From Planctomycetota bacterium (GTDB lineage Bacteria > Planctomycetota > J058 > JAJDCQ01): a stretch of DNA of 64,000 nt. Below, in pieces: positions 1 through 64,000 of this stretch. The stretch covers positions 1 to 64,000 of the forward strand of contig JAJDCQ010000005.1 in assembly GCA_029260755.1 (NCBI GenBank), written 5' to 3'. Below the pieces are notes generated by a model that did no database searches, was not told where the DNA came from, and saw only the letters and a list, made by a program, of their open reading frames with translations. The translations under genes and the position numbers were made by a program. The stretch's first letter is position 1. Each line of letters opens with the position of its first letter.

Positions 1-493
1 CCGGCGCCAGGCCCGGGGTCTGGTCGTTCGGGGGCGTCGGGGGCGTGGGCCGGCCGCGCGTCTCTTCGGGGGCGGGCCGACGCGCCGCCGGCATCGGCCT
101 CGTCTCGCTGAAGTCGTCGCTCCCCGCCCGCGGCGGCGCGATGGCGAAGTCGTCCGGGAGCCGGATCGGGGCGACCCCGGGCGGCGGCGGCGGCGACGGC
201 GGCGGGCTGCCCGTCGGTCGTCGGCGGGGCGGTGGCGGCGGCGCACCGGTCAGGCCCGGGCCGCCGACCGTGTCCGCGCCCTGGAACTCGCCGTCGCTCA
301 TCGCGACCGCTCGCAGGGCCGCGCCGCGGGTCGCCGGCGGCAGACCCTCCGGCTCCGCCGCGACCGTCTCGCCCGGTCCGCTCCGGGCGCCGGGCTCGGC
401 CTCGGTCTCGGCGGCGAGGAGCCGGGCCTCGTCGGGTCGCGGCTCGTCGATCTCCTCGAGCGTCCTTCGAGGTCGCGGCGCGCCCTCGCTCAC
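1..493 (-). CDS. Proline-rich protein, N-terminal part only (runs off the window)
   Basis: An open frame starts at GTG 493 and runs without a stop to the window edge. Its start overlaps the stop of the upstream GspE-like gene in a GTGA (4 nt) arrangement, which argues for translational coupling and a shared transcript. The roughly 164 visible residues are acidic and alanine-rich at first (Glu/Arg/Pro), then carry Pro runs and read as a disordered linker, with no recognisable fold. The context (directly downstream of a type II secretion or type IV pilus ATPase homologue) suggests a partner of that ATPase, but the C-terminal domain that would tell is outside the window. The function is unknown. 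Confidence 0.55.
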   Translation of the reverse strand, partial: MSEGAPRPRRTLEEIDEPRPDEARLLAAETEAEPGARSGPGETVAAEPEGLPPATRGAALRAVAMSDGEFQGADTVGGPGLTGAPPPPPRRRPTGSPPPSPPPPPGVAPIRLPDDFAIAPPRAGSDDFSETRPMPAARRPAPEETRGRPTPPTPPNDQTPGLAP

Positions 494-3039
494 GCGCCGA
501 GCTCGTCGGACCGGACGTTCGCGAGCGCCTCCTCGAGGCTGGTCACGCCGTCGCGGACCTTGGTGATCGCGTCGCGGTACATCGTCGCCATGCCGGCGTC
601 GATCGCCGCCTCGCGGATCGCTTCCGCCGGCGCCGAGCGCAGGATCAGCTCGCGCACCCCGGGCGTGATCGGCATCACCTCGTGGACGCCGATGCGCCCG
701 CGGTAGCCGCTTCCGCCGCAGGCGTCGCAGCCGGCCGGCGCGAAGACGGCGAACGGCTCGTCGTAGCCGCCCGTGCGCGCCAGCATCGCCTCGGTCTCGG
801 CGGTCGGCTCCACCTCGCGCTTGCACTCGGGGCAGAGCCGCCGCATCAGCCGCTGACCCATCGCGCCGATCAGGCTCGCGGCGACGAGGTAGGGGTCGAC
901 CCCCATCTCGATGAGCCGCACCGGCACGGCGGCCGCGTGGTCGACGAACAGGGTCGAGAGGATGAGGTGCCCCGCGATCGCGGCCTCGCAGACGAGCTCG
1001 GCCGTCTCGGGGTCCGCCATCTCGCCGATCATGATCACGTCGGCGTCCTGGTGGAGGAAGCTCTGGAGCGCGCTCGCCCAGCCGAGCCCCAGCTCGCGTC
1101 GGATCGAGAGCTGGTTCACGCCGGGGAGCGCGACCGAGACCGGATCCTCCGCGGTGTGGACGTTGGTCTCGACGTCGGCGATCTCGGCGAGCGCCGCGCG
1201 AAGGGCCGTGCGCTTGCCGGCGCCGCGTGGCCCGGCGTGGACGAGCAGGCCGGACGGATGCTCGATGAGGTGCCGGTAGCGCTCGACGCCCTCGCGGCGG
1301 AGGCCGAGCTCGTCGAGGGTCAGCCGGCCGGCCGCCCGCGGGAGCGGTCGGAGGACGATCTTCTCGCCCCAGGTCATCGGGCTGGTCGTGACCCGCACGT
1401 CGGTCTCGATCGTCAGCCTGCCGACGAGCGCCTCGGGCCGGATCAGACCCTCCCGGGGCAGGCCGTGGCTCGGCCCGAGGCTGGCGAGCGAGGCGAGGTG
1501 GGCGCCGATCGGCTCGGCGGAGCCGGGAGGGAGGCGGAACACGGGCCGGAGGACGCCGTCGACCCGGTAGCGGACGGCCACCGCGCGCTCGAACGGCTCG
1601 ACGTGGATGTCGCTGGCGCCGAGGTCGCGGCCCCGCTCGATGATCCGATCGACGACCGCCGCCACCTCGTCCGACCCGGGAGACGCGTCGCCGGGCAGCT
1701 CGAGCGGCTCGACCGGCGGAGGGGTCGCCGAGGCCGGCGCCTCGTCGGCCGCGACCGCGGAGCGCTCGCCCGGGTCGCCGCCCGATTCGTCGCTCTCGTC
1801 CCCGGGCGCCGCCGCGCCGAACGCGGCGTCGAGACGGGCGACGATCGACGAGCGCGGGCAGACGACGACCTCGCCGATGGTCGTCCGGGTGCGCGCCTCG
1901 AACCAGCGCCGCTGGTCGACGTCGAGCGGGTTCCACATCGCGACGCGGAGCGCGCCGTCCTCGATCCGGGCGATCGGGAGGATGAGCTGCTCGCGGAGCG
2001 CCTCCTCGCCCACCTCGTCGAGGAGCGCCTGATCGTTCGGGACGTCGTCGAGGCGGACCGTCTCGCACCGGGCGAGCCACCCGATGAAAGTGGCGTAGTC
2101 CTCCTCGCTCGGTCGCGCGTCGGGGTCGGCCGCCCGGCGCTCGACGTGGGCGAGGAAGCCCGCGACCTCCTCGAGGTAGGCCTGGTTCTGCTCGGTGAGC
2201 GGCACCGCGCCGACGAGCTGGAGCGCCCCGGCGAGGCGGGCCTCGGTCGCTCCGTCGCCCTCGTGATCGTCGTCGTGGTCGCCCGCGGTCCGGCCGGCGA
2301 TCGCGGCCGTGACGGTCGAGTGCACCGGGATGCCGAGCAGCTCGCCGAGCTCGGCGAGACCGGCCGCCACGTCCGCGTCGTCGCCTCCGGTCACCGCCCG
2401 TCCGAGGAGGCTCGGGACGTGCTCGACGGTCCGGGCGAAGATCGCCTCGGCGCGCCGCGCCAGCTCCGCCTCGGTGACGGGCTTGGTCCCCTCGGGGCGC
2501 GCCTCGCCGACGAGGCGAGGTGAGAGGTGAGCCATGCGGACCGAGAACGCTCCGTCCGCGCCGATCCCGTAGGCGAGCGCCGCCCGCCCGTCGAGGATCG
2601 TGACGAGCTGCTCGAGGACCGTCTCGTGGAGGCCGGCCGCGTCGGAGGTCGAGATCGGGTCGGCCTGGGTGACCGCCTGCATGAGCTGCATGATGAGGCG
2701 CTCGCCGCGCCGCGTGCGGGCCGCCGAGAGCTCGGCGTCGGCGTCCGCGTCGGACTCGTCGGTCGCCGCGGCGACGGCGGCGGAATCGAGGGCGTCGGGC
2801 CCGACGCACGACGGCCCGGTCGCCGAGTCCGTCGTGGCGAAGGTCTCGATCGGCCGGTCGGCCTCGCCGACCATCCCGAAGAAGTCGGTCAGGGCGCGCG
2901 TGATGATCCGGTCGACCGTCTCGGTCGACGCGGGCGCGCCGCCGGCCGACGGAGCGTCGTCGTCGCCGAACAGACCGTCGACGGCGGCCACGATCATCCG
3001 CTCGGTCGTCGACCGATTCTTCGCGTCGCCACCGGCCAT
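490..3039 (-). CDS. GspE/PilB-family secretion ATPase with degenerate motifs
   Basis: An 849-residue homologue of the type II secretion/type IV pilus assembly ATPases. About 300 unrecognised N-terminal residues are followed by a T2SSE/MshEN-like N-domain (around 310-400), then the GspE core with the typical DIHVEPF and RYRVDGVL segments. The P-loop reads GPRGAGKRT (from Gly603), so the Ser/Thr that binds Mg after the invariant Lys is Arg610. The Asp box is kept as AEDPV and the Walker B as DVIMIGE, but the usual GEIRD is GEMAD and the His box STLHTND is STLFVDH. The C-terminal two CxxC pairs (CPEC, CDAC) of the zinc motif are intact. ATP may bind, but hydrolysis looks impaired (inference). 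It lies 127 bp downstream of prsW on the same strand. No other secretion gene is in the window. Confidence 0.85.
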   Translation of the reverse strand: MAGGDAKNRSTTERMIVAAVDGLFGDDDAPSAGGAPASTETVDRIITRALTDFFGMVGEADRPIETFATTDSATGPSCVGPDALDSAAVAAATDESDADADAELSAARTRRGERLIMQLMQAVTQADPISTSDAAGLHETVLEQLVTILDGRAALAYGIGADGAFSVRMAHLSPRLVGEARPEGTKPVTEAELARRAEAIFARTVEHVPSLLGRAVTGGDDADVAAGLAELGELLGIPVHSTVTAAIAGRTAGDHDDDHEGDGATEARLAGALQLVGAVPLTEQNQAYLEEVAGFLAHVERRAADPDARPSEEDYATFIGWLARCETVRLDDVPNDQALLDEVGEEALREQLILPIARIEDGALRVAMWNPLDVDQRRWFEARTRTTIGEVVVCPRSSIVARLDAAFGAAAPGDESDESGGDPGERSAVAADEAPASATPPPVEPLELPGDASPGSDEVAAVVDRIIERGRDLGASDIHVEPFERAVAVRYRVDGVLRPVFRLPPGSAEPIGAHLASLASLGPSHGLPREGLIRPEALVGRLTIETDVRVTTSPMTWGEKIVLRPLPRAAGRLTLDELGLRREGVERYRHLIEHPSGLLVHAGPRGAGKRTALRAALAEIADVETNVHTAEDPVSVALPGVNQLSIRRELGLGWASALQSFLHQDADVIMIGEMADPETAELVCEAAIAGHLILSTLFVDHAAAVPVRLIEMGVDPYLVAASLIGAMGQRLMRRLCPECKREVEPTAETEAMLARTGGYDEPFAVFAPAGCDACGGSGYRGRIGVHEVMPITPGVRELILRSAPAEAIREAAIDAGMATMYRDAITKVRDGVTSLEEALANVRSDELGA

Positions 3040-3166
3040 CCCGGGCGATCCCCCTCGATTCCGTCGCCGTCCCGCGCCCCGATGGGCGGCGCGGCCGGCG
3101 TCGAGCCGAGGCCATCGTATCCCTGGCCGCTGGCCCGTGCAAACCGGCTCGCTGAGATAAACGGCC

Positions 3167-4195
3167 TTACCCGGAGGGCTTCGGTTCGTCCGGCCGCGCC
3201 GACGCGAGGATCGCCCGCACCTGCTCTCGGAGCCGGTCGGTCTCGACCGAGATCCACGCGCGGTCCGCCGCGCTGCAGCGCGCGAGCTGGTGCCGACGGA
3301 ACGCGAGCTGGGTGGCGAGCGCTATGTACTCGGCCCGTCGCGGGCCGAGCTCGGCGGCGAACCTGGGCGAGCTCCGCCGGACGAAGCGCCCGAGGATGGT
3401 CGCGTGCTCGGTCGGGATCGTGCCCGCCTCCGCCTCGGCGGCGAGCTCGCGCCGGATGAGCCGGCCCTCGTAGACGAGCGACGCCTGGAACGCGCCGGCG
3501 AGGAGGAGGAGCTCGACGATGAACAGCGGGATCGCGACCAGGAACGGGATCGACGTCTCGAAGAGCTGGGTCGCGACGATCAGGCCGTTCCAGAGGGCGT
3601 GGATCGTGAACGCGGACGCCAGGCCCCCGGCGGCGCAGCCGATCTTGATGACGGCCGCGATGTCGCGGAACTTGACCGCGCCGAGGAACGCGCCGTAGCA
3701 GGCGGTCGCGACCATGTGCATCAGCCCGGTGAACGATGTCCGCAGGACGATGTTCGCGACCCAGCCGCTCGCCCCGCCCGTCTGGAACGTCTCGATGAAG
3801 TAGAGCGGGTTCTCGACCATCGCGAAGCCGAGGCCGCTGGCGGCCCCGTAGACGATCCCGTCGGTCAGGTTGTCGAACTTCCGGTGGAAGTAGATGACGG
3901 CCACGATGATCGCCTTGCCGCTCTCCTCGACCGCCGGGGCGATCACCGCCGTGGTCAGCCACGCGTTCGTCTCGGGCGCCACCAGGGTCGCGACGAGGCC
4001 GTGGACGAGCCGCCCGCCGAAGAACCCGATCGCGCTCGCGCCGAACGCGCCCCAGAAGAACGCGAGGCAGAGGAGCGAGAGCGGCTCGCGGTCGTAGCGG
4101 TCGAGCCACCAGACGAGGAAGAGGGCGAGCACCATCGGCAGGACGCCGGCGGCGACCGACGCGAGCACGATGCCGACCATGGCCGGTTCGGGCAC
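3167..4195 (-). CDS. prsW: PrsW-family intramembrane metalloprotease
   Basis: A 342-residue polytopic membrane protein. It carries the PrsW signature motifs: EESGK (Glu90, Glu91, Lys94), FAMVEN (Glu128) and a membrane His (His160, in HMVAT), all inside predicted helices, followed by an HALWNGL segment. In Firmicutes PrsW performs site-1 cleavage of an anti-sigma factor; the substrate here is not identified. The C-terminal ~110 residues after the last helix are soluble and charged, longer than in minimal PrsW proteins. The start at 4195 lies 10 bp after the stop of the exonuclease gene, so the two are probably cotranscribed. A second ATG at 4180 is possible. Confidence 0.88.
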   Translation of the reverse strand: MPEPAMVGIVLASVAAGVLPMVLALFLVWWLDRYDREPLSLLCLAFFWGAFGASAIGFFGGRLVHGLVATLVAPETNAWLTTAVIAPAVEESGKAIIVAVIYFHRKFDNLTDGIVYGAASGLGFAMVENPLYFIETFQTGGASGWVANIVLRTSFTGLMHMVATACYGAFLGAVKFRDIAAVIKIGCAAGGLASAFTIHALWNGLIVATQLFETSIPFLVAIPLFIVELLLLAGAFQASLVYEGRLIRRELAAEAEAGTIPTEHATILGRFVRRSSPRFAAELGPRRAEYIALATQLAFRRHQLARCSAADRAWISVETDRLREQVRAILASARPDEPKPSG

Positions 4196-4205
4196 TAGCG
4201 GGCGC

Positions 4206-5144
4206 TCATCGTCGGAGCGCGACCTGCTGGATCCGGTCGAGGCGGTACGAGCGGTCGAGGCCGCTCTGGGCGCACCAGGCGACGAGGTAGCGGCGGTCGC
4301 CGGTACGGTAGAGCGAGATCGGACGGACCCGGTGTCGCTCGGGCGGCGTGCCGGGCCGGCCGTAGTCGAGGTCGACCGAGGCGCCCGCCGCGAGCGCCTC
4401 CTCGATCGGCTCGAGCCCCTCGGGCGCCGGGATCGCCGCGACCTCGACGTCGCCGAAGGCGAACGCGCCGGCGAGCTTCAGGACGAGCTCGACGGTCGGG
4501 GGGGCGCTCGGCGGCGGGACCGCCGGCGTCGGAGTCCGCTCGGGGTCGGTCGGGATGCCGTCGCCGAGGGCGGCCGCCTCCCCCTCGAGGTAGGCGATCG
4601 CGCGGACGACGATCGCCCGCACCCGCTCGGCGTCGGGCAGCGCCCGGTGGAACCGGCCGGCGGGGAGGCCGAGCCGCTCCGAGAGGTTCCGCAGGCTGCG
4701 GCTCCCCTTCGGCACGCCGAGCAGCTCCGCGACCCGGAGCGAGTCGAGCACCGGGTTCGGCGGCATCGGGCGGTTCGCGCGGCGGAGGATCTCCCCGACG
4801 AAGCTCACGTCGAACGCGGCGTTGTGGGCGCAGAGGATGTCGGTAGGATCGACGAACTGCAAGAAGCTGGCCACGATCGCCGCGGGGTCGGGCCGACCGC
4901 GGACGAGCTCCTCGCCGATCCCGGTCATCCGGGCGATCGGACCCGGGATCGGGCAGCCCGGATCGCAGAGCGCGGTGAATCGATCGAGGACCGCCCCGTC
5001 CCCCCGGAAGCGAACCCCGGCGAGCTCGAGAGGGCGCGCGTCGAGCGGGCTCAACCCGGTCGTCTCGGTGTCGAACGCGCAGAACACCGCCTCGGAGAGC
5101 GGCGTCGTCGTCTCGGCGGGCGGGGTCGGGTGTCCGGCGGTCAT
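4206..5144 (-). CDS. DEDDh 3'-5' exonuclease fused to a WYL domain
   Basis: 312 residues. The N-terminal DnaQ-like exonuclease domain (about 18-185) has all expected metal and catalytic positions: DTETTG (Asp25, Glu27), AHNAAFD (Asp112), and His166 with Asp171 spaced as H-x4-D. After a Pro-rich linker (about 190-215) a C-terminal WYL-type domain follows, ending in RRYLVAWC and SYRLDRI. WYL domains bind nucleic acids or nucleotide ligands and are frequent in regulators of defence and DNA-damage systems. The fusion suggests a nuclease whose activity is directed or gated by a ligand or DNA end (inference). It is first gene of a likely exo-prsW unit. Housekeeping proofreading (dnaQ) is less likely because of the WYL fusion. 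Confidence 0.85.
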   Translation of the reverse strand: MTAGHPTPPAETTTPLSEAVFCAFDTETTGLSPLDARPLELAGVRFRGDGAVLDRFTALCDPGCPIPGPIARMTGIGEELVRGRPDPAAIVASFLQFVDPTDILCAHNAAFDVSFVGEILRRANRPMPPNPVLDSLRVAELLGVPKGSRSLRNLSERLGLPAGRFHRALPDAERVRAIVVRAIAYLEGEAAALGDGIPTDPERTPTPAVPPPSAPPTVELVLKLAGAFAFGDVEVAAIPAPEGLEPIEEALAAGASVDLDYGRPGTPPERHRVRPISLYRTGDRRYLVAWCAQSGLDRSYRLDRIQQVALRR

Positions 5145-5155
5145 GGATGATGGGG

Positions 5156-5184
5156 ATTATCCCACAGCGGCACCGGGCTGACCA
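5156..5184 (-). promoter_or_regulatory. Putative sigma-70 promoter of the exonuclease-WYL gene
   Basis: On the minus strand TGGTCA (5184-5179) and GATAAT (5161-5156) are separated by 17 bp. The predicted start of transcription falls about 5 nt before the ATG at 5144, giving a very short leader. Pattern match only. Confidence 0.35.
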
Positions 5185-5194
5185 CCGCCCGATC

Positions 5195-5223
5195 TCGTCA
5201 GAGGGGAGGGGGCGCGGTATCAT
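5195..5223 (+). promoter_or_regulatory. Putative sigma-70 promoter of the thioredoxin/NHL gene
   Basis: TCGTCA (5195-5200) and TATCAT (5218-5223) with a 17-bp spacer lie 35 bp before the ATG at 5259. It is arranged back to back with the promoter of the divergent exonuclease gene, with no overlap of the hexamers. Pattern match only. Confidence 0.35.
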
Positions 5224-5258
5224 CCCCGCCTCTCCCCGCCGATCCGGAGCCGCCTGCG

Positions 5259-7361
5259 ATGCACCTTCACCGACCGAACCTCCGCCGCGCCGCCCTCACC
5301 GGCCTCCTCCTCGCCGCGCTCGCCGTCTCCGCGGCGCTCGCGCCTGGCCTTCTCACGCCGTCGATCCGCGCCGACGACGACGAGGACCCCGGCGCCGAGT
5401 CGCCCGCGGCGCCCGACTTCCCCGAAGGGCTGCGCTGGTGGAACACCGGCGAGGCGCTCTCGATGGAGAGGCTCCGCGGTCAGATCGTCCTCCTCGACTT
5501 CTGGACGTTCTGCTGCATCAACTGCATCCACATCCTCGACGAGCTCGAGGTGCTCGAGGAGAAGTATCACGACGACCCGTTCCTCGTCGTCGGCGTCCAC
5601 AGCCCGAAGTTCGAGAACGAGAAGGACCCCGACAACATCCGGGCGGCGCTGCTCCGCTACGGGATCGAGCACCCGGTCCTCGTCGACAGCGAGATGACGC
5701 TCTGGCGGAAGTACGGCGTCCGCTCGTGGCCGACGCTCGTCCTGATCGACGCGAAGGGCCGCGTCCGCGACTGGTGGTCGGGAGAGGGGCACCGCGACGA
5801 GATCGACGCGGCGATCGCGACGCTCATCGCCGAGGGCAAGGCGCAGGGCGTCCTCGCCGACGCGCCGCTGCCGCTCGACCGCGAGGCGATCCCCGCGCCC
5901 GAGAGCGGGATGCTCTTCCCCGGGAAGGTGGCCGTCGATGGCGAGCGGATCTTCGTCGCCGACAGCGGCCACGACCGCATCCTCGTCACCGACGCCGCCG
6001 GCAAGGTCGCCGATGTGATCGGGCGCGGCGTCGCCGGGCTCGGCGACGGGTCGTTCGAGGCGGCGACCTTCCGCGATCCGCAGGGGATGCTCCTCGTCGA
6101 CGGGGGCGAGAAGCTGCTCGTCGCCGACACCGGCAACCACGCGATCCGGAGCGTCGACCTCACGAAACGCACCGTCACCCGGATCGCCGGCACCGGCTCG
6201 ATCGGATCGAAGCGCAAGGGCACCCATCCCGCCCTGACGACCAGCCTCAACTCGCCCTGGGCGCTCGCGGTCGGGCCGGACGGCGACGACCGCGTCTGGA
6301 TCGCGATGGCGGGAACTCACCAGATCTGGACGCTCACCCGGAGCACGGGGCAGGTCGCCCGGTTCAGCGGGAGCGGCCGGGAGCGGTGCACCGATGGGCC
6401 TCACCCGACCGCCGCGTACGCACAGCCCTCGGGGTTCGCGACCGACGGGAAGGTGCTCTTCGTCGCCGACAGCGAGGTGAGCTCGATCCGGTCGGTCGAC
6501 CTCGCCGACGACGGATCGGCCGCGACCGTCTGCGGCAGCGGCGAGCTTTTCGGCTTCGGCGACGTGGACGGCAAGGGCGAGGAGGCCCGGCTCCAGCACC
6601 CGCTCGGGCTGGCGTATCGCGACGGCGTCCTCTACGTGGCCGACACCTACAACCACAAGATCAAGCGAGTCGACCCGAAGACGGGCGCGATCGCGACGTG
6701 GGTGGGCGACGGGTCGCCGGGCTTCAAGGACGGAGACGCCGGCGCGGCGCGCTTCTACCACCCCGGCGGCATCGCCCTCGCCGCCGAAACCCTCTGGGTC
6801 GCCGACACGAACAACCATCAGCTCCGCGCCGTGAGCCTCGCCGACGGCGCGACCCGGACCGTTCCGCTCGACTTCTCCGCCGTCGCCGACCGGGTCGGCC
6901 CGCGCGGCCGGCCGAGGTCGGCGTCGGGGCCGGCGCCGACCGACGCGACGGTACGCACGACCGAGGCCGAGCTCGTCCTAGCGCCGGGCGGCGAGATCGC
7001 GATGAAGATCGAGGCCCGCTTCCCCGACGGCTGGAAGTACAACACTCTCGGCAAGGTCGCATGGCGCGTCCGGAGCGTCGGCGCCCAGGTGCGCCTCGCG
7101 GGCGAAGGCGACCCCTACGAGCGCAGCGGCGAGAGCAAGGCGTTCCCCGTCGAGCTCGCCGTCGTCGCGGCCGACCTCCGGGTCGACCGCCCGGCGCGCC
7201 TCGAGGTGCTGATCGACTATACCTCCTGCCAGAAGGGCGACGAGGCGGTCTGCCTGCCGCGGAGCCGGCTCTTCCGGATCCCGGTGCGGGTCGATCCCGC
7301 CGCCCCCACAGCCGAGGCGGCCCGCGCGCTCGTCGACGAGGTCGCTCCTCCGGGAGACTGA
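5259..7361 (+). CDS. Secreted NHLRC2-like thioredoxin/NHL-repeat protein
   Basis: 700 residues. A signal peptide (about 1-37) is followed by a thioredoxin-like domain (about 55-200) with the CCINC motif (Cys85, Cys86, Cys89) seen in NHLRC2-type proteins. Next comes an NHL beta-propeller (about 220-530) with repeated VADTxNH and LFVADS units, then a C-terminal beta domain (about 555-690) holding a Cys pair in YTSCQKGDEAVCLPRS. That last segment resembles the N-terminal DsbD alpha domain. Together this suggests a periplasmic thiol-disulfide protein with a scaffold propeller. GGAG lies 9 nt before the ATG. The repeat element that follows begins within 2 bp of the stop codon. Confidence 0.88.
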   Translation: MHLHRPNLRRAALTGLLLAALAVSAALAPGLLTPSIRADDDEDPGAESPAAPDFPEGLRWWNTGEALSMERLRGQIVLLDFWTFCCINCIHILDELEVLEEKYHDDPFLVVGVHSPKFENEKDPDNIRAALLRYGIEHPVLVDSEMTLWRKYGVRSWPTLVLIDAKGRVRDWWSGEGHRDEIDAAIATLIAEGKAQGVLADAPLPLDREAIPAPESGMLFPGKVAVDGERIFVADSGHDRILVTDAAGKVADVIGRGVAGLGDGSFEAATFRDPQGMLLVDGGEKLLVADTGNHAIRSVDLTKRTVTRIAGTGSIGSKRKGTHPALTTSLNSPWALAVGPDGDDRVWIAMAGTHQIWTLTRSTGQVARFSGSGRERCTDGPHPTAAYAQPSGFATDGKVLFVADSEVSSIRSVDLADDGSAATVCGSGELFGFGDVDGKGEEARLQHPLGLAYRDGVLYVADTYNHKIKRVDPKTGAIATWVGDGSPGFKDGDAGAARFYHPGGIALAAETLWVADTNNHQLRAVSLADGATRTVPLDFSAVADRVGPRGRPRSASGPAPTDATVRTTEAELVLAPGGEIAMKIEARFPDGWKYNTLGKVAWRVRSVGAQVRLAGEGDPYERSGESKAFPVELAVVAADLRVDRPARLEVLIDYTSCQKGDEAVCLPRSRLFRIPVRVDPAAPTAEAARALVDEVAPPGD

Positions 7362-7362
7362 C

Positions 7363-7718
7363 CATCGACTCGGCGCCGACCGGAACAGTCCGCGCCAATC
7401 CGCGAAATCCGCGGTTCGGTCTCTCTCGGCGTTGAACCAGGTGGGAACCGCGGATTACGCGGATTGCGCGGAATGCGAGTTGCCAGGGTCCGGGTTCATT
7501 GCCGTTGCGCGGGCTCGTTCCAGGAACGCCGAAATCTCCGGTGCGGCATCGACTCGGCGCCGACCGGAACAGTCCGCGCCAATCCGCGAAATCCGCGGTT
7601 CGGTCTCTCTCGGCGTTGAACCAGGTGGGAACCGCGGATTACGCGGATTGCGCGGACTTCGAGTTGCCCTGGTCCGGATTCCCACTTACCGCCGGTGCGC
7701 GTGATCTGTTCCAGGAAC
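7363..7718. repeat. Family A intergenic inverted-repeat element, two tandem copies
   Basis: This fills most of the 449-bp gap 7362-7810. About 109 bp (7363-7471) are repeated identically 184 bp later (7547-7655). Each copy has a left arm AATCCGCGAAATCCGCGGTT (7397-7416 and 7581-7600) and an inverted right arm AACCGCGGATTACGCGGATT (7446-7465 and 7630-7649), giving an imperfect 20-bp stem around a loop of about 29 nt. Each copy ends in the near-palindrome GTTCCAGGAAC (7517-7527 and 7708-7718). Related elements occur at 12900, 24597, 27408 and 31815. No gene is seen here. Confidence 0.9.
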
Positions 7719-7810
7719 AATGCAGTACGCCAAGGTGTCTGATGGGGGGCGGGTTCGATCCGCTCGATCCGTTCGAACCACTCGGATCCCCTCGAGCCAG
7801 GAGAAGGCGA

Positions 7811-9280
7811 ATGCGAGCTCCGCACCCCACGAAGCGTCTGCCGAGGCTCACGACCGGCCTCGTCGGAGCTGCTGTCGGCGTCCTCGCGAGCGCCGTCCTC
7901 GCGTCCGAAGGGCGCGCCCAGGACGGCGGCTCGGAGCCGCCCGAGCCGATCCCCGTCGAGCTCCACGTCCGGACCGAGTGGGTGACGCTGGACGCCGACC
8001 GCCTCCCGCCGGGCAACCGCTCCGCCCTCGCGGTGAAGCGCTTCGTCGATCCCGCGACCGGGAAGCCCTTCGATGACCGGGCCGACCCCCTCGGCGTCGC
8101 GACGGCCGATCTCGTCCGCGGCTTCCGGCTCGAGAAGACCGAGCTCCTCCTCGGCGAGCCACTCCTCGTCGAGTTCCGCATCGAGGTCACCGGCGAGGGG
8201 ACGTTCCGGGAGCCGGTCGGCGGCGCCTACCGTGGGCTCGGACGCGACGACAACTTCGTCTTCATCCTGCGTCGCAAGGACGACGGGACGTTCGTCCCCG
8301 ATGCCTACGGCGAGCGGATCTTCGGGCACATGGGCGGCATCTCGACCGTCTACGATGTCGAGAGCGGCAAGCCGCGCTCGCACTGGCACGCGGTCGCGCG
8401 CTACGCGCCGCTCGTGGCGCCGGGCGAGTACGAGCTCTTCTGCCTCCAGCACGACCACCGCCACGACGCGCTCGGGCGGCGCGAGGCGCTCATCGCGGGG
8501 CTGCCCGACGCGGTGCGCGCGAAGTACGACCTCGCCCCCGGCACGCAGGATCTGATCGACCGCAAGACCGGCGAGAAGGCGCCGCTCCAGCTCAGCCCGA
8601 GCTGGCGGCAGAAGCCGGCGCCGTCGCCGCTCGCCGCGCTCGTGCCGGCCGAGCTCCGCAAGGAGATCGCGCGCCGCGCCGGGTTCGAGGAGCACCAGGT
8701 CCTCACGCAGCTCGCGGACTACGCCCGGTTCGACATCAGCGTCGTCGCCCCGACCGACGACGAGCAACGCGAGACGATGGTCGACCGCTGGACCGGGATC
8801 GCCGCGCGTCGCCCCGGCTCGTGGCCGAACCCTCGGTCCGAGGCGGCCCGGCAGGCGCTCTTCTTCAGCCGCGGCGAGCTCTTCCTCCCGTGGATCGAGG
8901 GCATCCTCGACGATCCCGACGCGCGGGGCGCGACGCCGCCCCAGGACATCGACGGCCTGGCTCTCAACCCGAGCCCGCGCGCCTTCGACCTCCTCGCCCG
9001 CGCGACCGGCGAAGGGCTCGGCAGCCTCTTCCGCGCGAACGAGGCCCACCGCGAACGCCTGGTGCCGCTGCTGCTGCAGCGGCTCGTCGCGGACGAGGCC
9101 CGCGCGCGCGCGGAGGCGTTCTCTCACCTCGCGCGCATCGCCGAGCGCCGCTTCGACGCCCCGTGGGGAGGCTTCCGGGCGGACCGCCCGACGCCCGAGG
9201 AGGCGGCGGCGATCGCCGAGCGCGCCGCGGCCTGGTGGCGGACGCACGGTCCCGGCGGCGAGGACGGCGACGGCCGCTGA
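7811..9280 (+). CDS. Secreted protein of unknown function
   Basis: 489 residues from ATG 7811. This start is chosen because AGGAG lies 8 nt upstream, a signal peptide follows at once (about 1-35, ending SEGRAQD), and the open frame upstream of it runs through the repeat element. The body has a beta-rich first half (about 45-200) with Tyr/Gly-rich GGAYRGLGRDDNF and HDHRHD segments, and an alpha-helical second half rich in Arg/Ala/Leu that could be a repeat solenoid. I do not recognise the family. It precedes the candidate selenoprotein by 194 bp on the same strand, and both are predicted to be exported. The gap between them holds no clear gene. Confidence 0.7.
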   Translation: MRAPHPTKRLPRLTTGLVGAAVGVLASAVLASEGRAQDGGSEPPEPIPVELHVRTEWVTLDADRLPPGNRSALAVKRFVDPATGKPFDDRADPLGVATADLVRGFRLEKTELLLGEPLLVEFRIEVTGEGTFREPVGGAYRGLGRDDNFVFILRRKDDGTFVPDAYGERIFGHMGGISTVYDVESGKPRSHWHAVARYAPLVAPGEYELFCLQHDHRHDALGRREALIAGLPDAVRAKYDLAPGTQDLIDRKTGEKAPLQLSPSWRQKPAPSPLAALVPAELRKEIARRAGFEEHQVLTQLADYARFDISVVAPTDDEQRETMVDRWTGIAARRPGSWPNPRSEAARQALFFSRGELFLPWIEGILDDPDARGATPPQDIDGLALNPSPRAFDLLARATGEGLGSLFRANEAHRERLVPLLLQRLVADEARARAEAFSHLARIAERRFDAPWGGFRADRPTPEEAAAIAERAAAWWRTHGPGGEDGDGR

Positions 9281-9474
9281 CCTTCGCCGCCTTCTCGTTT
9301 TCCACGCCAGACGGAACCCGGCTCGCGGCTCCCGGGTGAGACCCTGCGAAGGTGTCGCTCCCGGGGGGAGGGCTGCGCCGAGGCCGAGGGCGGGACGCCG
9401 CTGCGGTGCGTCGCGCGGCTGGAGACCGTGCGTGCTCGTGGCGCGACCGCCCTCCTCGCGTGGGGAGACCCTCC

Positions 9475-11391
9475 ATGTCCGCACGACTCGCTTCGTTCGC
9501 CCTGTTCGGCGCCCTGGCCCTCGGGGCCGCTACCGTGGCCACCGTCCCCGCCGATGCCGGCGAGAGCTGCGGCACCGACTCGCCCTGCTGCAAGAACGCG
9601 ACGATGGGCGAGTGCCCCCGGGAGACGCATCGCTACGGCACCGCCGTCGACTGGTTCGACGACGAGGACCTCGCCCGGGCTCGGGCGGAGAGCGAGAGCA
9701 AGCTTCTGCTCCTCCTCCGGATCTCGGGCGACTTCCACGACCCCGGCAAGACGTGAGCCAACGCCCAGGCGCTCCGGGTCGGAGCGCTCTCCGATGACCT
9801 GAACGGGAGCATCATCGACAGCCACTTCGTCGCCGCCTGGCGGAAGGTCGGCACCTTCGCCCGGATCGAGGCCGAAGGGGGCGGCGTCCAGAAGGTCGGC
9901 GGCAACGTCGCCGCCTACCTCTGCCGGCCCGACGGCGTCGTCCTGAACGCGGTCGCCGGCAACGTGGGCCCCGAGGAGCTCCGAGCGCACCTCCTCTGGA
10001 CGGTCGAGACGTGGTCGAGCGTCCGCGAGGAGGCCGGCGACGATGTCGGTCGCCTCCGCGTCCTCCTCCGGCGAGCCCACGACGAGCGCGGCGCCGAGCT
10101 CGGCCGGACGCGCCGGGGCGGCCCTCGTTCCCGGCAGGTCGCGGCGCTCCTCGCGACCGACCCGCTGGCGCCGGTCGAGGCGATCCATCCGGCCGTCTGG
10201 AAGGGGATCCTGGCCCAGAACTCCTCGACCCTGCCGGTCGTCACCCTCGCCGATGGCGAGATCGGGCCCGGGCTCCAGTGGGAGCTCGAGAAGGCGCTCC
10301 GGTCCGGCCCGGGCGACGAGCTCACCGGCGACGCCGCGTCGGGCGACGGGCTCCGCGAGATGCTCGCGATCCGCGCCCTCGAGCGGGGCGAGGGGCAGGC
10401 CGAGGCCTACGTCTCCGAGCGGCTCCCCGACGCCACGTTCCGGGAGCGGCTCGCGAGAACGCTCGAGCCTCCGGTCCGGCCCGGCATCGGTCGGTTCCTG
10501 GCGGGGTGCCTCGGAGCGGACGCCGAGCTCCGCGAGGCCTGCCTCCGGCCCGATGACCCGCTCTTCGCGACGGCCGTCGCCGCGCTCCTCGACGCGGGCG
10601 AGCGTTCGGCGGATCGAGATGAGCTGCTCGGCCGCCTCCTGCGCGACGACGTCTTCGCGGCCGCGGCCCTGCCGCATCTGCGGCGGACCCACCAGCGGGC
10701 CATCGCGGACCGGGTGGTCGCCGCGCTCTCGAACGACGCCGACGCGGCGCGAGTCGATCGGCTCGCCTCGCTCCCGGCCGAGGCGGTCGCCGGCGCCCTC
10801 GCCGAGGCGCTCGTGACCCTCGAGGCGGTCGACGGCGCGTCCGACCCCGAACGGTCCGAGCGGCTCGCCGCCGCCGCGCGCCGGGCGGCGCTCGCCTCGC
10901 GGGCGCCGGCCATCGAGCATCTGGTGCTCGAGTCGGACGCGCCGCTCGACGCGCTGATCGCCGCCGAGGAGCCCGGCGTCGCCGGCGTCCCGGAGGTGCT
11001 GCGCGTTCTCGCCGGCGGGATCATCGATCGCCGCGCCAGCCGGCGGGCCGAAGCCCTCGAGCGAGCGAGGAGCCTCCGATCCGCGGCGCGCGGCGCGCTC
11101 GCGCGTCGTCTCGTCCCGACGCTCGAGGGGCTCAAGCCGCATCGCCGTCGCCGCCTCGTCGACGCCTTCGCCGAGCTCGCCGACGCATCCTGCCTGCCGA
11201 CCCTGATCGCCGCGCTGCGATGGGACGACGGGCGCTACATGGACGTCGCGCTCGGCGCGATGCGGCGGATCACCGGGCTCTCCTTCGCGGATCCGAGACG
11301 ATCCAAGCGCCTCCGCGACCGGCAGATCCTCGAGATCGAGCGGTGGTGGCTCGAGGAGGGCGTCGACGAGCACGCGGTCTCGTCCCGGTGA
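9475..11391 (+). CDS. Candidate selenoprotein: thioredoxin-like domain plus helical repeats, in-frame TGA read as Sec94
   Basis: A single frame runs from ATG 9475 to TGA 11391 (638 residues) interrupted only by TGA 9754-9756. It has a signal peptide (1-28), a Cys-rich stretch (Cys32, Cys38, Cys39, Cys47), then a thioredoxin-like domain: strand LLLLLRISGDF, TGA, helix ANAQALRVGALSDD, NSHFVA-like and GGNVAAYLCRPDG strands. The protein-like sequence continues without change of frame or composition on both sides of the TGA. The TGA sits where thioredoxin-fold proteins carry the redox Cys. The remaining ~450 residues are Ala/Leu/Arg-rich helical repeats of HEAT type, ending in YMDVALGAMRRITG. A conventional reading would split this into a 93-residue orphan and a start-less 475-residue gene. 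Sec insertion is inferred, not proven. Confidence 0.7.
9769..9787 (+). promoter_or_regulatory. Candidate bacterial SECIS stem-loop
   Basis: GCGCTCC (9769-9775), loop GGGTC (9776-9780) and GGAGCGC (9781-9787) form a perfect 7-bp stem directly after the in-frame TGA. The loop contains GGUC, as in the E. coli fdhF SECIS recognised by SelB. Nineteen nucleotides separate the TGA from the loop, inside the spacing seen for bacterial SECIS elements. Confidence 0.65.
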
Positions 11392-11427
11392 GCCGAGGCC
11401 GAGCGATGAGCCTCTGGTGTGAATCGA

Positions 11428-11515
11428 GGGGTCAGGTCCAGGAATCACACGAGCGAATCTGTCGCAGCAGCTGGTGTGACCTGACCCCTCTGGTGTGAAT
11501 CCTGGACCTGACCCC
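11428..11515. repeat. GGGGTCAGGTC-type REPIN-like inverted repeat
   Basis: This lies between the convergent genes ending at 11391 and 11573. A forward copy (11428-11450) starts GGGGTCAGGTCCAGG and continues to CACAC. It is matched by an inverted copy (11493-11515) with one mismatch, and a third partial copy GTGTGACCTGACCCC sits at 11474-11488. The layout (two REP-like words in opposite orientation, short spacer) resembles REPINs mobilised by RAYT/TnpA-REP transposases. No transposase is in the window. Confidence 0.8.
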
Positions 11516-11572
11516 TGGAATCACGATAGGCGAAGCGAGCCGGGAGGGTCCGATCAGCCTGCGGGATGACGG

Positions 11573-12085
11573 TTACGAGAGTCGGCGGGCGCTCAGCACC
11601 TTGTGGCGGCCGACGAACGCGATGCCCGAGAACACCATCGCGAGCGCGCCGTAGGCGAGCATCGCGAGGGATGCGACGCCGAGCCCGAGGGTGAGGGTCG
11701 TGAGCGCCTGGGCGTGGCCGCCGGCCACGTCCGCCGGGCTCGGGGCGGTGCCGGTCGCGGTGGCGATCGCGTGGTTCATCGCGATCAGCCCGGTGACCGT
11801 CCCGAACGCGCCGAGCAGGATCGCGAGGGCGGCGATCACGAGCAGGCCGTGCGGCCACCGGGCGAGGGAGTCGGTGGCGAGCTGCCACTCGGCGACCACG
11901 CCGGCGGCCGGCTCGCCCCGCTCGAGGCGTCGGACGGCGCGCCCGCCCTCGGAGCCGATCATCACCCGAGCCGCCTGGACCGCACGGATCAGCGCGATGA
12001 CGGTCAGGAGACCGCCGACGCTTCCGACGATCACGAGGACCTGGCCGAACAGGCCGCTGTACTTGAGCATCTGGAGGAGGCTCAT
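11573..12085 (-). CDS. MotA/TolQ/ExbB-type membrane protein
   Basis: 170 residues from ATG 12085, with AAGGAG 8 nt upstream; longer in-frame starts have no such site. Three hydrophobic segments: about 12-35, then GLLVIAALAILLGAFGTVTG, and a third with LGLGVASLAMLAYGALAMVF. The last two match the paired helices of the ExbB/TolQ/MotA proton-channel fold, including the small-residue-rich GAFGTVTGL motif. It is shorter than typical ExbB, and no ExbD/TolR partner is adjacent. It is transcribed divergently from the TPR lipoprotein gene (109-bp gap). A role in energising an envelope process is plausible but unproven. Confidence 0.6.
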   Translation of the reverse strand: MSLLQMLKYSGLFGQVLVIVGSVGGLLTVIALIRAVQAARVMIGSEGGRAVRRLERGEPAAGVVAEWQLATDSLARWPHGLLVIAALAILLGAFGTVTGLIAMNHAIATATGTAPSPADVAGGHAQALTTLTLGLGVASLAMLAYGALAMVFSGIAFVGRHKVLSARRLS

Positions 12086-12194
12086 GGAGTTGGCTCCTTG
12101 CCGAGACCCGGTGACGGGGGCGAGACGATGCGATGACGCGCCCCCGCGATGGTGGGGACCGTCCTGCTTCACCCGTGAGACGCCGGAGAGTTCC

Positions 12195-12866
12195 ATGCGA
12201 CGGTTCATCGCCGCCCCCCTCCTCCTCGCCCTCGCCGGTTGCGCGTCGGCGGCCCCGCCGGTGCCCGAGGCGCCGCCGAGCCCGGAGCGCCCGCTCGGCG
12301 ACGAGCTCGCCGACGCCGCGGTCGCCCTCGGGGCGATCCACTTCGCCGAGCTGCGCTTCGAGGAGGCGGCGCGCTGCTTCGAACGCGCCCTCGCGATCGA
12401 CGCCGAGCACCCCGAGGCGAGCTCGCGGCTCGCCACGACGCGCTTCCTCCTCGTCCGCCGTCACGGCGAGGCGAGCGCCGTCGCGTTCGCCCGCGACGAG
12501 CAGGCGTTCGCCGAGGCCGGGCCCCACGAGCAGGTCCGTCGGATCCAGGTGCTGACCGCCGAGGCCGTCGCGGCCGCCGACGCGGGCGACCCCGCCGGCG
12601 CGGGCGAGTGGCTCGCCGAGGCGCGGCGCCGGATCGGATCGCTGGAGCTCCAGCCCGCGGGGCTCGCGCGCGGGCTGCAGCGCGCGCGGACGCGCATCGA
12701 CGCGGCGCTCCGGCGGGCCGGCGGACCGGTCGAGGCGGCCCGGGTCGCCGAGCTCCATCGTCTCCACGGCGACCGACGCCTCCGCGACGGCGAGCTCTAC
12801 CTGGCGGCCCGCGCCTTCGAGCGGGCGGTCGCCTGGGAGCCGCTGGGGGTTCCGGCGATCCGGTAG
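12195..12866 (+). CDS. TPR-containing lipoprotein
   Basis: 223 residues from ATG 12195. The signal peptide ends in the lipobox LAGC (Cys17), so the mature protein is probably lipid-anchored. Residues about 45-85 (AIHFAELRFEEAARCFERAL followed by a DAEHPEA turn) form a clear tetratricopeptide repeat. The last 25 residues (ARAFERAVAWEPLG) look like another. TPR lipoproteins usually scaffold envelope complexes. It is divergent from the ExbB-like gene, which suggests shared regulation. The downstream repeat element begins 34 bp after the stop. Confidence 0.75.
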   Translation: MRRFIAAPLLLALAGCASAAPPVPEAPPSPERPLGDELADAAVALGAIHFAELRFEEAARCFERALAIDAEHPEASSRLATTRFLLVRRHGEASAVAFARDEQAFAEAGPHEQVRRIQVLTAEAVAAADAGDPAGAGEWLAEARRRIGSLELQPAGLARGLQRARTRIDAALRRAGGPVEAARVAELHRLHGDRRLRDGELYLAARAFERAVAWEPLGVPAIR

Positions 12867-12899
12867 GCGGATGGCTCTCGAAGGTGCGTGAGGCTCCCT

Positions 12900-13090
12900 G
12901 TTCCTGGAACGGGATCACGCAACGGCAATGAACCCGGACCCAGGCAACTCACATTCCGCGTAATCCGCGTAATCCGCGGTTCCCACTGGTTCGATGCGGA
13001 GAGAGAGACCGAACCGCGGATTTCGCGGATGACACGGATTGACTCGGGCGTCGCCGAGCCGTTGCCGATGCAGTGGGCCCGAGGCTCCAC
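12900..13090. repeat. Family A element between convergent genes
   Basis: It begins with GTTCCTGGAAC (12900-12910). It carries CCGCGTAATCCGCGTAATCC followed by GCGGTT on the left, and AACCGCGGATTTCGCGGATG on the right after a GAGAGAGAC-containing loop. It ends near the stop codon of the tandem-BMC gene (13109) and occupies nearly all of the 242-bp gap. Confidence 0.85.
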
Positions 13091-13108
13091 CTCCTCGAGT
13101 GAGCGGCG

Positions 13109-13744
13109 TTACCGGGCGTGCGCGGGCGCCCGCCCCTGGATCGCATCGATCGCCGCGCGGCTCGCCTTCTGCGCCTCGCGGACGTTCTCCTCGGTGCCGG
13201 AGAGATAGACCCGGCCGAACGCGCCGAAGGCGACGATCTCCTGGACCTTGATCGACGCCGCCTTCTCCGCCTCGTTGCAGGCGAGGATCGCGTAGCCGGC
13301 GGGCTCGACCTCGACGACGAGGAGCGACTCGTTCTTGAGGATCATGTCGCCGTGGCGGACGCGGTTGATCAGCATCGTGTGGTGCGCGTCGATGCCGGTG
13401 ATGATCTGGTCGGTCTTCACCGACGGCGCGTGCCGGTCGTTCTCGCGCACGTCGAGCCCGTCGAGGATCGCCTCCCCGGCCGCCCGCACCTCGCCCTGGT
13501 CGAACGAGTGGACCTCGAGCAGGCCGAAGGCGCGCTCGACGATGAGCATCCCCGGCTTGACCGAGGTCTGCTTCAGGGCGACGTCGGCCATCCGGTTGAT
13601 CTCGATCCCGGGCGCGCACTCGACGACCAGCGCCGCCTGCTCCTCGACGGGCAGGTAGCCCTTCGCGACGGTGGCGATGAACGAGGCCACCTGCGGCTGG
13701 AGGACGTCGATGTAGGTGAAGGTGCGAAGGTCGATTCCGGCCAT
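13109..13744 (-). CDS. Tandem BMC-domain (shell-like) protein
   Basis: 211 residues with two bacterial-microcompartment-type domains. The first (about 37-95) reads AALVVECAPGIEINRMADVA, then GLLEV and GEVRAAGEAI. The second (about 142-205) reads SLLVVEVEPAGYAILACNEA, then AASIKVQE, GAFGRVYLSG and ENVREA. Both follow the BMC pattern L-x-VE-x7-A-x2-A, central Lys-Ala helix, then a Gly-rich second strand pair. Two BMC domains in one chain normally form pseudohexameric trimers (BMC-T). No BMC-P/EutN pentamer or encapsulated enzyme is in the window. It is the last gene of the operon headed by the radical SAM gene, 38 bp after the membrane protein gene. Convergent with the TPR lipoprotein. Confidence 0.75.
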   Translation of the reverse strand: MAGIDLRTFTYIDVLQPQVASFIATVAKGYLPVEEQAALVVECAPGIEINRMADVALKQTSVKPGMLIVERAFGLLEVHSFDQGEVRAAGEAILDGLDVRENDRHAPSVKTDQIITGIDAHHTMLINRVRHGDMILKNESLLVVEVEPAGYAILACNEAEKAASIKVQEIVAFGAFGRVYLSGTEENVREAQKASRAAIDAIQGRAPAHAR

Positions 13745-13782
13745 GGCTCGGGCCTCCCCGCCCGGTTCGGGGAGAGAAGCTA

Positions 13783-14436
13783 TCAGCCCTCCGCGGCGGT
13801 CGCAACCGCCGTCGGCGCGGCCGGCGCCGCGTCACTCGCGGTTTCGTCCGCGGACACCGCGTCGATCCCTCGCGCGGCCAGCAGCACGATCACGATCGCG
13901 GCCGGAACGTGCTGCGCCTCGCCGATGATCGAGTACGCCTCGGGCCACCACTCGTAGACCTCGGTCGCCCAGCGGTAGAAGAGCCAGCGCCCGCCGAGAT
14001 CGGCCGCGCCCCCGAGGACGGGCGCGAGCACGATCGGGATCGGCCGGCGCGTCGAGAGCCCGGCGACGAGGCCGCCCAGCGCGCCCCAGACCGGCAGGTA
14101 GGTCGCCGTCGTCGTCGAGATGTGGTTTCCCTCGAGGAGCCACCCGAACGACCAGAAGTCGGTCAGGCCGACGAAGAGACCGAGGGGCGGGGCGAGGATC
14201 AGCCCGAGCAGCCGACGGCTTCGCACGCCCGCGACGACGCCGACCGCGAGGCCGGCGAGCGCGCCCGGCCCGATCTTGTCGGCCAGGTTGGCGCTCGCGT
14301 CGCCGAGCTTCGCGAGGCCGACGGCGCCGACGCCGCCGACGAACGGGGCGAGCACCGCGACGAGCGACCACAGGAGCGCGCCGAGGATGCGTCGACCGAG
14401 GCCGGGACCGTCGGTCGGGTCGGCGCCGTCACCCAT
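13783..14436 (-). CDS. Polytopic membrane protein of unknown function
   Basis: 217 residues with about five hydrophobic segments: AGALLWSLVAVLAPFVGG-like near 20-45, AGLAVGVVAG near 63, LGLILAPPLGLFVGLTDF, LPVWGALGGLVAGL, and a final PAAIVIVLLAARG. The tail after that is Ala/Thr-rich and soluble. Small residues are abundant in the helices. I recognise no family. It sits between the radical SAM pair and the tandem-BMC gene in a tight same-strand group (22 and 38 bp gaps), so it probably works with them. GTG and ATG alternatives exist but 14436 keeps the spacing regular. Confidence 0.65.
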   Translation of the reverse strand: MGDGADPTDGPGLGRRILGALLWSLVAVLAPFVGGVGAVGLAKLGDASANLADKIGPGALAGLAVGVVAGVRSRRLLGLILAPPLGLFVGLTDFWSFGWLLEGNHISTTTATYLPVWGALGGLVAGLSTRRPIPIVLAPVLGGAADLGGRWLFYRWATEVYEWWPEAYSIIGEAQHVPAAIVIVLLAARGIDAVSADETASDAAPAAPTAVATAAEG

Positions 14437-14458
14437 CGCTCGCTCGCTCCGGGACTCG

Positions 14459-15403
14459 CTAACCGCCCTGCCTTCGGACCCAGTCGAGGTACTCGCGCAC
14501 CGACGTCTCGAGGTTCTCGAGCGCGGTGCGGGCGGCGAGCTTCTCGGCGGCCTTCACGGCGACGGCGCGCTTCGCCGGGTCGGGGATCTTCTGCGCCTCG
14601 GCCATCGCCTTCTGGGTCTCCTCGTCGCCCCACGACTGATAGGAGAACCGACGGTCGAACTGGCTGATGATCGCGATGTGCTCCTTGCGCTTCGGCGCGG
14701 CCGCCTCGATCGCCTTCGCCTCGGTCATCGAGATCCGGTCGCGGCCGAACTCGTCGAGGATCTTCTGGAGCTGCTCGTCGCGGAGCTTCGGATCCTCGAG
14801 CGCCTGCGCGGCGGTGAGCGCCTTCTGCTGGTCCTCCGAGAGCCAGCGGCTGATCTTGTGGATCCCGGCCTCGGCCTCGGTCATGGGCGCGGTGCTGTCG
14901 GCGCGGTCGCGCGCCCACCACGGGTCGAACGCGTCGCCCTCGATGTCGGTCCACGAGGCGAAGACGTAGCCGACCTTGTTGTCGGGGTCGTAGCCGTCGG
15001 CGACGAACGAGATGCCCTCGCGCTCGATCCGCTGGTCGTGCTTCACCGCGTAGCCGGCCGCCCGGAAGAGGTCATCGATCACCTCGCGGGCGATCTTCTC
15101 GTCGAGGCGGCTCGGGACGCCGGTCCCGTAGGGCGACGGGGTGTACGGCAGCCCGCTCTGGGCGACCGTCAGCGGGTGCGGCGGCGCCGGCTCTGCGTCG
15201 GTCGCGGCGTCGTCGGCGAAGGCCGTCCCGGAGAGGAGCGACGCGGTGATCCCGAGCGATGCCGCCGCCTGGACGATCTTCGCCCCGAACGGGAACGGCA
15301 CCGGCTCGGGGTGCCGCGTCGGGTCGGGGTCGTCGTGGCGCGGGTAGCGCGGGACGTCGTAGCGGGCGACCGGCTTCACCTCGAGGGGGCGCTTCTCAAA
15401 CAT
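14459..15403 (-). CDS. Unknown protein coupled to radical SAM maturase; possible modification substrate
   Basis: 314 residues from ATG 15403, preceded by GGAG and overlapping the end of the radical SAM gene by 8 nt. A GTG at 15424 is an alternative. The first ~40 residues are cytoplasmic-looking and rich in Pro, Tyr, Asp, His and Arg (YDVPRYPRHDDPDP). A hydrophobic segment (about 42-60, AAASLGITASLLSGTAFA) follows, and then a long soluble domain with predicted helices and no Cys. The tight coupling to a SPASM protein makes it a candidate substrate or partner, with the unusual N-terminal segment the likeliest modified part (inference). No match to a named family is recalled. Confidence 0.7.
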   Translation of the reverse strand: MFEKRPLEVKPVARYDVPRYPRHDDPDPTRHPEPVPFPFGAKIVQAAASLGITASLLSGTAFADDAATDAEPAPPHPLTVAQSGLPYTPSPYGTGVPSRLDEKIAREVIDDLFRAAGYAVKHDQRIEREGISFVADGYDPDNKVGYVFASWTDIEGDAFDPWWARDRADSTAPMTEAEAGIHKISRWLSEDQQKALTAAQALEDPKLRDEQLQKILDEFGRDRISMTEAKAIEAAAPKRKEHIAIISQFDRRFSYQSWGDEETQKAMAEAQKIPDPAKRAVAVKAAEKLAARTALENLETSVREYLDWVRRQGG

Positions 15404-16676
15404 GGATCGTCGCTCCGTTCTCACCCGCCACGGCGGGCGGCTCGGCGGTTTCGTTCTCTTCGAGACGCACGTCGGCGTTCTCGACCTCCCGCATCACCAG
15501 GTGCTCGGCGAAGCTGATCACCGGGAAGGCGGGGTTGTAGTGCTTGTGGACGAACGTCGGGTCGTCGCTCTTCCAGAGGCGGTTGGCGGCCTCGTCGGCG
15601 ATCGGCATCAGGATCCGCTCGTGCTCGCACACGAGCGGGCTCGTCCGGTCGACCCGTCCGGTCGACTGCCAGTTCACGCAGGCGCACCAGCTCGCGCAGC
15701 GGTCGTCGATCGCGCAGCCGCTGCACTCGTCCTTCGGCGCGTCGGCGCAGCTCGCCAGCGCCGAGCGGCGGTCGGCCTCGAAGCCGCCCCACACGTCGCC
15801 GAGCACCCACTCGGCCGCCGCGTCGTCGTCCTCGTGGACGAACTGGACGCACGGGTAGAGGCGACCCGAGGGCGCGATCGAGAACTGCTTCGTCCCGATC
15901 GAGCAGCGCTCGCTCTTGCCGAGCGGGCCCAGCGCCCGGGTGCGGATCTTCTCGTCGAAGCAGGAGAGGTAGAGCTTCTCGCCGCCGAGCGTCCGCTCGA
16001 CGTACCAGTCGGCCAGACGCCGGTAGGCCCCCTCGAGCCGGCGCAGGTCGGCGCGCGTCCACTCCTCGCCGTAGTTCAGAGTGGTGCTCACATAGCGGAA
16101 CCCGCGCGAGAAGAGCCATCGCACCGACCGGTCGAGGCGGTCGGCGTGGGCGGGCGTGGCGACGCAGGTGACGTTCGCGCACGGGTTGACGGTGAGGAGC
16201 CGCTCGATCACGTCCTTCAGCCGCTCGGAGGTGCCGCGCCCGCGCGCGTCGGGGCGCTGCGCGTCCTGGACGCTCGGGTCGCCGTCGAGGCTGATCGAGA
16301 TGAAGACGCCGCGGGCGACGAGGGCGTCGAGCACCTCGCGCGACAGCAGCAGCCCGTTGGTGCTCATCTTGAAGGTGAGCCGCCGGGCGATTTTCTCCTC
16401 GGCGACCGATTCGGTGAGCCGATCGCAGATCCGGTAGATCAGGTCGGGCTTCAGCAGCGGCTCCCCGCCGAAGAAGACCACCTCGAGGTGGCGGGCGCGC
16501 CGGCTCCGGGCCTGCTCCATCACGAACGCGGAGGCCGCCTCGGCCGTCTCCACCGGCATCGCCTTCCCGACCTTCTCGCCGGTGTAACAGTAGGTGCAGC
16601 GGAGGTTACAGGCGTGAGTCAGGTGGAACGTGGCCGAGACGGTCTCGTCTCGAAGCGGCTCGGGCGGCGTGCTCAT
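15396..16676 (-). CDS. Radical SAM/SPASM peptide maturase
   Basis: 426 residues. The radical SAM [4Fe-4S] motif is CNLRCTYC (Cys23, Cys27, Cys30), followed by FFGGEPLL, STNGLLL and SISLDGD as in SPASM-family enzymes. The C-terminal third holds the SPASM cysteines: CSIGTKQFSIAPSGRLYPC, then CADAPKDECSGC, DRCASWCAC and a final C. Enzymes of this class (anSME, PqqE, RiPP maturases) modify peptides or proteins using auxiliary Fe-S clusters. It heads a minus-strand cluster with the 314-residue unknown protein, a membrane protein and the tandem-BMC protein. The anSME alternative is weakened by the absence of a sulfatase nearby. Confidence 0.88.
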   Translation of the reverse strand: MSTPPEPLRDETVSATFHLTHACNLRCTYCYTGEKVGKAMPVETAEAASAFVMEQARSRRARHLEVVFFGGEPLLKPDLIYRICDRLTESVAEEKIARRLTFKMSTNGLLLSREVLDALVARGVFISISLDGDPSVQDAQRPDARGRGTSERLKDVIERLLTVNPCANVTCVATPAHADRLDRSVRWLFSRGFRYVSTTLNYGEEWTRADLRRLEGAYRRLADWYVERTLGGEKLYLSCFDEKIRTRALGPLGKSERCSIGTKQFSIAPSGRLYPCVQFVHEDDDAAAEWVLGDVWGGFEADRRSALASCADAPKDECSGCAIDDRCASWCACVNWQSTGRVDRTSPLVCEHERILMPIADEAANRLWKSDDPTFVHKHYNPAFPVISFAEHLVMREVENADVRLEENETAEPPAVAGENGATIHV

Positions 16677-16745
16677 GGACCCTCCGGAGCGGGGACGGCG
16701 GCCCTCTTCAGACCCTCGAGCGGGGCGAGAAGTTCCCGATCGCGG

Positions 16746-16958
16746 GCTCGCCTTCGGCGAGCAGGATGTTCACCACGGAGGCACGGAGAGCACCGAGATG
16801 TCACCGAGCGTGCCCCATCGCTGCCGAGCGCGCACTCTGGAGATCGTTCTCCGTGAGGAACGGCCGGGAGAATCGATCGCGAGGTCGATCGGGCAGGACG
16901 ATCGCCCCTCCGTGTCCTCCGTGTCTCCGTGGTGCCATCCTCTTCGCCGAAGGCGAAG
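16746..16958. repeat. Family B (CCACGGAGGCACGGAG) long inverted-repeat element
   Basis: Outer hairpins GCTCGCCTTCGGCGAGC (16746-16762) and CTTCGCCGAAGGCGAAG (16942-16958) flank inner arms. The inner arms are ACCACGGAGGCACGGAG (16772-16788) and CTCCGTGTCTCCGTGGT at the right (ending 16933). Middle sequence is unique. The whole 213-bp unit can fold back on itself, and ends 8 bp beyond the stop codon of the STN-domain gene. Otherwise the 289-bp gap holds no gene. Confidence 0.85.
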
Positions 16959-16965
16959 CCGCCTG

Positions 16966-17556
16966 CTAGTCGTCGCCGTTCAGGCCGCTCAGGTCGAGCT
17001 TCGGAGCCGGGAAGTCCTCGGGCTCCTTGATGAGGTCCTGGACGAAGTAGATCTTCAGGCGGAGCCGCGTCTCGAACTCCTCCTCGAGGGCGATCGTCAG
17101 GACGCCGTGGCGGATCCCGTAGACGAGCCCCTCGTGGCTCCGCAGCGTCAGCTCGAACGCGTTCTTCGCCCGGATGTCCTTCAGGCGGAGCTTGACGGTG
17201 ACCGCCTCGTCCTCGATCTGCGCGCGCGCCTGCGCGCTCACGACGATGTTGATGCCGGTGACGTCGCGGAAGAAGTCGAGCGCTTCGAGGAGCGGCACCC
17301 CGTCGAAGTTGATCGTCATCTTCTGGGTGCCGAGCTTGCGCGCGACCTGCACGGCGACGGCGGCGTCCGAGGCGGTGTCGACGTCGGAGAGCCGGTTCAT
17401 CCCGCCGGCCCGCCCGTCGGCGTCGGCGAGGTGCTTCTCGATCAGCTCGAGCACGCGCTCGCGCCCGTCCTCGTCGTCGGCGCGGGCGCTCGTCGGGGCC
17501 GCGAAGAGGGTGGCCAGGGCGAGGGTCATCGCGACGGTCGTTCTCGTCTCGATCAT
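16966..17556 (-). CDS. Secreted STN/secretin N-terminal-domain-like protein
   Basis: 196 residues with a signal peptide (about 1-26). Residues about 78-150 match the short STN fold of secretins and TonB receptors: MTINFDGVPLLEALDFFRDV, GINIVVS, VTVKLRLKDI, ALELTL-like and GVLTIA. The secretin pore is absent, so this is a stand-alone periplasmic domain, as is common in planctomycetes. It follows the response regulator by 11 bp and probably ends the HK-RR transcript. Confidence 0.75.
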   Translation of the reverse strand: MIETRTTVAMTLALATLFAAPTSARADDEDGRERVLELIEKHLADADGRAGGMNRLSDVDTASDAAVAVQVARKLGTQKMTINFDGVPLLEALDFFRDVTGINIVVSAQARAQIEDEAVTVKLRLKDIRAKNAFELTLRSHEGLVYGIRHGVLTIALEEEFETRLRLKIYFVQDLIKEPEDFPAPKLDLSGLNGDD

Positions 17557-17567
17557 GGTGGCTCCGC

Positions 17568-18461
17568 CTACTTCCGGGTTCCGGTCTTGAGGCGGCGCGA
17601 GCTCTTCTTCGCCCGGGCGGGCTTCGCCTTCGCCTTCGCCGTCGGCTTGGACGGCGTCGCCGCCTTCGCCCGGCGCGAGGTGCGGCCGCGCACCTTCTTC
17701 GCCGCCTCGGGCTCGTCCGCCTCCTCGGGGTCGGGCTCCGCTTCGAGCTCGGCTCCGGACGTGGCCGGCTCGGGGGTCTCGATGAACTTGTAACCGAGGC
17801 CGCGCGCCGTCACGAAGAAGCGCGGCGCCTCGGGGTCCGCCTCGAGCTTCTGCCGGATCTTGGTGACGAAGTTGTCGATCGTCCGCGCGGTGCCCTCGTA
17901 GTCGTAGCCCCAGACCCGGTTCAGGATGTGGCTGCGCTCGAGCACCCGGTTCGGGTTCTCGAGGAAGAAGCGGAGCAGCTCGAACTCGCGCGGGCTGAAC
18001 TCGAGGATCGACCCGTCCCGGCTGACCGTGCGGGCCGCGAAGTCGACCATGAACTCGCCGTAGTCGCGCTTCTCGTCGCGGATCCGCTGGTCGTGGCGAC
18101 GCTGCCGCCGCATGACGGCGCGGATGCGCGCGAGCAGCTCGCGCACCTTGAACGGCTTCGTGATGTAGTCGTCGGCCCCGAGGTCGAGGCCCATGATCTT
18201 GTCGATCTCCTGGTTCCGGGCGCTGATCATGATGATCGGGATCTCGATCTCGGCGCGCTTGAGCGTCCGCGCGATCTCGAGCCCGTTCACGCCCGGAAGC
18301 ATGATGTCGAGCAGGATCAGGTCGGCCTTCCCCGAGAGGGCCTCCTGGAGGCCCGAGTCACCGTCGTTGGCGGTGATGACCTCGTAGCCTTCGTACTTCA
18401 GGTTCTTCGTCAGGCCGAAGAGGATGGACGGGTCATCCTCGACGATCAGGATCGTCTCCAC
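17568..18461 (-). CDS. OmpR-family response regulator with Lys/Ala-rich histone-like tail
   Basis: 297 residues. The receiver domain (1-120) has acidic residues ED9-D10, phosphoacceptor Asp52 in LILLDIMLPG, and Lys in ITKPFK. The winged-helix DNA-binding domain (about 135-230) has FSPREFELLRFF and GTARTIDNFVTKIRQKLE. The last ~65 residues are unusual: an acidic Glu/Pro/Asp stretch and then a basic RRAKAATP, KPTAKAKAKPARAKK, SSRRLK tail like histone H1/AlgP C-termini, likely adding non-specific DNA binding. It is 130 bp downstream of its likely cognate kinase on the same strand. Confidence 0.9.
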   Translation of the reverse strand: METILIVEDDPSILFGLTKNLKYEGYEVITANDGDSGLQEALSGKADLILLDIMLPGVNGLEIARTLKRAEIEIPIIMISARNQEIDKIMGLDLGADDYITKPFKVRELLARIRAVMRRQRRHDQRIRDEKRDYGEFMVDFAARTVSRDGSILEFSPREFELLRFFLENPNRVLERSHILNRVWGYDYEGTARTIDNFVTKIRQKLEADPEAPRFFVTARGLGYKFIETPEPATSGAELEAEPDPEEADEPEAAKKVRGRTSRRAKAATPSKPTAKAKAKPARAKKSSRRLKTGTRK

Positions 18462-18591
18462 GGCTTCCCCCCTGCGGGCGGGTTCGGGCTGCTTGCCCGA
18501 TCATAGCGCCCGCGCTGCGCGGGCGCCCGAGGAAAACTCCGACCTCGCTGCCCGCCAAGTGTTTGAGCCATCGCCTCGCGCTCGAGGCGCG

Positions 18592-20841
18592 TCAGGTCTC
18601 GGTGCTCGGGTCCTTTCGCGCGACGCGCCGCGGCTTCGGCAGCACGACGGTGAACTTGCTTCCCTTCCCGCGGCCCGGGGCGTAGCGAATGTCCCCGCCG
18701 TGAGCGCGGGCGATCGATAGGGCGAGCGTCAGCCCGATCCCGCTGCCGCCGATCGCGTCCATCGCCCGGTCGGTGCCCCGCTCGAACTTCTTGAAGATGC
18801 GCTTCCGGTCGCGGCGCGGAACGCCGATGCCGTCGTCCTCTACGTCGACCGAGACCTGGCGGCGGCGCTCGGTCAGGGTGACCCGGATCGTCTTCTCCGG
18901 GCCGGGCGAGTACTTCTCGGCGTTGTGGAGGAGGTTGAGGAAGACCTCCTCGAGCGCGTCGCGGTCGCCGAGGATCTGGCCGACCTCCTGGACGCAAACG
19001 AGCTCGACATCGACCGGCGGGCGCTGGGCGAGCTGGAGCTCGTGGCGGAAGCGCTCGAGGGCCGACTCGAGCAGCTCGCGCGGGCTGACGAACTGGAACT
19101 CGTAGCGGTAGCGACCGGCCTCGATCCGCGAGAACGACAGGAGCCGATCGATCAGCCCGGCGAGGCGATCGCGCTCGCGGGCGAGCATCTCGAAGACGGC
19201 GCGCCGCTCCTCGTCGCTGTCGATCCGGTCCATCTCGAGCGTCTCGATGAACATGCCGATCGAGGTGAGCGGCGTCTTGAGCTCGTGGGTGACGTTGCTC
19301 ACGAAGTCGGTCTTCTGCTGCGCGATCCGCACCTCGCGCGCGACAGCGCGCGTCGCCCAGAACGCGCCGACGAGGATCCCGCCGACGGCCAGGACGATCG
19401 TCCAGAACGTCATCGTCTCGCCCGAGCGGCGGAGGCGTTCGGTGTGCAGCCCGCTCCGGGTCCGCGCCCAGACCTCGAGGTGCTCGAGGGGGTAGCCGAG
19501 CGGCGCCGTCCGCACCCGGGCGGGGTCGTCGTCGGGCCGGACCTCGCCCTCGTCGGCGACGCTCTCCCAGGTCTCGCGCCCCACGATCGGGCGGTCGGCG
19601 CCGCGGGCGGCGATCGCGAAGCGCCGATCGCCGCCCGCGCTCCGCTCGCCGACGATCCGCGACGCGCGACCGGCGAGGAAGCGGTCGGTGTCGAAGCGAA
19701 GGACGACGGCCCCGCCGTCGCGTCGCGCGGCGCCCTCGCGGATCGAGGGGAGGGCGACCGCGATCGCGATCAGCGGCTCGCTCCCGGGGCCGCCGGCCGA
19801 CTGGAAGAAGCGCGGCTCGCGCGGCGTCCGCGCGGCCCACGGCAGGACGGTCGATCGGAACGCGCTCTCCAGCCGCCCGGCGCGCTCGTCCTCCAGGCCC
19901 CGCTCGCGCGCCAGGCGACGGTAGGGCTCGAGCTGGGCGCCGATCTCGGGCCCCTCCTCGAGGAGGCGGCGCGCCGCCTCCTCGACGTAGAGCTCGATCT
20001 CGTCGCGGGTGAGCTCGTCGCGGCGCTCCCGGACCACGTCGAGCAGCTCGAGGAGGGTGTTTCGCCACCGCGGCCGGTTGTCCGGCAGCACCCGCCGGAA
20101 CGTCTCGGCGAGCTGGAGCCGGGCGCCGAGCTCGAGCGGGGCGCCGTCGAGGCCGCGGACCCGTTTGGTCTCCATGATGATGGACTGGTAGGCCTCGTAC
20201 TCGTTCATGTCGTTGTAGCCGATCCGGCTGTAGACACGTCCGAGCGCGATGAGCGCCTCGGCCCGGAGGACGGGGTCGTCGTTGAGGGCGCCGTACCGCT
20301 GGAGCTGCTCGTAGGCGAGCATCGCGGCCATCTGGTCGCCCTCCTCGAACTCGGCCGCCTCGGCGTGGCGGATGAGCGCGGCCACCTCTGCGGGCAGCGG
20401 CCCGGCGCGGCCCTGCGCGGCCCGGAGCCGGGCGAGGGTCGGCGGGTGGGCGCGTTCGCCATCGCCGTCGAAGATGAGGGGCGAGTCGAGCGGAAGCTCG
20501 GCGTCCTCGAGGAGCTCGCGAAGGCGCGCGATGACCGACTTGCGCAGGGGCGCGTCCCCCTCGCCCGGCGGACCGGCGGCGTCGTCGTCGACCCGTTCGG
20601 GGAGCGTGGCGAGCGGCTCGAGTCGGCGGGCGATCCCGTCGAGGTCGCGGTTGAGGAGCTCGGCGAGGCCGCGGGCGGTTCGCTCCGTCTCCTGCTCGAC
20701 GGCGTTCTCGAGGTTGCGGCGTCCGGTCTCGATCGCGCGGAGGGCGAGGACGCTGAGAAAGACGCTCGGAGCGATGATGGCGAGGATGAGGACGAGCGTG
20801 GTGCGGACGCTGTGGGCCCGCTCGGTCGCCGGACTCGCCAT
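18592..20841 (-). CDS. Membrane sensor histidine kinase
   Basis: 749 residues from ATG 20841, chosen because the first transmembrane helix (LVLILAIIAPSVFLSVLAL) starts about 15 residues later. A large extracytoplasmic region (about 45-465, with helical segments) precedes a second helix (MTFWTIVLAVGGILVGAFW). The HisKA box is FVSNVTHELKTPLTSIG with His519. The HATPase domain has NLLHNAEKYS, DDGIGVP, IGGSGIGLTLA and a GRGKGSKFTV G2 box. It is paired with the OmpR-type regulator downstream. The intergenic region upstream is shared with the divergent FHA-kinase gene. The sensed signal is unknown. Confidence 0.88.
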   Translation of the reverse strand: MASPATERAHSVRTTLVLILAIIAPSVFLSVLALRAIETGRRNLENAVEQETERTARGLAELLNRDLDGIARRLEPLATLPERVDDDAAGPPGEGDAPLRKSVIARLRELLEDAELPLDSPLIFDGDGERAHPPTLARLRAAQGRAGPLPAEVAALIRHAEAAEFEEGDQMAAMLAYEQLQRYGALNDDPVLRAEALIALGRVYSRIGYNDMNEYEAYQSIIMETKRVRGLDGAPLELGARLQLAETFRRVLPDNRPRWRNTLLELLDVVRERRDELTRDEIELYVEEAARRLLEEGPEIGAQLEPYRRLARERGLEDERAGRLESAFRSTVLPWAARTPREPRFFQSAGGPGSEPLIAIAVALPSIREGAARRDGGAVVLRFDTDRFLAGRASRIVGERSAGGDRRFAIAARGADRPIVGRETWESVADEGEVRPDDDPARVRTAPLGYPLEHLEVWARTRSGLHTERLRRSGETMTFWTIVLAVGGILVGAFWATRAVAREVRIAQQKTDFVSNVTHELKTPLTSIGMFIETLEMDRIDSDEERRAVFEMLARERDRLAGLIDRLLSFSRIEAGRYRYEFQFVSPRELLESALERFRHELQLAQRPPVDVELVCVQEVGQILGDRDALEEVFLNLLHNAEKYSPGPEKTIRVTLTERRRQVSVDVEDDGIGVPRRDRKRIFKKFERGTDRAMDAIGGSGIGLTLALSIARAHGGDIRYAPGRGKGSKFTVVLPKPRRVARKDPSTET

Positions 20842-20960
20842 GCCCGATGGTATCCCGGGTTGATTCGGCGCGTCAATGGTAGGTTCGTCATCGGGGCGCG
20901 CTCTCGGGGTCCCTCGAGGCGGCATGGTGGCGCCGACCGGTAACGGCCCTGCCAGGGTCG

Positions 20961-20989
20961 TGTCATCGAAACGACATGGTTTCATGTCG
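20961..20989. promoter_or_regulatory. Compound dyad, candidate operator in the HK / FHA-kinase divergent region
   Basis: A perfect dyad CGACATG-GTTT-CATGTCG (20972-20989) overlaps TGTC-N8-GACA (from 20961) and GAAAC-N6-GTTTC. It lies in the 370-bp gap 20842-21211, which otherwise contains only the promoter below. A regulator site, perhaps for the adjacent response regulator, is inferred. Confidence 0.4.
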
Positions 20990-21027
20990 CGATGCGGCGT
21001 AGTCGAGCGCTGGCGGACCGGGGTTCA

Positions 21028-21057
21028 TTGATGGCGTGTGCCCCGTTGTGCTATACA
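21028..21057 (+). promoter_or_regulatory. Putative sigma-70 promoter of the FHA-kinase gene
   Basis: TTGATG (21028-21033), an 18-bp spacer ending in TGC (extended -10) and TATACA (21052-21057). It lies about 155 bp before the start codon at 21212, in a locally less GC-rich stretch. Confidence 0.45.
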
Positions 21058-21211
21058 GTCTCGGGCCCGGATCTCCGGTGATTTACGTCATCGAGACCGA
21101 TCCCTGGAACCGGCATGGCATGGCGTTCCGCGGGGGCATCTCGCGGTGGGGAACCCACGCCCTCACTCTCGTCGCCCGTAGCCTCCCCGGCTGCCGAGGT
21201 GGATCGACCGG

Positions 21212-22942
21212 ATGCGCGTCGAGCTTCGCATCCTCAAGGGGTCGCGAGCTGGAGAGAGCTTCGCCCTGGAGGACGGTCATACCGTCGTCTTCGGCCGGGG
21301 CTCCGAGGCCACGCATCGCATCCAGGATCCGTCGATCTCCCGGCGACACTGCCAGATCTGCAACACGACGAGCGGCCTGATCATCTCCGATCTCGGCAGC
21401 AGCAACGGCACGTTCGTCAACAGCCAGCGCGTGACGAGCGCGCTCCTCAATCTCGGCGACTGCGTGATGATCGGGCAGAACGAGATCCGCATCGCGGCGC
21501 CGAGCAGCCCGCAGCAGCAGCAGGTTCCGGGGCAGACGCATCCGAGCCCGCACCCCGAGGGAGGGTTCGCCCCGCCCTACCAGCCGCCGGCGACGGCGCC
21601 GTCCTACGCCGGGAACCCGTCCTACGCCGGGCAGCCTCCCCCGCAGCAGCAGCCCTCGTTCGCCGGCTATCCGCCGCAGCAGGGCAGCTTCGCGGCGCCG
21701 CCGGGCTTCTATCAGGGCGGCTACCCCCCGCAGCATCAGCAGCCGCATCCCGGCGGGCCGACGCCGGCTCCCCAGCATCAGCCGCGTCCCGCCTACGGAT
21801 ACGGGCCCCCGGGCGCGCCGAACGGGAGCTACGCCGGGCAGTATCCGCCGCAGCAGCAGCCCGGAAACCTCCACGGCTCCGGCGTCGCCCCGCCGCCGCC
21901 GGGCGGGCCGCCGGCCGTCATGCCGAGCGCGATGGGCGCGTTCCGGCAGCCGCCCGGTCAGCCGCAGCAGCAGCCGCCGCCGACCGGTCGTCCCTGCGGC
22001 AAGTGCGGGCGCCCGATCAGCGACGCCGAGCTCGAGCAGGGCCTCGCGCGCACGCTCAACCCGCAGCAGGGCACGTTCAGTTGCCCGCAGTGCTGGGGGG
22101 CGTTCGACTTCCAGCCCGACCTGATCCGCGGCTACCGGATCGAGCGCAAGCTCGGCTCGGGCGCGTTCGGCTCGGTCTACCGGGCGCTGATGGAGTCGAC
22201 GGGAATCATCGTCGCGATCAAGACGATCCGCCCCGAGTTCGTCGGTAACGAGAAGGATCTCAAGCGGTTCTTCCGTGAGGCCGAGACGACCAAGGAGCTC
22301 CAGCACAACAACATCATGGCGGTCCACGACTACGGCGTGGACGGCGACACCTGCTACATCGCGATGGAGTTCATCGACGGCAAGGCGCTCCACGACGTGA
22401 TCAGCGAGCGGAAGCACCTCGACGTCTCGCTCTCGACGAGCGTCGGCCTCCAGATCGCCGACGCCCTCGCGCACGCCTTCGAGAAGAGCATCGTCCACCG
22501 CGACATCAAGCCCGAGAACATCCTGCTCTCGAAGTCGGGCGAGGCGAAGCTCGTCGACTTCGGTCTCGCGAAGTGCTTCCGCACCTCGGGGCAGAGCGGC
22601 CTGACCGCGTTCGGCGAGGGCATGGGCACGCTCGCCTACATGCCGCCCGAGCAGATCGACAACGCGCTCATGGCCGATCAGCGCTCGGACATCTACTCGC
22701 TCGGCGCGTCGATCTACCACATGCTCAGCGGCCGGCGGCCCTTCGAGGAGAAGACGACGCGCTCCTTCATCATGAAGATCCTGAAGGAGAACCCGCCCCA
22801 GCTCCGCGGCCTGAACCCCGACGTCCCCGCCGAGCTCGAGGCGGTGATCGAGAAGGCGATGGCGAAGGAGCCGAAGGATCGCTTCCAGAAGCCGTCCGAG
22901 ATGAAGAAGAAGCTCGAGACGATCCTCCGCGGCCTCGAGTAG
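21212..22942 (+). CDS. FHA-domain Ser/Thr protein kinase
   Basis: 576 residues. An N-terminal FHA domain (about 1-95) has GRGSE, SISRRHCQI and SSNGTFVN, the phosphothreonine-binding signature. A long Pro/Gln/Tyr-rich linker (about 95-260) repeats YAGxPP and PPQQQ units. A four-Cys zinc knuckle (CGKCG, CPQC; about 262-300) leads into a Hanks-type kinase domain (about 308-575): GSGAFGSVY, AIK, HRDIKPEN (catalytic Asp431), DFGLAK and MPPEQ. No transmembrane helix. FHA and kinase in one chain suggest binding of its own or a partner's phosphorylated Thr. It is followed by two CxxC-rich membrane proteins on the same strand. Confidence 0.92.
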   Translation: MRVELRILKGSRAGESFALEDGHTVVFGRGSEATHRIQDPSISRRHCQICNTTSGLIISDLGSSNGTFVNSQRVTSALLNLGDCVMIGQNEIRIAAPSSPQQQQVPGQTHPSPHPEGGFAPPYQPPATAPSYAGNPSYAGQPPPQQQPSFAGYPPQQGSFAAPPGFYQGGYPPQHQQPHPGGPTPAPQHQPRPAYGYGPPGAPNGSYAGQYPPQQQPGNLHGSGVAPPPPGGPPAVMPSAMGAFRQPPGQPQQQPPPTGRPCGKCGRPISDAELEQGLARTLNPQQGTFSCPQCWGAFDFQPDLIRGYRIERKLGSGAFGSVYRALMESTGIIVAIKTIRPEFVGNEKDLKRFFREAETTKELQHNNIMAVHDYGVDGDTCYIAMEFIDGKALHDVISERKHLDVSLSTSVGLQIADALAHAFEKSIVHRDIKPENILLSKSGEAKLVDFGLAKCFRTSGQSGLTAFGEGMGTLAYMPPEQIDNALMADQRSDIYSLGASIYHMLSGRRPFEEKTTRSFIMKILKENPPQLRGLNPDVPAELEAVIEKAMAKEPKDRFQKPSEMKKKLETILRGLE

Positions 22943-22977
22943 CGCCCTCCCTCCTCTCTTCCCCAGAAGACCGTTCG

Positions 22978-24630
22978 ATGACGGACGCCCTCGCCCCCGA
23001 CGCCCTCGACGAAGGCCGGATCCGGGCGGCGGTCTCGGTCTTCGCGCGCTCGCGCTTCCTCGTGCCGAACGAGCTCGGCGCGCGGATGTCGATCGAGTCG
23101 ATCGACGCGCGCTGGTCCTACGCGATCCGCGTGCGGAGCGAGGTCGAGGAGCGCCGCTTCGTCGAGGACGACGAGCCCTACCGCGGCCAGTCCATCGACG
23201 ATCGCGGCGATCCGCCGGGCCTGTGGGAGCCCCGGTGCGAGGCGCCCGAGGGCTTCACCGACCGGACGAAGCGGATCCGACGGGAGCACACCGACCGGGT
23301 GCAGCGTTGCGGCGACTGCGGCGGCGACGGGCGCGTGCGATGCTCGACGTGCCACGGGCGCGGCGAGGTCGACTGCACGTGGTGCGGCGGCGACGGATGG
23401 CGGACGCGGACCGAGTGGCGGGACGAGCCCGATGGTCAGGGCGGCACGCGGCGGAGGAGCGAGAGCGTCCGCGAGCCGTGCCGGCATTGCCGGTCGGGTC
23501 GGGTCGACTGCGGCCGCTGCCACGGCCGGGGCCGGGTCGACTGCCGGCGCTGCGACGCGCAGGGAGAGCTCGTCCGCTTCCAGACCCTCGTCGTGAAGTT
23601 CCGCGACCGCGTCCTCGACCGGGTCGAGGATCGGACGGCCCTGCCCGACGAGCTCGTGAAGGGGGCGCGGGGCGAGACGCTCTTCGACGAGAACGCGAAC
23701 CGGATCGGCGCCGACGAGGTCGCCCACGTGAGCGCCGAGGTCGACGCGATCGTCGCGGAGCTCCTCGGCAAGAGCCACGGGTGGGACCAGGACGACGACG
23801 CGCGTCTGCTCTTCCAGCAGGCGCGGGTGCGGCGCGTCGGCGTCCACGAGGTGCGCTACCGGTGGCGGTCGGGGCCGCCGAAGCGGCTGTGGGTCTACGG
23901 TGATCGCCGCAAGGTGCATGCGCCGGGCGCGCCGGTCGCGTGGTCGTTGATCCTCACCGTCCTCGGCGTGGTCGCGGGAGCCGTCGCGCTCGGGTTGGCG
24001 ATCGTCTTCGGCGGGACGCTGCTCGCCGCGGGTCCGTCCGGGTCGCGGGCGGGAGCGCCGGTCGCCTCGGGCGAGCCCGTCCTCGAGGCGGCGGATGCGG
24101 ACCTCCGCGGCGAGGTCCTCGACGCGGCGCGCGAAGCGGTGCGATCGCGGGTCGGGTCGTTCTCCCATCTCACGGCGGCCTTCCACGCGTGGCACCTCGA
24201 CGTCGAGCCCGGCGTACGTCACCTCCAGCTCGGGTACGAGGGCGGCCTGGTCGGCTGGATCAAGGTGCGCGTCGTCGAGCCGGTCGGCGGCGGCGGGTGG
24301 TCGGCGACGATCGAGGAGCGAGGCGATCGGCTCTGGGCGCTTCATCCCGAGGTCGCGCCGGGCCTGCCCGAGGTCGAGGTCGCCGCGTGGCGCGCGCTGG
24401 CGGCGCATCTCGCGGAGACGGCGCCGGGCGAGCCGGTCGTCGATCTGGCCGCGGTGGCGCGGGGCTGGGCCGGCGACGGCGTCCGGGTCGTGGAGCTCCG
24501 CTACCGCCTCGGGACGGACGACCCCTCGGCCGTCCGGTCAGTCTCCGCGGGGGCGATGGCGCCTGGGAGACGGTCTCGGTCGAGGCGGACGACTAGCGGA
24601 ACCGCGGATGACGCGGATGACACGGATTGA
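22978..24630 (+). CDS. DnaJ-type Cys-rich zinc-finger membrane protein, likely frameshifted at its 3' end
   Basis: 550 residues as read. ATG 22978 follows the FHA-kinase stop by 35 bp. Residues about 108-195 hold repeated CxxCxGxG-type units (CGDCGGDG, CSTCHGRG, CTWCGGDG, CRHCRSG, CGRCHGRG, CRRCDAQG), as in the DnaJ zinc domain. No J domain is present. One transmembrane helix (ILTVLGVVAGAVALGLAIVF) is followed by a ~190-residue extracytoplasmic domain. At a run of five G (24549-24553) the frame degenerates to Arg/Ser. The -1 frame instead gives GGDGAWETVSVEADD and a TAG at 24594-24596, right where the repeat element begins. One missing G is the simplest explanation. Confidence 0.75.
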   Translation: MTDALAPDALDEGRIRAAVSVFARSRFLVPNELGARMSIESIDARWSYAIRVRSEVEERRFVEDDEPYRGQSIDDRGDPPGLWEPRCEAPEGFTDRTKRIRREHTDRVQRCGDCGGDGRVRCSTCHGRGEVDCTWCGGDGWRTRTEWRDEPDGQGGTRRRSESVREPCRHCRSGRVDCGRCHGRGRVDCRRCDAQGELVRFQTLVVKFRDRVLDRVEDRTALPDELVKGARGETLFDENANRIGADEVAHVSAEVDAIVAELLGKSHGWDQDDDARLLFQQARVRRVGVHEVRYRWRSGPPKRLWVYGDRRKVHAPGAPVAWSLILTVLGVVAGAVALGLAIVFGGTLLAAGPSGSRAGAPVASGEPVLEAADADLRGEVLDAAREAVRSRVGSFSHLTAAFHAWHLDVEPGVRHLQLGYEGGLVGWIKVRVVEPVGGGGWSATIEERGDRLWALHPEVAPGLPEVEVAAWRALAAHLAETAPGEPVVDLAAVARGWAGDGVRVVELRYRLGTDDPSAVRSVSAGAMAPGRRSRSRRTTSGTADDADDTD

Positions 24631-25040
24631 TTGTTCCTGGAACGGGACCGCGCAGGCCTCGGAAATGAACTGCGCGCCGGCAACCCGCAATCCGCGTAGT
24701 CCGCGTCATCCGCGGTTCCCACTGGGTTCAACGCCGAGAGAGACCGAACCGCGGATTACGCGGATTGCACGGATTGATTCGGGCGTCGCCGAGCCATTGC
24801 CGACGCGTCGCGATGCTCCGCCCGAGACTCCTGTTCCTGGAACGGGACCGCGCAACGGCAACGAACCCGGACCCTGGCAACTCGCAATCCGCGTAGTCCG
24901 CGTCATCCGCGGTTCCCACTGGGTTCAACGCCGAGAGAGACCGAACCGCGGATTTCGCGGATTGCACGGATTGATTCGGGCGTCGCCGAGCCATTGCCGA
25001 CGCGTCGCGATGCTCCGCCCGAGACTCCTGTTCCTGGAAC
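24597..25040. repeat. Family A elements, tandem array
   Basis: GTTCCTGGAAC boundaries occur at 24633-24643, 24833-24843 and 25030-25040, giving units of 200 and 197 bp. Each unit has ATCCGCGGTTCCCACTGGGT on the left and GAACCGCGGATT(A/T)(C)GCGGATTGC on the right, with nearly identical loops and tails. A half unit precedes them, starting at the probable true stop of the upstream gene. It fills most of the gap up to 25137; no gene is seen. Confidence 0.9.
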
Positions 25041-25136
25041 CGCTCGAGAGAGTGTGACGGGCCGCCGCCGTTGACGCTCCGCGACCCGGCTGGCAGACTG
25101 TCGCCCTGCCGCCGCGGACCCGGGGTCCCACCCGCC

Positions 25137-27395
25137 ATGCTCCTGCGTTGCCCCGAGCACGAGACCCTCGATCCCTCCTGCCCGCACTGCGAGGAGGCGG
25201 AGCGCTCCGCCCGCGAGGAGGCCGACCTCGCCCGGCGCTTCGCCGAGGAGGGCGCCGACAGCACCATCCACGAGGACTCCGACGCCCTCCCGGCGCCCGC
25301 CGATGTCCAGGAAGACGACGCGCCGGCGGAGCCGGCGGGCGACCCGGCCGCGACGGCCGATCCGTCCCCCGCCGCGGCGGCGCCGCCTGCGATCCCCGAG
25401 CGGGGCGACCCCACGCGGAGCTTCCGGATCGTGCGGTGCGGCGCCTGCCTCGCGCTCGTCCGGACGCAGCGCAAGGCGGGCGACGAGCTCCCCTGCCCGA
25501 GCTGCAAGCAGAGCTGGACGATTCCCGACGACGGCGTGATCCACGAGGCGCGGGCGGGACTGGTCCGCGATCAACGCTCGCTCGAGCTCGCGACCCGCGA
25601 GCGCGAGCTGGAGCTCGAGGCGAAGAGGCTCCAGCTCGAGCGGGAGCGCCTCGATCTCGACCGCCAGCGCCTCGAGCTCGAGCGGGCCGGGACGTCGTCG
25701 AGCGCGAGCGCGGTGGCGGCGGCCTACGTCGAGACGCAGATCCCATCCGAGACCGGCGGCGCTGCATCTCCGGCGAGCCAGCCCGAGTCGCCTGCGTCGG
25801 AGGTCCCCGCGTCGTCGGAGGCGGCGTCGGTCGCGTGGGGCTCGGCGTCGTCGCTCGAGGACGCTCCCGCGCCCAAGGCGAAGCCGGTCGCGCCGAAGCG
25901 ACGGACGAGCGAGCGGCGCGCGGTGCTCGGTGGCGGCAGCGCCAAGAGCAGCGCGCGGGTGCGCGGCGTCGGCCGAGGCGCGGCGGGGACGAGCGACCGG
26001 CTGCGGGCCCGCAAGAGCGACGGCGCCATCGGCGCGGCGAACCGGTCCGGTCGGCCGAGCGAGCGGATGCGCGCCGCGCGCCGCAGCGGAGAGCGTCGCG
26101 TCCCCTCGGGTCGCGTCCCGGTCCGGTCGAGCGGCCGGATCCGGACCGACGCGATGGCCGCGAGCGGCGTCCGCACCGACGGCAACCAGCTCCTGATCGC
26201 GATCGCCGTGAGCGTCGGGTTGATCGCGACCGCGATCGTGGTCGCCGTCCTGGTGAGCAACGCGGGCGGCCCCCGCGTGCCGACGGGCGGGACGAGCCTC
26301 GTCGCGGGCAACGACGACCCCGCGACGCCGACCGCGGGAGACGAGGGAGCCGGGACCGGCGTCGACGACGACCCGTGGCCGACCGATGATGAGCGCCCGT
26401 CCTTCCCGCCCGAGGGGGGCCCGCTCGAGGAGGGCCCGCCCGAGGGCGAGGGAGACGAGCCGGGCGCCGAGGACTCCGGAGCATCCGACCCGGACGCAGG
26501 CCCGGACCCCGAGCCCGGCGTCGGCGCGGAAGACCCCGCGCCCGCCGCGGGCGCGGGCGCCGGAACCGCCACGCCGTCGATGCCCGTTGCGCCGAACCCG
26601 GCCCGGGCGATCGTCGCCGAGCTCCTCGATTCGGCGCGCGCCCTCGCGACGCCGACCGCCAACCTCGACGACCTGCGCGCCGCCGAGGGCAAGCTCCGGC
26701 AGGCCGCCGGCGCGGCCGTCGCGGACGGCGAGCTCGACGCGCTCGCCCTCGAGGTACAGCGGCGCGTCGACGAGCGGCGTCGGGCGATCGCGGTCGAGCT
26801 CGCCCAGGAGGCGAGGGAGCTCGTCGCCGAGTCGCGCCACGCCGACGCGATGGCGAAGATCGTCGCGATCGACGCGCTGAAGCAGCCGGTGCCGGCCTAC
26901 GTCGAGGAGCTCCGCGCGACCTGCACGCGGGTGCTCGACGAGGAGCGCGCCGCCGAGGAGCGTCGCCGCGCCGAGGCGGCCGCCGCGGCCGCCGCCGCCG
27001 GCGAGAAGCGACGCCCCGAAGGGCTCGCCGTCGCCGAGGTCCATCGAAGGATCGACGCGAGCTTCGCACGGAAGGAGAGCCCGGACCTGACCGAGCTGCA
27101 ATGGCAGGCGGAGCACGACGCGTTCCGCGAACGCCTCGCGAACGAGAAGGTCGTCGACGAGGGATCCGTCGTCGAGATCCAGACCGAGGGCGGCGCGCGG
27201 GTCACCGTCGCGGTGGGGGAGGCGTGGGTGACGATCCACGTCTCAGGGCTGAGCGAGGAGGAGCGCGAGCGCTTCGCCCGCGGTCGGGCCGTCTGGTTCG
27301 ATGGCATCGTGAAGCGGTGGCGGCGGAACCGGCGCGGTGAGATCCTGCTCGAGGTCGAGGGCGAGTTGCACGGGGTCCCGAAGGACGACGACTGA
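25137..27395 (+). CDS. Zinc-ribbon and coiled-coil membrane protein of unknown function
   Basis: 752 residues from ATG 25137. The N-terminus has CPEHETLDPSCPHC. After an acidic Ala/Pro linker comes a second ribbon CGACLALV, CPSCKQSW (about 100-140). A coiled coil follows (about 155-190, RERELELEAKRLQLERERLD), then a basic Arg/Ser-rich stretch and one transmembrane helix (LLIAIAVSVGLIATAIVVAV, near 370). A long Pro/Gly/Asp/Glu linker leads to a C-terminal helical domain (about 480-752). Predicted cytoplasmic zinc ribbons with an extracytoplasmic end. It follows the FHA-kinase and DnaJ-like genes and shares their CxxC-membrane design, so a linked function is likely. Confidence 0.7.
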   Translation: MLLRCPEHETLDPSCPHCEEAERSAREEADLARRFAEEGADSTIHEDSDALPAPADVQEDDAPAEPAGDPAATADPSPAAAAPPAIPERGDPTRSFRIVRCGACLALVRTQRKAGDELPCPSCKQSWTIPDDGVIHEARAGLVRDQRSLELATRERELELEAKRLQLERERLDLDRQRLELERAGTSSSASAVAAAYVETQIPSETGGAASPASQPESPASEVPASSEAASVAWGSASSLEDAPAPKAKPVAPKRRTSERRAVLGGGSAKSSARVRGVGRGAAGTSDRLRARKSDGAIGAANRSGRPSERMRAARRSGERRVPSGRVPVRSSGRIRTDAMAASGVRTDGNQLLIAIAVSVGLIATAIVVAVLVSNAGGPRVPTGGTSLVAGNDDPATPTAGDEGAGTGVDDDPWPTDDERPSFPPEGGPLEEGPPEGEGDEPGAEDSGASDPDAGPDPEPGVGAEDPAPAAGAGAGTATPSMPVAPNPARAIVAELLDSARALATPTANLDDLRAAEGKLRQAAGAAVADGELDALALEVQRRVDERRRAIAVELAQEARELVAESRHADAMAKIVAIDALKQPVPAYVEELRATCTRVLDEERAAEERRRAEAAAAAAAAGEKRRPEGLAVAEVHRRIDASFARKESPDLTELQWQAEHDAFRERLANEKVVDEGSVVEIQTEGGARVTVAVGEAWVTIHVSGLSEEERERFARGRAVWFDGIVKRWRRNRRGEILLEVEGELHGVPKDDD

Positions 27396-27407
27396 GCGGG
27401 CGGCGGC

Positions 27408-27619
27408 GTTCCCTGGAACGGGAGCGTAGGGCGTCGGCAATGGACTGGGCGCCTGGCAGCTCGCAATCCCGTCAATCCAACAATCCGCGGTTCCCGTTCG
27501 TTTCGGCGCTTGGGAGAGTGGAACCGCGGATTACGCGGATTGCGTGGATTGGTTCGGACGTCGCCGAGCCGCTGCCGATGCGCTGCCATGCTCCGCCCGA
27601 GAATCCTGTTCTTTGGAAC
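27408..27619. repeat. Family A element, single divergent copy
   Basis: A complete 212-bp unit bounded by GTTCCCTGGAAC (27408-27419) and GTTCTTTGGAAC (27608-27619). The inverted inner arms are CAATCCGCGGTTCCCG and GAACCGCGGATTACGCGGAT. It begins 13 bp after a stop codon. More mutated than the arrays at 7363 and 24597. Confidence 0.85.
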
Positions 27620-28192
27620 AGCCAGATTCGGTGGCTCGCTCCGGATTGATTCTAAGTCCCCTACTCTAAGTCTCTTAACCGAACCACGCGCCTCGCGAGC
27701 CGGTGTGCGCCATCCGCACGCGGTGTCGCAAGTCGGTTCCACGTCGGTCATCCCGCGCCACCGCGGATGATCTCGCCCACCCTTGTGGTTCAGGGGTTTA
27801 CGAGCCCGCCTCGCGCGCGCTGCGCTGCGGCAGAACTGGCTCACTTTCTGCGATGAGGAAGAGTCCCGGCGGACGCGTGCCCGTGGTCTGGAGAGGCTCG
27901 GGCGACACCAACGCGCGCCGGAACGGACGGAGAGGAGATCGAGTCGGCGCTTCGGGCGCGGCGGATGACCGCGGTCGGAGATGCCCCCCCCCTCGCCGCC
28001 GGCGGACGGCCGGCGGCGGCTCCCGGATCACGACGAGGCGACGGCGACGCACCGAGAGGTCGCGTCCCTCGACGGATTCCCGGGAGGCCCCCCGCGCCTC
28101 TTCCGTAGAAGGAGCACCGGTCGGCCGACGCCACGCGGCCGGCGGCAGGAGAGAAGTTCGTTCGTGGCTCAGAGAAGAGTTGAGAGACCGAC
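27620..28192. other. Non-coding gap upstream of the transglutaminase-like gene
   Basis: 573 bp with no convincing open frame. It contains a short less GC-rich stretch with two TCTAAGTC words (around 27653-27680). A sigma-54-like TGGC-N7-CTGC match lies at 27837-27851, too far (about 340 bp) from the gene to support strongly. Confidence 0.5.
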
Positions 28193-30613
28193 ATGTTCCG
28201 CGTGCAACGACTGAGGCGGGGCGCAGCCCTCGCGGTCGCCCTGCTCGCCGTCGCCCTGGTACCCGGGGTCACGGTAGCGGCGGAGATCACCCTCGATGAC
28301 GTCATCATCTCGGAAGGCGATGACTCCGGTGTGATGGAGCGTCTCCCGTGGGCCGGGCAGTGGTGGAGCTTCGCTCGCTGCAAGCTCAGCCAGGGGCTGA
28401 ACGCCGGCAACCCGAACTTCGTCTGGGACGGGACGTCGGAGACCTACTCGCAGGCCGACGGGATCACCGACGAGGACGCTTCGCCGTTCGTGAAGTACGA
28501 CCGCTTCGTCGAGCGGCGCTTCGGGACCAACCCCGGGGCGGCCCTCCACGAGCTGCACGGCGGAACCGCGCCGAACGGCGGACGCGACTTCGACCACCAC
28601 GTCGATCCGGTCGAGGCCGCCGAGCTCTCGAACGAGGGCATCAGCTTCGGCTGGTGGGGTCACTGCAACGGCTGGGCGGCCGCGAGCCTGAGCGAGCGCG
28701 AGCCCCACACGCCGGTCACCGTCGAGGGGATCCGGTTCGACGTCCACGACCTCAAGGGCATCCTCGCCGAGGTCTACTGGGGCGTGCAGTCGGACTTCAC
28801 CGGCAGCCGCTACAACAGCCCGCGCTGGCGGACGGCCGTCCACGACGCCGCCGTGCCGCTCCTCGCCGCCCTCGACGCCGACGGCGACGACGAGGCGGCC
28901 GACTACGTCGCTTGGTACGAGGACCTCTACGGCCAGTGGTACGGCATCGATGACTACACCCTCGAGGGTGACTTCGAGGCCGAGGCGTTCCGCGGCGTCC
29001 TCGAGTGGTTCACGGGCTGGTTCACCGAGACCTACACCGACGCCTACGCCGACATCGCGCCCCACATCTTCCACCAGATCCTGGTGACGAGGATCAAGAA
29101 CCAGCGGTCCGGCGTGGTCTTCGACATGGAGGCCGGCTCCGAGGTCTGGAACTTCCCGGCCCACGCCTTCGAGACGACGATCACCCTCAAGGAGGACCGC
29201 GGCGACCAGGGCAAGACGTTCGAGGTCGTGACGCAGGTCCACTACCAGAGCGATGGCGTCGACGAGGCGATCATCGGCGTCGTCGAGCACACCAACCACT
29301 ACACCTACGAGCTCGACTGCGACGCGGCGGGGCGGCCCTACGACGGACGCTGGACCGGCTCGAGCGTCGACGCGCACCCCGACTTCGCCTGGACGCCGAC
29401 CTACAACCCCGAGGGGCCGGACTACGGCGAGAACTGGAAGGTCGAGTTCGGCAAGGCGAAGGAGCTCCTCAGCATCGATCACGAGCGTGACGCCGCCCGC
29501 GAGGTCACGCTCCGGATCAACGGCGTCGCGAGCGACGCGCATCGCCTCGGCCGCGAGGCCCGGACGACCCGCAACCCGCTGGCGGCCTCGGGCGACCTCG
29601 CCCTGACGGCGACGCTCGGCGGCGCGGCGATCGATCGCGTCGCCTACTACCGTCAGGAGATCGAGCGGGTCAGCTCGTGGGGCGACAACTGGCGCAGCGT
29701 CGCGGCCGAGCTCGAGCATCTCGGCGACGGCGTCGGGTCGGACCACGCCCTCACCTGGAACGACACGACGGCCGGCCGTTACATGATCGTCGTCAAGGCG
29801 TTCGAGGGAGATCGGCTGGTCAGCTTCGACGAGCTGGTCGTGCAGTACACGCCCGGCGTCGTCGATCCCGACCCGGATCCCGATCCGGACCCGGACCCGG
29901 ATCCGGACCCCGATCCCGACCCGGACCCGACCGACGACACGTTCGAGGACAACGACAGCGCGGCGAGCGCCGCCGTGGTCACCGCGGGGAGCTACGGCGA
30001 CCTGCAGTGCCGCGACGACGACTGGTTCGCCGTGACGGTCGCCGACGGCGACACGCTCGAGGTCTCGATCGCGTTCAGCAACGCCGAGGGTGACCTCGAC
30101 ATGCGGCTCCAGAGCCCGACGGGCAGCCAGCTCGCGACGTCGACGTCCACCTCCGACGCCGAGACGGTCCGCGGGACCGGCCTCGCGGCGGGGACCTACC
30201 GGGTCCGCGTCTACGGCTACAACGGGGCCGAGGCGGCCTACTCGATGGCCGTGACGGTCACCGGCGGCACGCCGGTCGGCAACGACGACGACGCGTTCGA
30301 GGAGAACGACTCCCGGACCGCGGCGGCGGTGGTGCAGGCCGGAACCCACCCCGACCTCGAGTGCAAGGACGACGACTGGTACCGGATCGACGCGGCGGCG
30401 GGCAGCCTCACCGTGCGGATCGAGTTCAGCGATGCCGTCGGCGACCTCGACCTCTACCTCCACGACGCGAACGGTCAGGAGATCGCGCGGTCGTGGTCGT
30501 CGAGCGACAACGAGGAGATCGAGCAGTCGATCACGGCGGCCGGGCCCATCTTCATCCGGGTCAACGGCTACCAGGGTGCGCAGGCCCCGTACTCGTTGAT
30601 CATCACCAACTGA
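28193..30613 (+). CDS. Secreted transglutaminase-elicitor-like protein with two PPC domains
   Basis: 806 residues with a signal peptide (about 1-29). The N-terminal ~380 residues contain GWWGHCNGWAAAS with candidate nucleophile Cys158, then VTVEGIRFDVHDLKGILAEV. This resembles the transglutaminase-elicitor family (Cys-His-Asp papain-like fold), assigned from memory of the motif. A DP-repeat linker (about 558-581) connects to two PPC-type beta-sandwich domains (about 582-690 and 698-806), with FEDNDS/FEENDS starts, DDDWF/DDDWY, and GDLDM/GDLDL strands. These usually assist secretion or substrate binding. A strong terminator follows. Confidence 0.75.
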   Translation: MFRVQRLRRGAALAVALLAVALVPGVTVAAEITLDDVIISEGDDSGVMERLPWAGQWWSFARCKLSQGLNAGNPNFVWDGTSETYSQADGITDEDASPFVKYDRFVERRFGTNPGAALHELHGGTAPNGGRDFDHHVDPVEAAELSNEGISFGWWGHCNGWAAASLSEREPHTPVTVEGIRFDVHDLKGILAEVYWGVQSDFTGSRYNSPRWRTAVHDAAVPLLAALDADGDDEAADYVAWYEDLYGQWYGIDDYTLEGDFEAEAFRGVLEWFTGWFTETYTDAYADIAPHIFHQILVTRIKNQRSGVVFDMEAGSEVWNFPAHAFETTITLKEDRGDQGKTFEVVTQVHYQSDGVDEAIIGVVEHTNHYTYELDCDAAGRPYDGRWTGSSVDAHPDFAWTPTYNPEGPDYGENWKVEFGKAKELLSIDHERDAAREVTLRINGVASDAHRLGREARTTRNPLAASGDLALTATLGGAAIDRVAYYRQEIERVSSWGDNWRSVAAELEHLGDGVGSDHALTWNDTTAGRYMIVVKAFEGDRLVSFDELVVQYTPGVVDPDPDPDPDPDPDPDPDPDPDPTDDTFEDNDSAASAAVVTAGSYGDLQCRDDDWFAVTVADGDTLEVSIAFSNAEGDLDMRLQSPTGSQLATSTSTSDAETVRGTGLAAGTYRVRVYGYNGAEAAYSMAVTVTGGTPVGNDDDAFEENDSRTAAAVVQAGTHPDLECKDDDWYRIDAAAGSLTVRIEFSDAVGDLDLYLHDANGQEIARSWSSSDNEEIEQSITAAGPIFIRVNGYQGAQAPYSLIITN

Positions 30614-30674
30614 TGACGGTCGTCCGCGGCGGCTAGCCCTTCACGAGCACGGCCGGGCGCGGGCGAGACGAACA

Positions 30675-30722
30675 CGACGGACGAGGGGGTGGGCGCGCGC
30701 GCTCGCCCCCTCGTGTCGTTTC
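30675..30722 (+). terminator. Rho-independent terminator
   Basis: CGAC-gg-ACGAGGGGG (30675-30689) pairs with CCCCCTCGT-GTCG (30706-30718), a 13-bp stem with a 2-nt bulge, followed by TTT. It lies 61 bp after the stop of the transglutaminase-like gene. Confidence 0.75.
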
Positions 30723-30762
30723 GGTCACCATCCATCCTCGGGAGACGGAAGAGACGCTCGTC

Positions 30763-31743
30763 ATGGCCGATCGAAACAGCCGCGCCGCGGCGCTCCTCGG
30801 GCTCGCCGCGATCGCGATCGTGGCGCTCCTCGGATGGGTGCTCTGGCCGCGCACCGGTGAGTCCGGGCGCCGCGTGACCGCGACGACCGGAGAGGGAGCC
30901 ACGGGCGGCGACCCGGCCAACCCGACGCCCGGCGAGGCGCGGCCGGGTCCGGCCGGATCGGGCGACGTCGCCGCGTCCCCCTCGGGCGGCGCCGATCCCG
31001 CCCCGATCCCCGGCCCGAACGATCCCGAGCCCGGGGCGGCCCCGGTCGCGACCGACCCGGCCCGGCCCGACGGAGCCGACGTCCTCGCCGCGTCGACCGC
31101 GGACGGCCCCGAGCAGCCCGTGCAGCTCCGCTGGTTCAAGGGCGACGCGTGGGTCGTCGAGGTCTGGCTGCGCGAGATGCAGACGCCCCAGGGCGGCTGG
31201 AGCGCGACGCCGTCGCGGTTCCGCTACCGGGTGACCGACGAGACGGTCTTCGAGGGGATCGAGTGCTTCGAGGTCACCGTCGACCTCCTCGGGCAGGCGG
31301 GAGCCGAAGGCGGCGACGAGCCCGTCGGCGACTTCCGCCCGGAGGTCTTCTACGTCGACCGCGAGAGCTACAAGCTCGTCGGCGTCTTCCGCCACGCCCG
31401 AGAAGGAGGCAAGTGGGTCAAGCGAACCCGCCGCCTCGCCGACGACCCGCGCCCGGAGATGGGCAGCTCCGCGGCCGGAACGAGCGTCCCGTTCGACCTC
31501 CCCCCGGCCGGAGCCCTCGGCGAGGCCCGAAGCGGAACCGACGCCTTCACCACGTTCCGATTCTCCGAGCCGGGAGCGCCGAGGCCCGACGCCGCGTCGC
31601 TGCTGGGAGCAGGCGGCGACTACACCGAGGTCAGCTTCGGAAGCCCGCGCGGCGGCAAGGTCCACCAGCGCTGGGCCGCCGGCGACCGGCGGTGGCCCGC
31701 CGAGAGCGTGAGCACGCGGGCGCGGTCCTACCGGGTGCGGTAG
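30763..31743 (+). CDS. Membrane-anchored protein of unknown function
   Basis: 326 residues from ATG 30763. An N-terminal anchor (AALLGLAAIAIVALLGWVLW, about 9-28) is not followed by a cleavage site. A disordered Pro/Gly/Asp/Ala linker (about 30-115) leads to a globular domain (about 120-326) with alternating strands: RWFKGDAWVVEVWLREMQ, SRFRYRVTDETVFEGIECFE, EVFYVDRESYKLVGVFRHA. It ends with Trp/Arg-rich strands. The domain looks like a beta-barrel or lipocalin-like binding fold, but I cannot name a family. It has its own gap of 149 bp and a terminator upstream, so it is probably transcribed separately. Confidence 0.65.
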   Translation: MADRNSRAAALLGLAAIAIVALLGWVLWPRTGESGRRVTATTGEGATGGDPANPTPGEARPGPAGSGDVAASPSGGADPAPIPGPNDPEPGAAPVATDPARPDGADVLAASTADGPEQPVQLRWFKGDAWVVEVWLREMQTPQGGWSATPSRFRYRVTDETVFEGIECFEVTVDLLGQAGAEGGDEPVGDFRPEVFYVDRESYKLVGVFRHAREGGKWVKRTRRLADDPRPEMGSSAAGTSVPFDLPPAGALGEARSGTDAFTTFRFSEPGAPRPDAASLLGAGGDYTEVSFGSPRGGKVHQRWAAGDRRWPAESVSTRARSYRVR

Positions 31744-31814
31744 GCCGCGGATCGTAACGGGACACGACCCACAGACTGGACAACACAGATCGCACAGTCC
31801 GGCGGCCAACAACG

Positions 31815-31905
31815 GGAACCGCGGATGGCGCGGATTGACCGGATTGCGAGCTGCCCCGACGAGAGTCCATTGCCGACGCCCACGTTCCGCTCAGGAGCTC
31901 GTCGG
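31815..31905. repeat. Decayed family A element
   Basis: It keeps AACCGCGGATGGCGCGGATT (31817-31836) and the CATTGCCGACGC tail found in other family A copies. The left arm is lost. The whole gap 31744-32476 consists of this fragment, the GGGGTCAGGTC array and the CACAGATT element, plus about 250 bp in which I see nothing. Confidence 0.65.
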
Positions 31906-32062
31906 CGCTCGTCAGGGCCAGTCGCCGAGTGGTGGTGTCGTCTCCCATGGGCCCGACGGGACGAGGTCGACGGTGTACTGCCAGATGGCCAAGGTGTCCG
32001 GCCTCCTTCACCCCTACCGACCCAAGAAGCGCTCCCAGCCTTTCCGACATTCCTGAGGGAGG

Positions 32063-32208
32063 AAGGGGTCAGGTCTCGGATCTTCGCATCAACGGTCCTA
32101 ATGCGAATATCCGAGACCTGACCCCTTGGTCCGTTGGCCTCCTAATGCGAAGATCCGAGACCTGACCCCTTGGTCGTCTTAATGCGAAGATCCGAGACCT
32201 GACCCCTT
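32063..32208. repeat. GGGGTCAGGTCTCGGATCTT-type REP array
   Basis: One forward 27-bp copy (32063-32089) starts AAGGGGTCAGGTCTCGGA. Three inverted copies follow at 32101-32127, 32145-32171 and 32182-32208, starting ATGCGAA and ending CCTGACCCCTT, with spacers of 11, 17 and 10 bp. Spacing is irregular, and the orientation switch marks a REPIN-like unit rather than CRISPR. Confidence 0.85.
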
Positions 32209-32260
32209 GGTCGTCTCATCTCGCTGCGTTGCGCGAGGCTGACCGTGCAGACGACCTAGG

Positions 32261-32428
32261 CCACAGATACACAGATTGCCGCAGGCGGGTCCGAGTCGTT
32301 GCCGATGCCGAAACGTGCCTGCGCCCTTCGGCGAGGGATGACCGCCTTCGGCAGCTCGTAATCTGTGTAATCTGTGTAATCTGTGGATCGTCAGCCGTTC
32401 GGAGCGGGGACTCTCGTGTTCCTGGAAC
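32261..32428. repeat. CACAGATT-type inverted repeat, variant of family A
   Basis: Left arm CCACAGATACACAGATT (32261-32277) and right arm AATCTGTGTAATCTGTGTAA continuing to CTGTGG (32360-32386), closed by GTTCCTGGAAC (32418-32428). It shares the boundary motif and general plan of family A, but the repeated word is CACAGATT instead of GCGGATTA. Confidence 0.8.
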
Positions 32429-32476
32429 CGGAGCTCGGTTCGCTTGGCGGCAGGCCGCCCTGCCACCCACAGGTCG

Positions 32477-33295
32477 TCAGTCCGACGCCTTCTTCGCGGC
32501 GTCGCCCGCCGCGTCCTTCGCCGCGTCCTTCGCCTTCGCGGCGTCCTTCCTGCCGGCCAATACGCCGAGCAGCAGCACGGTCAGCCCGCCGATGACCGCG
32601 CCGATCGCGGCGGTCCGGCCGAGCCCTCGCCAGTCGCGTCCGCCGCTCGGGGGTGGGGCGGCTCCCTCGAACGATGCGATGACTCCGTCGAAGATCGGCT
32701 GGAAGCTCTCCCACTCCTCCTCGGTCGCCGTCCCGGTGATCGTGAAGCTCTGGGTCGCGTTCGCGGCCAGCATCACCTGGGCGTTGCGGACGAGCGTGCC
32801 CTCCGATGGCTCCCAGCGGCCGTCGAGGCGGACCGCCTCCTGGCCGTCGATCGTCACGACCTTCGCCTCGAGGAGCTCGTAGAACGCCATCGCCTCGCGC
32901 AGCTCGGGGACGATGTCGATCGGCGCCCGCTCGACGGCGAGGGCGGGGTTCGGGAGCGCCTCCTCGCTGATCACCAGGTTCACGCTCTGGAGCCGACCCG
33001 ACGGCGAGGGCTGACCGGCCAGGAAGACGAAGAACCGACCGGTCGAGACCTGGGCGATCAGGCGCTCACGCTGCTCGCTCGGGATCCAGGCGAGCTCGGG
33101 CCCGACGACGTCGATCGTCTCGCGCGCCAGGACGTACCAGTCGTCGGGGATCGTCAGGCCGAAGCCCGCATCGGCGCTCTCGTAGCGGCGCCCGTCGGCG
33201 CGAGCCGTCGGCGTCGTTCCGGCCGCGAGGGCGAGCGCGACGGCGGCGAGCGCGACGGCGCATTGGCTGGGGGCGGGCAAGCGGACGGCTCTCAC
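32477..33295 (-). CDS. Membrane-anchored PsbP/DcrB-like protein with LEA-like tail
   Basis: 272 residues from GTG 33295, chosen for GGAGG 8 nt upstream and a signal peptide directly after (about 1-30). The body (about 32-205) has YESADAGFGLTIPDDWYVLA, VNLVISEE, EGTLVRNAQVMLAANA, SFTITGTATEEEWESFQPIF and IASFE. This pattern of short N-terminal strand, DW, and a terminal helix matches PsbP/DcrB-like folds. A transmembrane helix (IGAVIGGLTVLLLGVLAG) precedes a Lys/Asp/Ala tail (KDAAKAKDAAKDAAG) like LEA repeats, presumably cytoplasmic. Function unknown. Divergent from the zincin gene. Confidence 0.65.
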   Translation of the reverse strand: MRAVRLPAPSQCAVALAAVALALAAGTTPTARADGRRYESADAGFGLTIPDDWYVLARETIDVVGPELAWIPSEQRERLIAQVSTGRFFVFLAGQPSPSGRLQSVNLVISEEALPNPALAVERAPIDIVPELREAMAFYELLEAKVVTIDGQEAVRLDGRWEPSEGTLVRNAQVMLAANATQSFTITGTATEEEWESFQPIFDGVIASFEGAAPPPSGGRDWRGLGRTAAIGAVIGGLTVLLLGVLAGRKDAAKAKDAAKDAAGDAAKKASD

Positions 33296-33429
33296 GGTCG
33301 ACCTCCTCGGATCGGGTCGCGAGTATCGCCGGGCCCCGCCGCCCGCCGCAACCCGATCGGGGCTCGCGTCTCTGGTCGAACACGTCACTCGTTTGCACCC
33401 GGGCGGCACGGTCGGGATGATGAGCTGGG

Positions 33430-34449
33430 ATGGCGAAGCTGAAGCCCTGGGAGCGACGAACCGACGAGCAGCTGCTCGACCTGCGTCTGTGCGACCTCGA
33501 GATCTCCCTCGACGGGACGTGGCTCATCCCGCTCACCGGCGTGGTCGGCCGCGAGCTCGAGCGCCGCGGGATCCGGTGCCGCCCCCACTACTGGCTCGCC
33601 GACGAGTGGTTCAGCCCCGACGGCGTCCCCGGCGTCGCGATCCCCTTCTACCTCGCCCACAAGCGTCTGATGCGCCTCGAGCGGAGCCAGATGTTCGAGG
33701 TCGAGGGCGGCACCCGGCGCGAGAGCCTCCGGCTCATTCGCCACGAGGTCGGCCACGCGATCTGCAGCGCGTACAACCTCCACCGCCGGCGCCGGTGGAT
33801 CGAGACGTTCGGCCGCAACTCCGCCCCCTACCCCGAGCACTACCGTCCCCGCCCCGCGAGCCGGCACTACGTGCAGCACCTCGAGGGGTGGTATGCGCAG
33901 AGCCACCCGGCCGAGGACTGGGCGGAGACCTTCGCGGTCTGGCTCGACTCGCGGTCCCGGTGGCGCGAGCGCTACGCCCGCTGGCCGGCGATCCGGAAGC
34001 TCCGGACGGTCGATTACCTGATGGCGTCGATCCGAGGCGAGCCGCCGAAGGTGCGGAGCCGCGCGAGACCCTACGCCCTCCCGCGTCTCCGCCACACCCT
34101 CCGCGAGCACTACGAGAAGAAGCGCGCCCACTACGAGGTCGGCTACTCCGAGGCCTGGGACCGCGACCTCAAGCGCCTCTTCTCCGACTCGCCGCAGTAT
34201 CGGGGCCTCCCGACGGCCGCCTCGTTCATCCGGCGCAGCCGGCGCCACATCCGCGAGCTGGTCGCGACGTGGACGGGCGAGTACGAGTTCACCCTCGACC
34301 ACATCCTGAAGGAGATGACGGGCCGCTGCCGCGAGCTCAAGCTCCGGCTGACCCGCTCCGAGGACGAGGTCCGCGTCGACTTCGCGATCATGCTCGCGGT
34401 CAACACGGTCCACTACCTCCACCGAGGTGACGAGTGGCATCCGCTGTGA
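33430..34449 (+). CDS. Putative zinc metallopeptidase paired with an ATP-grasp ligase
   Basis: 339 residues, no signal peptide. The zincin motif is HEVGH (His105, Glu106, His109). HPAEDWAETFAVWL (Glu162/Glu166 region) about 50 residues later supplies the likely third ligand, as in the putative zinc-binding metallopeptidase family. The C-terminal half is charged and helical with no recognised domain. It overlaps the start of the ATP-grasp gene by 16 nt (or 4 nt if the inner GTG is used), so the two proteins are almost certainly made together. A ligase and a peptidase side by side suggest synthesis and trimming or turnover of a peptide or small conjugate (inference). Confidence 0.75.
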   Translation: MAKLKPWERRTDEQLLDLRLCDLEISLDGTWLIPLTGVVGRELERRGIRCRPHYWLADEWFSPDGVPGVAIPFYLAHKRLMRLERSQMFEVEGGTRRESLRLIRHEVGHAICSAYNLHRRRRWIETFGRNSAPYPEHYRPRPASRHYVQHLEGWYAQSHPAEDWAETFAVWLDSRSRWRERYARWPAIRKLRTVDYLMASIRGEPPKVRSRARPYALPRLRHTLREHYEKKRAHYEVGYSEAWDRDLKRLFSDSPQYRGLPTAASFIRRSRRHIRELVATWTGEYEFTLDHILKEMTGRCRELKLRLTRSEDEVRVDFAIMLAVNTVHYLHRGDEWHPL

Positions 34450-35507
34450 CGAAGAAGACGACCCAGGCGGCGAGAAGGCGGACGAGGAAGCGGGCCGGTC
34501 GTCGGCGAGTGCTCCTGCTCGTCCACGAGGACCTCGTCCCGCCCGAGAACCGCGCCGAGCTCACCGACGAGCAGATCCACGAGTTCCGCACCGAGACCGA
34601 CGTCCTCGACGGGCTCACCGAGCATGGCCACGACGTTCACGTCCTCGGCGTCAGCGACGAGCTCTTCCCTCTCCGCGAGGCGATCGAGCAGTTCAAGCCG
34701 CACGTGGTCTTCAACCTGCTCGAGGAGTTCCACGGGCAGTCGGTCTACGACTATCACGTCGTGAGCTACCTCGAGCTGAAGCGGGCGCCGTGCACCGGCT
34801 GCAACAGCCGCGGGCTGATGCTCGCGCGCGACAAGGCGCTCAGCAAGAAGATCCTCCACTACCACCGGATCCGCGTGCCGCGGTTCGTCGTCTTCCGGCG
34901 GGGACGTCGCGCGATCCGGCTTCCCAAGGGGCTGGGGTTCCCCGTGATCGTGAAGTCGCTCGTCGAGGAGGCCTCCTACGGGATCGCGCAGGCCTCGGTC
35001 GTCCACGACGACGCGGCGCTGGTGGAGCGGGTCCGGTTCATCCACGAGAGCCTCCACACCGACGCGATCGTGGAGCAGTTCATCGAGGGGCGCGAGCTCT
35101 ACTCGGCCGTCCTGGGCAACCAGCGCTTGACGGTGTTCCCGACCTGGGAGCTCAAGCTCGAAGGCCTCCCCGACGACGCGGTCAAGATCGCCACGCGGAA
35201 GGTGAAGTGGGACCTGAAGTATCAGAAGAAGTACAGCATCGAGGACGGGCCGGCCGAGCTCCCCCTCGCCCTCGCCGACAAGGTGGCGCGGGTCTCGCGG
35301 CGGATCGCCCGGCGTCTCGGGCTCGACGGCTACATGCGGATCGACTTCCGCCTCGACGCCGAGGGAGAGCTCTGGTTTCTCGAGGCGAACCCCAACCCCG
35401 ACATCGCCTACGACTACGAGTTCGCGAACGCCGCCCACGCCAGCGGCCTCAGCTACGAGGAGCTGCTCGATCGGGTGATCGCGCTCGGGATCCGCCGGGG
35501 CGCCTGA
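34434..35507 (+). CDS. D-Ala-D-Ala-ligase-like ATP-grasp protein
   Basis: 357 residues. The start is GTG 34434 (GAGGTG just upstream); GTG 34446, giving a 4-nt GTGA overlap, is equally possible. After a basic tail (about 1-24) the ATP-grasp fold follows: FNLLEEFHG in the N-domain, DKALSKKIL, FPVIVKSLVEEASYGIAQ (ATP-binding Lys), EQFIEGRELYSAVLG, and YMRIDFRLDAEGELWFLEAN with NPNPDIA as Mg-binding Asp/Glu/Asn. It differs from housekeeping Ddl in the basic N-terminus and context. Substrate unknown; amino-acid or peptide ligation is the family activity. Confidence 0.85.
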   Translation: MASAVTKKTTQAARRRTRKRAGRRRVLLLVHEDLVPPENRAELTDEQIHEFRTETDVLDGLTEHGHDVHVLGVSDELFPLREAIEQFKPHVVFNLLEEFHGQSVYDYHVVSYLELKRAPCTGCNSRGLMLARDKALSKKILHYHRIRVPRFVVFRRGRRAIRLPKGLGFPVIVKSLVEEASYGIAQASVVHDDAALVERVRFIHESLHTDAIVEQFIEGRELYSAVLGNQRLTVFPTWELKLEGLPDDAVKIATRKVKWDLKYQKKYSIEDGPAELPLALADKVARVSRRIARRLGLDGYMRIDFRLDAEGELWFLEANPNPDIAYDYEFANAAHASGLSYEELLDRVIALGIRRGA

Positions 35508-35512
35508 GCGGG

Positions 35513-37597
35513 TCAGCGCCCCGCGCCGCCGCCGCCCTCGTCGCCGGCGCTCTCGGCGAGCTTCGCCTCGATCTCGCGGATCCGGTCGCGGGCGAGGGCG
35601 GCCCGACCCTCCTGGCCGCCCCGCCGCTCGACCCTCCGGAGGAACGTGCGGTACCCGGAGAGGGCCGCCTTCCAGTGCCTTCGCCGAGCCTTCTCGGAGC
35701 TCGCCTTCTCGGCGACGAGGCGATGGGTCTCGGCGAGCGGGAGGCGAACGCCCGGCGCGCTGTGCCGGATGGCGACCGCTGCCTGGTAGTGGGCGATCGC
35801 CTCCTCGAGGTAGCTCACCTTCCAGCGGGCGAGCTGGCTCGCGTAGAGGTCGCCGAGCTCCTTGTGGGCGACGAAGCTCTCGGGCTCGCGTTCGAGGATC
35901 TCGAGGTAGAGCGCCCGGGCCCGCTCGAAGGGGATGCGCGCCGCCGCCCGCTCGTCGCTCGCCAGGAGGGCGAGGCCGCGCTCCTTCTCGATCCGACAGA
36001 GCACCCGGCGCGTCGAGACCCTGTCGGGGTCGAGCTCGAGGGCGCGGCGCAGGAGCGCGTCTGCCCGGTCGAGGGTGTCGCGGCGGTCGACCGGGCTCCC
36101 CTTGGGCTGCTCGAAGAGGGCGTCGGCCAGGATCACGTGCGGTCGCGCCTTGTCGGGCGCCTTCTCGACGGCGTCCCCCCAGAGGGTGACCGTGCTCTCC
36201 CAGGCGGCGTTTCTCGACCGGGTCACGCCGGTGAGGACGGCGACGACGAGGATCACGGCGACGCCGAGGGCGTTCCGTCGGTCGCCGCCCTTCCTCTTGC
36301 CCCCGCCCGAAGGACCGGACGCCCGCGCGGCGAGCGCGACGACGAGCGCGATCGCGAGCAGCCCGAGCGGGATGTAGAGCCGGTGCTCGAAGGCGAGGTC
36401 GGGCAGGGGGAGGAGCGACGAGCTCGGCGCGAGGACGAGGTAGGACCCGAAGACCGCGAAGGCGAGCAGCCGCGCTCCGCGCCGGAACGCGACGACGCCG
36501 CCCGCGACGATGGCGACGTTCGCGAGGAGCGCGCCGAGGGTGACGAGGATGTCGAGGGCGAGGGCGCCGCCGTCGAGCTCCTCGACGAACGCCCGGTGGG
36601 GCGTGAGGTCGTGGTCGATCGTCTGGCCGTAGGGGAGCACCATCAGCCGGATGTAGAGGAGGAAGACCCGGAGCTGGCTGACGGCGTACTGGAAGCGGCC
36701 GTATGGCCACTCCGCCTCGTTCTCGCCGTGGGCGCCGAGGATCGAGCCGGTGTCGATGATCCGGACGATCGGGATCACGAGGACGCCGAGGAGCAGCGGC
36801 GCGGCGAGGACGAGGAGGAACCGCGACCGACCGAAGAAGCAGAGCTCGAGGAGCAGGACGAGGACGGGGATCGCGACGGCGACCTCCTTGGTCATCATCG
36901 CCAGGGCGGCGAAGGCGGCCGCGAGGGCGTACCGACCGAGGACGCCGGCCCGCCGCCACGCGGGGGCCGAGCCCCCGCCGTCGCTCTCGCCCGTCGCGAG
37001 CGGGCGAGCGCCCGCCTCGTGCTGCCGGCGCCGGGCGGCCGTGTAGGCCCAGAGCGTCGCGAAGAGGAGCAGCCCGCAGAGCGACTCCGCCCGCTGGGAC
37101 ACGTAGGTGACCGATTGCGTCTGGAGCGGATGCGCGAGGAACAGGAGCGCTCCGCCGGCGGCGGCCGGCCAGTGCAGCGATGCGGCGAGCCGGCCGGCCA
37201 GCCCCGGCGTCGCGAGGAGCGAGAGGGCGAGCCCGTAGAGGACGAGCGCGGCGCCGAGGTGGATCAGCAGGTTCGTCCGGTGGAACGCGCCGACGGCGAA
37301 CTGCTCCTCGGCGCCGCGCCACGATCGGTTCCAGGCGACGTCGATCGCGAAGGTGAGCTGGGTCAGCCAGCGCGCGCGGGGGAACTTGGCGATCACCTCG
37401 CCGAGGCCGGCGTCGCTCTGCGTCTTGACGATCGCCTTGTAGTCGTCGAACTGGAACGCGGCGTCGAAGGTTCCGCCGTAGCCGATCAGGGCGATGACCA
37501 CGGCGAGACCGGCGAGGACGGCCAGGGGCGTCCAGCTCGGGCGGCGCTCGGGCGGGGTCGCGGCGTCGTTCTCGGGTCGGGATGCGGTCTTGGCCAT
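35513..37597 (-). CDS. TMTC-like polytopic membrane protein with TPR repeats
   Basis: 694 residues from ATG 37597. The N-terminal ~430 residues are a multi-spanning domain with FQFDDYKAIV after the first helix, LFLAHPLQTQSVTYVSQRAE and further helices. This is the arrangement of bacterial TMTC-like/GT-C proteins, where acidic residues in the first loop are catalytic. The C-terminal ~250 residues are TPR-type helices (ADALLRRALELDPDRV, RALYLEILEREPES, AIAHYQAAVAIRH). A lipid-linked sugar transfer role is plausible but not shown. Convergent with the ATP-grasp gene (5-bp gap), divergent from the kinase-TPR gene. Confidence 0.75.
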   Translation of the reverse strand: MAKTASRPENDAATPPERRPSWTPLAVLAGLAVVIALIGYGGTFDAAFQFDDYKAIVKTQSDAGLGEVIAKFPRARWLTQLTFAIDVAWNRSWRGAEEQFAVGAFHRTNLLIHLGAALVLYGLALSLLATPGLAGRLAASLHWPAAAGGALLFLAHPLQTQSVTYVSQRAESLCGLLLFATLWAYTAARRRQHEAGARPLATGESDGGGSAPAWRRAGVLGRYALAAAFAALAMMTKEVAVAIPVLVLLLELCFFGRSRFLLVLAAPLLLGVLVIPIVRIIDTGSILGAHGENEAEWPYGRFQYAVSQLRVFLLYIRLMVLPYGQTIDHDLTPHRAFVEELDGGALALDILVTLGALLANVAIVAGGVVAFRRGARLLAFAVFGSYLVLAPSSSLLPLPDLAFEHRLYIPLGLLAIALVVALAARASGPSGGGKRKGGDRRNALGVAVILVVAVLTGVTRSRNAAWESTVTLWGDAVEKAPDKARPHVILADALFEQPKGSPVDRRDTLDRADALLRRALELDPDRVSTRRVLCRIEKERGLALLASDERAAARIPFERARALYLEILEREPESFVAHKELGDLYASQLARWKVSYLEEAIAHYQAAVAIRHSAPGVRLPLAETHRLVAEKASSEKARRRHWKAALSGYRTFLRRVERRGGQEGRAALARDRIREIEAKLAESAGDEGGGGAGR

Positions 37598-37686
37598 CGG
37601 AGGACTCAATAGACCACAGACGCGGCGCCCGGGGAAAGGGGGTCCGCGTCGTTGCTCGGCGTCGCGACGACGGTCAGGATGACCGG

Positions 37687-39687
37687 GTGAGCGCTCCGCA
37701 GCCGCCTCCCTCTCTGCCCCCGTCGTCTCCGGCGGCGCCCAGCCGGACGCCGGGCGCTGGGAGCGGACTCCCCTCGCCGACCGGGCTGGCCGTCGCGCCG
37801 GGCACTCCCTTCGCCGGCTACGTCCTCGAGGACGCCCTCGGGCGCGGCGCGTTCGGCGTGGTCTACCGCGCCCGGCAGCAGCGCCCGCGACGCGAGGTGG
37901 CGATCAAGGTGATCGCCGCCCGCGACGCGCGTCTCGTCGAGCGGTTCGAGCGCGAGGTCGACGCCCTCGCCGCGCTCAGCCACCCGAGCATCGTCACGAT
38001 CTTCGAGTCCGGCCTCGTCGACGGCCACCTCTTCTACGCGATGGAGCTCCTCCCCGGCGGCTCGCTACGCGAGGCGCTCCGGCACGGGCCGCTCCCCCCG
38101 GCCGAGGCGATCGAGCACGTCGCGACCGTCGCCGAGGCGCTCCACGCGGCCCATCAGGCGGGCATCCTCCATCGCGACATCAAGCCCTCGAACGTCCTCC
38201 TCAGCGCTGACGGCCGGGCGAAGCTCGCCGACTTCGGCGTCGCCCGGCCGCTCGACGGCGGCTCGAGCCTCACCGAGACCGGCGCCGTCGTCGGGACGCC
38301 CGCCTACGTCGCGCCCGAGCAGCTCGGGGCGGGCGGGGGCGCCGCGGACCGGCGGAGCGACGTCTACGCGCTGGGCGTCCTCCTCTTCGAGCTGCTGACG
38401 GGGCGACCGCCGTTCGCGGGCGAGTCGCCCGCGGAGCTCTACCGCCGGATTCTCGAGGAGCCGCCACCGTCGGCCCGCGCCGTCGACCGGTCGGTCCCCG
38501 TCGCCGCCGACCGCGTGCTGCTGCGCGCGATGGCGAAGGCGCCCGAGGATCGCCCCGCGACGGCGCTCGACGTCGCCCGGGCGCTCCGATCGGGCGGCGT
38601 CCCGGCGGCGGGATCGGCGGGGCGCGCGGGCGGCTCGTTCGTGACGGTCGCCGTGATCGCGGCCGTCGCCCTCGCGGCCGCGGCGAGCGGCGCCGCGGCG
38701 ATGGTGATGAGCGGACGCGACCGGTCCGGCGGCGGCGCGAGCGTCCCGAGGGCCCCCGCCGCGCTGACCGCGACCGAGCGGCTCGCCAGGCGCGAGGCGC
38801 GCGCCGCCGCGCGCTCGACGCCGTCGCCCGCCCCGATCGATGAGGCGGGCGCCTCGTCCGCCGCCGCGCCGCCCGCGGCCACGCCGCCGGCGGCCGCGCC
38901 CGATGCGCGGGCCTCGGGTCCGGCGCCGGAGATCGGCGGCCTCCTCGATGCGTCAGTCGACGCCCTTCGTCGAGGCGAGCTCGGCGACCCGGGCGGCGTC
39001 CTGAGCTCCATCCCACCGGAGCTCGTCGATGATCCGCGCGTCCTCTGCCTGCGCGGCGCCCAGCTCGCGATCGAGGGACGCGCGGACGAGGCGATCGGCC
39101 CGCTCGGCCGCATCCCAGACGGGCCGGTCCGCGGCGTCGGCCTCTTCTTCCAGGGGCGGGCCCTCCTGGCCCTCGATCGGGCCGCCGACGCGGTGGCCGC
39201 CTTCGCCGAGGCGCTCGAGCACGAGCCGGGCTGGGGCGCCAACGACATCTTCTTCCATCACGCGAACACGGCCGGGCAGCGCCACTTCGGCAACGGTCTC
39301 GGCACCGGCTTGATGAGCGCGGCCGGCGTCCCGGGGCGCGAGCCGGCGAAGGCCGTCGGCTACTTCGCGCTCCTGTGCGGGAGCAACCGGAGCAACAGCC
39401 ATCACAACCGCACGTTCAGCCTCTGCGGTCTGGCCGAGGCGCGCTTCGCGACCGGCGATGCCGACGGCGCCCGCGCGGCGCTCGACGGCGCGATCGCCGC
39501 CGACCCGAGCGTGTTCCACGGCTACCGATGCCGCGCCGGCCTCCACCTGCTCGAGGCGCGGTACGTCGAGGCCCTCGCCGATGCCCGCCGCGCCCTCGCC
39601 CTGCCGATGCAGGTCGGCGAGCGGCGCGGCCTCGAGGAGCTGATCGGGCGGATCGAGGCGGCTCAGCGCGAGAGCGAGTCCCGGTAG
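37687..39687 (+). CDS. Ser/Thr protein kinase with transmembrane helix and TPR-like extracytoplasmic domain
   Basis: 666 residues from GTG 37687 (AGGA 9 nt upstream). After a Pro-rich leader the kinase domain spans about 40-300: GRGAFGVVY, VAIKVI, HRDIKPSN (catalytic Asp164), DFGVAR and VAPEQ. One helix follows (about 318-342, VTVAVIAAVALAAAASGAAA), then a disordered Ala/Pro linker and a C-terminal domain (about 415-666) with TPR-like helices (LGRIPDGPVRGVGLFFQGRA, RFATGDADGARAALDGAI). The last 25 bp overlap, tail to tail, the glycosidase gene. Confidence 0.9.
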   Translation: MSAPQPPPSLPPSSPAAPSRTPGAGSGLPSPTGLAVAPGTPFAGYVLEDALGRGAFGVVYRARQQRPRREVAIKVIAARDARLVERFEREVDALAALSHPSIVTIFESGLVDGHLFYAMELLPGGSLREALRHGPLPPAEAIEHVATVAEALHAAHQAGILHRDIKPSNVLLSADGRAKLADFGVARPLDGGSSLTETGAVVGTPAYVAPEQLGAGGGAADRRSDVYALGVLLFELLTGRPPFAGESPAELYRRILEEPPPSARAVDRSVPVAADRVLLRAMAKAPEDRPATALDVARALRSGGVPAAGSAGRAGGSFVTVAVIAAVALAAAASGAAAMVMSGRDRSGGGASVPRAPAALTATERLARREARAAARSTPSPAPIDEAGASSAAAPPAATPPAAAPDARASGPAPEIGGLLDASVDALRRGELGDPGGVLSSIPPELVDDPRVLCLRGAQLAIEGRADEAIGPLGRIPDGPVRGVGLFFQGRALLALDRAADAVAAFAEALEHEPGWGANDIFFHHANTAGQRHFGNGLGTGLMSAAGVPGREPAKAVGYFALLCGSNRSNSHHNRTFSLCGLAEARFATGDADGARAALDGAIAADPSVFHGYRCRAGLHLLEARYVEALADARRALALPMQVGERRGLEELIGRIEAAQRESESR

Positions 39688-41519
39688 ACGTAGAGGACCG
39701 CGTCGGAGAACGGCGCCCGGAGGTTGCGTCGGGAGCCGCCGTCGACGGTCCCTCCCGCCCGGGCGTCGCCGGTCCGCGGACGGATCCACTCGACCCGGTA
39801 GGTCCCGGTCGCGTTGCGGAGGTCGAGCTGGACCGACCCGCCCGACGGCGCGTAGACGACGTACTCCTGCCCCGGCGCCGCGAGGCAGAACCCGGTGCTC
39901 GCGAGGTGGCCGCGCGGCTGCATCCGCTCGAGCTCGACCCGCTCGGCGAGGCGGGAGGCGGCGCCCATCGCCTCGCGCACCGCGCGGACGGCCGGTCGAT
40001 TCAGCCCGTTCCACGGGCGGCTCGCCCAGCCGGGGAGCTGGTTCTGGATCGCGTCCATCAGGATCGGCTGGACGCCCCGGGTGAAGCTGCGCCACACCCA
40101 GGTCACGGTCGGCGTGTTGAGGACGCCGTCGAGGTGGTCGGTGTCGGCGATGACGATCTTGCCGCCGTCGGCCGGCGGCGGCGAGCCGACGTAGTCCTCG
40201 CCCGCCCCCCGGTGCGGCGAGATCCAGTCCGCCGGACCGGCGCGCAGCTCCGCGTTCGTGATCGCGTTCGCGTTGGCGAAGCCGCTCGAGGTGATCCCGA
40301 CGGGGTGACGCTTCGGGAGGCCTCGCTCGACGCCCTTCACGAACCGGACCATGTGCTCCTGGAAGCGCAGGGTGTCGCGCTTCATCTCGTTGCCGATCTC
40401 GTAGAGGACGTTGTCGAGGTCGTTCAACGTCTCCACGACCTTGCGGGCGTAGGCCTCCTGCCGGCGCACGATGTCGCCGTGGTCGAGGGTGTGGACCTCG
40501 CGGAGCGCCCCGTCGCCGTTGCGGTCGGCGTTCATCCCGTTGCGGTTGTTCGCCCGGTGGAACGGGTGGTGGCTGTCCATCTGATACTCGTGGAAGAGCA
40601 TCACGCCGACGTGGATGCCGCGGTCGCGCGCCCGGATCACCCGATCGCGGAGGCGGTCGAAGTAGGCCTGGTTCCAGCGGTCGAGGTCGAACCGCGGCCG
40701 CCCGTCGTTCGCGTTGCCGGGGCCGGTCCGGGCCCAGGGATGCGGTCCGATCTGGTGCGGGATCCCCTGGTCGGTCGCCGCCTGGGACCGGGTCGACTCC
40801 CATCGCCAGAGTCGGATGAAGGTGTGGTCGTGGCGGGCGAGGAGATCGAGGTAGGCGTCGTAGTCGAACGCCGGGGTCTGGCCGCCCCAGTCCTGGAAGT
40901 TGTCCCAGGTGTGGCTTCCGGTGAGCCAGACGGCCCGGCCGCTGCCGTCGGCGAAGAAGCGCGGGTTCGAGGCGAGCGGCCGGAGGGTGCCACCCGGCGG
41001 CGGGGGCCGCACGTCGATCGTGGCGGTCGCGACGGCGCCGAACCACCGGACCCCCTCGTGGACCATCTGCCACGACGGCGAGAGGCGGCCCGCGGTCGAC
41101 GGCGCGGTGATGTCGATCTCGAAGCGGTGCGTCTGTCCGGGCGCGATCCGCGCGCCCGCCGGAAGGCGGAACCGACCGGGCCCGAAGCGGGCCGCCTCGC
41201 CCGCCCCGTCGCCGACGGCGCCGAGCTTGAAGCCCTCGTCGGCGGTCCAGGTCGAGGTGCCCGCGTTCCGCAGCGTCAGGGTGACGCGCGCTCGTCCTCG
41301 GGGCGCCATCTCGGTGGGCGCGTCGAACGCGACGATCGCCGCGTCGTCGGCGCTGGTCGCCGGCGGCGGGGGCGGCGGGGGCGGCTGGGGCGGCGGGTTC
41401 TTGCGACGGCCGATGCCGGACGCCGGAGCGGCGACGGCGAGCACCAGGAGGAGCGCCGACATCAGAACGGCGCTCGAGCCGACGGCGCGGAGCCGCCGGA
41501 CGGGAAGACGGGTCGACAT
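39663..41519 (-). CDS. Secreted apiosidase-like (DUF4038) glycoside hydrolase
   Basis: 618 residues from ATG 41519. The signal peptide (about 1-38) is followed by a Pro-rich spacer. Next is a beta domain (about 60-180) of NBR1-Ig type (GTSTWTADEGFKLG, LSPSWQMVHEG). The catalytic barrel begins FFADGSGRAVWLTGSHTWDN, includes YDAYLDLLARHDHTFIRLWR and NVLYEIGNEM with a likely catalytic Glu, and ends near 530. A small C-terminal domain (YVVYAPSGGSVQLDL, RVEWIRPRTGD) matches the beta domain often found after DUF4038 barrels. A polysaccharide-degrading role is likely; the substrate is unknown. Confidence 0.78.
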   Translation of the reverse strand: MSTRLPVRRLRAVGSSAVLMSALLLVLAVAAPASGIGRRKNPPPQPPPPPPPPATSADDAAIVAFDAPTEMAPRGRARVTLTLRNAGTSTWTADEGFKLGAVGDGAGEAARFGPGRFRLPAGARIAPGQTHRFEIDITAPSTAGRLSPSWQMVHEGVRWFGAVATATIDVRPPPPGGTLRPLASNPRFFADGSGRAVWLTGSHTWDNFQDWGGQTPAFDYDAYLDLLARHDHTFIRLWRWESTRSQAATDQGIPHQIGPHPWARTGPGNANDGRPRFDLDRWNQAYFDRLRDRVIRARDRGIHVGVMLFHEYQMDSHHPFHRANNRNGMNADRNGDGALREVHTLDHGDIVRRQEAYARKVVETLNDLDNVLYEIGNEMKRDTLRFQEHMVRFVKGVERGLPKRHPVGITSSGFANANAITNAELRAGPADWISPHRGAGEDYVGSPPPADGGKIVIADTDHLDGVLNTPTVTWVWRSFTRGVQPILMDAIQNQLPGWASRPWNGLNRPAVRAVREAMGAASRLAERVELERMQPRGHLASTGFCLAAPGQEYVVYAPSGGSVQLDLRNATGTYRVEWIRPRTGDARAGGTVDGGSRRNLRAPFSDAVLYVYRDSLSR

Positions 41520-41710
41520 GGTCGTTCTCTCTCTCGCGGGGGACCGCCGCGCCCTCCCCGGTGCGGCCCCGACCTCCTCTACCCGCGAAGGACCGCAATC
41601 CTTCAGAGGAGCCGCCTCGATCGATCGCAAGTCGCGATCAGGTCGCTGGAAGCGTCCGTCGCCCGGCCCGCTTCAGCATGGCTTCAGCGCGCCGCGACTA
41701 GACTCGGCCC

Positions 41711-44700
41711 GTGACTGCGAGGCCGACCCCGACTGCCCTCCCGCTCGACCCCGACGGCATCGCCGACATCGAGACGGCGCCCGACGACCTCGGCGCGGCC
41801 CTCGATCCCGACGCGACGATCGCCGAGAGCGACCGCCTCGCCCCGATCGGACCTTACCGGCCGATCCGACTGCTCGGGGCCGGCGGCATGGGTCAGGTGT
41901 TCCTCGCCGACGCCCCCGACGGTCGCCTCGTCGCCCTCAAGGTGCTGCCCGCGGCGCCCTCGGACCTCGAGCTCCGCCGCCGCCTCGAGCGCGAGGGCGA
42001 GGTCGGCGCCGGGATCGAGCACCCCCACATCGTCCGCACCCTCGCCCGCGGGATCGACGAGCCGACCGGGCGGCCGTGGGTCGCCCTCGAGTACGTCCCG
42101 GGGCGCGATCTCCAGTCGCTCCTCCACGATCGGCCGGGCCAGCGCCTCGGCGTCGACGAGACCGTCCTCGTCGTCGACGCCTGCGCCGACGCGATCTCGG
42201 CGATCCACGCCGCGGGCGTGATCCACCGCGACCTCAAGCCCGGCAACATCCTCGTCACCTCGCGGGGCGAGGTGCGCCTGATCGACTTCGGCCTCGCCCT
42301 GACCGACGACGCCTCGACGCGCCTCACCGCCGCCGACGAGATCATGGGGACGCCGGAGTTCATGCCGCCCGAGGTGATCCAGAAGGCGCGGGACTGGACG
42401 CCGGCGGCCGACGTCTACGCCCTCGGCTGCCTCACCTACCAGCTCCTCTCCGGGCGCACCCCGTTCACGGGCACGGTGCGCGAGGTGCTCCTCGGGCACG
42501 TCGACGCGACGCCGCCGCCCCTCGCCGAGCTCGCGCCCCACGCCCCGCCCGAGCTGATCGAGCTCGTCGCCGAGCTGATGCGGAAGGACCCCGACGCCCG
42601 CCCGAGCATCGAGGCGGCCCGCAGCGACCTGGCCCGGTTTCTCCCCGAGCCGGGGACGGTGGTCGGCTTCTTCACCGAGCCGGCCGGCGACTCGGACCCC
42701 GACGTCGCCGCCGACGTCGCCGCGCCCGCCCCGACGAGCGACGACGGCTCGGCGATCGCCCCCGGCGCGATCGTCGGCAGCTACCGCCTCCTCGAGGAGC
42801 TCGGGCGCGGCGGGATGGGCGTCGTCTACCGGGCCGAGCACACCGGCCTGAAGCGCCCGGTCGCCCTCAAGCTGATGCTCGGCGGGCAGTTCGCGAGCGT
42901 CGAGATGCGCGACCGGTTCCGGCGCGAGGCCGAGGCGGTCGCCGCCCTCGAGCATCCCAACGTCGTCCGCGTCTTCGACGTCGGCGAGCACCGGGGCGTC
43001 CCGTTCCTGAGCATGGAGCTCGTCGAGGGCGAGCCGCTCCACGAGGTCTACCCGCGGATCGACGACGATGCGGCGCTGCTCCGGACGTTCGTGAAGATCT
43101 GCGAGGGCGTCCAGCACGCCCACGTTCGCGGCGTGATCCACCGCGACCTCAAGCCGCAGAACGTGATGATCGACGCCGCGGCCGCCCCGCACATCCTCGA
43201 CTTCGGCGTCGCCAAGCGCCTGCCGCAGGACGGCACCGCGCCCGACCCCGCCCTGACCGCCGACGGGAGCGTCTTCGGAACGCTTCGCTACATGCCGCCC
43301 GAGCAGGCGATGGGCGAGATCGGTCTCATCGACGTCCGGAGCGATGTCTGGGCGCTCGGCGTGATCCTCTACGAGCTCCTGACCCGCGGCAAGACGCCGT
43401 TCGACGGGACGGCCGGCCAGCTCGTCTACGAGCTCTGCCACACCGACGCGCGTCCGCCGAGCATCCACCGCGGCTCGGTCGCCTGGGAGCTCGACGCGAT
43501 CTGCCTGAAGGCGCTCGAGAAGGACCAGGACGCGCGCTACCAGTCGGCCCTCGAGCTCCGTCGCGACATCGAGCGGTTTCTCGCGGGACAGCCGATCCGG
43601 GCCCGCCAGGCGTCGTTCGGCTACCGGCTCCGGAAGGGACTGCGACGGAACGCGCGCCTTGTGGCCGCCGCCGCCCTCGCGCTCGTCGCCGCGCTCGCGC
43701 TCGTCGGCTGGCTCGGCTGGACGGCGCGGCTCCGGAGCCTCGAGATCGATCGGCTCATCCGCGTCGCCCGGGCCGCTCCGCTCGCCGACCGTCCGCAGCT
43801 CTTCTCCGAGATCCTCGGCCTCGACCCCGAGAACGAGGTGGCGGCCGCCGAGCGCGCCCGCGCCGTCGACCTCCTCGAGGCCGCCCGGGCGTCGGTCGAG
43901 CTCGAGCGGAAGACGGCCGAGGAGCTGCGCCTGCGCGACGTCGAGGCTGCGCGGAAGCGGGCGGAGCAGGCGCTCGTCGAGGCCGATCTCGCCGCCGCCC
44001 GCGACCGCGAGGCGGCGCGCCGCGAGGCCGACGCCGAGGGCCGGGCGCGCGCCGTGGCGCGGGCGCGGGAGCGGCTCGAGGCCGCGGCGGCGAGCGAGGC
44101 CCCGTTCGAGGCGTTCCGGCTCCTGAACGCGGGGATCGCGATCGTGCCGTCCGAGCGGATCGACGAGGATCCCGAGGGCGCCGGGGAGTCGCCGGCCGAC
44201 GACGCCGCGATGGTGCGCACCGAGCTCCAGGAGCGGATGGTCGCGGTCGCGATCGGGCTCGCGACGGCGGCCCTCGAGGACAACGAGACCAACCTCACCG
44301 ACTACGTCCTCAAGATCGCGACCGACTCGGGCGGCGAGGCCGCCCGGGCGCACGCCGCCGAGCTGCGCCACCTCGACGAGACGCTCGAGCGGCTGGAGAA
44401 CGGGCAGCAGCTCCACGACCGCGCCCGCCAGCTCATGAAGGAGGCCGCGTGGCTCGAGGCGCGCGACCAGCTCCGGGCCGCCCGCGAGCGCGGCGTCCGG
44501 AGCGACCTCGTCGAGGAGGACCTCCGGATCGTGGCGGCTCGATGCCGCGACCGCGCCGAGGCGCTCCTGAGCGAGGCGCGCCAGCGTCTCGTCGAGGACC
44601 AGCCGAGGGCGGCCCTCTCGAGCGCGCGGAACGCGGTCCGCCACGCCGAGGACGAGCTCCGCGGCGAGTCGGAGGCGCTCGCCGGAGAGGCGGCTCGCGC

Positions 44701-45634
44701 GATCGCGGCGACGGCCCGCCGCCGGGCGCATCCTCTCCTCGCCGATCCGGACTCGGCGGAGGAGGGCTTCGCGGTCCTCGTCGACGCGGCCCGGGCGACC
44801 GACGGAACCGACGCCCAGGCCGGGCTGCTCGCCGAGGTGCGGGCGCGACGCCTCGTCGCCTCGGACGGCGCGCTCGCCGGCCTCGTCTTCGTCCCCGCGG
44901 TCGCCCCGATCGGGACGTCGGCGCTGCTCGTGCAGGCCCGCGAGGTGAGCAACCTCGACTTCCAGGCGTTCGTCGAGGCGGGCGGCTACGCCGATGCGAC
45001 CCTGTTCGACGAGGACGCGCGCCCGCACCTCCCGCGCTTCGTCGACGCGACCGCGGGGAGCGAGCGGTCTCCCGGTCCGCGGGTGTGGCGCGACGGCGGC
45101 TTCGGCGATGCGGCCCACGGCCGGCGCCCGGTCCGGGGCGTGAGCTGGCACGAGGCGCGCGCCTACGCGCGGTGGCGGAGCCGCGAGACCGGCCTGCGCT
45201 GGCGGCTGCCGACGGTCCGGGAGTGGGAGGTGGTCGCCGGGTGGGATCCGACGTCGGCCTCGCTCCGGCAGTATCCCTGGGCCGGGTCGTTCGAGCGCGG
45301 CGGAGTCGTCGTCGGCGAGGACGTGCCGAGGGTCGCCGGCGAGACGGCCGGCGATCGGTCCCCGCACGGCGTCGCCGACCTCGGGGGCAACGTGAGCGAG
45401 TGGGTCGTCGACCCCGACGGGTCCGGCGACACGCGGGCCGCCGTGAAGGGCGCCTCGTTCGCGCTCGCGGGCAGCCTCGCGAGGGATCACGCCCGGGTGC
45501 GCGCGACCGGGCGGCCGGGGCCGCTGCCGCCCTCGGAGCTGGTCGCGCGGGTCGGGTTCCGACTGGTCGTCGACCTCGACGAGACGGGGACGCCGGCGCG
45601 CGCCGCGCGCCGAGAGGAGGAGGAGCGACGATGA
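41711..45634 (+). CDS. Double Ser/Thr kinase with C-terminal formylglycine-generating-enzyme-like domain
   Basis: 1307 residues from GTG 41711. Kinase 1 (about 45-315): GAGGMGQVF, VALKVLP, HRDLKPGN (Asp174), DFGLAL. Kinase 2 (about 357-620): GRGGMGVVY, VALKLML, HRDLKPQN (Asp479), DFGVAK. Both keep the key catalytic residues. Then a transmembrane helix (about 648-672), coiled coils rich in Glu/Arg/Ala (about 690-1040) and an FGE/sulfatase-modifying-factor fold (about 1067-1300) with RGVSWHEARAYARWRS, RLPTVREWE and LGGNVSEWV. The catalytic Cys pair of true FGE is not present, so this is a binding or pseudo-enzyme domain (inference). Heads a three-gene operon with 4-nt overlaps. Confidence 0.92.
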   Translation: MTARPTPTALPLDPDGIADIETAPDDLGAALDPDATIAESDRLAPIGPYRPIRLLGAGGMGQVFLADAPDGRLVALKVLPAAPSDLELRRRLEREGEVGAGIEHPHIVRTLARGIDEPTGRPWVALEYVPGRDLQSLLHDRPGQRLGVDETVLVVDACADAISAIHAAGVIHRDLKPGNILVTSRGEVRLIDFGLALTDDASTRLTAADEIMGTPEFMPPEVIQKARDWTPAADVYALGCLTYQLLSGRTPFTGTVREVLLGHVDATPPPLAELAPHAPPELIELVAELMRKDPDARPSIEAARSDLARFLPEPGTVVGFFTEPAGDSDPDVAADVAAPAPTSDDGSAIAPGAIVGSYRLLEELGRGGMGVVYRAEHTGLKRPVALKLMLGGQFASVEMRDRFRREAEAVAALEHPNVVRVFDVGEHRGVPFLSMELVEGEPLHEVYPRIDDDAALLRTFVKICEGVQHAHVRGVIHRDLKPQNVMIDAAAAPHILDFGVAKRLPQDGTAPDPALTADGSVFGTLRYMPPEQAMGEIGLIDVRSDVWALGVILYELLTRGKTPFDGTAGQLVYELCHTDARPPSIHRGSVAWELDAICLKALEKDQDARYQSALELRRDIERFLAGQPIRARQASFGYRLRKGLRRNARLVAAAALALVAALALVGWLGWTARLRSLEIDRLIRVARAAPLADRPQLFSEILGLDPENEVAAAERARAVDLLEAARASVELERKTAEELRLRDVEAARKRAEQALVEADLAAARDREAARREADAEGRARAVARARERLEAAAASEAPFEAFRLLNAGIAIVPSERIDEDPEGAGESPADDAAMVRTELQERMVAVAIGLATAALEDNETNLTDYVLKIATDSGGEAARAHAAELRHLDETLERLENGQQLHDRARQLMKEAAWLEARDQLRAARERGVRSDLVEEDLRIVAARCRDRAEALLSEARQRLVEDQPRAALSSARNAVRHAEDELRGESEALAGEAARAIAATARRRAHPLLADPDSAEEGFAVLVDAARATDGTDAQAGLLAEVRARRLVASDGALAGLVFVPAVAPIGTSALLVQAREVSNLDFQAFVEAGGYADATLFDEDARPHLPRFVDATAGSERSPGPRVWRDGGFGDAAHGRRPVRGVSWHEARAYARWRSRETGLRWRLPTVREWEVVAGWDPTSASLRQYPWAGSFERGGVVVGEDVPRVAGETAGDRSPHGVADLGGNVSEWVVDPDGSGDTRAAVKGASFALAGSLARDHARVRATGRPGPLPPSELVARVGFRLVVDLDETGTPARAARREEEERR

Positions 45635-47124
45635 GGAGCTCGCCCTGGACCGGAGCCGTGCTGCTGGCGCTCGTCATCGCGGGCGGCGGCTGCGCGTCGA
45701 TCCCGGGATCGCGCGACCCCGAGCCCGCGGCGCTCGAGGCGCTCCCGCTGAGCGCCTCGATCGCGCCGGTCACGATCGAGCCGAGCGGCGGCGAGGCGGA
45801 GAAGAGGTACGACCTCGTCACCGTCCTCGACCCGGCGGCGACGACCGCCGAGATGGCTCGCTGGCTCGGCCCCGGCGTCTTCGGTCGGACCCACGTCTCG
45901 ACCGGCGCCGACGCGGTCGACGCGTTCGAGGAGTCGTGGAGCCGCGGCGACGACCTCCTCGTCGAGATCGCCGTGCGCGGCGTCGAGACGCGCTTCGACG
46001 GGCACAACGGTCTCTGGATCCCGAACGTGGTCCTCTGGTGGCTCGTCATGGTGCCGGCCTGGTTCGTCGCGACCGAGGAGTACTCCCTCGCGTTCACCGT
46101 CGAGGCGGCCGTCCGGAGCGTCGACACCGGCGAGGTGCTCTGGTCGGCGCAGCGCGAGGGGAGCGTCGCGGGGACGTTCGGCGAGTTCGACCGCGGCTGG
46201 CAGTTCTTCGGCTTCCTCTACCCGAGGAACGACCCCGAGCACTGGCGGGCGGTCGCCGAGGAGCTCTCCGCGGCGGCCCGCTCGGAGGCCGCCGCGCTCG
46301 TCGCGGACGAGCTGGAGACATCGTTCCGGCGGATGGCGGTCGCCCCGTCGATGCGAGAGCGGACGCGGAAGACGCTCGGGCTGGTCGTCGGCGTCTCCCG
46401 CTACGGCGACCCGCTCACCCTGCCGCCGCTCCCGTTCGCCTCGTCCGACGCGGCCGCGGTCGTCGAGGGGCTCGTCGAGCGATTCGGCGTCGATCCGCGG
46501 CGACACCTGACCTCGCTGGCCGATCACGAGGCGACCGGGCCGGCGCTGCGCGCCGCGCTCGAGGCGCTGCGGAAGAAGGCGCACCCGGGCGACCGCGTCG
46601 TCGTGACGTTCGCCGGCTACGGCACCCGAGACGCCGGGGGCGAGCCGGTCCTGCTCCTGGCCGAGGCGGACGCCTCCGGCGGAGGTCGCGTGTCGATCGC
46701 CGAGCTCGCCGGGGCGCTCGGCGCGATCGAAGGCGACGTCCTCGTCGTCCTCGACACCAGCTTCGACGGGCGGGGGCGCTCCGTCGTCGGCGGGGGCGCG
46801 GCGCCGGCCGACCCCGGTCGCGACCTCGCCCCGTTCGAGCGGGCCGGCGTCGCGGCGATCCTCGCGACCCGGGCCGGCGACCCGCTCGTCACCCTGCCGT
46901 CGGTCGAGGCGAGCCTCTTCGGCTTCCATCTCGGCCGGGCCCTTCGAGACGGAGTCGGGCGAGAGTCCGCGGGGCTCCTCTCGTCCGAGGCGCTCGGCGG
47001 CTTCCTCGTCGAGCACGTCACCGCCGACGCCGCCTACGCCGGAAAGCGCCAGCGGCCTCTCGCGGTCGGGCTGGCCCGTGGACCACGCCTCCGGGCCACC
47101 GCGCTCGAGGAGGAGCTGGAGTGA
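45631..47124 (+). CDS. Lipoprotein with caspase-fold domain lacking both catalytic residues
   Basis: 497 residues. ATG 45631 overlaps the kinase stop as ATGA, with GAGGAGGAG just before. The signal peptide ends in GGGC (lipobox). Residues about 30-235 form a beta-rich domain. From about 250 on there is a peptidase C14/caspase-like fold: TLGLVVGVSRYGD, DAAAVVEGLVERFGV, then VVVTFAGYGTRD and VLVVLDTSFDGRG. In active members these last two are FSGHG and LDACFSG, so the His is Tyr330 and the Cys is Ser377 here. The domain should be proteolytically inactive and may bind or sense instead. Cotranscribed with the kinase upstream and the NHL lipoprotein downstream. Confidence 0.82.
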   Translation: MRSSPWTGAVLLALVIAGGGCASIPGSRDPEPAALEALPLSASIAPVTIEPSGGEAEKRYDLVTVLDPAATTAEMARWLGPGVFGRTHVSTGADAVDAFEESWSRGDDLLVEIAVRGVETRFDGHNGLWIPNVVLWWLVMVPAWFVATEEYSLAFTVEAAVRSVDTGEVLWSAQREGSVAGTFGEFDRGWQFFGFLYPRNDPEHWRAVAEELSAAARSEAAALVADELETSFRRMAVAPSMRERTRKTLGLVVGVSRYGDPLTLPPLPFASSDAAAVVEGLVERFGVDPRRHLTSLADHEATGPALRAALEALRKKAHPGDRVVVTFAGYGTRDAGGEPVLLLAEADASGGGRVSIAELAGALGAIEGDVLVVLDTSFDGRGRSVVGGGAAPADPGRDLAPFERAGVAAILATRAGDPLVTLPSVEASLFGFHLGRALRDGVGRESAGLLSSEALGGFLVEHVTADAAYAGKRQRPLAVGLARGPRLRATALEEELE

Positions 47125-49787
47125 TCATGCGTCGACCGAGCAACGAGCCGAGCCCCCGGGGCCGGCGGTTCATCGCGGCGGTGGCCCTCGCGACGCTCGC
47201 GCTCGCCCCGGGGTGCGGCGTCCTGGTCGGTGGCGGCACGATCCTCGGCCTCGAGCTGACGAAGGACGACTCGACCGGCAACGTCGGCAGCGTGCCGGCC
47301 GTGGCCATCGAGGCGCCCGCCCTCGGCGAGGCCGTCAACGACCGCGTGGGCATCCGCTACCGCTTGATCGACGGCGACGCCCAGCTCGTCGACGTCACGA
47401 TCGAGTTCTCGACCGACGGGGAGACGTTCATCGCCGCGACCGCGATCGAGGACTTCGGTCACGACGGCACCGCCGATCTGCCGTCGGACGCCGACGGCGT
47501 GGAGCACGTCTTCGTCTGGAACTCGAGCCTGGACCTCGGCGACGAGGACCGCGCGGGGGTGCTGATCCGGATCACGGCGGTGGACGAGGGCGGCTCGCGG
47601 AGTCGGCCGACCCTCTCGGACCCGTTCCTGCTCGCGAACGCGCAGATCGCGACGTTCGCCGGCGGCGAGGTCTTCGGCGACGTGCTGATCGGGCCGACGG
47701 GCCTCGCCCTCGACGAGACCGCGAACGCGCTCCTGATCGCCGATGACATCGAGAGCAAGGTGTTCGCGATCGACCTGGCGACCCTCGAGCTCTCGCGCGT
47801 CGCGGGCAACGAGCTGAAGGGCTTCGACGAGGACGACGTGGCGGCCGTCGAGACGTCGCTCGACGACCCGACGGCCGTCCTGCGCCTCGGCAAGCAGATC
47901 CTGGTCGGGACGAGCCTCCGGGTCCGGAGCGTCGACGTCGAAACCGGGTTCATCAAGACGGCGATCGGGACCGGCGACGGCGAGGACACCGGCGACGGCC
48001 TCATCCCGCAGCTCACCGGGCTCGCCGATCAGGTCTTCGGGCTCGACGGCGACGCCGCGGGCAACATCTACTTCACCGACGAGACGGCGATCCGGGTCGT
48101 CAACCGACAGGCGGTCGCGATCGACGTGGCCGGCGAGCTCGGGATCGCGCCGGGGACGACCCAGACGATCGGCGGCGGCTCGGCGCTGCACCCCGACGTG
48201 CCGCAGCGGGTGACGGTCGGCCCGAACGACGAGCTCTACGTGATCGGTGACGACCAGGTCTTCCTGTTCGCGACGCAGGCCGCGCTGACCGCCTACCCCG
48301 ACGGGCCGGCGATCGTCGTCCCGGTCGGGGAGCTCGTCCCGATCGCCGGGCTCGAGGACGGCGATGACGAGGAGGATGGCGGGCTCGCCATCGACATCGA
48401 GCTGGCCCTCGAGGAGTGTGACATCGTCATCGACGCGGCCGGGGAGCGGGCCTTCCTCTCGACCGTGACGAACCGGATCCACGAGATCGATCTCCTCACC
48501 GGGGAGCTCACCACGATCGCCGGCACCGGCGACGCCGAGAACGCGGGCGACGGCGGACCGGCGAACGAGGCGTCGGTTCAACGGCCGCGCGGGCTGGCCC
48601 TCTCCGAGGACGACCTGCTGTTCGTCGCGTGCACCGGGGCGATCCGGGTCGTGAACGTCGGCGACACCCCGGCGATCCTCGGGACGCTCGTGCTCGAGCC
48701 CGGCGCGATCGAGACGATCGCGTCGGCCGCGGACGCGGAGTTCCTGGTGGCGGACGACGCCCTGGCGGTCGATCCGGACGACGACTCGGTCTTCACGATG
48801 GACAAGACCGACAACGCCCTGATCGAGATCCTGCCCGATACCCGCGAGCGGATCGTCGTGGTCGGCGGCGGCGGCGAGCTCGCCGGCGACGGCGGGCTGG
48901 CCGCCGACGCCTCCTCGGCCGGCTACAACCTCGCCCTCGACCCCGACGGCAACCTCGTGATCGGAAACGGCGGACGGATCCGCGTCGTGAACCGGCAGAC
49001 CGTTCCGATCGTGGTGGCGGGCGTGACGATCCCGCCCGGATTCATCGACACGATCGCGGGCGACGGCGACGAGGTCTCGGGCGGCGACGGAGGCGCGGCG
49101 ATCGACGCCGGGTTCGTCGGCCCGGAGTCGGTCGCGGTCGGGCCCGACGGCACGATCTACCTCGCCGACGAGCTCTCGGTCCGGGCGGTGAACCCGGGCA
49201 CGACGACGCGGACGATCCTCGGCGTGTCGATCGCGCCCGGCGAGATCGAGACCGTGATCGGGAACGGCGTCGAGGCGAGCGCGGGCGACGGAGACCTGGC
49301 CCTGAACGCCTCGTGCGTCCCGCTCGGCCTCGCCGTCGACGCGGCGGGGACGGTGTACCTGGTGGACGCCGAGGGGAGCTCGGTCCGCGCCGTCAACGCC
49401 GGGGCGGCCGACCGCGTCTTCTTCGCCGGAGGGACGGCCGTCACGATCGCGCCGCGCGAGATCGAGACGCTCGTCGGGACGGGCGCCGCCGGCTTCAACG
49501 GCGACGGCCTGCCGTCGATCGTGACCGAGCTGACCGAGCCGAAGTCGATCTTCATCACCGCCGACGCGATCTTCGTCTGCGACCCCGGCGCCCGGAGGCT
49601 CCGACGCGTCGACGGACAGACCGGAACGGTCGAGACGGTCCTCGGCACGGGCGACTCCGGCTTCAACGGCGACGCCGTCCCCCTCGTGAACGCCCGCGCG
49701 TCCCCCGAGCTGGTCACGACCGACTCGCTCGGCCGGTTCTACGTGCTGGACGGAACGGGAAGGGTGCGGAGGTTCTTCCTCGACTGA
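47121..49787 (+). CDS. NHL-repeat lipoprotein
   Basis: 888 residues from GTG 47121, which gives a GTGA overlap and has GGAGGAG 6 nt upstream; ATG 47127 is the alternative. The lipobox is LAPGC (near residue 28). A beta-sandwich domain (about 45-170) with TIEFSTDGETF precedes at least six NHL-type propeller blades: repeated TIAGTGDAENAGDGG, RIRVVNRQT, GPTGLALDE and FNGDG motifs spaced 55-65 residues apart, probably two propellers. Extracytoplasmic, lipid-anchored, likely a binding platform for the kinase FGE-like domain and the pseudo-caspase made from the same operon (inference). Confidence 0.85.
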   Translation: MIMRRPSNEPSPRGRRFIAAVALATLALAPGCGVLVGGGTILGLELTKDDSTGNVGSVPAVAIEAPALGEAVNDRVGIRYRLIDGDAQLVDVTIEFSTDGETFIAATAIEDFGHDGTADLPSDADGVEHVFVWNSSLDLGDEDRAGVLIRITAVDEGGSRSRPTLSDPFLLANAQIATFAGGEVFGDVLIGPTGLALDETANALLIADDIESKVFAIDLATLELSRVAGNELKGFDEDDVAAVETSLDDPTAVLRLGKQILVGTSLRVRSVDVETGFIKTAIGTGDGEDTGDGLIPQLTGLADQVFGLDGDAAGNIYFTDETAIRVVNRQAVAIDVAGELGIAPGTTQTIGGGSALHPDVPQRVTVGPNDELYVIGDDQVFLFATQAALTAYPDGPAIVVPVGELVPIAGLEDGDDEEDGGLAIDIELALEECDIVIDAAGERAFLSTVTNRIHEIDLLTGELTTIAGTGDAENAGDGGPANEASVQRPRGLALSEDDLLFVACTGAIRVVNVGDTPAILGTLVLEPGAIETIASAADAEFLVADDALAVDPDDDSVFTMDKTDNALIEILPDTRERIVVVGGGGELAGDGGLAADASSAGYNLALDPDGNLVIGNGGRIRVVNRQTVPIVVAGVTIPPGFIDTIAGDGDEVSGGDGGAAIDAGFVGPESVAVGPDGTIYLADELSVRAVNPGTTTRTILGVSIAPGEIETVIGNGVEASAGDGDLALNASCVPLGLAVDAAGTVYLVDAEGSSVRAVNAGAADRVFFAGGTAVTIAPREIETLVGTGAAGFNGDGLPSIVTELTEPKSIFITADAIFVCDPGARRLRRVDGQTGTVETVLGTGDSGFNGDAVPLVNARASPELVTTDSLGRFYVLDGTGRVRRFFLD

Positions 49788-49827
49788 CCCCGTGGATGTG
49801 ACTGGGCCGGTGCGATGTGAGGATGTC

Positions 49828-49949
49828 ACCACGGAGGCACGGAGGATCCTCTGTCCGGCGCCATCCGTCACGGGCTCGAGGCGACCAGGATCCAATGAGG
49901 GAAGATGTCGTCAGACCGAAGCCTCTCCGTGGCTCCGTGTCTCCGTGGT
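49828..49949. repeat. Family B element between convergent genes
   Basis: Left arm ACCACGGAGGCACGGAG (49828-49844) and right arm CTCTCCGTGGCTCCGTGTCT continuing to CCGTGGT (ending 49949) around about 80 bp of unique sequence. It lacks the outer GCTCGCC hairpins of the copies at 16746 and 63750. It lies 40 bp after one stop codon and about 60 bp from the other. Confidence 0.82.
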
Positions 49950-50010
49950 TTCATCCCGATGAACTGGCGGAACCCCATCGTCTCGGGGCGTGGGGTGTCG
50001 AGGGGAGAAG

Positions 50011-51978
50011 CTAGTCGGGTCCCGCGCGGAAGTTCCTCGCGATCTCGCGGGGGCCGAGGGCGGCGCCGTGGATCGCGATCAGGCGGAGCGTTCCGAGCCA
50101 GCCGCGGTCGAGGGTGTCGAACTCGTTTCCGATCGCGAGGCGGAAGCCGGGCGTCCAGACCGAGGTGTCGCCGGGGACCGGGCCGGATGCGACCTCGCGC
50201 CCGTTCACCCAGATCGTCGCCGTCCCGTCGCGGCGCCGGGTGTAGACGAGGTGGGTGAGCTCGGTCGTGACCGTCCCGTCGGGCGTCTTCACCGTCGGCC
50301 GACCGGCCGGGTCGGTCCGGCTCGTCCGGAAGCGGCCGACGTAGAGGGCGAGCGGGTCGTTGTTCTGGCCGTGGCCGAGGGTGAGGTTCTGGCCGTCGGT
50401 TCCTCCCGAGACGGTCACGATCCGGGCCGGGCCTTGCTGCCGGGCGTCGGCCGGGGCGAGCCACGCCTCGAGGGTCGCCTCCTCGGTCTGGCCGATCGCG
50501 CGGATGATCTTGGTCGCGGGGTCGCGGCTCTCTCCGCGCGTCGGGCGCTCGAGGACGACGCCGCCTCGCACCCAGCGGACCGGGGCGTCGGCGGGGAAGT
50601 GGACGTCGAGCGGGTCGCCGCGGCCCGAGTCGTCGCGGGCGACGCTCCCCGATCCCTCGTCGAACCGGTAGCGGACGAGGAGGGCGTCGTCGGCGCGGCC
50701 CGCGAACGCGACCAGCTTGTCGTCGTCGGGGCCGACGACGACGAAGTGGCCGGCCTTCACCCGGACGCTCTTGCCGTCGCGGCTCCGGACGACGCGCGCG
50801 GTTCCGTCGGTGACGTCGACCCGGCTCGTGCCGTCCGCGGTCCGGACGTGGTACATGGCGCCGGCGATCGTCGCCTCGGGCGTCTCGACCTTCAGGGCGT
50901 CGCGTCGCGTGGGTCGGGCGATCGTCGCGGCGAGCCGCCCGCGGGCGAGGTGGACGGGCTCGCCCGGCGCGCCGAGGCGGACCGTCGTCTCGGGTCCGGC
51001 GAGCGCGAACGTCGATCCGCTCGGGTAGCTGAGCAGAGCCCGGCTCGCGATCGAGGTCATGATGATCTCGTCGCCGGCGGCCAGCTCGCGCTCGGCGTCG
51101 CCCCCGACCGTCGTCTTCGCGCCCCCGCGCGAGGCGACGAGGTCGCCGGCCGAGACGCGAATCCTCGCGATCGTGCTCGGGGCGTCGACGGTGCCGGTCG
51201 GACGCTCGGTCGGAGGCGGCTCGGGCGGCGTCGGATCCGGTGTCGAGTCGGGCGTCGGGTCGGGCGTCGAGTCCGGCGTCGGGTCGGGCGCGTCGGGCTC
51301 GCCGTCCGTCGGCCGCTCGGGCGTGGCCGGATCGGGCGTCGTCGCGTGTGGATCGGGCGTCTCGGGATCGGGCGTCTTCGGGTCCCGGGTCGGCTCCGGC
51401 GGCGTCGGGACTGACCCGGGCGCGGGCGGGCGCTCGATCGGCGTCGGCTCGACCGGCGTCGGCTCGACGCGCGCCGTCTCGGGCACGTCGTCCGACCGGA
51501 GCGCGAGCAGGGTGAGGATCGAGCCGACGATCGCCGCCGCCGCGATCGCCGCCGCGAGCCCGCCGGGGACGCCGCCTCCCCGACGGGCGGTCCGGCCCCG
51601 GATCCCTCCGGAGCGGACGGGTCGGGCCGGACGCGCGGGTCGGGTCGAGCCGCTGCCGCGCGTCTTCGCCTCCCAGCGCGCGACGACCTTCGCCGAGAGC
51701 TCGGGATCCTCGTCGAGGCGCGCCCGGACCTGCCGGGCGAAGAGGTCCGCGCCGCCGTCGGCCTCGGCGTGCTCCGTCGCTCCGAGGCATCGGAGGAGCC
51801 CGTCGATCTCGAACATCGCGGTGAGCGAGGCCGCCGCGTCCGGGCGATCCTCGAGGATCTGCCCGAGACGGACGAGCTCGTCGTCGTCGAGCGCCTCGTC
51901 GAGCAGCCCGGCGAACAGGCGCTGGCACTCGGCGTCGTCGGGCAGCCAGGGGTCCGCGCGTCGCGAACGCTCGCTCAT
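50011..51978 (-). CDS. FecR/LamG-domain anti-sigma-like membrane protein
   Basis: 655 residues from ATG 51978, overlapping the sigma-factor stop as ATGA. The N-terminal ~90 residues are a helical anti-sigma-like region (LFAGLLDEALDDDELVRLGQ). A transmembrane helix (AAAIAAAAIVGSILTLLAL, near 150) is followed by a long Pro/Thr/Asp/Glu linker. Next come a FecR domain (about 270-430: ELAAGDEIIMTS, VRLGAPGEPVHLARG, VDVTDGTARVV) and a C-terminal LamG/concanavalin-like domain (about 440-655: LLVRYRFDEGSG, TLEAWLAP, RLAIGNEF). The coupling to an ECF sigma gene indicates a cell-surface signalling pair. Ligand unknown. Confidence 0.88.
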   Translation of the reverse strand: MSERSRRADPWLPDDAECQRLFAGLLDEALDDDELVRLGQILEDRPDAAASLTAMFEIDGLLRCLGATEHAEADGGADLFARQVRARLDEDPELSAKVVARWEAKTRGSGSTRPARPARPVRSGGIRGRTARRGGGVPGGLAAAIAAAAIVGSILTLLALRSDDVPETARVEPTPVEPTPIERPPAPGSVPTPPEPTRDPKTPDPETPDPHATTPDPATPERPTDGEPDAPDPTPDSTPDPTPDSTPDPTPPEPPPTERPTGTVDAPSTIARIRVSAGDLVASRGGAKTTVGGDAERELAAGDEIIMTSIASRALLSYPSGSTFALAGPETTVRLGAPGEPVHLARGRLAATIARPTRRDALKVETPEATIAGAMYHVRTADGTSRVDVTDGTARVVRSRDGKSVRVKAGHFVVVGPDDDKLVAFAGRADDALLVRYRFDEGSGSVARDDSGRGDPLDVHFPADAPVRWVRGGVVLERPTRGESRDPATKIIRAIGQTEEATLEAWLAPADARQQGPARIVTVSGGTDGQNLTLGHGQNNDPLALYVGRFRTSRTDPAGRPTVKTPDGTVTTELTHLVYTRRRDGTATIWVNGREVASGPVPGDTSVWTPGFRLAIGNEFDTLDRGWLGTLRLIAIHGAALGPREIARNFRAGPD

Positions 51979-52538
51979 GTCCTCGCCTTTCGGAGCGCCT
52001 TCTGATGGCGCCGCTCGACGCACTCGCGGAGCTTGCTCCGGACGCGCAGCAGCGTCATCCGGAGGGCGGCGGGACGCTTGCCGTGCTCCTTGGCGATCTC
52101 GACGATCGGCCGGCCCTCGAAGAAGTGCGCCTGGACGAGCGTCCGCGCGTCGCCCCCGAGCCGCTCGAGACACCGGCGAAGGTGGTCGACCTGGTCGCCG
52201 AGGTCGTCCGGCTCGTCGACCTCGTCCCGCAGCCGGTCGACCACCTCGAGGGCGGCCCGCGCCTGGAGATTCCGCCGGCGCACGAGGCGACGCACCCGCT
52301 GCCGGGCGAGGTTGCGCGCGATCCCGAAGAGGTAGGCCGCCTGGCCGTCGAGGTCGCGCTCGGCGAGCTCCTCGCAGCGCGGGATCGCCTCGACGAACAC
52401 CTCCTGGGCGAGGTCGTCGGCCGCGTCCCGATCGGGCACGAACCGGGCGATGAGGCCCCGAATCCGGGCCTGATGCGCGGTGATGAGCCGGTCGAGGCTC
52501 CGGCGCTGGCGGTCGGTCAGGGTCGGTCGTTCGGTCAT
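51975..52538 (-). CDS. ECF-type RNA polymerase sigma factor
   Basis: 187 residues. Region 2 (about 25-90) has ADDLAQEVFVEAI and AYLFGIARNLARQRVRR. Region 4 (about 125-175) has RTLVQAHFFEGRPIVEIAKE with the helix-turn-helix KRPAALRMTLLRVRSKL. Region 3 is absent, as expected for ECF factors. It overlaps the FecR/LamG gene by 4 nt and is probably held inactive by it. Divergent from the secreted glycosidase-like gene at 52742, which is a candidate target. Confidence 0.92.
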   Translation of the reverse strand: MTERPTLTDRQRRSLDRLITAHQARIRGLIARFVPDRDAADDLAQEVFVEAIPRCEELAERDLDGQAAYLFGIARNLARQRVRRLVRRRNLQARAALEVVDRLRDEVDEPDDLGDQVDHLRRCLERLGGDARTLVQAHFFEGRPIVEIAKEHGKRPAALRMTLLRVRSKLRECVERRHQKALRKART

Positions 52539-52741
52539 TGCAGCCTGATCAGCAGGGTCAGCATCATTGCAACGTGGTCTCGCGGCTCGCGGGCGTCACG
52601 GAGAATCGAGAGACGTTCGGGCCCGTTCGTCATGGAAGCGTAAATCGCGACTTCGCGCGAGTTCCCGGTGACGCCCGGCGGGCGTCGTGACCACGTCGGG
52701 GTGGGAAGAGGAGGTTCGCCCAGGCCGGTCGGAGAGAGACG

Positions 52742-54199
52742 ATGCGCGCGAACCCCCCGAGAACGAGAACGACCACGATCACCATCCTCGCCCTCGGCCT
52801 CACGGCGGCCCTGGCCGTCCAGGCCGCGGCGGCCGACCCGGCCGCCGCGCTCGGCGGCGGCGGCGGCCGCCGGATCCGGCCGCGCCTGCCGGCGAACCTC
52901 CCGCCGATCGGATTCTTCGACGGCATCCGCAACGACCACGCGACCGGATGGGCGATCGACCCGGACACGCCGGGCCAGGCCCTCATCGTCCACATCTACA
53001 TCGACGGCCCCGCCGGACGCGGGACCCACATCGGCGTCGCCCGGGCCGAGCGACCGCGCCCCGATGTGAACCGCATCACCGGTCACCTCGGCGACCACGG
53101 GTTCGTCTTCGAGATCCCGCAGGCGTACCGGGGCAGCGGACGCCTCCTCTTCGTTCACGCCCTCGACTCCGACGGCGGGCGCAACCCCGTCCTCGCCGGC
53201 GCTCATCGCATTCCCCGCGTCTCGAGCCCGCCGCCGCCCGCGCCCGCGCCCGCACCGGCGCCCGCCCCGGCCCCTCCCCCAGCTCCCGCACCCGCGCCCG
53301 CGCCGACGCCGGCCCCTCCGGCGCCCGCGCCCTCCCCGACCGCGTCGGTCCGCGACCCGATCTCGATCCAGGGCGACCGCTTCATCGTCCGCGGACGGCC
53401 GCAGCCGCAGAACACCGACTTCCTCACCGCCGTCCGGCCAGGCGATGACCTGATCCGGTTCAACACCCACTGCTACCTCGGCATGAATGCCGGGCGGCGC
53501 CGCCAGATCCGCGACAGCCTGGTCGCCCAGGGCTACAACACGATCTACGTCTACACCCTGAACCAGGGCGACTACCGCGGCGCCGGCGCGGGCAACGTCG
53601 TGACGCCGTACGGCTCCGACCCCCGCAGCTTCAGCCTCGACACGAACCGGCTGAACCAGGGCCGGATCCGCGAGTGGCGCGCCGCCCTCGAGGACCTCCT
53701 CGACCACGGCCTCCGGCCGATCATCTGGCTCGCGGCCGACGACAGCCGCGCGATCGACACGGCCTCGCCGGCCGTCTTCGCCCGCTACGTCGACCAGATG
53801 GTCAACGCGTTCGACGGGCTGCCGGTCATGTACGTCCTCGGCCTCGAGGTCGACGAGTACTGGAGCGCGGGTGAGGTCGCCGAGCGCCGCCGCCACCTGC
53901 AGAGCCGGACCCAGCGCCCGGTCGGCGTCCACATGACGACGCGCGAGTCGGCGAACGTGAGCTCGCCTTACAAGAGCGGCTTCGACTTCGTGATCCTCCA
54001 GCTCGGCACCGGCCGGAGCATGCAGGAGTATCGCGACGCCTCCCGCCGGCTCGTCCGGACCGACGTGCCCTACATCGTCGGCGAGTACAACACGCGCGAC
54101 CGCGGCAGCCACGGCAGCGTCACCGAGCACAGCCGCGCCATCGGCCGGGCGATGCTCGACGCGAGCGGCGCGGCCGGCGCCGGGAACGGCACGCGTTAG
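52742..54199 (+). CDS. Secreted putative glycoside hydrolase (TIM-barrel-like)
   Basis: 485 residues. A signal peptide (about 1-30) precedes a small beta domain (about 55-150, GFFDGIRNDHATGWAIDPDT and LIVHIYIDGPAG), which resembles domains found near cell-surface glycosidases. A PA-repeat linker follows (about 162-198). The C-terminal ~280 residues look like a (beta/alpha)8 barrel: FNTHCYLG, GYNTIYVYTLN, GLRPIIWLAADD, VMYVLGLEVDEYW, PVGVHMTT, FDFVILQLG, PYIVGEYNTR. Candidate catalytic Glu residues lie in GLEVDEYW and VGEYN. Family not identified. The divergent ECF sigma gene suggests regulated expression. Confidence 0.68.
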   Translation: MRANPPRTRTTTITILALGLTAALAVQAAAADPAAALGGGGGRRIRPRLPANLPPIGFFDGIRNDHATGWAIDPDTPGQALIVHIYIDGPAGRGTHIGVARAERPRPDVNRITGHLGDHGFVFEIPQAYRGSGRLLFVHALDSDGGRNPVLAGAHRIPRVSSPPPPAPAPAPAPAPAPPPAPAPAPAPTPAPPAPAPSPTASVRDPISIQGDRFIVRGRPQPQNTDFLTAVRPGDDLIRFNTHCYLGMNAGRRRQIRDSLVAQGYNTIYVYTLNQGDYRGAGAGNVVTPYGSDPRSFSLDTNRLNQGRIREWRAALEDLLDHGLRPIIWLAADDSRAIDTASPAVFARYVDQMVNAFDGLPVMYVLGLEVDEYWSAGEVAERRRHLQSRTQRPVGVHMTTRESANVSSPYKSGFDFVILQLGTGRSMQEYRDASRRLVRTDVPYIVGEYNTRDRGSHGSVTEHSRAIGRAMLDASGAAGAGNGTR

Positions 54200-54238
54200 A
54201 TGAATCTCTGACCAGACCCCTTCGGGGTTCTCTCTCTC

Positions 54239-54271
54239 ACGAGGCTCGCCGGGTGGTCCGGCGAGCCTCGT
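54239..54271. terminator. Bidirectional terminator hairpin between convergent genes
   Basis: ACGAGGCTCGCCGG (54239-54252) and CCGGCGAGCCTCGT (54258-54271) form a perfect 14-bp stem with loop GTGGT. It lies between stop codons at 54199 (plus) and 54285 (minus). A smaller ACCCC-TTC-GGGGT hairpin precedes it (54216-54228). Confidence 0.82.
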
Positions 54272-54284
54272 TCCTGTACCGAGG

Positions 54285-56294
54285 TCACCGGGGGAGCCGC
54301 TCGAGCGTTCGGGCGGCTTGCCGTCGGACGTCGTCGTCGGGGTCGTCACGGGCGAGGGCGGCGAGCCGGTCCCGGAACCCCTCGGGGTGGAGCTCGATGA
54401 GGCCGTCGATCCCGACTCGTCGGAGGTCGCTCACCTCGTGGGCGACGAGCTCCTCGACGAGGGCGAGCGCCTCCGGATCACGCAGCTCGACGAGAGCGCG
54501 GACGGCGTACGCGCGCGGGATGACCTCGTCGCCACGGGCGACCTGACGGACGGCTGGCGCGAGCTCGGACCGCCGGGCCGACCCGATCGCGCGGGCCACG
54601 TCGGCGCGGACCCACTCGTCCTCGTGCTCGAGCAGCTCCTCGAGGAGCGCCGCCGCCCGCTCGCCGGGGATCCAAGCGAGCGTCTCGCCCAGGTCGCGGA
54701 CGCGGTCGAGGTCGGCGTCGGCGAGGAGCGCGGCGAGCGGCTCGGTGAGGCTCGCGTCGCGGCACGCGCGCGCCGCCGCGATGGCCTGGTCGACGAGCTC
54801 GACGTCGTCTCCTTCGAGGGCGGTGCCGACCGCCGCGACGACCTCGGCGCCGAGGGCCGGGCCCTGGATGATCGCGTCGAGGGCCGACCGGCGAACCCAC
54901 GCGGAGGGATCGGCGACGAGCGCGGCGATCGCGCGCTCGACGCCGTCGTTCGGGACGTCGGCATCGGCGCGACGGGCGAGGAGGAAGCCCGCCTGCGACC
55001 GGACGTCGTCGCTCTCGTCGGTCGCGAGCGCGAGCAGACGCGGCAGCGGGAGCGCGGCGATCGCGTCGTCGTCCGCCCAGCTCGCGATCACGGCCACGGC
55101 CGCCGCCCGGACCGCGGGGCTCGGATCTTCGAGATGGAGCTGCGCCAACGAGGTCGACGAGGCCTCGTCGGTGTCGTCGATCGGCGCGCCGGACTCGGCG
55201 AGGACGGCGAGCGCGAGGATGCGCGACCAGGCCGCGTCGCTCGCGAGCGCCTCGTCGAGCGCGCGCCGCGGCACGTCGTCCTCGGTGAGGGCCGCCAGCA
55301 GCGCGGCCGACCGGCGTGTCCGGTCGTCCGCGTCCGGATCGTCCGCGAGCGCGGTCCAGGCGTCGGTCGGGATCTCGTTGTACGCGCACTCGAGCGCCGT
55401 CTCGCGGACGCGGAGGTCGTCGTCGGAGGTGAGCCGCGCAAGCACCGCCGGCGTCAGCAGTGCATTCGGGTCCTCGAGCTGGTGGAACGCTCTGAGGATG
55501 GCGTGGCGGACGTCCCGGTCCGCGTGCTCGACGAGCCGAGCCCGGAGGCGCGGCAGCTCTCGGTCGAGGATGGCGTCTGGCATGTCCATCGCCATCGACA
55601 CCAGCTCGGCCGCGCGCGCCCGGACGTCCGGCAGCTCCGAGTCGAGCGCCACGACGACGAGCGGCAGGAGCGGCTCGTCGCTCACGACCTCGCGCCACTC
55701 GAGCTGCCAGGCGATCGCGGCGAACGCGTCGGCGCGCACTCGCGGCGAGGCGTCCTCGAGGGCGGGCCCGAGGAGGGTCCGCCGCTCGCAGCGGTGGAGC
55801 CCCTCGACGGCGAGCTGCCGGACCCGTTCGTCGGGGTCGTCGAGGGCGCGCGCGAAGGTTTCGGCCTCGACGAGCCACCCGTCTTCGGTCAGGTCGACGA
55901 GGAGAGCGAGGATCACCCGCTTTCGGTGCACGTCGGTCGTGTCGAGATGGACGGCGACCGCCTCAGGCCGAAAGACGGCGTCATCGGAGAAGCGGTCCTC
56001 GACGAGATGCTGGACGTAAGGCATCGGCCTCGAGATCACATCGAGATCCCAGTCCACCTCGAGGCCGCGAGGCTCGAGCGGTCTCGGCGTCGCGTGCGCC
56101 GCGGCCCGGAGGACCGGTCCGAGCCAGGGAGAGTGGCGCATCACGAGGCGCGGCGCGAGCGCGGGGAGGGCGACCCACCCGACGCCGAGAAGCCCGACGA
56201 CGAGGGCCGCTCCCGCGAGCCCGGCGAGCACGGCGCGGCGGCGGCGCGGTGGGATCTCGGCGGGGACCGCCGCCGTCGCCTCGGCCTCGCTCAC
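54285..56294 (-). CDS. Membrane-anchored HEAT-repeat protein
   Basis: 669 residues from GTG 56294, overlapping the N-acetyltransferase stop as GTGA. An N-terminal helix (AVLAGLAGAALVVGLLGVGW, about 21-42) anchors it. From about 105 to the end there are tandem HEAT units of 30-40 residues: DPDERVRQLAVEGLHRC, SPRVRADAFAAIAWQL, DDDLRVRETALECAYN, SPAVRAAAVAVIASW, SAWVRRSALDAI, EWVRADVARAIGSA, DDDVRRQAARTL. Strong Asp/Arg periodicity. A protein-interaction scaffold facing the periplasm is likely. Confidence 0.85.
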   Translation of the reverse strand: MSEAEATAAVPAEIPPRRRRAVLAGLAGAALVVGLLGVGWVALPALAPRLVMRHSPWLGPVLRAAAHATPRPLEPRGLEVDWDLDVISRPMPYVQHLVEDRFSDDAVFRPEAVAVHLDTTDVHRKRVILALLVDLTEDGWLVEAETFARALDDPDERVRQLAVEGLHRCERRTLLGPALEDASPRVRADAFAAIAWQLEWREVVSDEPLLPLVVVALDSELPDVRARAAELVSMAMDMPDAILDRELPRLRARLVEHADRDVRHAILRAFHQLEDPNALLTPAVLARLTSDDDLRVRETALECAYNEIPTDAWTALADDPDADDRTRRSAALLAALTEDDVPRRALDEALASDAAWSRILALAVLAESGAPIDDTDEASSTSLAQLHLEDPSPAVRAAAVAVIASWADDDAIAALPLPRLLALATDESDDVRSQAGFLLARRADADVPNDGVERAIAALVADPSAWVRRSALDAIIQGPALGAEVVAAVGTALEGDDVELVDQAIAAARACRDASLTEPLAALLADADLDRVRDLGETLAWIPGERAAALLEELLEHEDEWVRADVARAIGSARRSELAPAVRQVARGDEVIPRAYAVRALVELRDPEALALVEELVAHEVSDLRRVGIDGLIELHPEGFRDRLAALARDDPDDDVRRQAARTLERLPR

Positions 56295-57115
56295 GAGCCG
56301 TCCGTCGCCGGGGCGACGGCGCGCCAGATCCGCTCGATCTCCGCGGCGCCCGCGTCGAGCGGGATCGCGAGGTCGTCGCGGATCGCGGCGGCGAGCTCGT
56401 CCACCGTCTCGAGGTCGCGCTCCCGCTTGCCTCGAGCGTCGCGGTACGTGAGGCGCCGCCCGATGAGGGTCACCCGGCCCGCGTCGGTGTGGCGCGCCGC
56501 GGAGATCGTGCTCGTGAAGTGGCACGCGGGCGAGGTCGAGGTCCACCAGTTGCCGAGGGCGACATCCGCGCCGTAGACGCGCGCCTCGTCGAAGACGTAG
56601 AGGCCGCACCAGTCGGCACCGACGCGGTTCTCGAGCCGCCAGCCGTGCTCGTCGTCGCGCCGGAGACGCCAGCGGAGGTCGACCCGCTCGAGCTCCGCCC
56701 CGTGGCGCAGCGGCAACGGCGCGCGCGGGCTGTGGGCGCCGAAGCCGGCGTCGACGATGACGCGCTCGCCCGGCAGCTCGACGAGCACCAGGGCGTGGGT
56801 CCGGGCCGGGATGGCCTCCCCGCCGCCGAAGATCACCCGGCCCAGGAGCAGGCGCGCGTCGAATCCGAGCGCGGCGAGGGCGAGCTGGAGGAGCGAGTTC
56901 GCCTCGAAGCAGTAACCGCCGCGCGAGGCGCCGACGAGCTTGGCGAAGATCGCCTCGGGCGCGACGTCGACCCCGCGACCGAGCAGGATGTCGAGGTTCT
57001 CGAACGGCACCGCCCGGAGCTGCGCCGCGTGGACGGCGGCGAGCCCGGCGAGGTCCGCGGGCGGTCGATCGGGCAGGCCGACCCGGGCGAGGTAGCGGTC
57101 GAGGTCGAGCGCCAT
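56291..57115 (-). CDS. nat: Arylamine N-acetyltransferase
   Basis: 274 residues from ATG 57115. This start is chosen because it places the catalytic triad exactly at the canonical numbering: Cys69 in RGGYCFE, His107 in RTHALVLVE and Asp122 in VDAGFGA. Longer starts at 57124 and 57169 lack a ribosome-binding site and would collide with the divergent gene at 57163. The PFENLDILLG motif near residue 37 and the C-terminal TYRDARGKRERD-containing lid agree with the family. NAT transfers acetyl from acetyl-CoA to arylamines or hydrazines. It is coupled to the HEAT-repeat membrane protein downstream, an unusual pairing. Confidence 0.9.
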   Translation of the reverse strand: MALDLDRYLARVGLPDRPPADLAGLAAVHAAQLRAVPFENLDILLGRGVDVAPEAIFAKLVGASRGGYCFEANSLLQLALAALGFDARLLLGRVIFGGGEAIPARTHALVLVELPGERVIVDAGFGAHSPRAPLPLRHGAELERVDLRWRLRRDDEHGWRLENRVGADWCGLYVFDEARVYGADVALGNWWTSTSPACHFTSTISAARHTDAGRVTLIGRRLTYRDARGKRERDLETVDELAAAIRDDLAIPLDAGAAEIERIWRAVAPATDGS

Positions 57116-57162
57116 GCGCGCCATGCTATCATCGAGGGCGAACCCATCGGAGGAGAGAGCGG

Positions 57163-57636
57163 ATGTCATCTCGAACGCGCGCGCTCGTCACGATCGTCGC
57201 CACCCTGACCCTGATCGTCGGCGCCGGGGCGGCGGCCGCCGACGACCCCCCGAAGGTTCAGGAGCAGTTCCTGATCGAGGTTCCGCCCGGGCAGCGCCTC
57301 GTCGTCACGCCGAGCTTCTCGGCGGGCTTCGAGAACGAGATCATCGTGACCGTCCACCAGAACGGCCACGTCGCCGCCCGGATGAGCAACTTCGGCGAGC
57401 GCGGCGTCTGGCGGTCGCCGCCGAACACGACCGACGCGGTCCTCGTCTACCGGATCACATCGCGCCACCGGGCGGCTCGCTCGTCGTGGATCGCGAACCA
57501 GGGCACGCGGCGCCGCGTCAAGAAACCCGACGGGAGCTTCGTGGAGCGCTGCGCCTTCGAGGACAGCACCGACGGGGACTACGACGACGCCGTCGCCGAG
57601 CTCCGGTTCGAGCCGGCCGTCCCCGGCAGCCGCTGA
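57163..57636 (+). CDS. Small secreted protein of unknown function
   Basis: 157 residues with a strong ribosome-binding site (GGAGGAG) 9 nt before ATG 57163. The signal peptide (about 1-26) ends AAAADD. The rest is short strands: FLIEVPPGQRLVVTPSF, NEIIVTVHQNGHVAARMSN, VLVYRITSRH and a single Cys near residue 130. It is compatible with a small beta-sandwich. Not recognised. Its 3' end overlaps the convergent membrane protein gene by 58 bp. Confidence 0.65.
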   Translation: MSSRTRALVTIVATLTLIVGAGAAAADDPPKVQEQFLIEVPPGQRLVVTPSFSAGFENEIIVTVHQNGHVAARMSNFGERGVWRSPPNTTDAVLVYRITSRHRAARSSWIANQGTRRRVKKPDGSFVERCAFEDSTDGDYDDAVAELRFEPAVPGSR

Positions 57637-58007
57637 CTGATGATCGCCTGCGACTCGGCCGCCGCGGCGAGGAGCTCGCGCCGATAGCGCCGCCGCGCCG
57701 CGCCGCTGCCCCGCAGCACGACGAAGCCGGCGAGCAGCGTCCCCAGGCCGAGGCCGAGCGCGATCAGCGTCCCCCCCGGCGAGGACGCGGCTGGTCCGAG
57801 GCGGAGGAGCCCCGCGAGGATGATGCTCCCGACCCCGACCGGCAGCGCGGCGAGGGCGCCGAGGTAGACCGCGTCCGCGGCGAGGAGGCCGGGCGTCGGG
57901 AGCGGTCGCGTCGGGGCGACCGCGCGGCTTCGGGTCGGTCGATCGCCGGCCTGCAGGCCGCGGCCGAGGGCCGAGAGGCTCGTCGCGCGGCCGTCGCTTC
58001 TGGGCAT
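57579..58007 (-). CDS. Small two-helix membrane protein
   Basis: 142 residues from ATG 58007, where GGAG stands 6 nt upstream; more distal starts lack support. Two hydrophobic segments: AADAVYLGALAALPVGVGSI extending to LAGLL, and GGTLIALGLGLGTLLAGFVV. A basic RRRYRREL segment follows. No family recognised. The 58-bp tail-to-tail overlap with the secreted protein gene is long, so the C-terminal ~19 residues may be the less constrained of the two. Confidence 0.5.
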   Translation of the reverse strand: MPRSDGRATSLSALGRGLQAGDRPTRSRAVAPTRPLPTPGLLAADAVYLGALAALPVGVGSIILAGLLRLGPAASSPGGTLIALGLGLGTLLAGFVVLRGSGAARRRYRRELLAAAAESQAIISQRLPGTAGSNRSSATASS

Positions 58008-58120
58008 CCCTCTCTCCATCTCGGTGGCGACCCGCCGCGAGCGTCGGGTATCGTAAGACGCCTTCCAGTGGTGGCTACGCACCTCCGAGCGGCCACCTTT
58101 CATCGCGTCGTGGAGCGTCC

Positions 58121-58849
58121 GTGGACGAGGGCCCGATCGACTTCCGGACGACCTGCTGGTCGCAGGTGATCCGCCTCCGCGAGGAGACGGGCGAGAGCTA
58201 TCGCGACGCCCTCGAGACGCTCATCAAGACTTACTGGCGGCCCGTCTACGCCTACATCCGCCGGCGCGGCAGCAGCCCGTCCGACGCCGAGGATCTCACC
58301 CAGGCGTTCTTCCTCCTCCTGATCCGGCGCGAGGCGTTCCGCCACCTCGAGCGCGACAAGGGCAGCTTCCGCGGCTACCTCTGCACCGCGATCCGGCACT
58401 TCCTCGTCAGCGAGAATCGCAAGCGGACGGCGAAGCGGCGGAGCCCCGGCGACGGCAACCTCCTCGGCCTCGAGAACCTCGAGGAGGCGATGGGGCCGCT
58501 CCCGGGCAAGGACGTCAGCCCCGAGCTCGAGTACCAGCGGCAGTGGGCGCGCGAGGTGATCCGGAACGCCGTCGACCGGATGCGGGCCGAGTACGAGGAG
58601 CGGGACAAGGCGATCGCGTTCCGGTGCTTCCAGCGCTACGTCCTCGGAAGCCAGGCGGGGTCGGGTGAGCCGCCGAGCCACGTCGAGATCGCGGCCGAGG
58701 AAGGCGTCACCGCGGCGCAGGTCAACAACTACGTCCACCGGGGAAAGGTCGCGTTCCAGCGCTTCATCCGTCTGACCGTCGCGGAGTACGTGACCGATCC
58801 CGACGAGCTCGACGCCGAGATCGAGGAGCTGCGGAGCTACTTCGGATGA
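58121..58849 (+). CDS. ECF-like sigma factor paired with a Ser/Thr kinase
   Basis: 242 residues from GTG 58121 (GGAG upstream). Region 2 (about 25-95): ETLIKTYWRPVYAYIRRRGS, DAEDLTQAFFLLLI, FRGYLCTAIRHFL. Region 4 (about 170-225): YVLGSQAG, PSHVEIAAEEGVTAAQVNNYVHRGK. It resembles the planctomycete ECF groups that accompany protein kinases. It overlaps the kinase-TPR gene by 4 nt (ATGA), so kinase and sigma factor are made in a fixed ratio. Control of this sigma factor by phosphorylation is a reasonable inference. Confidence 0.85.
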   Translation: MDEGPIDFRTTCWSQVIRLREETGESYRDALETLIKTYWRPVYAYIRRRGSSPSDAEDLTQAFFLLLIRREAFRHLERDKGSFRGYLCTAIRHFLVSENRKRTAKRRSPGDGNLLGLENLEEAMGPLPGKDVSPELEYQRQWAREVIRNAVDRMRAEYEERDKAIAFRCFQRYVLGSQAGSGEPPSHVEIAAEEGVTAAQVNNYVHRGKVAFQRFIRLTVAEYVTDPDELDAEIEELRSYFG

Positions 58850-61800
58850 GCGGGCCCGACCGCGAGCCGTCGACGAGGACGAGCGACGGTGACGCCTGGC
58901 TCGCCGGGATCGATCGGGAGAGCCGCGCCTTCCTCGGCCTCTTCCTCGACGCGCCCGAGACGACCGACCCGCCAGATCCCCCGGGCGCCGATCCGCCGAC
59001 GCCTCCCTCGGGCCCGCCCGCCCCGTCGGCGAGCGCGGCGGCGATCGGCCTCGACCGGATCGATCGCTACGAGGTCCGTGACGTGGTCGGCAAGGGCGGC
59101 ATGGGCATCGTCCTCCGCGCGACCGACCCCGGCCTCGGCCGCGACGTCGCCATCAAGATCCTCCAGGAGGACGCGAGCCCGACCGATCGCGAGCGGTTCG
59201 TGAAGGAGGCGCGCGCGGCCGCCCGCCTCCACCACCCGCGGATCGTCGCCGTTCACGAGGTGGGCGTCGCCGAGGACGGCCGCCCGTTCCTGGTGATGGA
59301 CCTCGTCGAGGGCGAGTCGCTCGCCGCGCTGATGCGACGCGACCGGCTGCCGCCTCGGCGAGTCGCCGAGCTCGTCCGCGGGATCGCCGACGCGCTCGAC
59401 CACGCCCACCGCGAGGGGATCGTCCACCGCGACGTGAAGCCGGGCAACATCCTCGTCGCCGCCGACGACGGCCGCCCCCGGCTCACCGACTTCGGCCTCG
59501 CCCGCGAGATCGACGCGACCGCCTCGCTCACCCTGACCGGCCACTTCGTCGGCACGCCGCTCTACGCCTCGCCCGAGCAGGCGCTCGCGCGGCCCGAGCA
59601 GATCGGCCCGGCCGTCGACGTGTGGGGCCTCGGGGTCGTCCTCTACGAGGCGCTCACCGGGGAGGCGCCGTTTCAGGGCGCGTCGATCCCCGAGCTGCTC
59701 CACCGGATCGCGAACGACGAGCCGCCGCCGCTCCGACGGATCGAGCCGCGCGTCCACCGCGACCTCGAGACGATCACCCTGACGTGCCTCGAGAAGACGC
59801 CCGAGCGGCGCTATCCGACGGCCGGCGCCATCGCGAAGGAGCTCGGCCGCTTCCTCGACGGCGAGCCGATCGTCGCCCGCCCGATCGGGCGGCTCGACCG
59901 CGCGTGGCGCTGGGCGAGGCGGCATCCGGCCCGCCTCGCCGCGGTCTCGCTCGCGTCCCTCCTCATCCTCGCCCTGCCGACCGCGCTCGTCGCCCACGGG
60001 CTGGTCACCGCGTCCGAGCGCGAGCGGGCGGCGGCGGCGGTCCAGGATCGGATGGTCGCCGAGGCGGGCGCCGAGCTCGATCGCTGCGAGGCGGCGTTCA
60101 CGGTCGCCTGGTCGGGGATCGAGCGGGGCGAGGCGGAGAACGAGGCCGACCTCGACCGGCTCCTCGCCCTCGGCCTCGAGGCGCTCGAGGCGAGCGGGCG
60201 CCTCGCGACGCTGCGCCCCGAGGACCCCGCCGTCGCGGCGCGGCGGTTCGAGGCCGCGATGGGCTACGGCGAGGTCGCCCTCGCCGCGCGCCAGTGGAGT
60301 CTCGCGGCGAGCGCGTTCTCGGCCGCCGCCCGGCTCGAGGTCGACCGGGAGCGCGCCGGTCAGGCGCGCCAGCGCGTCGAGGTCGAACGACGTCGCGAGT
60401 CGGAGCGTCAGCGGGGGATCGTCCTCGCCGTGCTCCAGCGCGCGCGCGAGGGGGAGATCGCCGAGCAGAGCGACGGCTACGCCGACGCCCTGATCGAGCT
60501 CGTGCGCGTGCCCGAGCCGCAGACGGTGGAGCTCCTCGCCGCCGCTCTCGACGAGGTGACGATCACCCTGCGTCGGGCCGTTCTCGCGGCGGTCGTCGGC
60601 GCCGCCATCCCCGATCAGCGCGAGGTCGATCGCGGCGAGATCGAGCTGGCCGACCTCGAGGCGATCACCTCCCGCTGGCTCGACGGCGAGCCTCTCTCGC
60701 CCGATCAAGAGCGGGTGTTCGTCCGCGCGAGGCGACGCCTCGAGGATCGGGAGCGCCTCCGGCGTCGGCGCACCGACCGCACCGTTCCCGCGAACCTGTT
60801 CGCGATTCTCCGCGAGGCGCAGTCGCGGACGCTCTCCCCCGAGGCGCTGCTCATCGCCCGCCTGGCGTGCGAGGCGATCGGCCGGATCGGCTTGAGCCGC
60901 GGCGCCGTCGCGTCGCTCGGGCGTTACCTCCGGGTCGAGATGGCCGAGGAGCGCGCGGTCCCCGCCGGCGTCGCGCTCTGCCGCCTCGGCGACGCGGCCG
61001 CCCGCGTCGAGCTCGAGCGGGCGCGTCTTCGCTTCGGCGTGAACAGCATCTTCTGGCGCCGGATCGTCCCCTACCTCGACCGGATCGACGGCGCCGCCCT
61101 GCCCGAGCCGCCCGCCGACGACCCCGAGCGGATGCTCCGGACCGCCCTCCTCCACGCCGACCGGGGCGACGTCGAGGAGGCGCTCGCGCTCCTGGACGCC
61201 GCCCTCGCGCTCCGGCCGCCGCTCTCGCCGCGGATGCGGGTCGGCCTCTGGGTCAACCGTGGCCTGATGTACATGAAGGCCGAGCGGCTCGATGAGGCGC
61301 TCGTCGACCTCGACCGCGCCGTCGCGATCGAGCCGCGGAACCTCGCCGCCCTCGCCAACCGCTCGAACCTCCACCAGAGATGCGGGCGCCTCGAGCTCGC
61401 CCTGGCGGATCTCGACCGGGCGCTCGCGATCGCCCCCGAGGATCCTCGCCTGCTGTGCAACCGGGGTCGGGTCCGCGTCGCGCAGGGCGACTACGAGGCG
61501 GCGCTGCTCGACTACGACCGGGCGATCCGGAACGACCCGCGCCAGCACGAGATCTGGGTGAACCGGGCGGAGGCCCGGCGCCGCCTCGGCGACGAGGTCG
61601 GGGCCATGGCCGACTTCCACGCGGCCCTGCGGATCTACCCCGGCGACGCGATGGCCCACTTCGGCCTCGGCCACGGGGCGCTCCGCCGGGGAGAGGTCGA
61701 TCTGGCGCTCGAGCACCTCGACCGCGCCGTCGAGCTCGACCCCGGCCTCGCCGGCGCGCTCATCATGCGCGGCCAGGCGCGGCTCATGCGCGGGGAGCCC

Positions 61801-62517
61801 GGCGTCGCGATCGCGGACGCGACCCGGGCGATCGCGATCGACCCGTCCGACGCGCGCGGCTGGGGGCTCCGCGGCGAGGCGAGCTCGCGCGAGGGGAGCT
61901 TCGCGGCGGCGATCGAGGACCTGACCGAGGCGATGCGGCGCAACCCGGGCGAGCACGCCTACCCTCACAACCGCGCCGTCGCCTACGAGATGTCGGGCGA
62001 CCGCGCCCGGGCCGAGGCCGACTACGACCGCGCCCTCGCGATCGACCCACGACTCCCGCGAAGCCTGCGCGGACGCGGCCTGGTCCGAGCCCGGCGAGGC
62101 AACGTCGAAGGTGCGATCGCGGACTTCGACCTCGCGATCGAGCTCGACCCCGGCGTCGCGCAGGTCTGGCTGCTGCGTGGCATCCTCCGGCGTCAGCGAG
62201 GGGAGCTCGACCGCGCCCTCGCCGACCACGACCGCGCCGTCGCGATCGCGCCGGACCGCGCCGACGTCTACTGCGAGCGCGGCATCACCCACGGGGAGCG
62301 GGGCGACCGCGCCCGCGCCGGCGCCGACTTCGACCGGGCCCTCGCCCTCGACGACGCCCACCCGGCATCGCTCTACAACCGCGGCAAGCATCGGGTGGAG
62401 GCCGGCGAGGACGCCGGCGCGCGGGCGGACCTCGAGCGCTTCATCCAGGCCGCCCCCGAGAGCCCGCACGTCGTCCAGGCGAACGCCTGGCTCGCGGAGC
62501 TCGACGCCCGTCGATGA
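58846..62517 (+). CDS. Ser/Thr protein kinase with long TPR array
   Basis: 1223 residues. The kinase domain (about 68-340) has GKGGMGIVL, VAIKILQE, HRDVKPGN (catalytic Asp196), DFGLAREI and ASPEQ. A transmembrane helix (about 365-388, LAAVSLASLLILALPTALVA) is followed by coiled-coil and Arg/Glu-rich helices (about 390-740). About eleven tetratricopeptide repeats follow (about 770-1215), such as ALVDLDRAVAIEPRN, ALADLDRALAIAPED, ALEHLDRAVELDPG, AIEDLTEAMRRNPGE and AIADFDLAIELDPG. The TPR half should be extracytoplasmic and bind a protein ligand. Cotranscribed with the ECF sigma gene. Confidence 0.92.
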   Translation: MSGPDREPSTRTSDGDAWLAGIDRESRAFLGLFLDAPETTDPPDPPGADPPTPPSGPPAPSASAAAIGLDRIDRYEVRDVVGKGGMGIVLRATDPGLGRDVAIKILQEDASPTDRERFVKEARAAARLHHPRIVAVHEVGVAEDGRPFLVMDLVEGESLAALMRRDRLPPRRVAELVRGIADALDHAHREGIVHRDVKPGNILVAADDGRPRLTDFGLAREIDATASLTLTGHFVGTPLYASPEQALARPEQIGPAVDVWGLGVVLYEALTGEAPFQGASIPELLHRIANDEPPPLRRIEPRVHRDLETITLTCLEKTPERRYPTAGAIAKELGRFLDGEPIVARPIGRLDRAWRWARRHPARLAAVSLASLLILALPTALVAHGLVTASERERAAAAVQDRMVAEAGAELDRCEAAFTVAWSGIERGEAENEADLDRLLALGLEALEASGRLATLRPEDPAVAARRFEAAMGYGEVALAARQWSLAASAFSAAARLEVDRERAGQARQRVEVERRRESERQRGIVLAVLQRAREGEIAEQSDGYADALIELVRVPEPQTVELLAAALDEVTITLRRAVLAAVVGAAIPDQREVDRGEIELADLEAITSRWLDGEPLSPDQERVFVRARRRLEDRERLRRRRTDRTVPANLFAILREAQSRTLSPEALLIARLACEAIGRIGLSRGAVASLGRYLRVEMAEERAVPAGVALCRLGDAAARVELERARLRFGVNSIFWRRIVPYLDRIDGAALPEPPADDPERMLRTALLHADRGDVEEALALLDAALALRPPLSPRMRVGLWVNRGLMYMKAERLDEALVDLDRAVAIEPRNLAALANRSNLHQRCGRLELALADLDRALAIAPEDPRLLCNRGRVRVAQGDYEAALLDYDRAIRNDPRQHEIWVNRAEARRRLGDEVGAMADFHAALRIYPGDAMAHFGLGHGALRRGEVDLALEHLDRAVELDPGLAGALIMRGQARLMRGEPGVAIADATRAIAIDPSDARGWGLRGEASSREGSFAAAIEDLTEAMRRNPGEHAYPHNRAVAYEMSGDRARAEADYDRALAIDPRLPRSLRGRGLVRARRGNVEGAIADFDLAIELDPGVAQVWLLRGILRRQRGELDRALADHDRAVAIAPDRADVYCERGITHGERGDRARAGADFDRALALDDAHPASLYNRGKHRVEAGEDAGARADLERFIQAAPESPHVVQANAWLAELDARR

Positions 62518-62621
62518 GCCCGCCCGGCGGACGCCCGCCCGCCCCCGCTCGGGGCTTGCGCGAGCCCACCGATTTGGCACCATCCGCGCTCCTCGTCTCT
62601 CCGCCGCAAGGAGCGCCCCCC

Positions 62622-63704
62622 ATGTCGTCTCCCCGCCCCGCTCATCTCCTCGCCCTCGTCGCGATCGCGGTCGCGGCCGCCCTCGCCGCCCCGTTCGGGT
62701 CCGGGCCGGTCCGCGCGTCGGGCGACGACGGCGAGACGCCCGCCGCGAGTGACGACGATGTGCCGGACGACGAGACGCCGCCGGGCGACGACGCGGTGCC
62801 CGAGCCGTCCGAGCCGCCGATCCTCCGGGCGCAGCTCCGCAACGGGATGGTCCTCCTCGGGACGGTCTCGTTCGAGAAGCTGCGCGTGCGGACCGCCTAC
62901 GGCGAGCTCCTCATCCCGCTCGGCGAGCTCAAGGAGGTGAACTTCGGCCTCGTGAGCGCGCCCGAGCTGAGCGATGAGATCGACGCCTGGATCGAGAAGC
63001 TCGGGAGCGGCGATCGCAGCGAGCGCCAGGACGCGATCCGGACGCTCGTGAAGCACGGCGCGATGGCGATCCCGAAGCTGCGAGCGATCGACCTCAAGGA
63101 TGTCGAGGTGCGCGTCAAGCAGGGCGTCGAGAAGGCGCTCAAGGAGATCGAGGCGACCTACGACGTCGACGCGCGGCCCGAGGACGAGGTGGTGACGAAG
63201 CGCTTCCGGGTCGCGGGCGCGGTGATCGTCGACGACCTGACCGTGCAGACCGAGTTCGGCCCGATGACGGTGCCGGTGAGCGCGGTCGAGAGCCTGCGCA
63301 CCCGCGACGCTCCGCGCCGCCTCGAGGTGAAGGTCCCCTCGAAGAACAACGGGATCGGAAACATGTTCAAGAGCGACCTCCAGGTCCGGCGCGGCGAGGT
63401 GATCGAGATCAAGGCGAAGGGCCAGGTCACCTACGGTCGCATCCGGACCGACCGGAGCTCGCGAAGCGGGAGCGGTCTGACGTTCGGTCCGACGGGACAG
63501 GCGCAGTACGGCACCTACCAGCAGCAGTTCGCCGCCGGGTCACTCTTCATGAAGATCGGCAACAACGGGACGCCGCGGCCGGTCGGCGACCGGGTCCGCT
63601 TCCAGGCGTCGGAGGAGGGCCGGATCTTCTTCGGGATCGCCCTCGAGGGCGACCCGGGGAGCGGCGAGTTCGAGCTCGACGTCACCGTCGAGCCGGCCCG
63701 ATAG
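62622..63704 (+). CDS. Secreted protein with C-terminal LecA-like domain
   Basis: 360 residues from ATG 62622, with AAGGAG 9 nt before. Signal peptide (about 1-32), acidic linker, then a strand-rich unit RNGMVLLGTVSFEKLRVRTA with YGELLIPLGELKEVNFG that recurs as VAGAVIVDDLTVQTE with FGPMTVPVSAVESLRT. Between the two copies is a helical HEAT-like segment. The C-terminal ~125 residues (VRRGEVIEIKAKGQVTYG, SLFMKIGNN, RVRFQASEEGRIFFGIAL, GEFELDVTVE) resemble the PA-IL/LecA galactose-binding fold. Probably a surface or periplasmic carbohydrate-binding protein. Confidence 0.7.
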   Translation: MSSPRPAHLLALVAIAVAAALAAPFGSGPVRASGDDGETPAASDDDVPDDETPPGDDAVPEPSEPPILRAQLRNGMVLLGTVSFEKLRVRTAYGELLIPLGELKEVNFGLVSAPELSDEIDAWIEKLGSGDRSERQDAIRTLVKHGAMAIPKLRAIDLKDVEVRVKQGVEKALKEIEATYDVDARPEDEVVTKRFRVAGAVIVDDLTVQTEFGPMTVPVSAVESLRTRDAPRRLEVKVPSKNNGIGNMFKSDLQVRRGEVIEIKAKGQVTYGRIRTDRSSRSGSGLTFGPTGQAQYGTYQQQFAAGSLFMKIGNNGTPRPVGDRVRFQASEEGRIFFGIALEGDPGSGEFELDVTVEPAR

Positions 63705-63749
63705 GCCGGACAGGGGCATCAACTTCGCGCCGGTCGATGAAGAGATGGA

Positions 63750-63967
63750 ACCACGGAGGCACGGAGGCACGGAGCAGCTCCGGATGACGCCACGTCGCGA
63801 ACCGATCCCGCCGTTCCCTCTCCTGGTTCCCGTCGCCTCGCGTGACCGAGACCGAGAGGGAGCCATCCCTGGAGCCGGTCGGCTCGTGCGAGCCGGGATA
63901 CGGCGTACGCAGCCGCTCGTCCGTGTCTCCGTGCCTCCGTGGTGATGTCTGCTCGCCGAAGGCGAGC
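63750..63967. repeat. Family B element with outer hairpin
   Basis: Left arm ACCACGGAGGCACGGAGGCA (extends to 63774). Right arm CCGTGTCTCCGTGCCTCCGT followed by GGTGATG (ending 63945), closed by hairpin GCTCGCC-GAA-GGCGAGC (63951-63967). It starts 46 bp after the stop of the LecA-like gene. The rest of 63705-64000 shows no gene. Confidence 0.82.
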
Positions 63968-64000
63968 CCATCGGACCTGAACGCAGCGGGCTCGCAGCCG

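Follow-up and report, generated by a model that had tools for sequence, protein, structure and literature searches.

The gene at 9475–11391 and its in-frame TGA

The window (the whole stretch of DNA that was analysed, 64,000 nucleotides) contains a gene that very probably encodes a selenoprotein. The features of this locus are the following:

9475–11391, + strand: selenoprotein gene with high probability (the window gene; its product is the window protein), 638 residues with selenocysteine (Sec) at codon 94; a single in-frame TGA with homology on both sides
9475–9558, + strand: likely signal peptide, the first 28 residues, from the translation read by eye
9625–10041, + strand: predicted thioredoxin-fold domain, residues 51–189; AlphaFold2 pLDDT 95.7 (69 rows), PDB matches 3f9u, 7tkv and 2lst
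9754–9756, + strand: TGA codon, almost certainly read as selenocysteine (Sec94); in the alignment of 112 distinct loci, TGA in 101 (window gene included) and Cys in 11
9769–9787, + strand: bacterial SECIS-type hairpin with a 7-bp stem and a GGGTC loop, the loop 19 nt after the TGA; covariation in relatives and codon constraint
10345–11367, + strand: predicted C-terminal helical, solenoid-like region; AlphaFold2 mean pLDDT 76.7 (7 rows), weak PDB matches

Re-reading of the sequence confirmed the frame described in the first-pass annotation: it runs uninterrupted from 9475 to 11391 except for one internal stop, the TGA at codon 94. The sequence flanking this codon had been called protein-like, and relatives indeed show homology on either side of it. 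The window protein is probably exported and, since its N-terminus resembles a signal peptide (as judged by eye), the cell envelope is its probable site of action.

Several features border the gene. Two genes upstream (5259–7361), an uninterrupted frame with Cys residues encodes a Thioredoxin_8 and NHL-repeat protein. The stretch directly upstream (7808–9280) is an open frame of 490 residues with no Pfam match at E ≤ 1. Just downstream, at 11419–11524, lies a 35-nt inverted repeat whose arms are 89% complementary and 36 nt apart; the window contains only two copies of its core, GGGTCAGGTCCAGGA.

Recurrence of the TGA among relatives

A search of 58 genomes with the window protein returned a match in six. 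With the window excluded, one aligned TGA was present in two proteins of the source genome and in three loci elsewhere, and a Cys in one locus; the remaining matches were confined to the C-terminal part. A profile search of 392 genomes of the phylum gave a match in 185 of them at E ≤ 0.001. The 90 matches at E ≤ 1e-15 contained either exactly one TGA (79) or no stop (11), and none of these 90 held a TAA or a TAG. With a profile of the window subfamily, 60 loci were recovered from the named genome collection, all from planctomycetes (e.g. Singulisphaera and Isosphaera) and all with TGA at the site (60/60); the search pattern had been written with Cys over the site and would presumably favour Cys forms if anything.

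Duplicates (L024–L027 and L067) were removed, and 112 distinct loci were read. The first-pass annotation had asked whether homologues carry Cys or TGA at position 94, and these were the only two states encountered: TGA in 101 loci, Cys in 11 and no other residue. None of the 64 loci of the window subfamily is a Cys form. A quick tree of the 112 rows placed the Cys rows in one group nested among TGA rows (SH-aLRT 85, not starred). The Cys forms may hence go back to one change from the TGA state; this direction is a reading of the tree and is unproven because the tree was built from few columns and has many open forks.

The source genome itself contains 11 matches to the superfamily, nine of them with one TGA (two of those nine at E about 3e-5), and a TGA in the aligned column was confirmed for seven copies, the window gene included. 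Judged by these alignments, the window gene is not a one-off but belongs to a family that is spread through the phylum and has several paralogues in the source genome.

If the TGA were a true stop or the gene degenerate, a secreted protein of 93 residues would be made and the downstream frame would be a relic. TGA does act as a normal stop in these genes, as it terminates the window gene as well as four out of five further TGA loci that were checked. Against this stand the recurrence of TGA in one and the same column, the conservation of the protein on both sides of it, Cys as the sole alternative and the absence of TAA and TAG among the strong matches, and we consider a true stop very improbable. 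A read error replacing a Cys codon can be dismissed as the source of the TGA, because the same TGA occurs in 50 genomes.

Selenocysteine machinery of the genomes

The source genome (12.26 Mb, completeness 87.7%) was searched for selA, selB, selC and selD as the first-pass annotation had proposed, and all four are present: selA (E 5.7e-162), selB (334.7 bits), a tRNA-Sec (selC, 69.4 bits), for which ARAGORN concurs with the anticodon TCA, and a selD that has one internal TGA of its own (G000:C11:116660-117586).

Among the 392 genomes of the phylum, selA was found in 275 at E ≤ 0.001 and exceeded the cut-off in 238. At the former threshold it was present in 45 of the 50 genomes with a TGA match at E ≤ 1e-15 compared with 230 of the 342 others (p = 0.0008); among these 45, the match in G279 is weak only. 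No selA was found in five genomes with strong TGA matches (G003, G007, G175, G263 and G331), all of them incomplete assemblies with a completeness of 67–91%. Eight of the 11 genomes carrying a Cys form among the matches at E ≤ 1e-15 have selA. For the named loci, the genomes of 30 of the 60 were checked; 29 gave a selA match, which lay over the cut-off in 26.

The hairpin downstream of the TGA

A perfect 7-bp stem begins 12 nt downstream of the TGA, with the arms GCGCTCC (9769–9775) and GGAGCGC (9781–9787) enclosing the loop GGGTC (9776–9780). The adjoining hairpin and the 19 nt between TGA and loop are thus as they had been reported in the first reading of the DNA; we take the element to be comparable to the SECIS of E. 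coli fdhF. Considered alone it is not unusually stable: a stretch of 47 nt folds at −17.5 kcal/mol (z = −0.68), and 48 of 200 shuffled sequences fold as well. The bSECIS model, as quoted in section 5 of a review (PMC13188914), comprises a loop of 3–9 nt, a stem of 4–16 bp, a G in the first two loop positions, a spacing of 16–37 nt and a minimum free energy (MFE) of at most −7.5 kcal/mol; the window hairpin, with 7 bp, GGGTC, 19 nt and −16.3 to −17.5 kcal/mol, agrees with the values quoted there.

The relatives are more informative on the stem. Among 37 loci that share one stem register, 90.1% of the stem cells are paired and five of the six pairs show double-sided changes; the covariation score was reached by none of 500 shuffles, and structures slid along the alignment scored lower. 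In the window subfamily (62 loci, 60 of them distinct) 90.6% of the cells are paired, two of six pairs show double-sided changes and again none of 500 shuffles reached the covariation score, while one stem pair is mismatched in 28 of the 60 distinct rows. This alignment (A5) comprises 62 of the 64 group-A loci; L045 and L141, which have the hairpin in another register, were omitted. The number of pairs with double-sided changes is the less telling measure, as shuffles attain it in 28 of 500 cases for the 37-locus set and in 157 of 500 for the 62-locus set.

Codon choice at positions +5 to +8 was counted in 59 of the 64 loci (L010, L016, L018, L045 and L141 omitted) and compared with the expectation from the usage of each gene. 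GCG was used in 53 of 59 (20.8 expected), CTC for 48 of 48 Leu codons (13.0), CGT in 56 of 59 (9.2) and GTG for 49 of 49 Val codons (19.4). The synonymous constraint in these 59 loci is strongest at the 5' arm and the loop of the hairpin. It is not all due to the hairpin, since codons outside it also depart somewhat from usage: AAC at +1 in 59 of 59 (46.2 expected), and GCG at +3 in seven and at +10 in one (20.8 expected each).

In the Cys forms only 53% of the stem cells are paired. Under a fixed rule, a stem of at least 5 bp was present in 74 of the 101 TGA loci, compared with 38% of synonymous shuffles, and in two of the 11 Cys loci, compared with 33%; this strict rule leaves 27 of the 101 TGA loci without such a stem. 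As the stem is weaker and rarer in the Cys forms, the hairpin appears to be tied to the TGA rather than simply to the protein. Folding energies of 81 TGA loci differed little from those of synonymous shuffles (mean z −0.47; 16 loci below −1.5), which we put down to the differing registers and the mismatches. In other subfamilies (L136, L130, L017 and others) the distance from the TGA to the loop is greater by about 5 nt and the loop is of the GGTC or CGTG type, with a stem that still covaries. On the evidence of these alignments, the putative SECIS-type element shifts between codon registers while its stem covaries.

Some bacterial lineages reassign TGA, and the codon could in principle be read here as Trp or another amino acid of a changed code instead of Sec. 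Several observations speak against it: each of the 11 loci without TGA has Cys in the aligned column, the source genome holds the complete Sec machinery, TGA also terminates the window gene and four other members, and a covarying hairpin follows the internal TGA. We attach next to no weight to this reading. A stop, a pseudogene, a Trp code and a sequencing error were all rejected on the grounds given above. The hairpin stands above chance once relatives are compared: the same column is TGA in paralogues and distant relatives, and the stem covaries. The reading as Sec94 came through the three checks that the first-pass annotation had named as able to refute it: sel genes are present, the homologues read have no third residue at the site and the codon is no artefact of reading. 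Insertion of Sec at codon 94 is hence predicted with very high probability from the comparison of sequences.

The predicted thioredoxin-fold domain and its probable active site

The N-terminal domain was modelled by AlphaFold2 from an alignment (A8) whose 69 rows were all chosen from the 112 loci, and the predicted fold is that of thioredoxin. The first match among PDB structures was 3f9u, followed by a DsbH-domain protein, a Thermus thioredoxin, 3ira, AGR and DsbD-gamma structures, with moderate TM-scores of 0.50–0.63 (best 0.63). Structure prediction and these matches bear out the thioredoxin-like domain that the first-pass annotation had proposed. It had also placed the TGA where such folds carry their redox Cys. 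In the model, Sec is residue 44 and directly precedes helix 45–52, i.e. it occupies the N-terminus of the first active-site helix, and profile alignments, weak ones at E 0.002–0.011 (five shown), pair the Sec column with the active-site Cys of 3ira and of AGR2/AGR3; both agree with that placement. The sequence similarity of the Sec domain to solved proteins is weak, and the redox assignment derives from fold and position.

The surroundings of Sec differ from a CxxC motif. All 101 TGA loci have Ala or Gly at position +3, where the 11 Cys loci have Ser (CANS); a Cys at −3 (CxxU) occurs in four of the 101 TGA loci. Given these two features, the domain likely works through one selenol and relies on a different thiol for resolution. 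Of the 38 members in the other register, 22 have a Cys directly before Sec (CU). In the window subfamily, 58 of 63 members have a Cys within the 24 residues ahead of the domain; sliding stretches of that length further downstream contain a Cys in 58% of cases too, and for this reason the Cys ahead of the domain is a lead only.

Enzymes with a lone Sec are often peroxidases. The protein might accordingly be a selenoprotein of another kind, namely a single-selenol enzyme akin to peroxidases or methionine sulfoxide reductases, or else a protein that binds metal, and not a thiol-disulfide oxidoreductase. Ala or Gly at +3 in every TGA locus and the rarity of CxxU fit such an enzyme. The fold points the other way: the best matches are of the thioredoxin, DsbH, AGR and DsbD-gamma types and the listed peroxiredoxins rank from 33 on with lower TM-scores, though fold rank does not fix the substrate. 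We regard this alternative as the less probable one, but as one of real weight, and favour an oxidoreductase.

The predicted helical C-terminal region

The C-terminal part is all-helical in the AlphaFold2 model, with low confidence before 10345. Matches of this part to armadillo/HEAT-type solenoids in the PDB are weak (best E 0.03, none at E ≤ 0.001), and no Pfam HEAT match was obtained for the window protein. Thus, of the initial description as a thioredoxin-like/HEAT protein, the thioredoxin-like part stands, whereas the HEAT part comes down to an all-helical prediction with weak solenoid matches.

In the 58 genomes, only L016 of the source genome matches the window protein along nearly its whole length; partial similarity to its C-terminal part was seen in five further proteins of that genome and in loci of two other genomes. 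Within the limits of this search, the helical tail does not appear to be a family trait. A C-terminal motif that by eye seemed common to the window protein and shorter members gave no alignment with BLASTP and was discarded.

Proposed mechanism

In the mechanism that we propose, SelB and Sec-tRNA would read the UGA at codon 94 as selenocysteine under the guidance of the downstream hairpin. Sec would then occupy the N-terminus of the first active-site helix, the place of the nucleophilic Cys in thioredoxin-like proteins, and Ala or Gly would stand where a CxxC motif has its second Cys (UxxA/G). Most likely, the domain would be a single-selenol oxidoreductase of the cell envelope; such an envelope redox role is probable. 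Sec would attack a disulfide or an oxidised substrate, giving a mixed selenenylsulfide that another thiol would resolve. The resolving thiol may be the Cys just ahead of the domain in the window subfamily and the Cys directly before Sec (CU) in many members of the other register, both rather doubtful identifications. The helical tail might, in this scheme, bind a partner, a role that we put forward tentatively.

Relation to known families

Neither the window protein nor any other member scanned (23 members against NCBIfam, June 2026, and 10 against Pfam, several as parts) reached the cut-off of a Pfam or NCBIfam model. The closest candidates are catalogued thioredoxin-like selenoproteins, and the family could be a divergent part of the VPGUxxT (NF041382/NF041383) or Trx7/PDZ (NF041199) groups. 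Some members do match these profiles weakly, best with NF041383 (E 0.001), and the VPGUxxT (seleno)proteins are likewise thioredoxin-like; the similarity to the Trx7/PDZ domain-containing (seleno)protein is confined to the domain start (E 0.065–0.29). These scores amount to 10–19 bits compared with cut-offs of 275–350 bits, several other members having been scanned as parts only, which lowers whole-protein scores. The best relative reached 18.8 bits with NF041382/NF041383 (cut-offs 275–350 bits) and 12.1 bits with NF041199 (cut-off 300 bits), and at E ≤ 1 no match was obtained for the window protein, L016, L018, L045 and the longer members L058, L063, L069 and L101. The motifs differ as well: VPGUxxT, to go by its name, contrasts with TUxNA, CUxNA or USAG-like motifs in the window family, and the CxxU that is given for NF041199 in the table of PMC13188914 is rare in it. 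Membership in either group is improbable. Thioredoxin_7 (PF13899, gathering threshold 27 bits) gave 15.5 bits for L011, 15.8 bits for L012 and no match for the window protein.

AGR2/AGR3 and the DsbH/Thioredox_DsbH types share the fold, and the Sec column meets their N-terminal active-site Cys; the AGR proteins have CxxS at the active site, like the Cys forms (CANS) of the window family. The window family differs from both types by Sec in place of Cys in most members read, by UxxA/G and by weak sequence similarity. The UxxC thioredoxin-like selenoproteins listed in Table 1 of PMC13188914 likewise place Sec at the N-terminal position of the active site in a thioredoxin-like domain, but keep a Cys at +3, which none of the 101 TGA loci of the window family does.

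That table, of 2026, comprises 119 prokaryotic selenoprotein families or subfamilies. None of those listed corresponds to the window family by name or motif, names alone leaving an overlap possible, and the word stem planctomyc- is absent from the text of the review (PMC13188914). From the planctomycetes, full sets of Sec genes are recorded for Gemmata obscuriglobus and Isosphaera pallida and selenoprotein candidates for two others (PMC4807772). In the portions of the selenoprotein and planctomycete literature covered (including PMC5029168 and PMC1794560) no description of the window family was found; this coverage is partial, so that an earlier description is possible.

Significance for the planctomycetes

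The window family is a large, apparently uncatalogued group of thioredoxin-like selenoproteins in many planctomycetes. A broader reading, for and against which we are almost evenly inclined, would be that of a phylum-wide superfamily of single-selenol (UxxA/G) envelope proteins with a thioredoxin fold that ordinarily contain Sec, the Cys state having been derived from it a single time; the superfamily may be one of the main reasons that many planctomycetes retain the Sec machinery. In that reading it would have escaped notice because gene finders end a gene at the TGA and homology filters require Cys or an already known Sec homologue. The authors of deep-Sep note that their method may miss selenoproteins without Cys homologues (PMC12013277). 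The finding points to the same blind spot in detection, as methods that depend on a Cys homologue are faced here with a window subfamily that has Cys in 0 of 64 loci. The shift of the loop register with a covarying stem would furthermore provide a useful data set on the recognition of hairpins by SelB. Overall, this looks like a large uncatalogued superfamily of the planctomycetes, with Sec predominating and Cys exceptional in the loci read.
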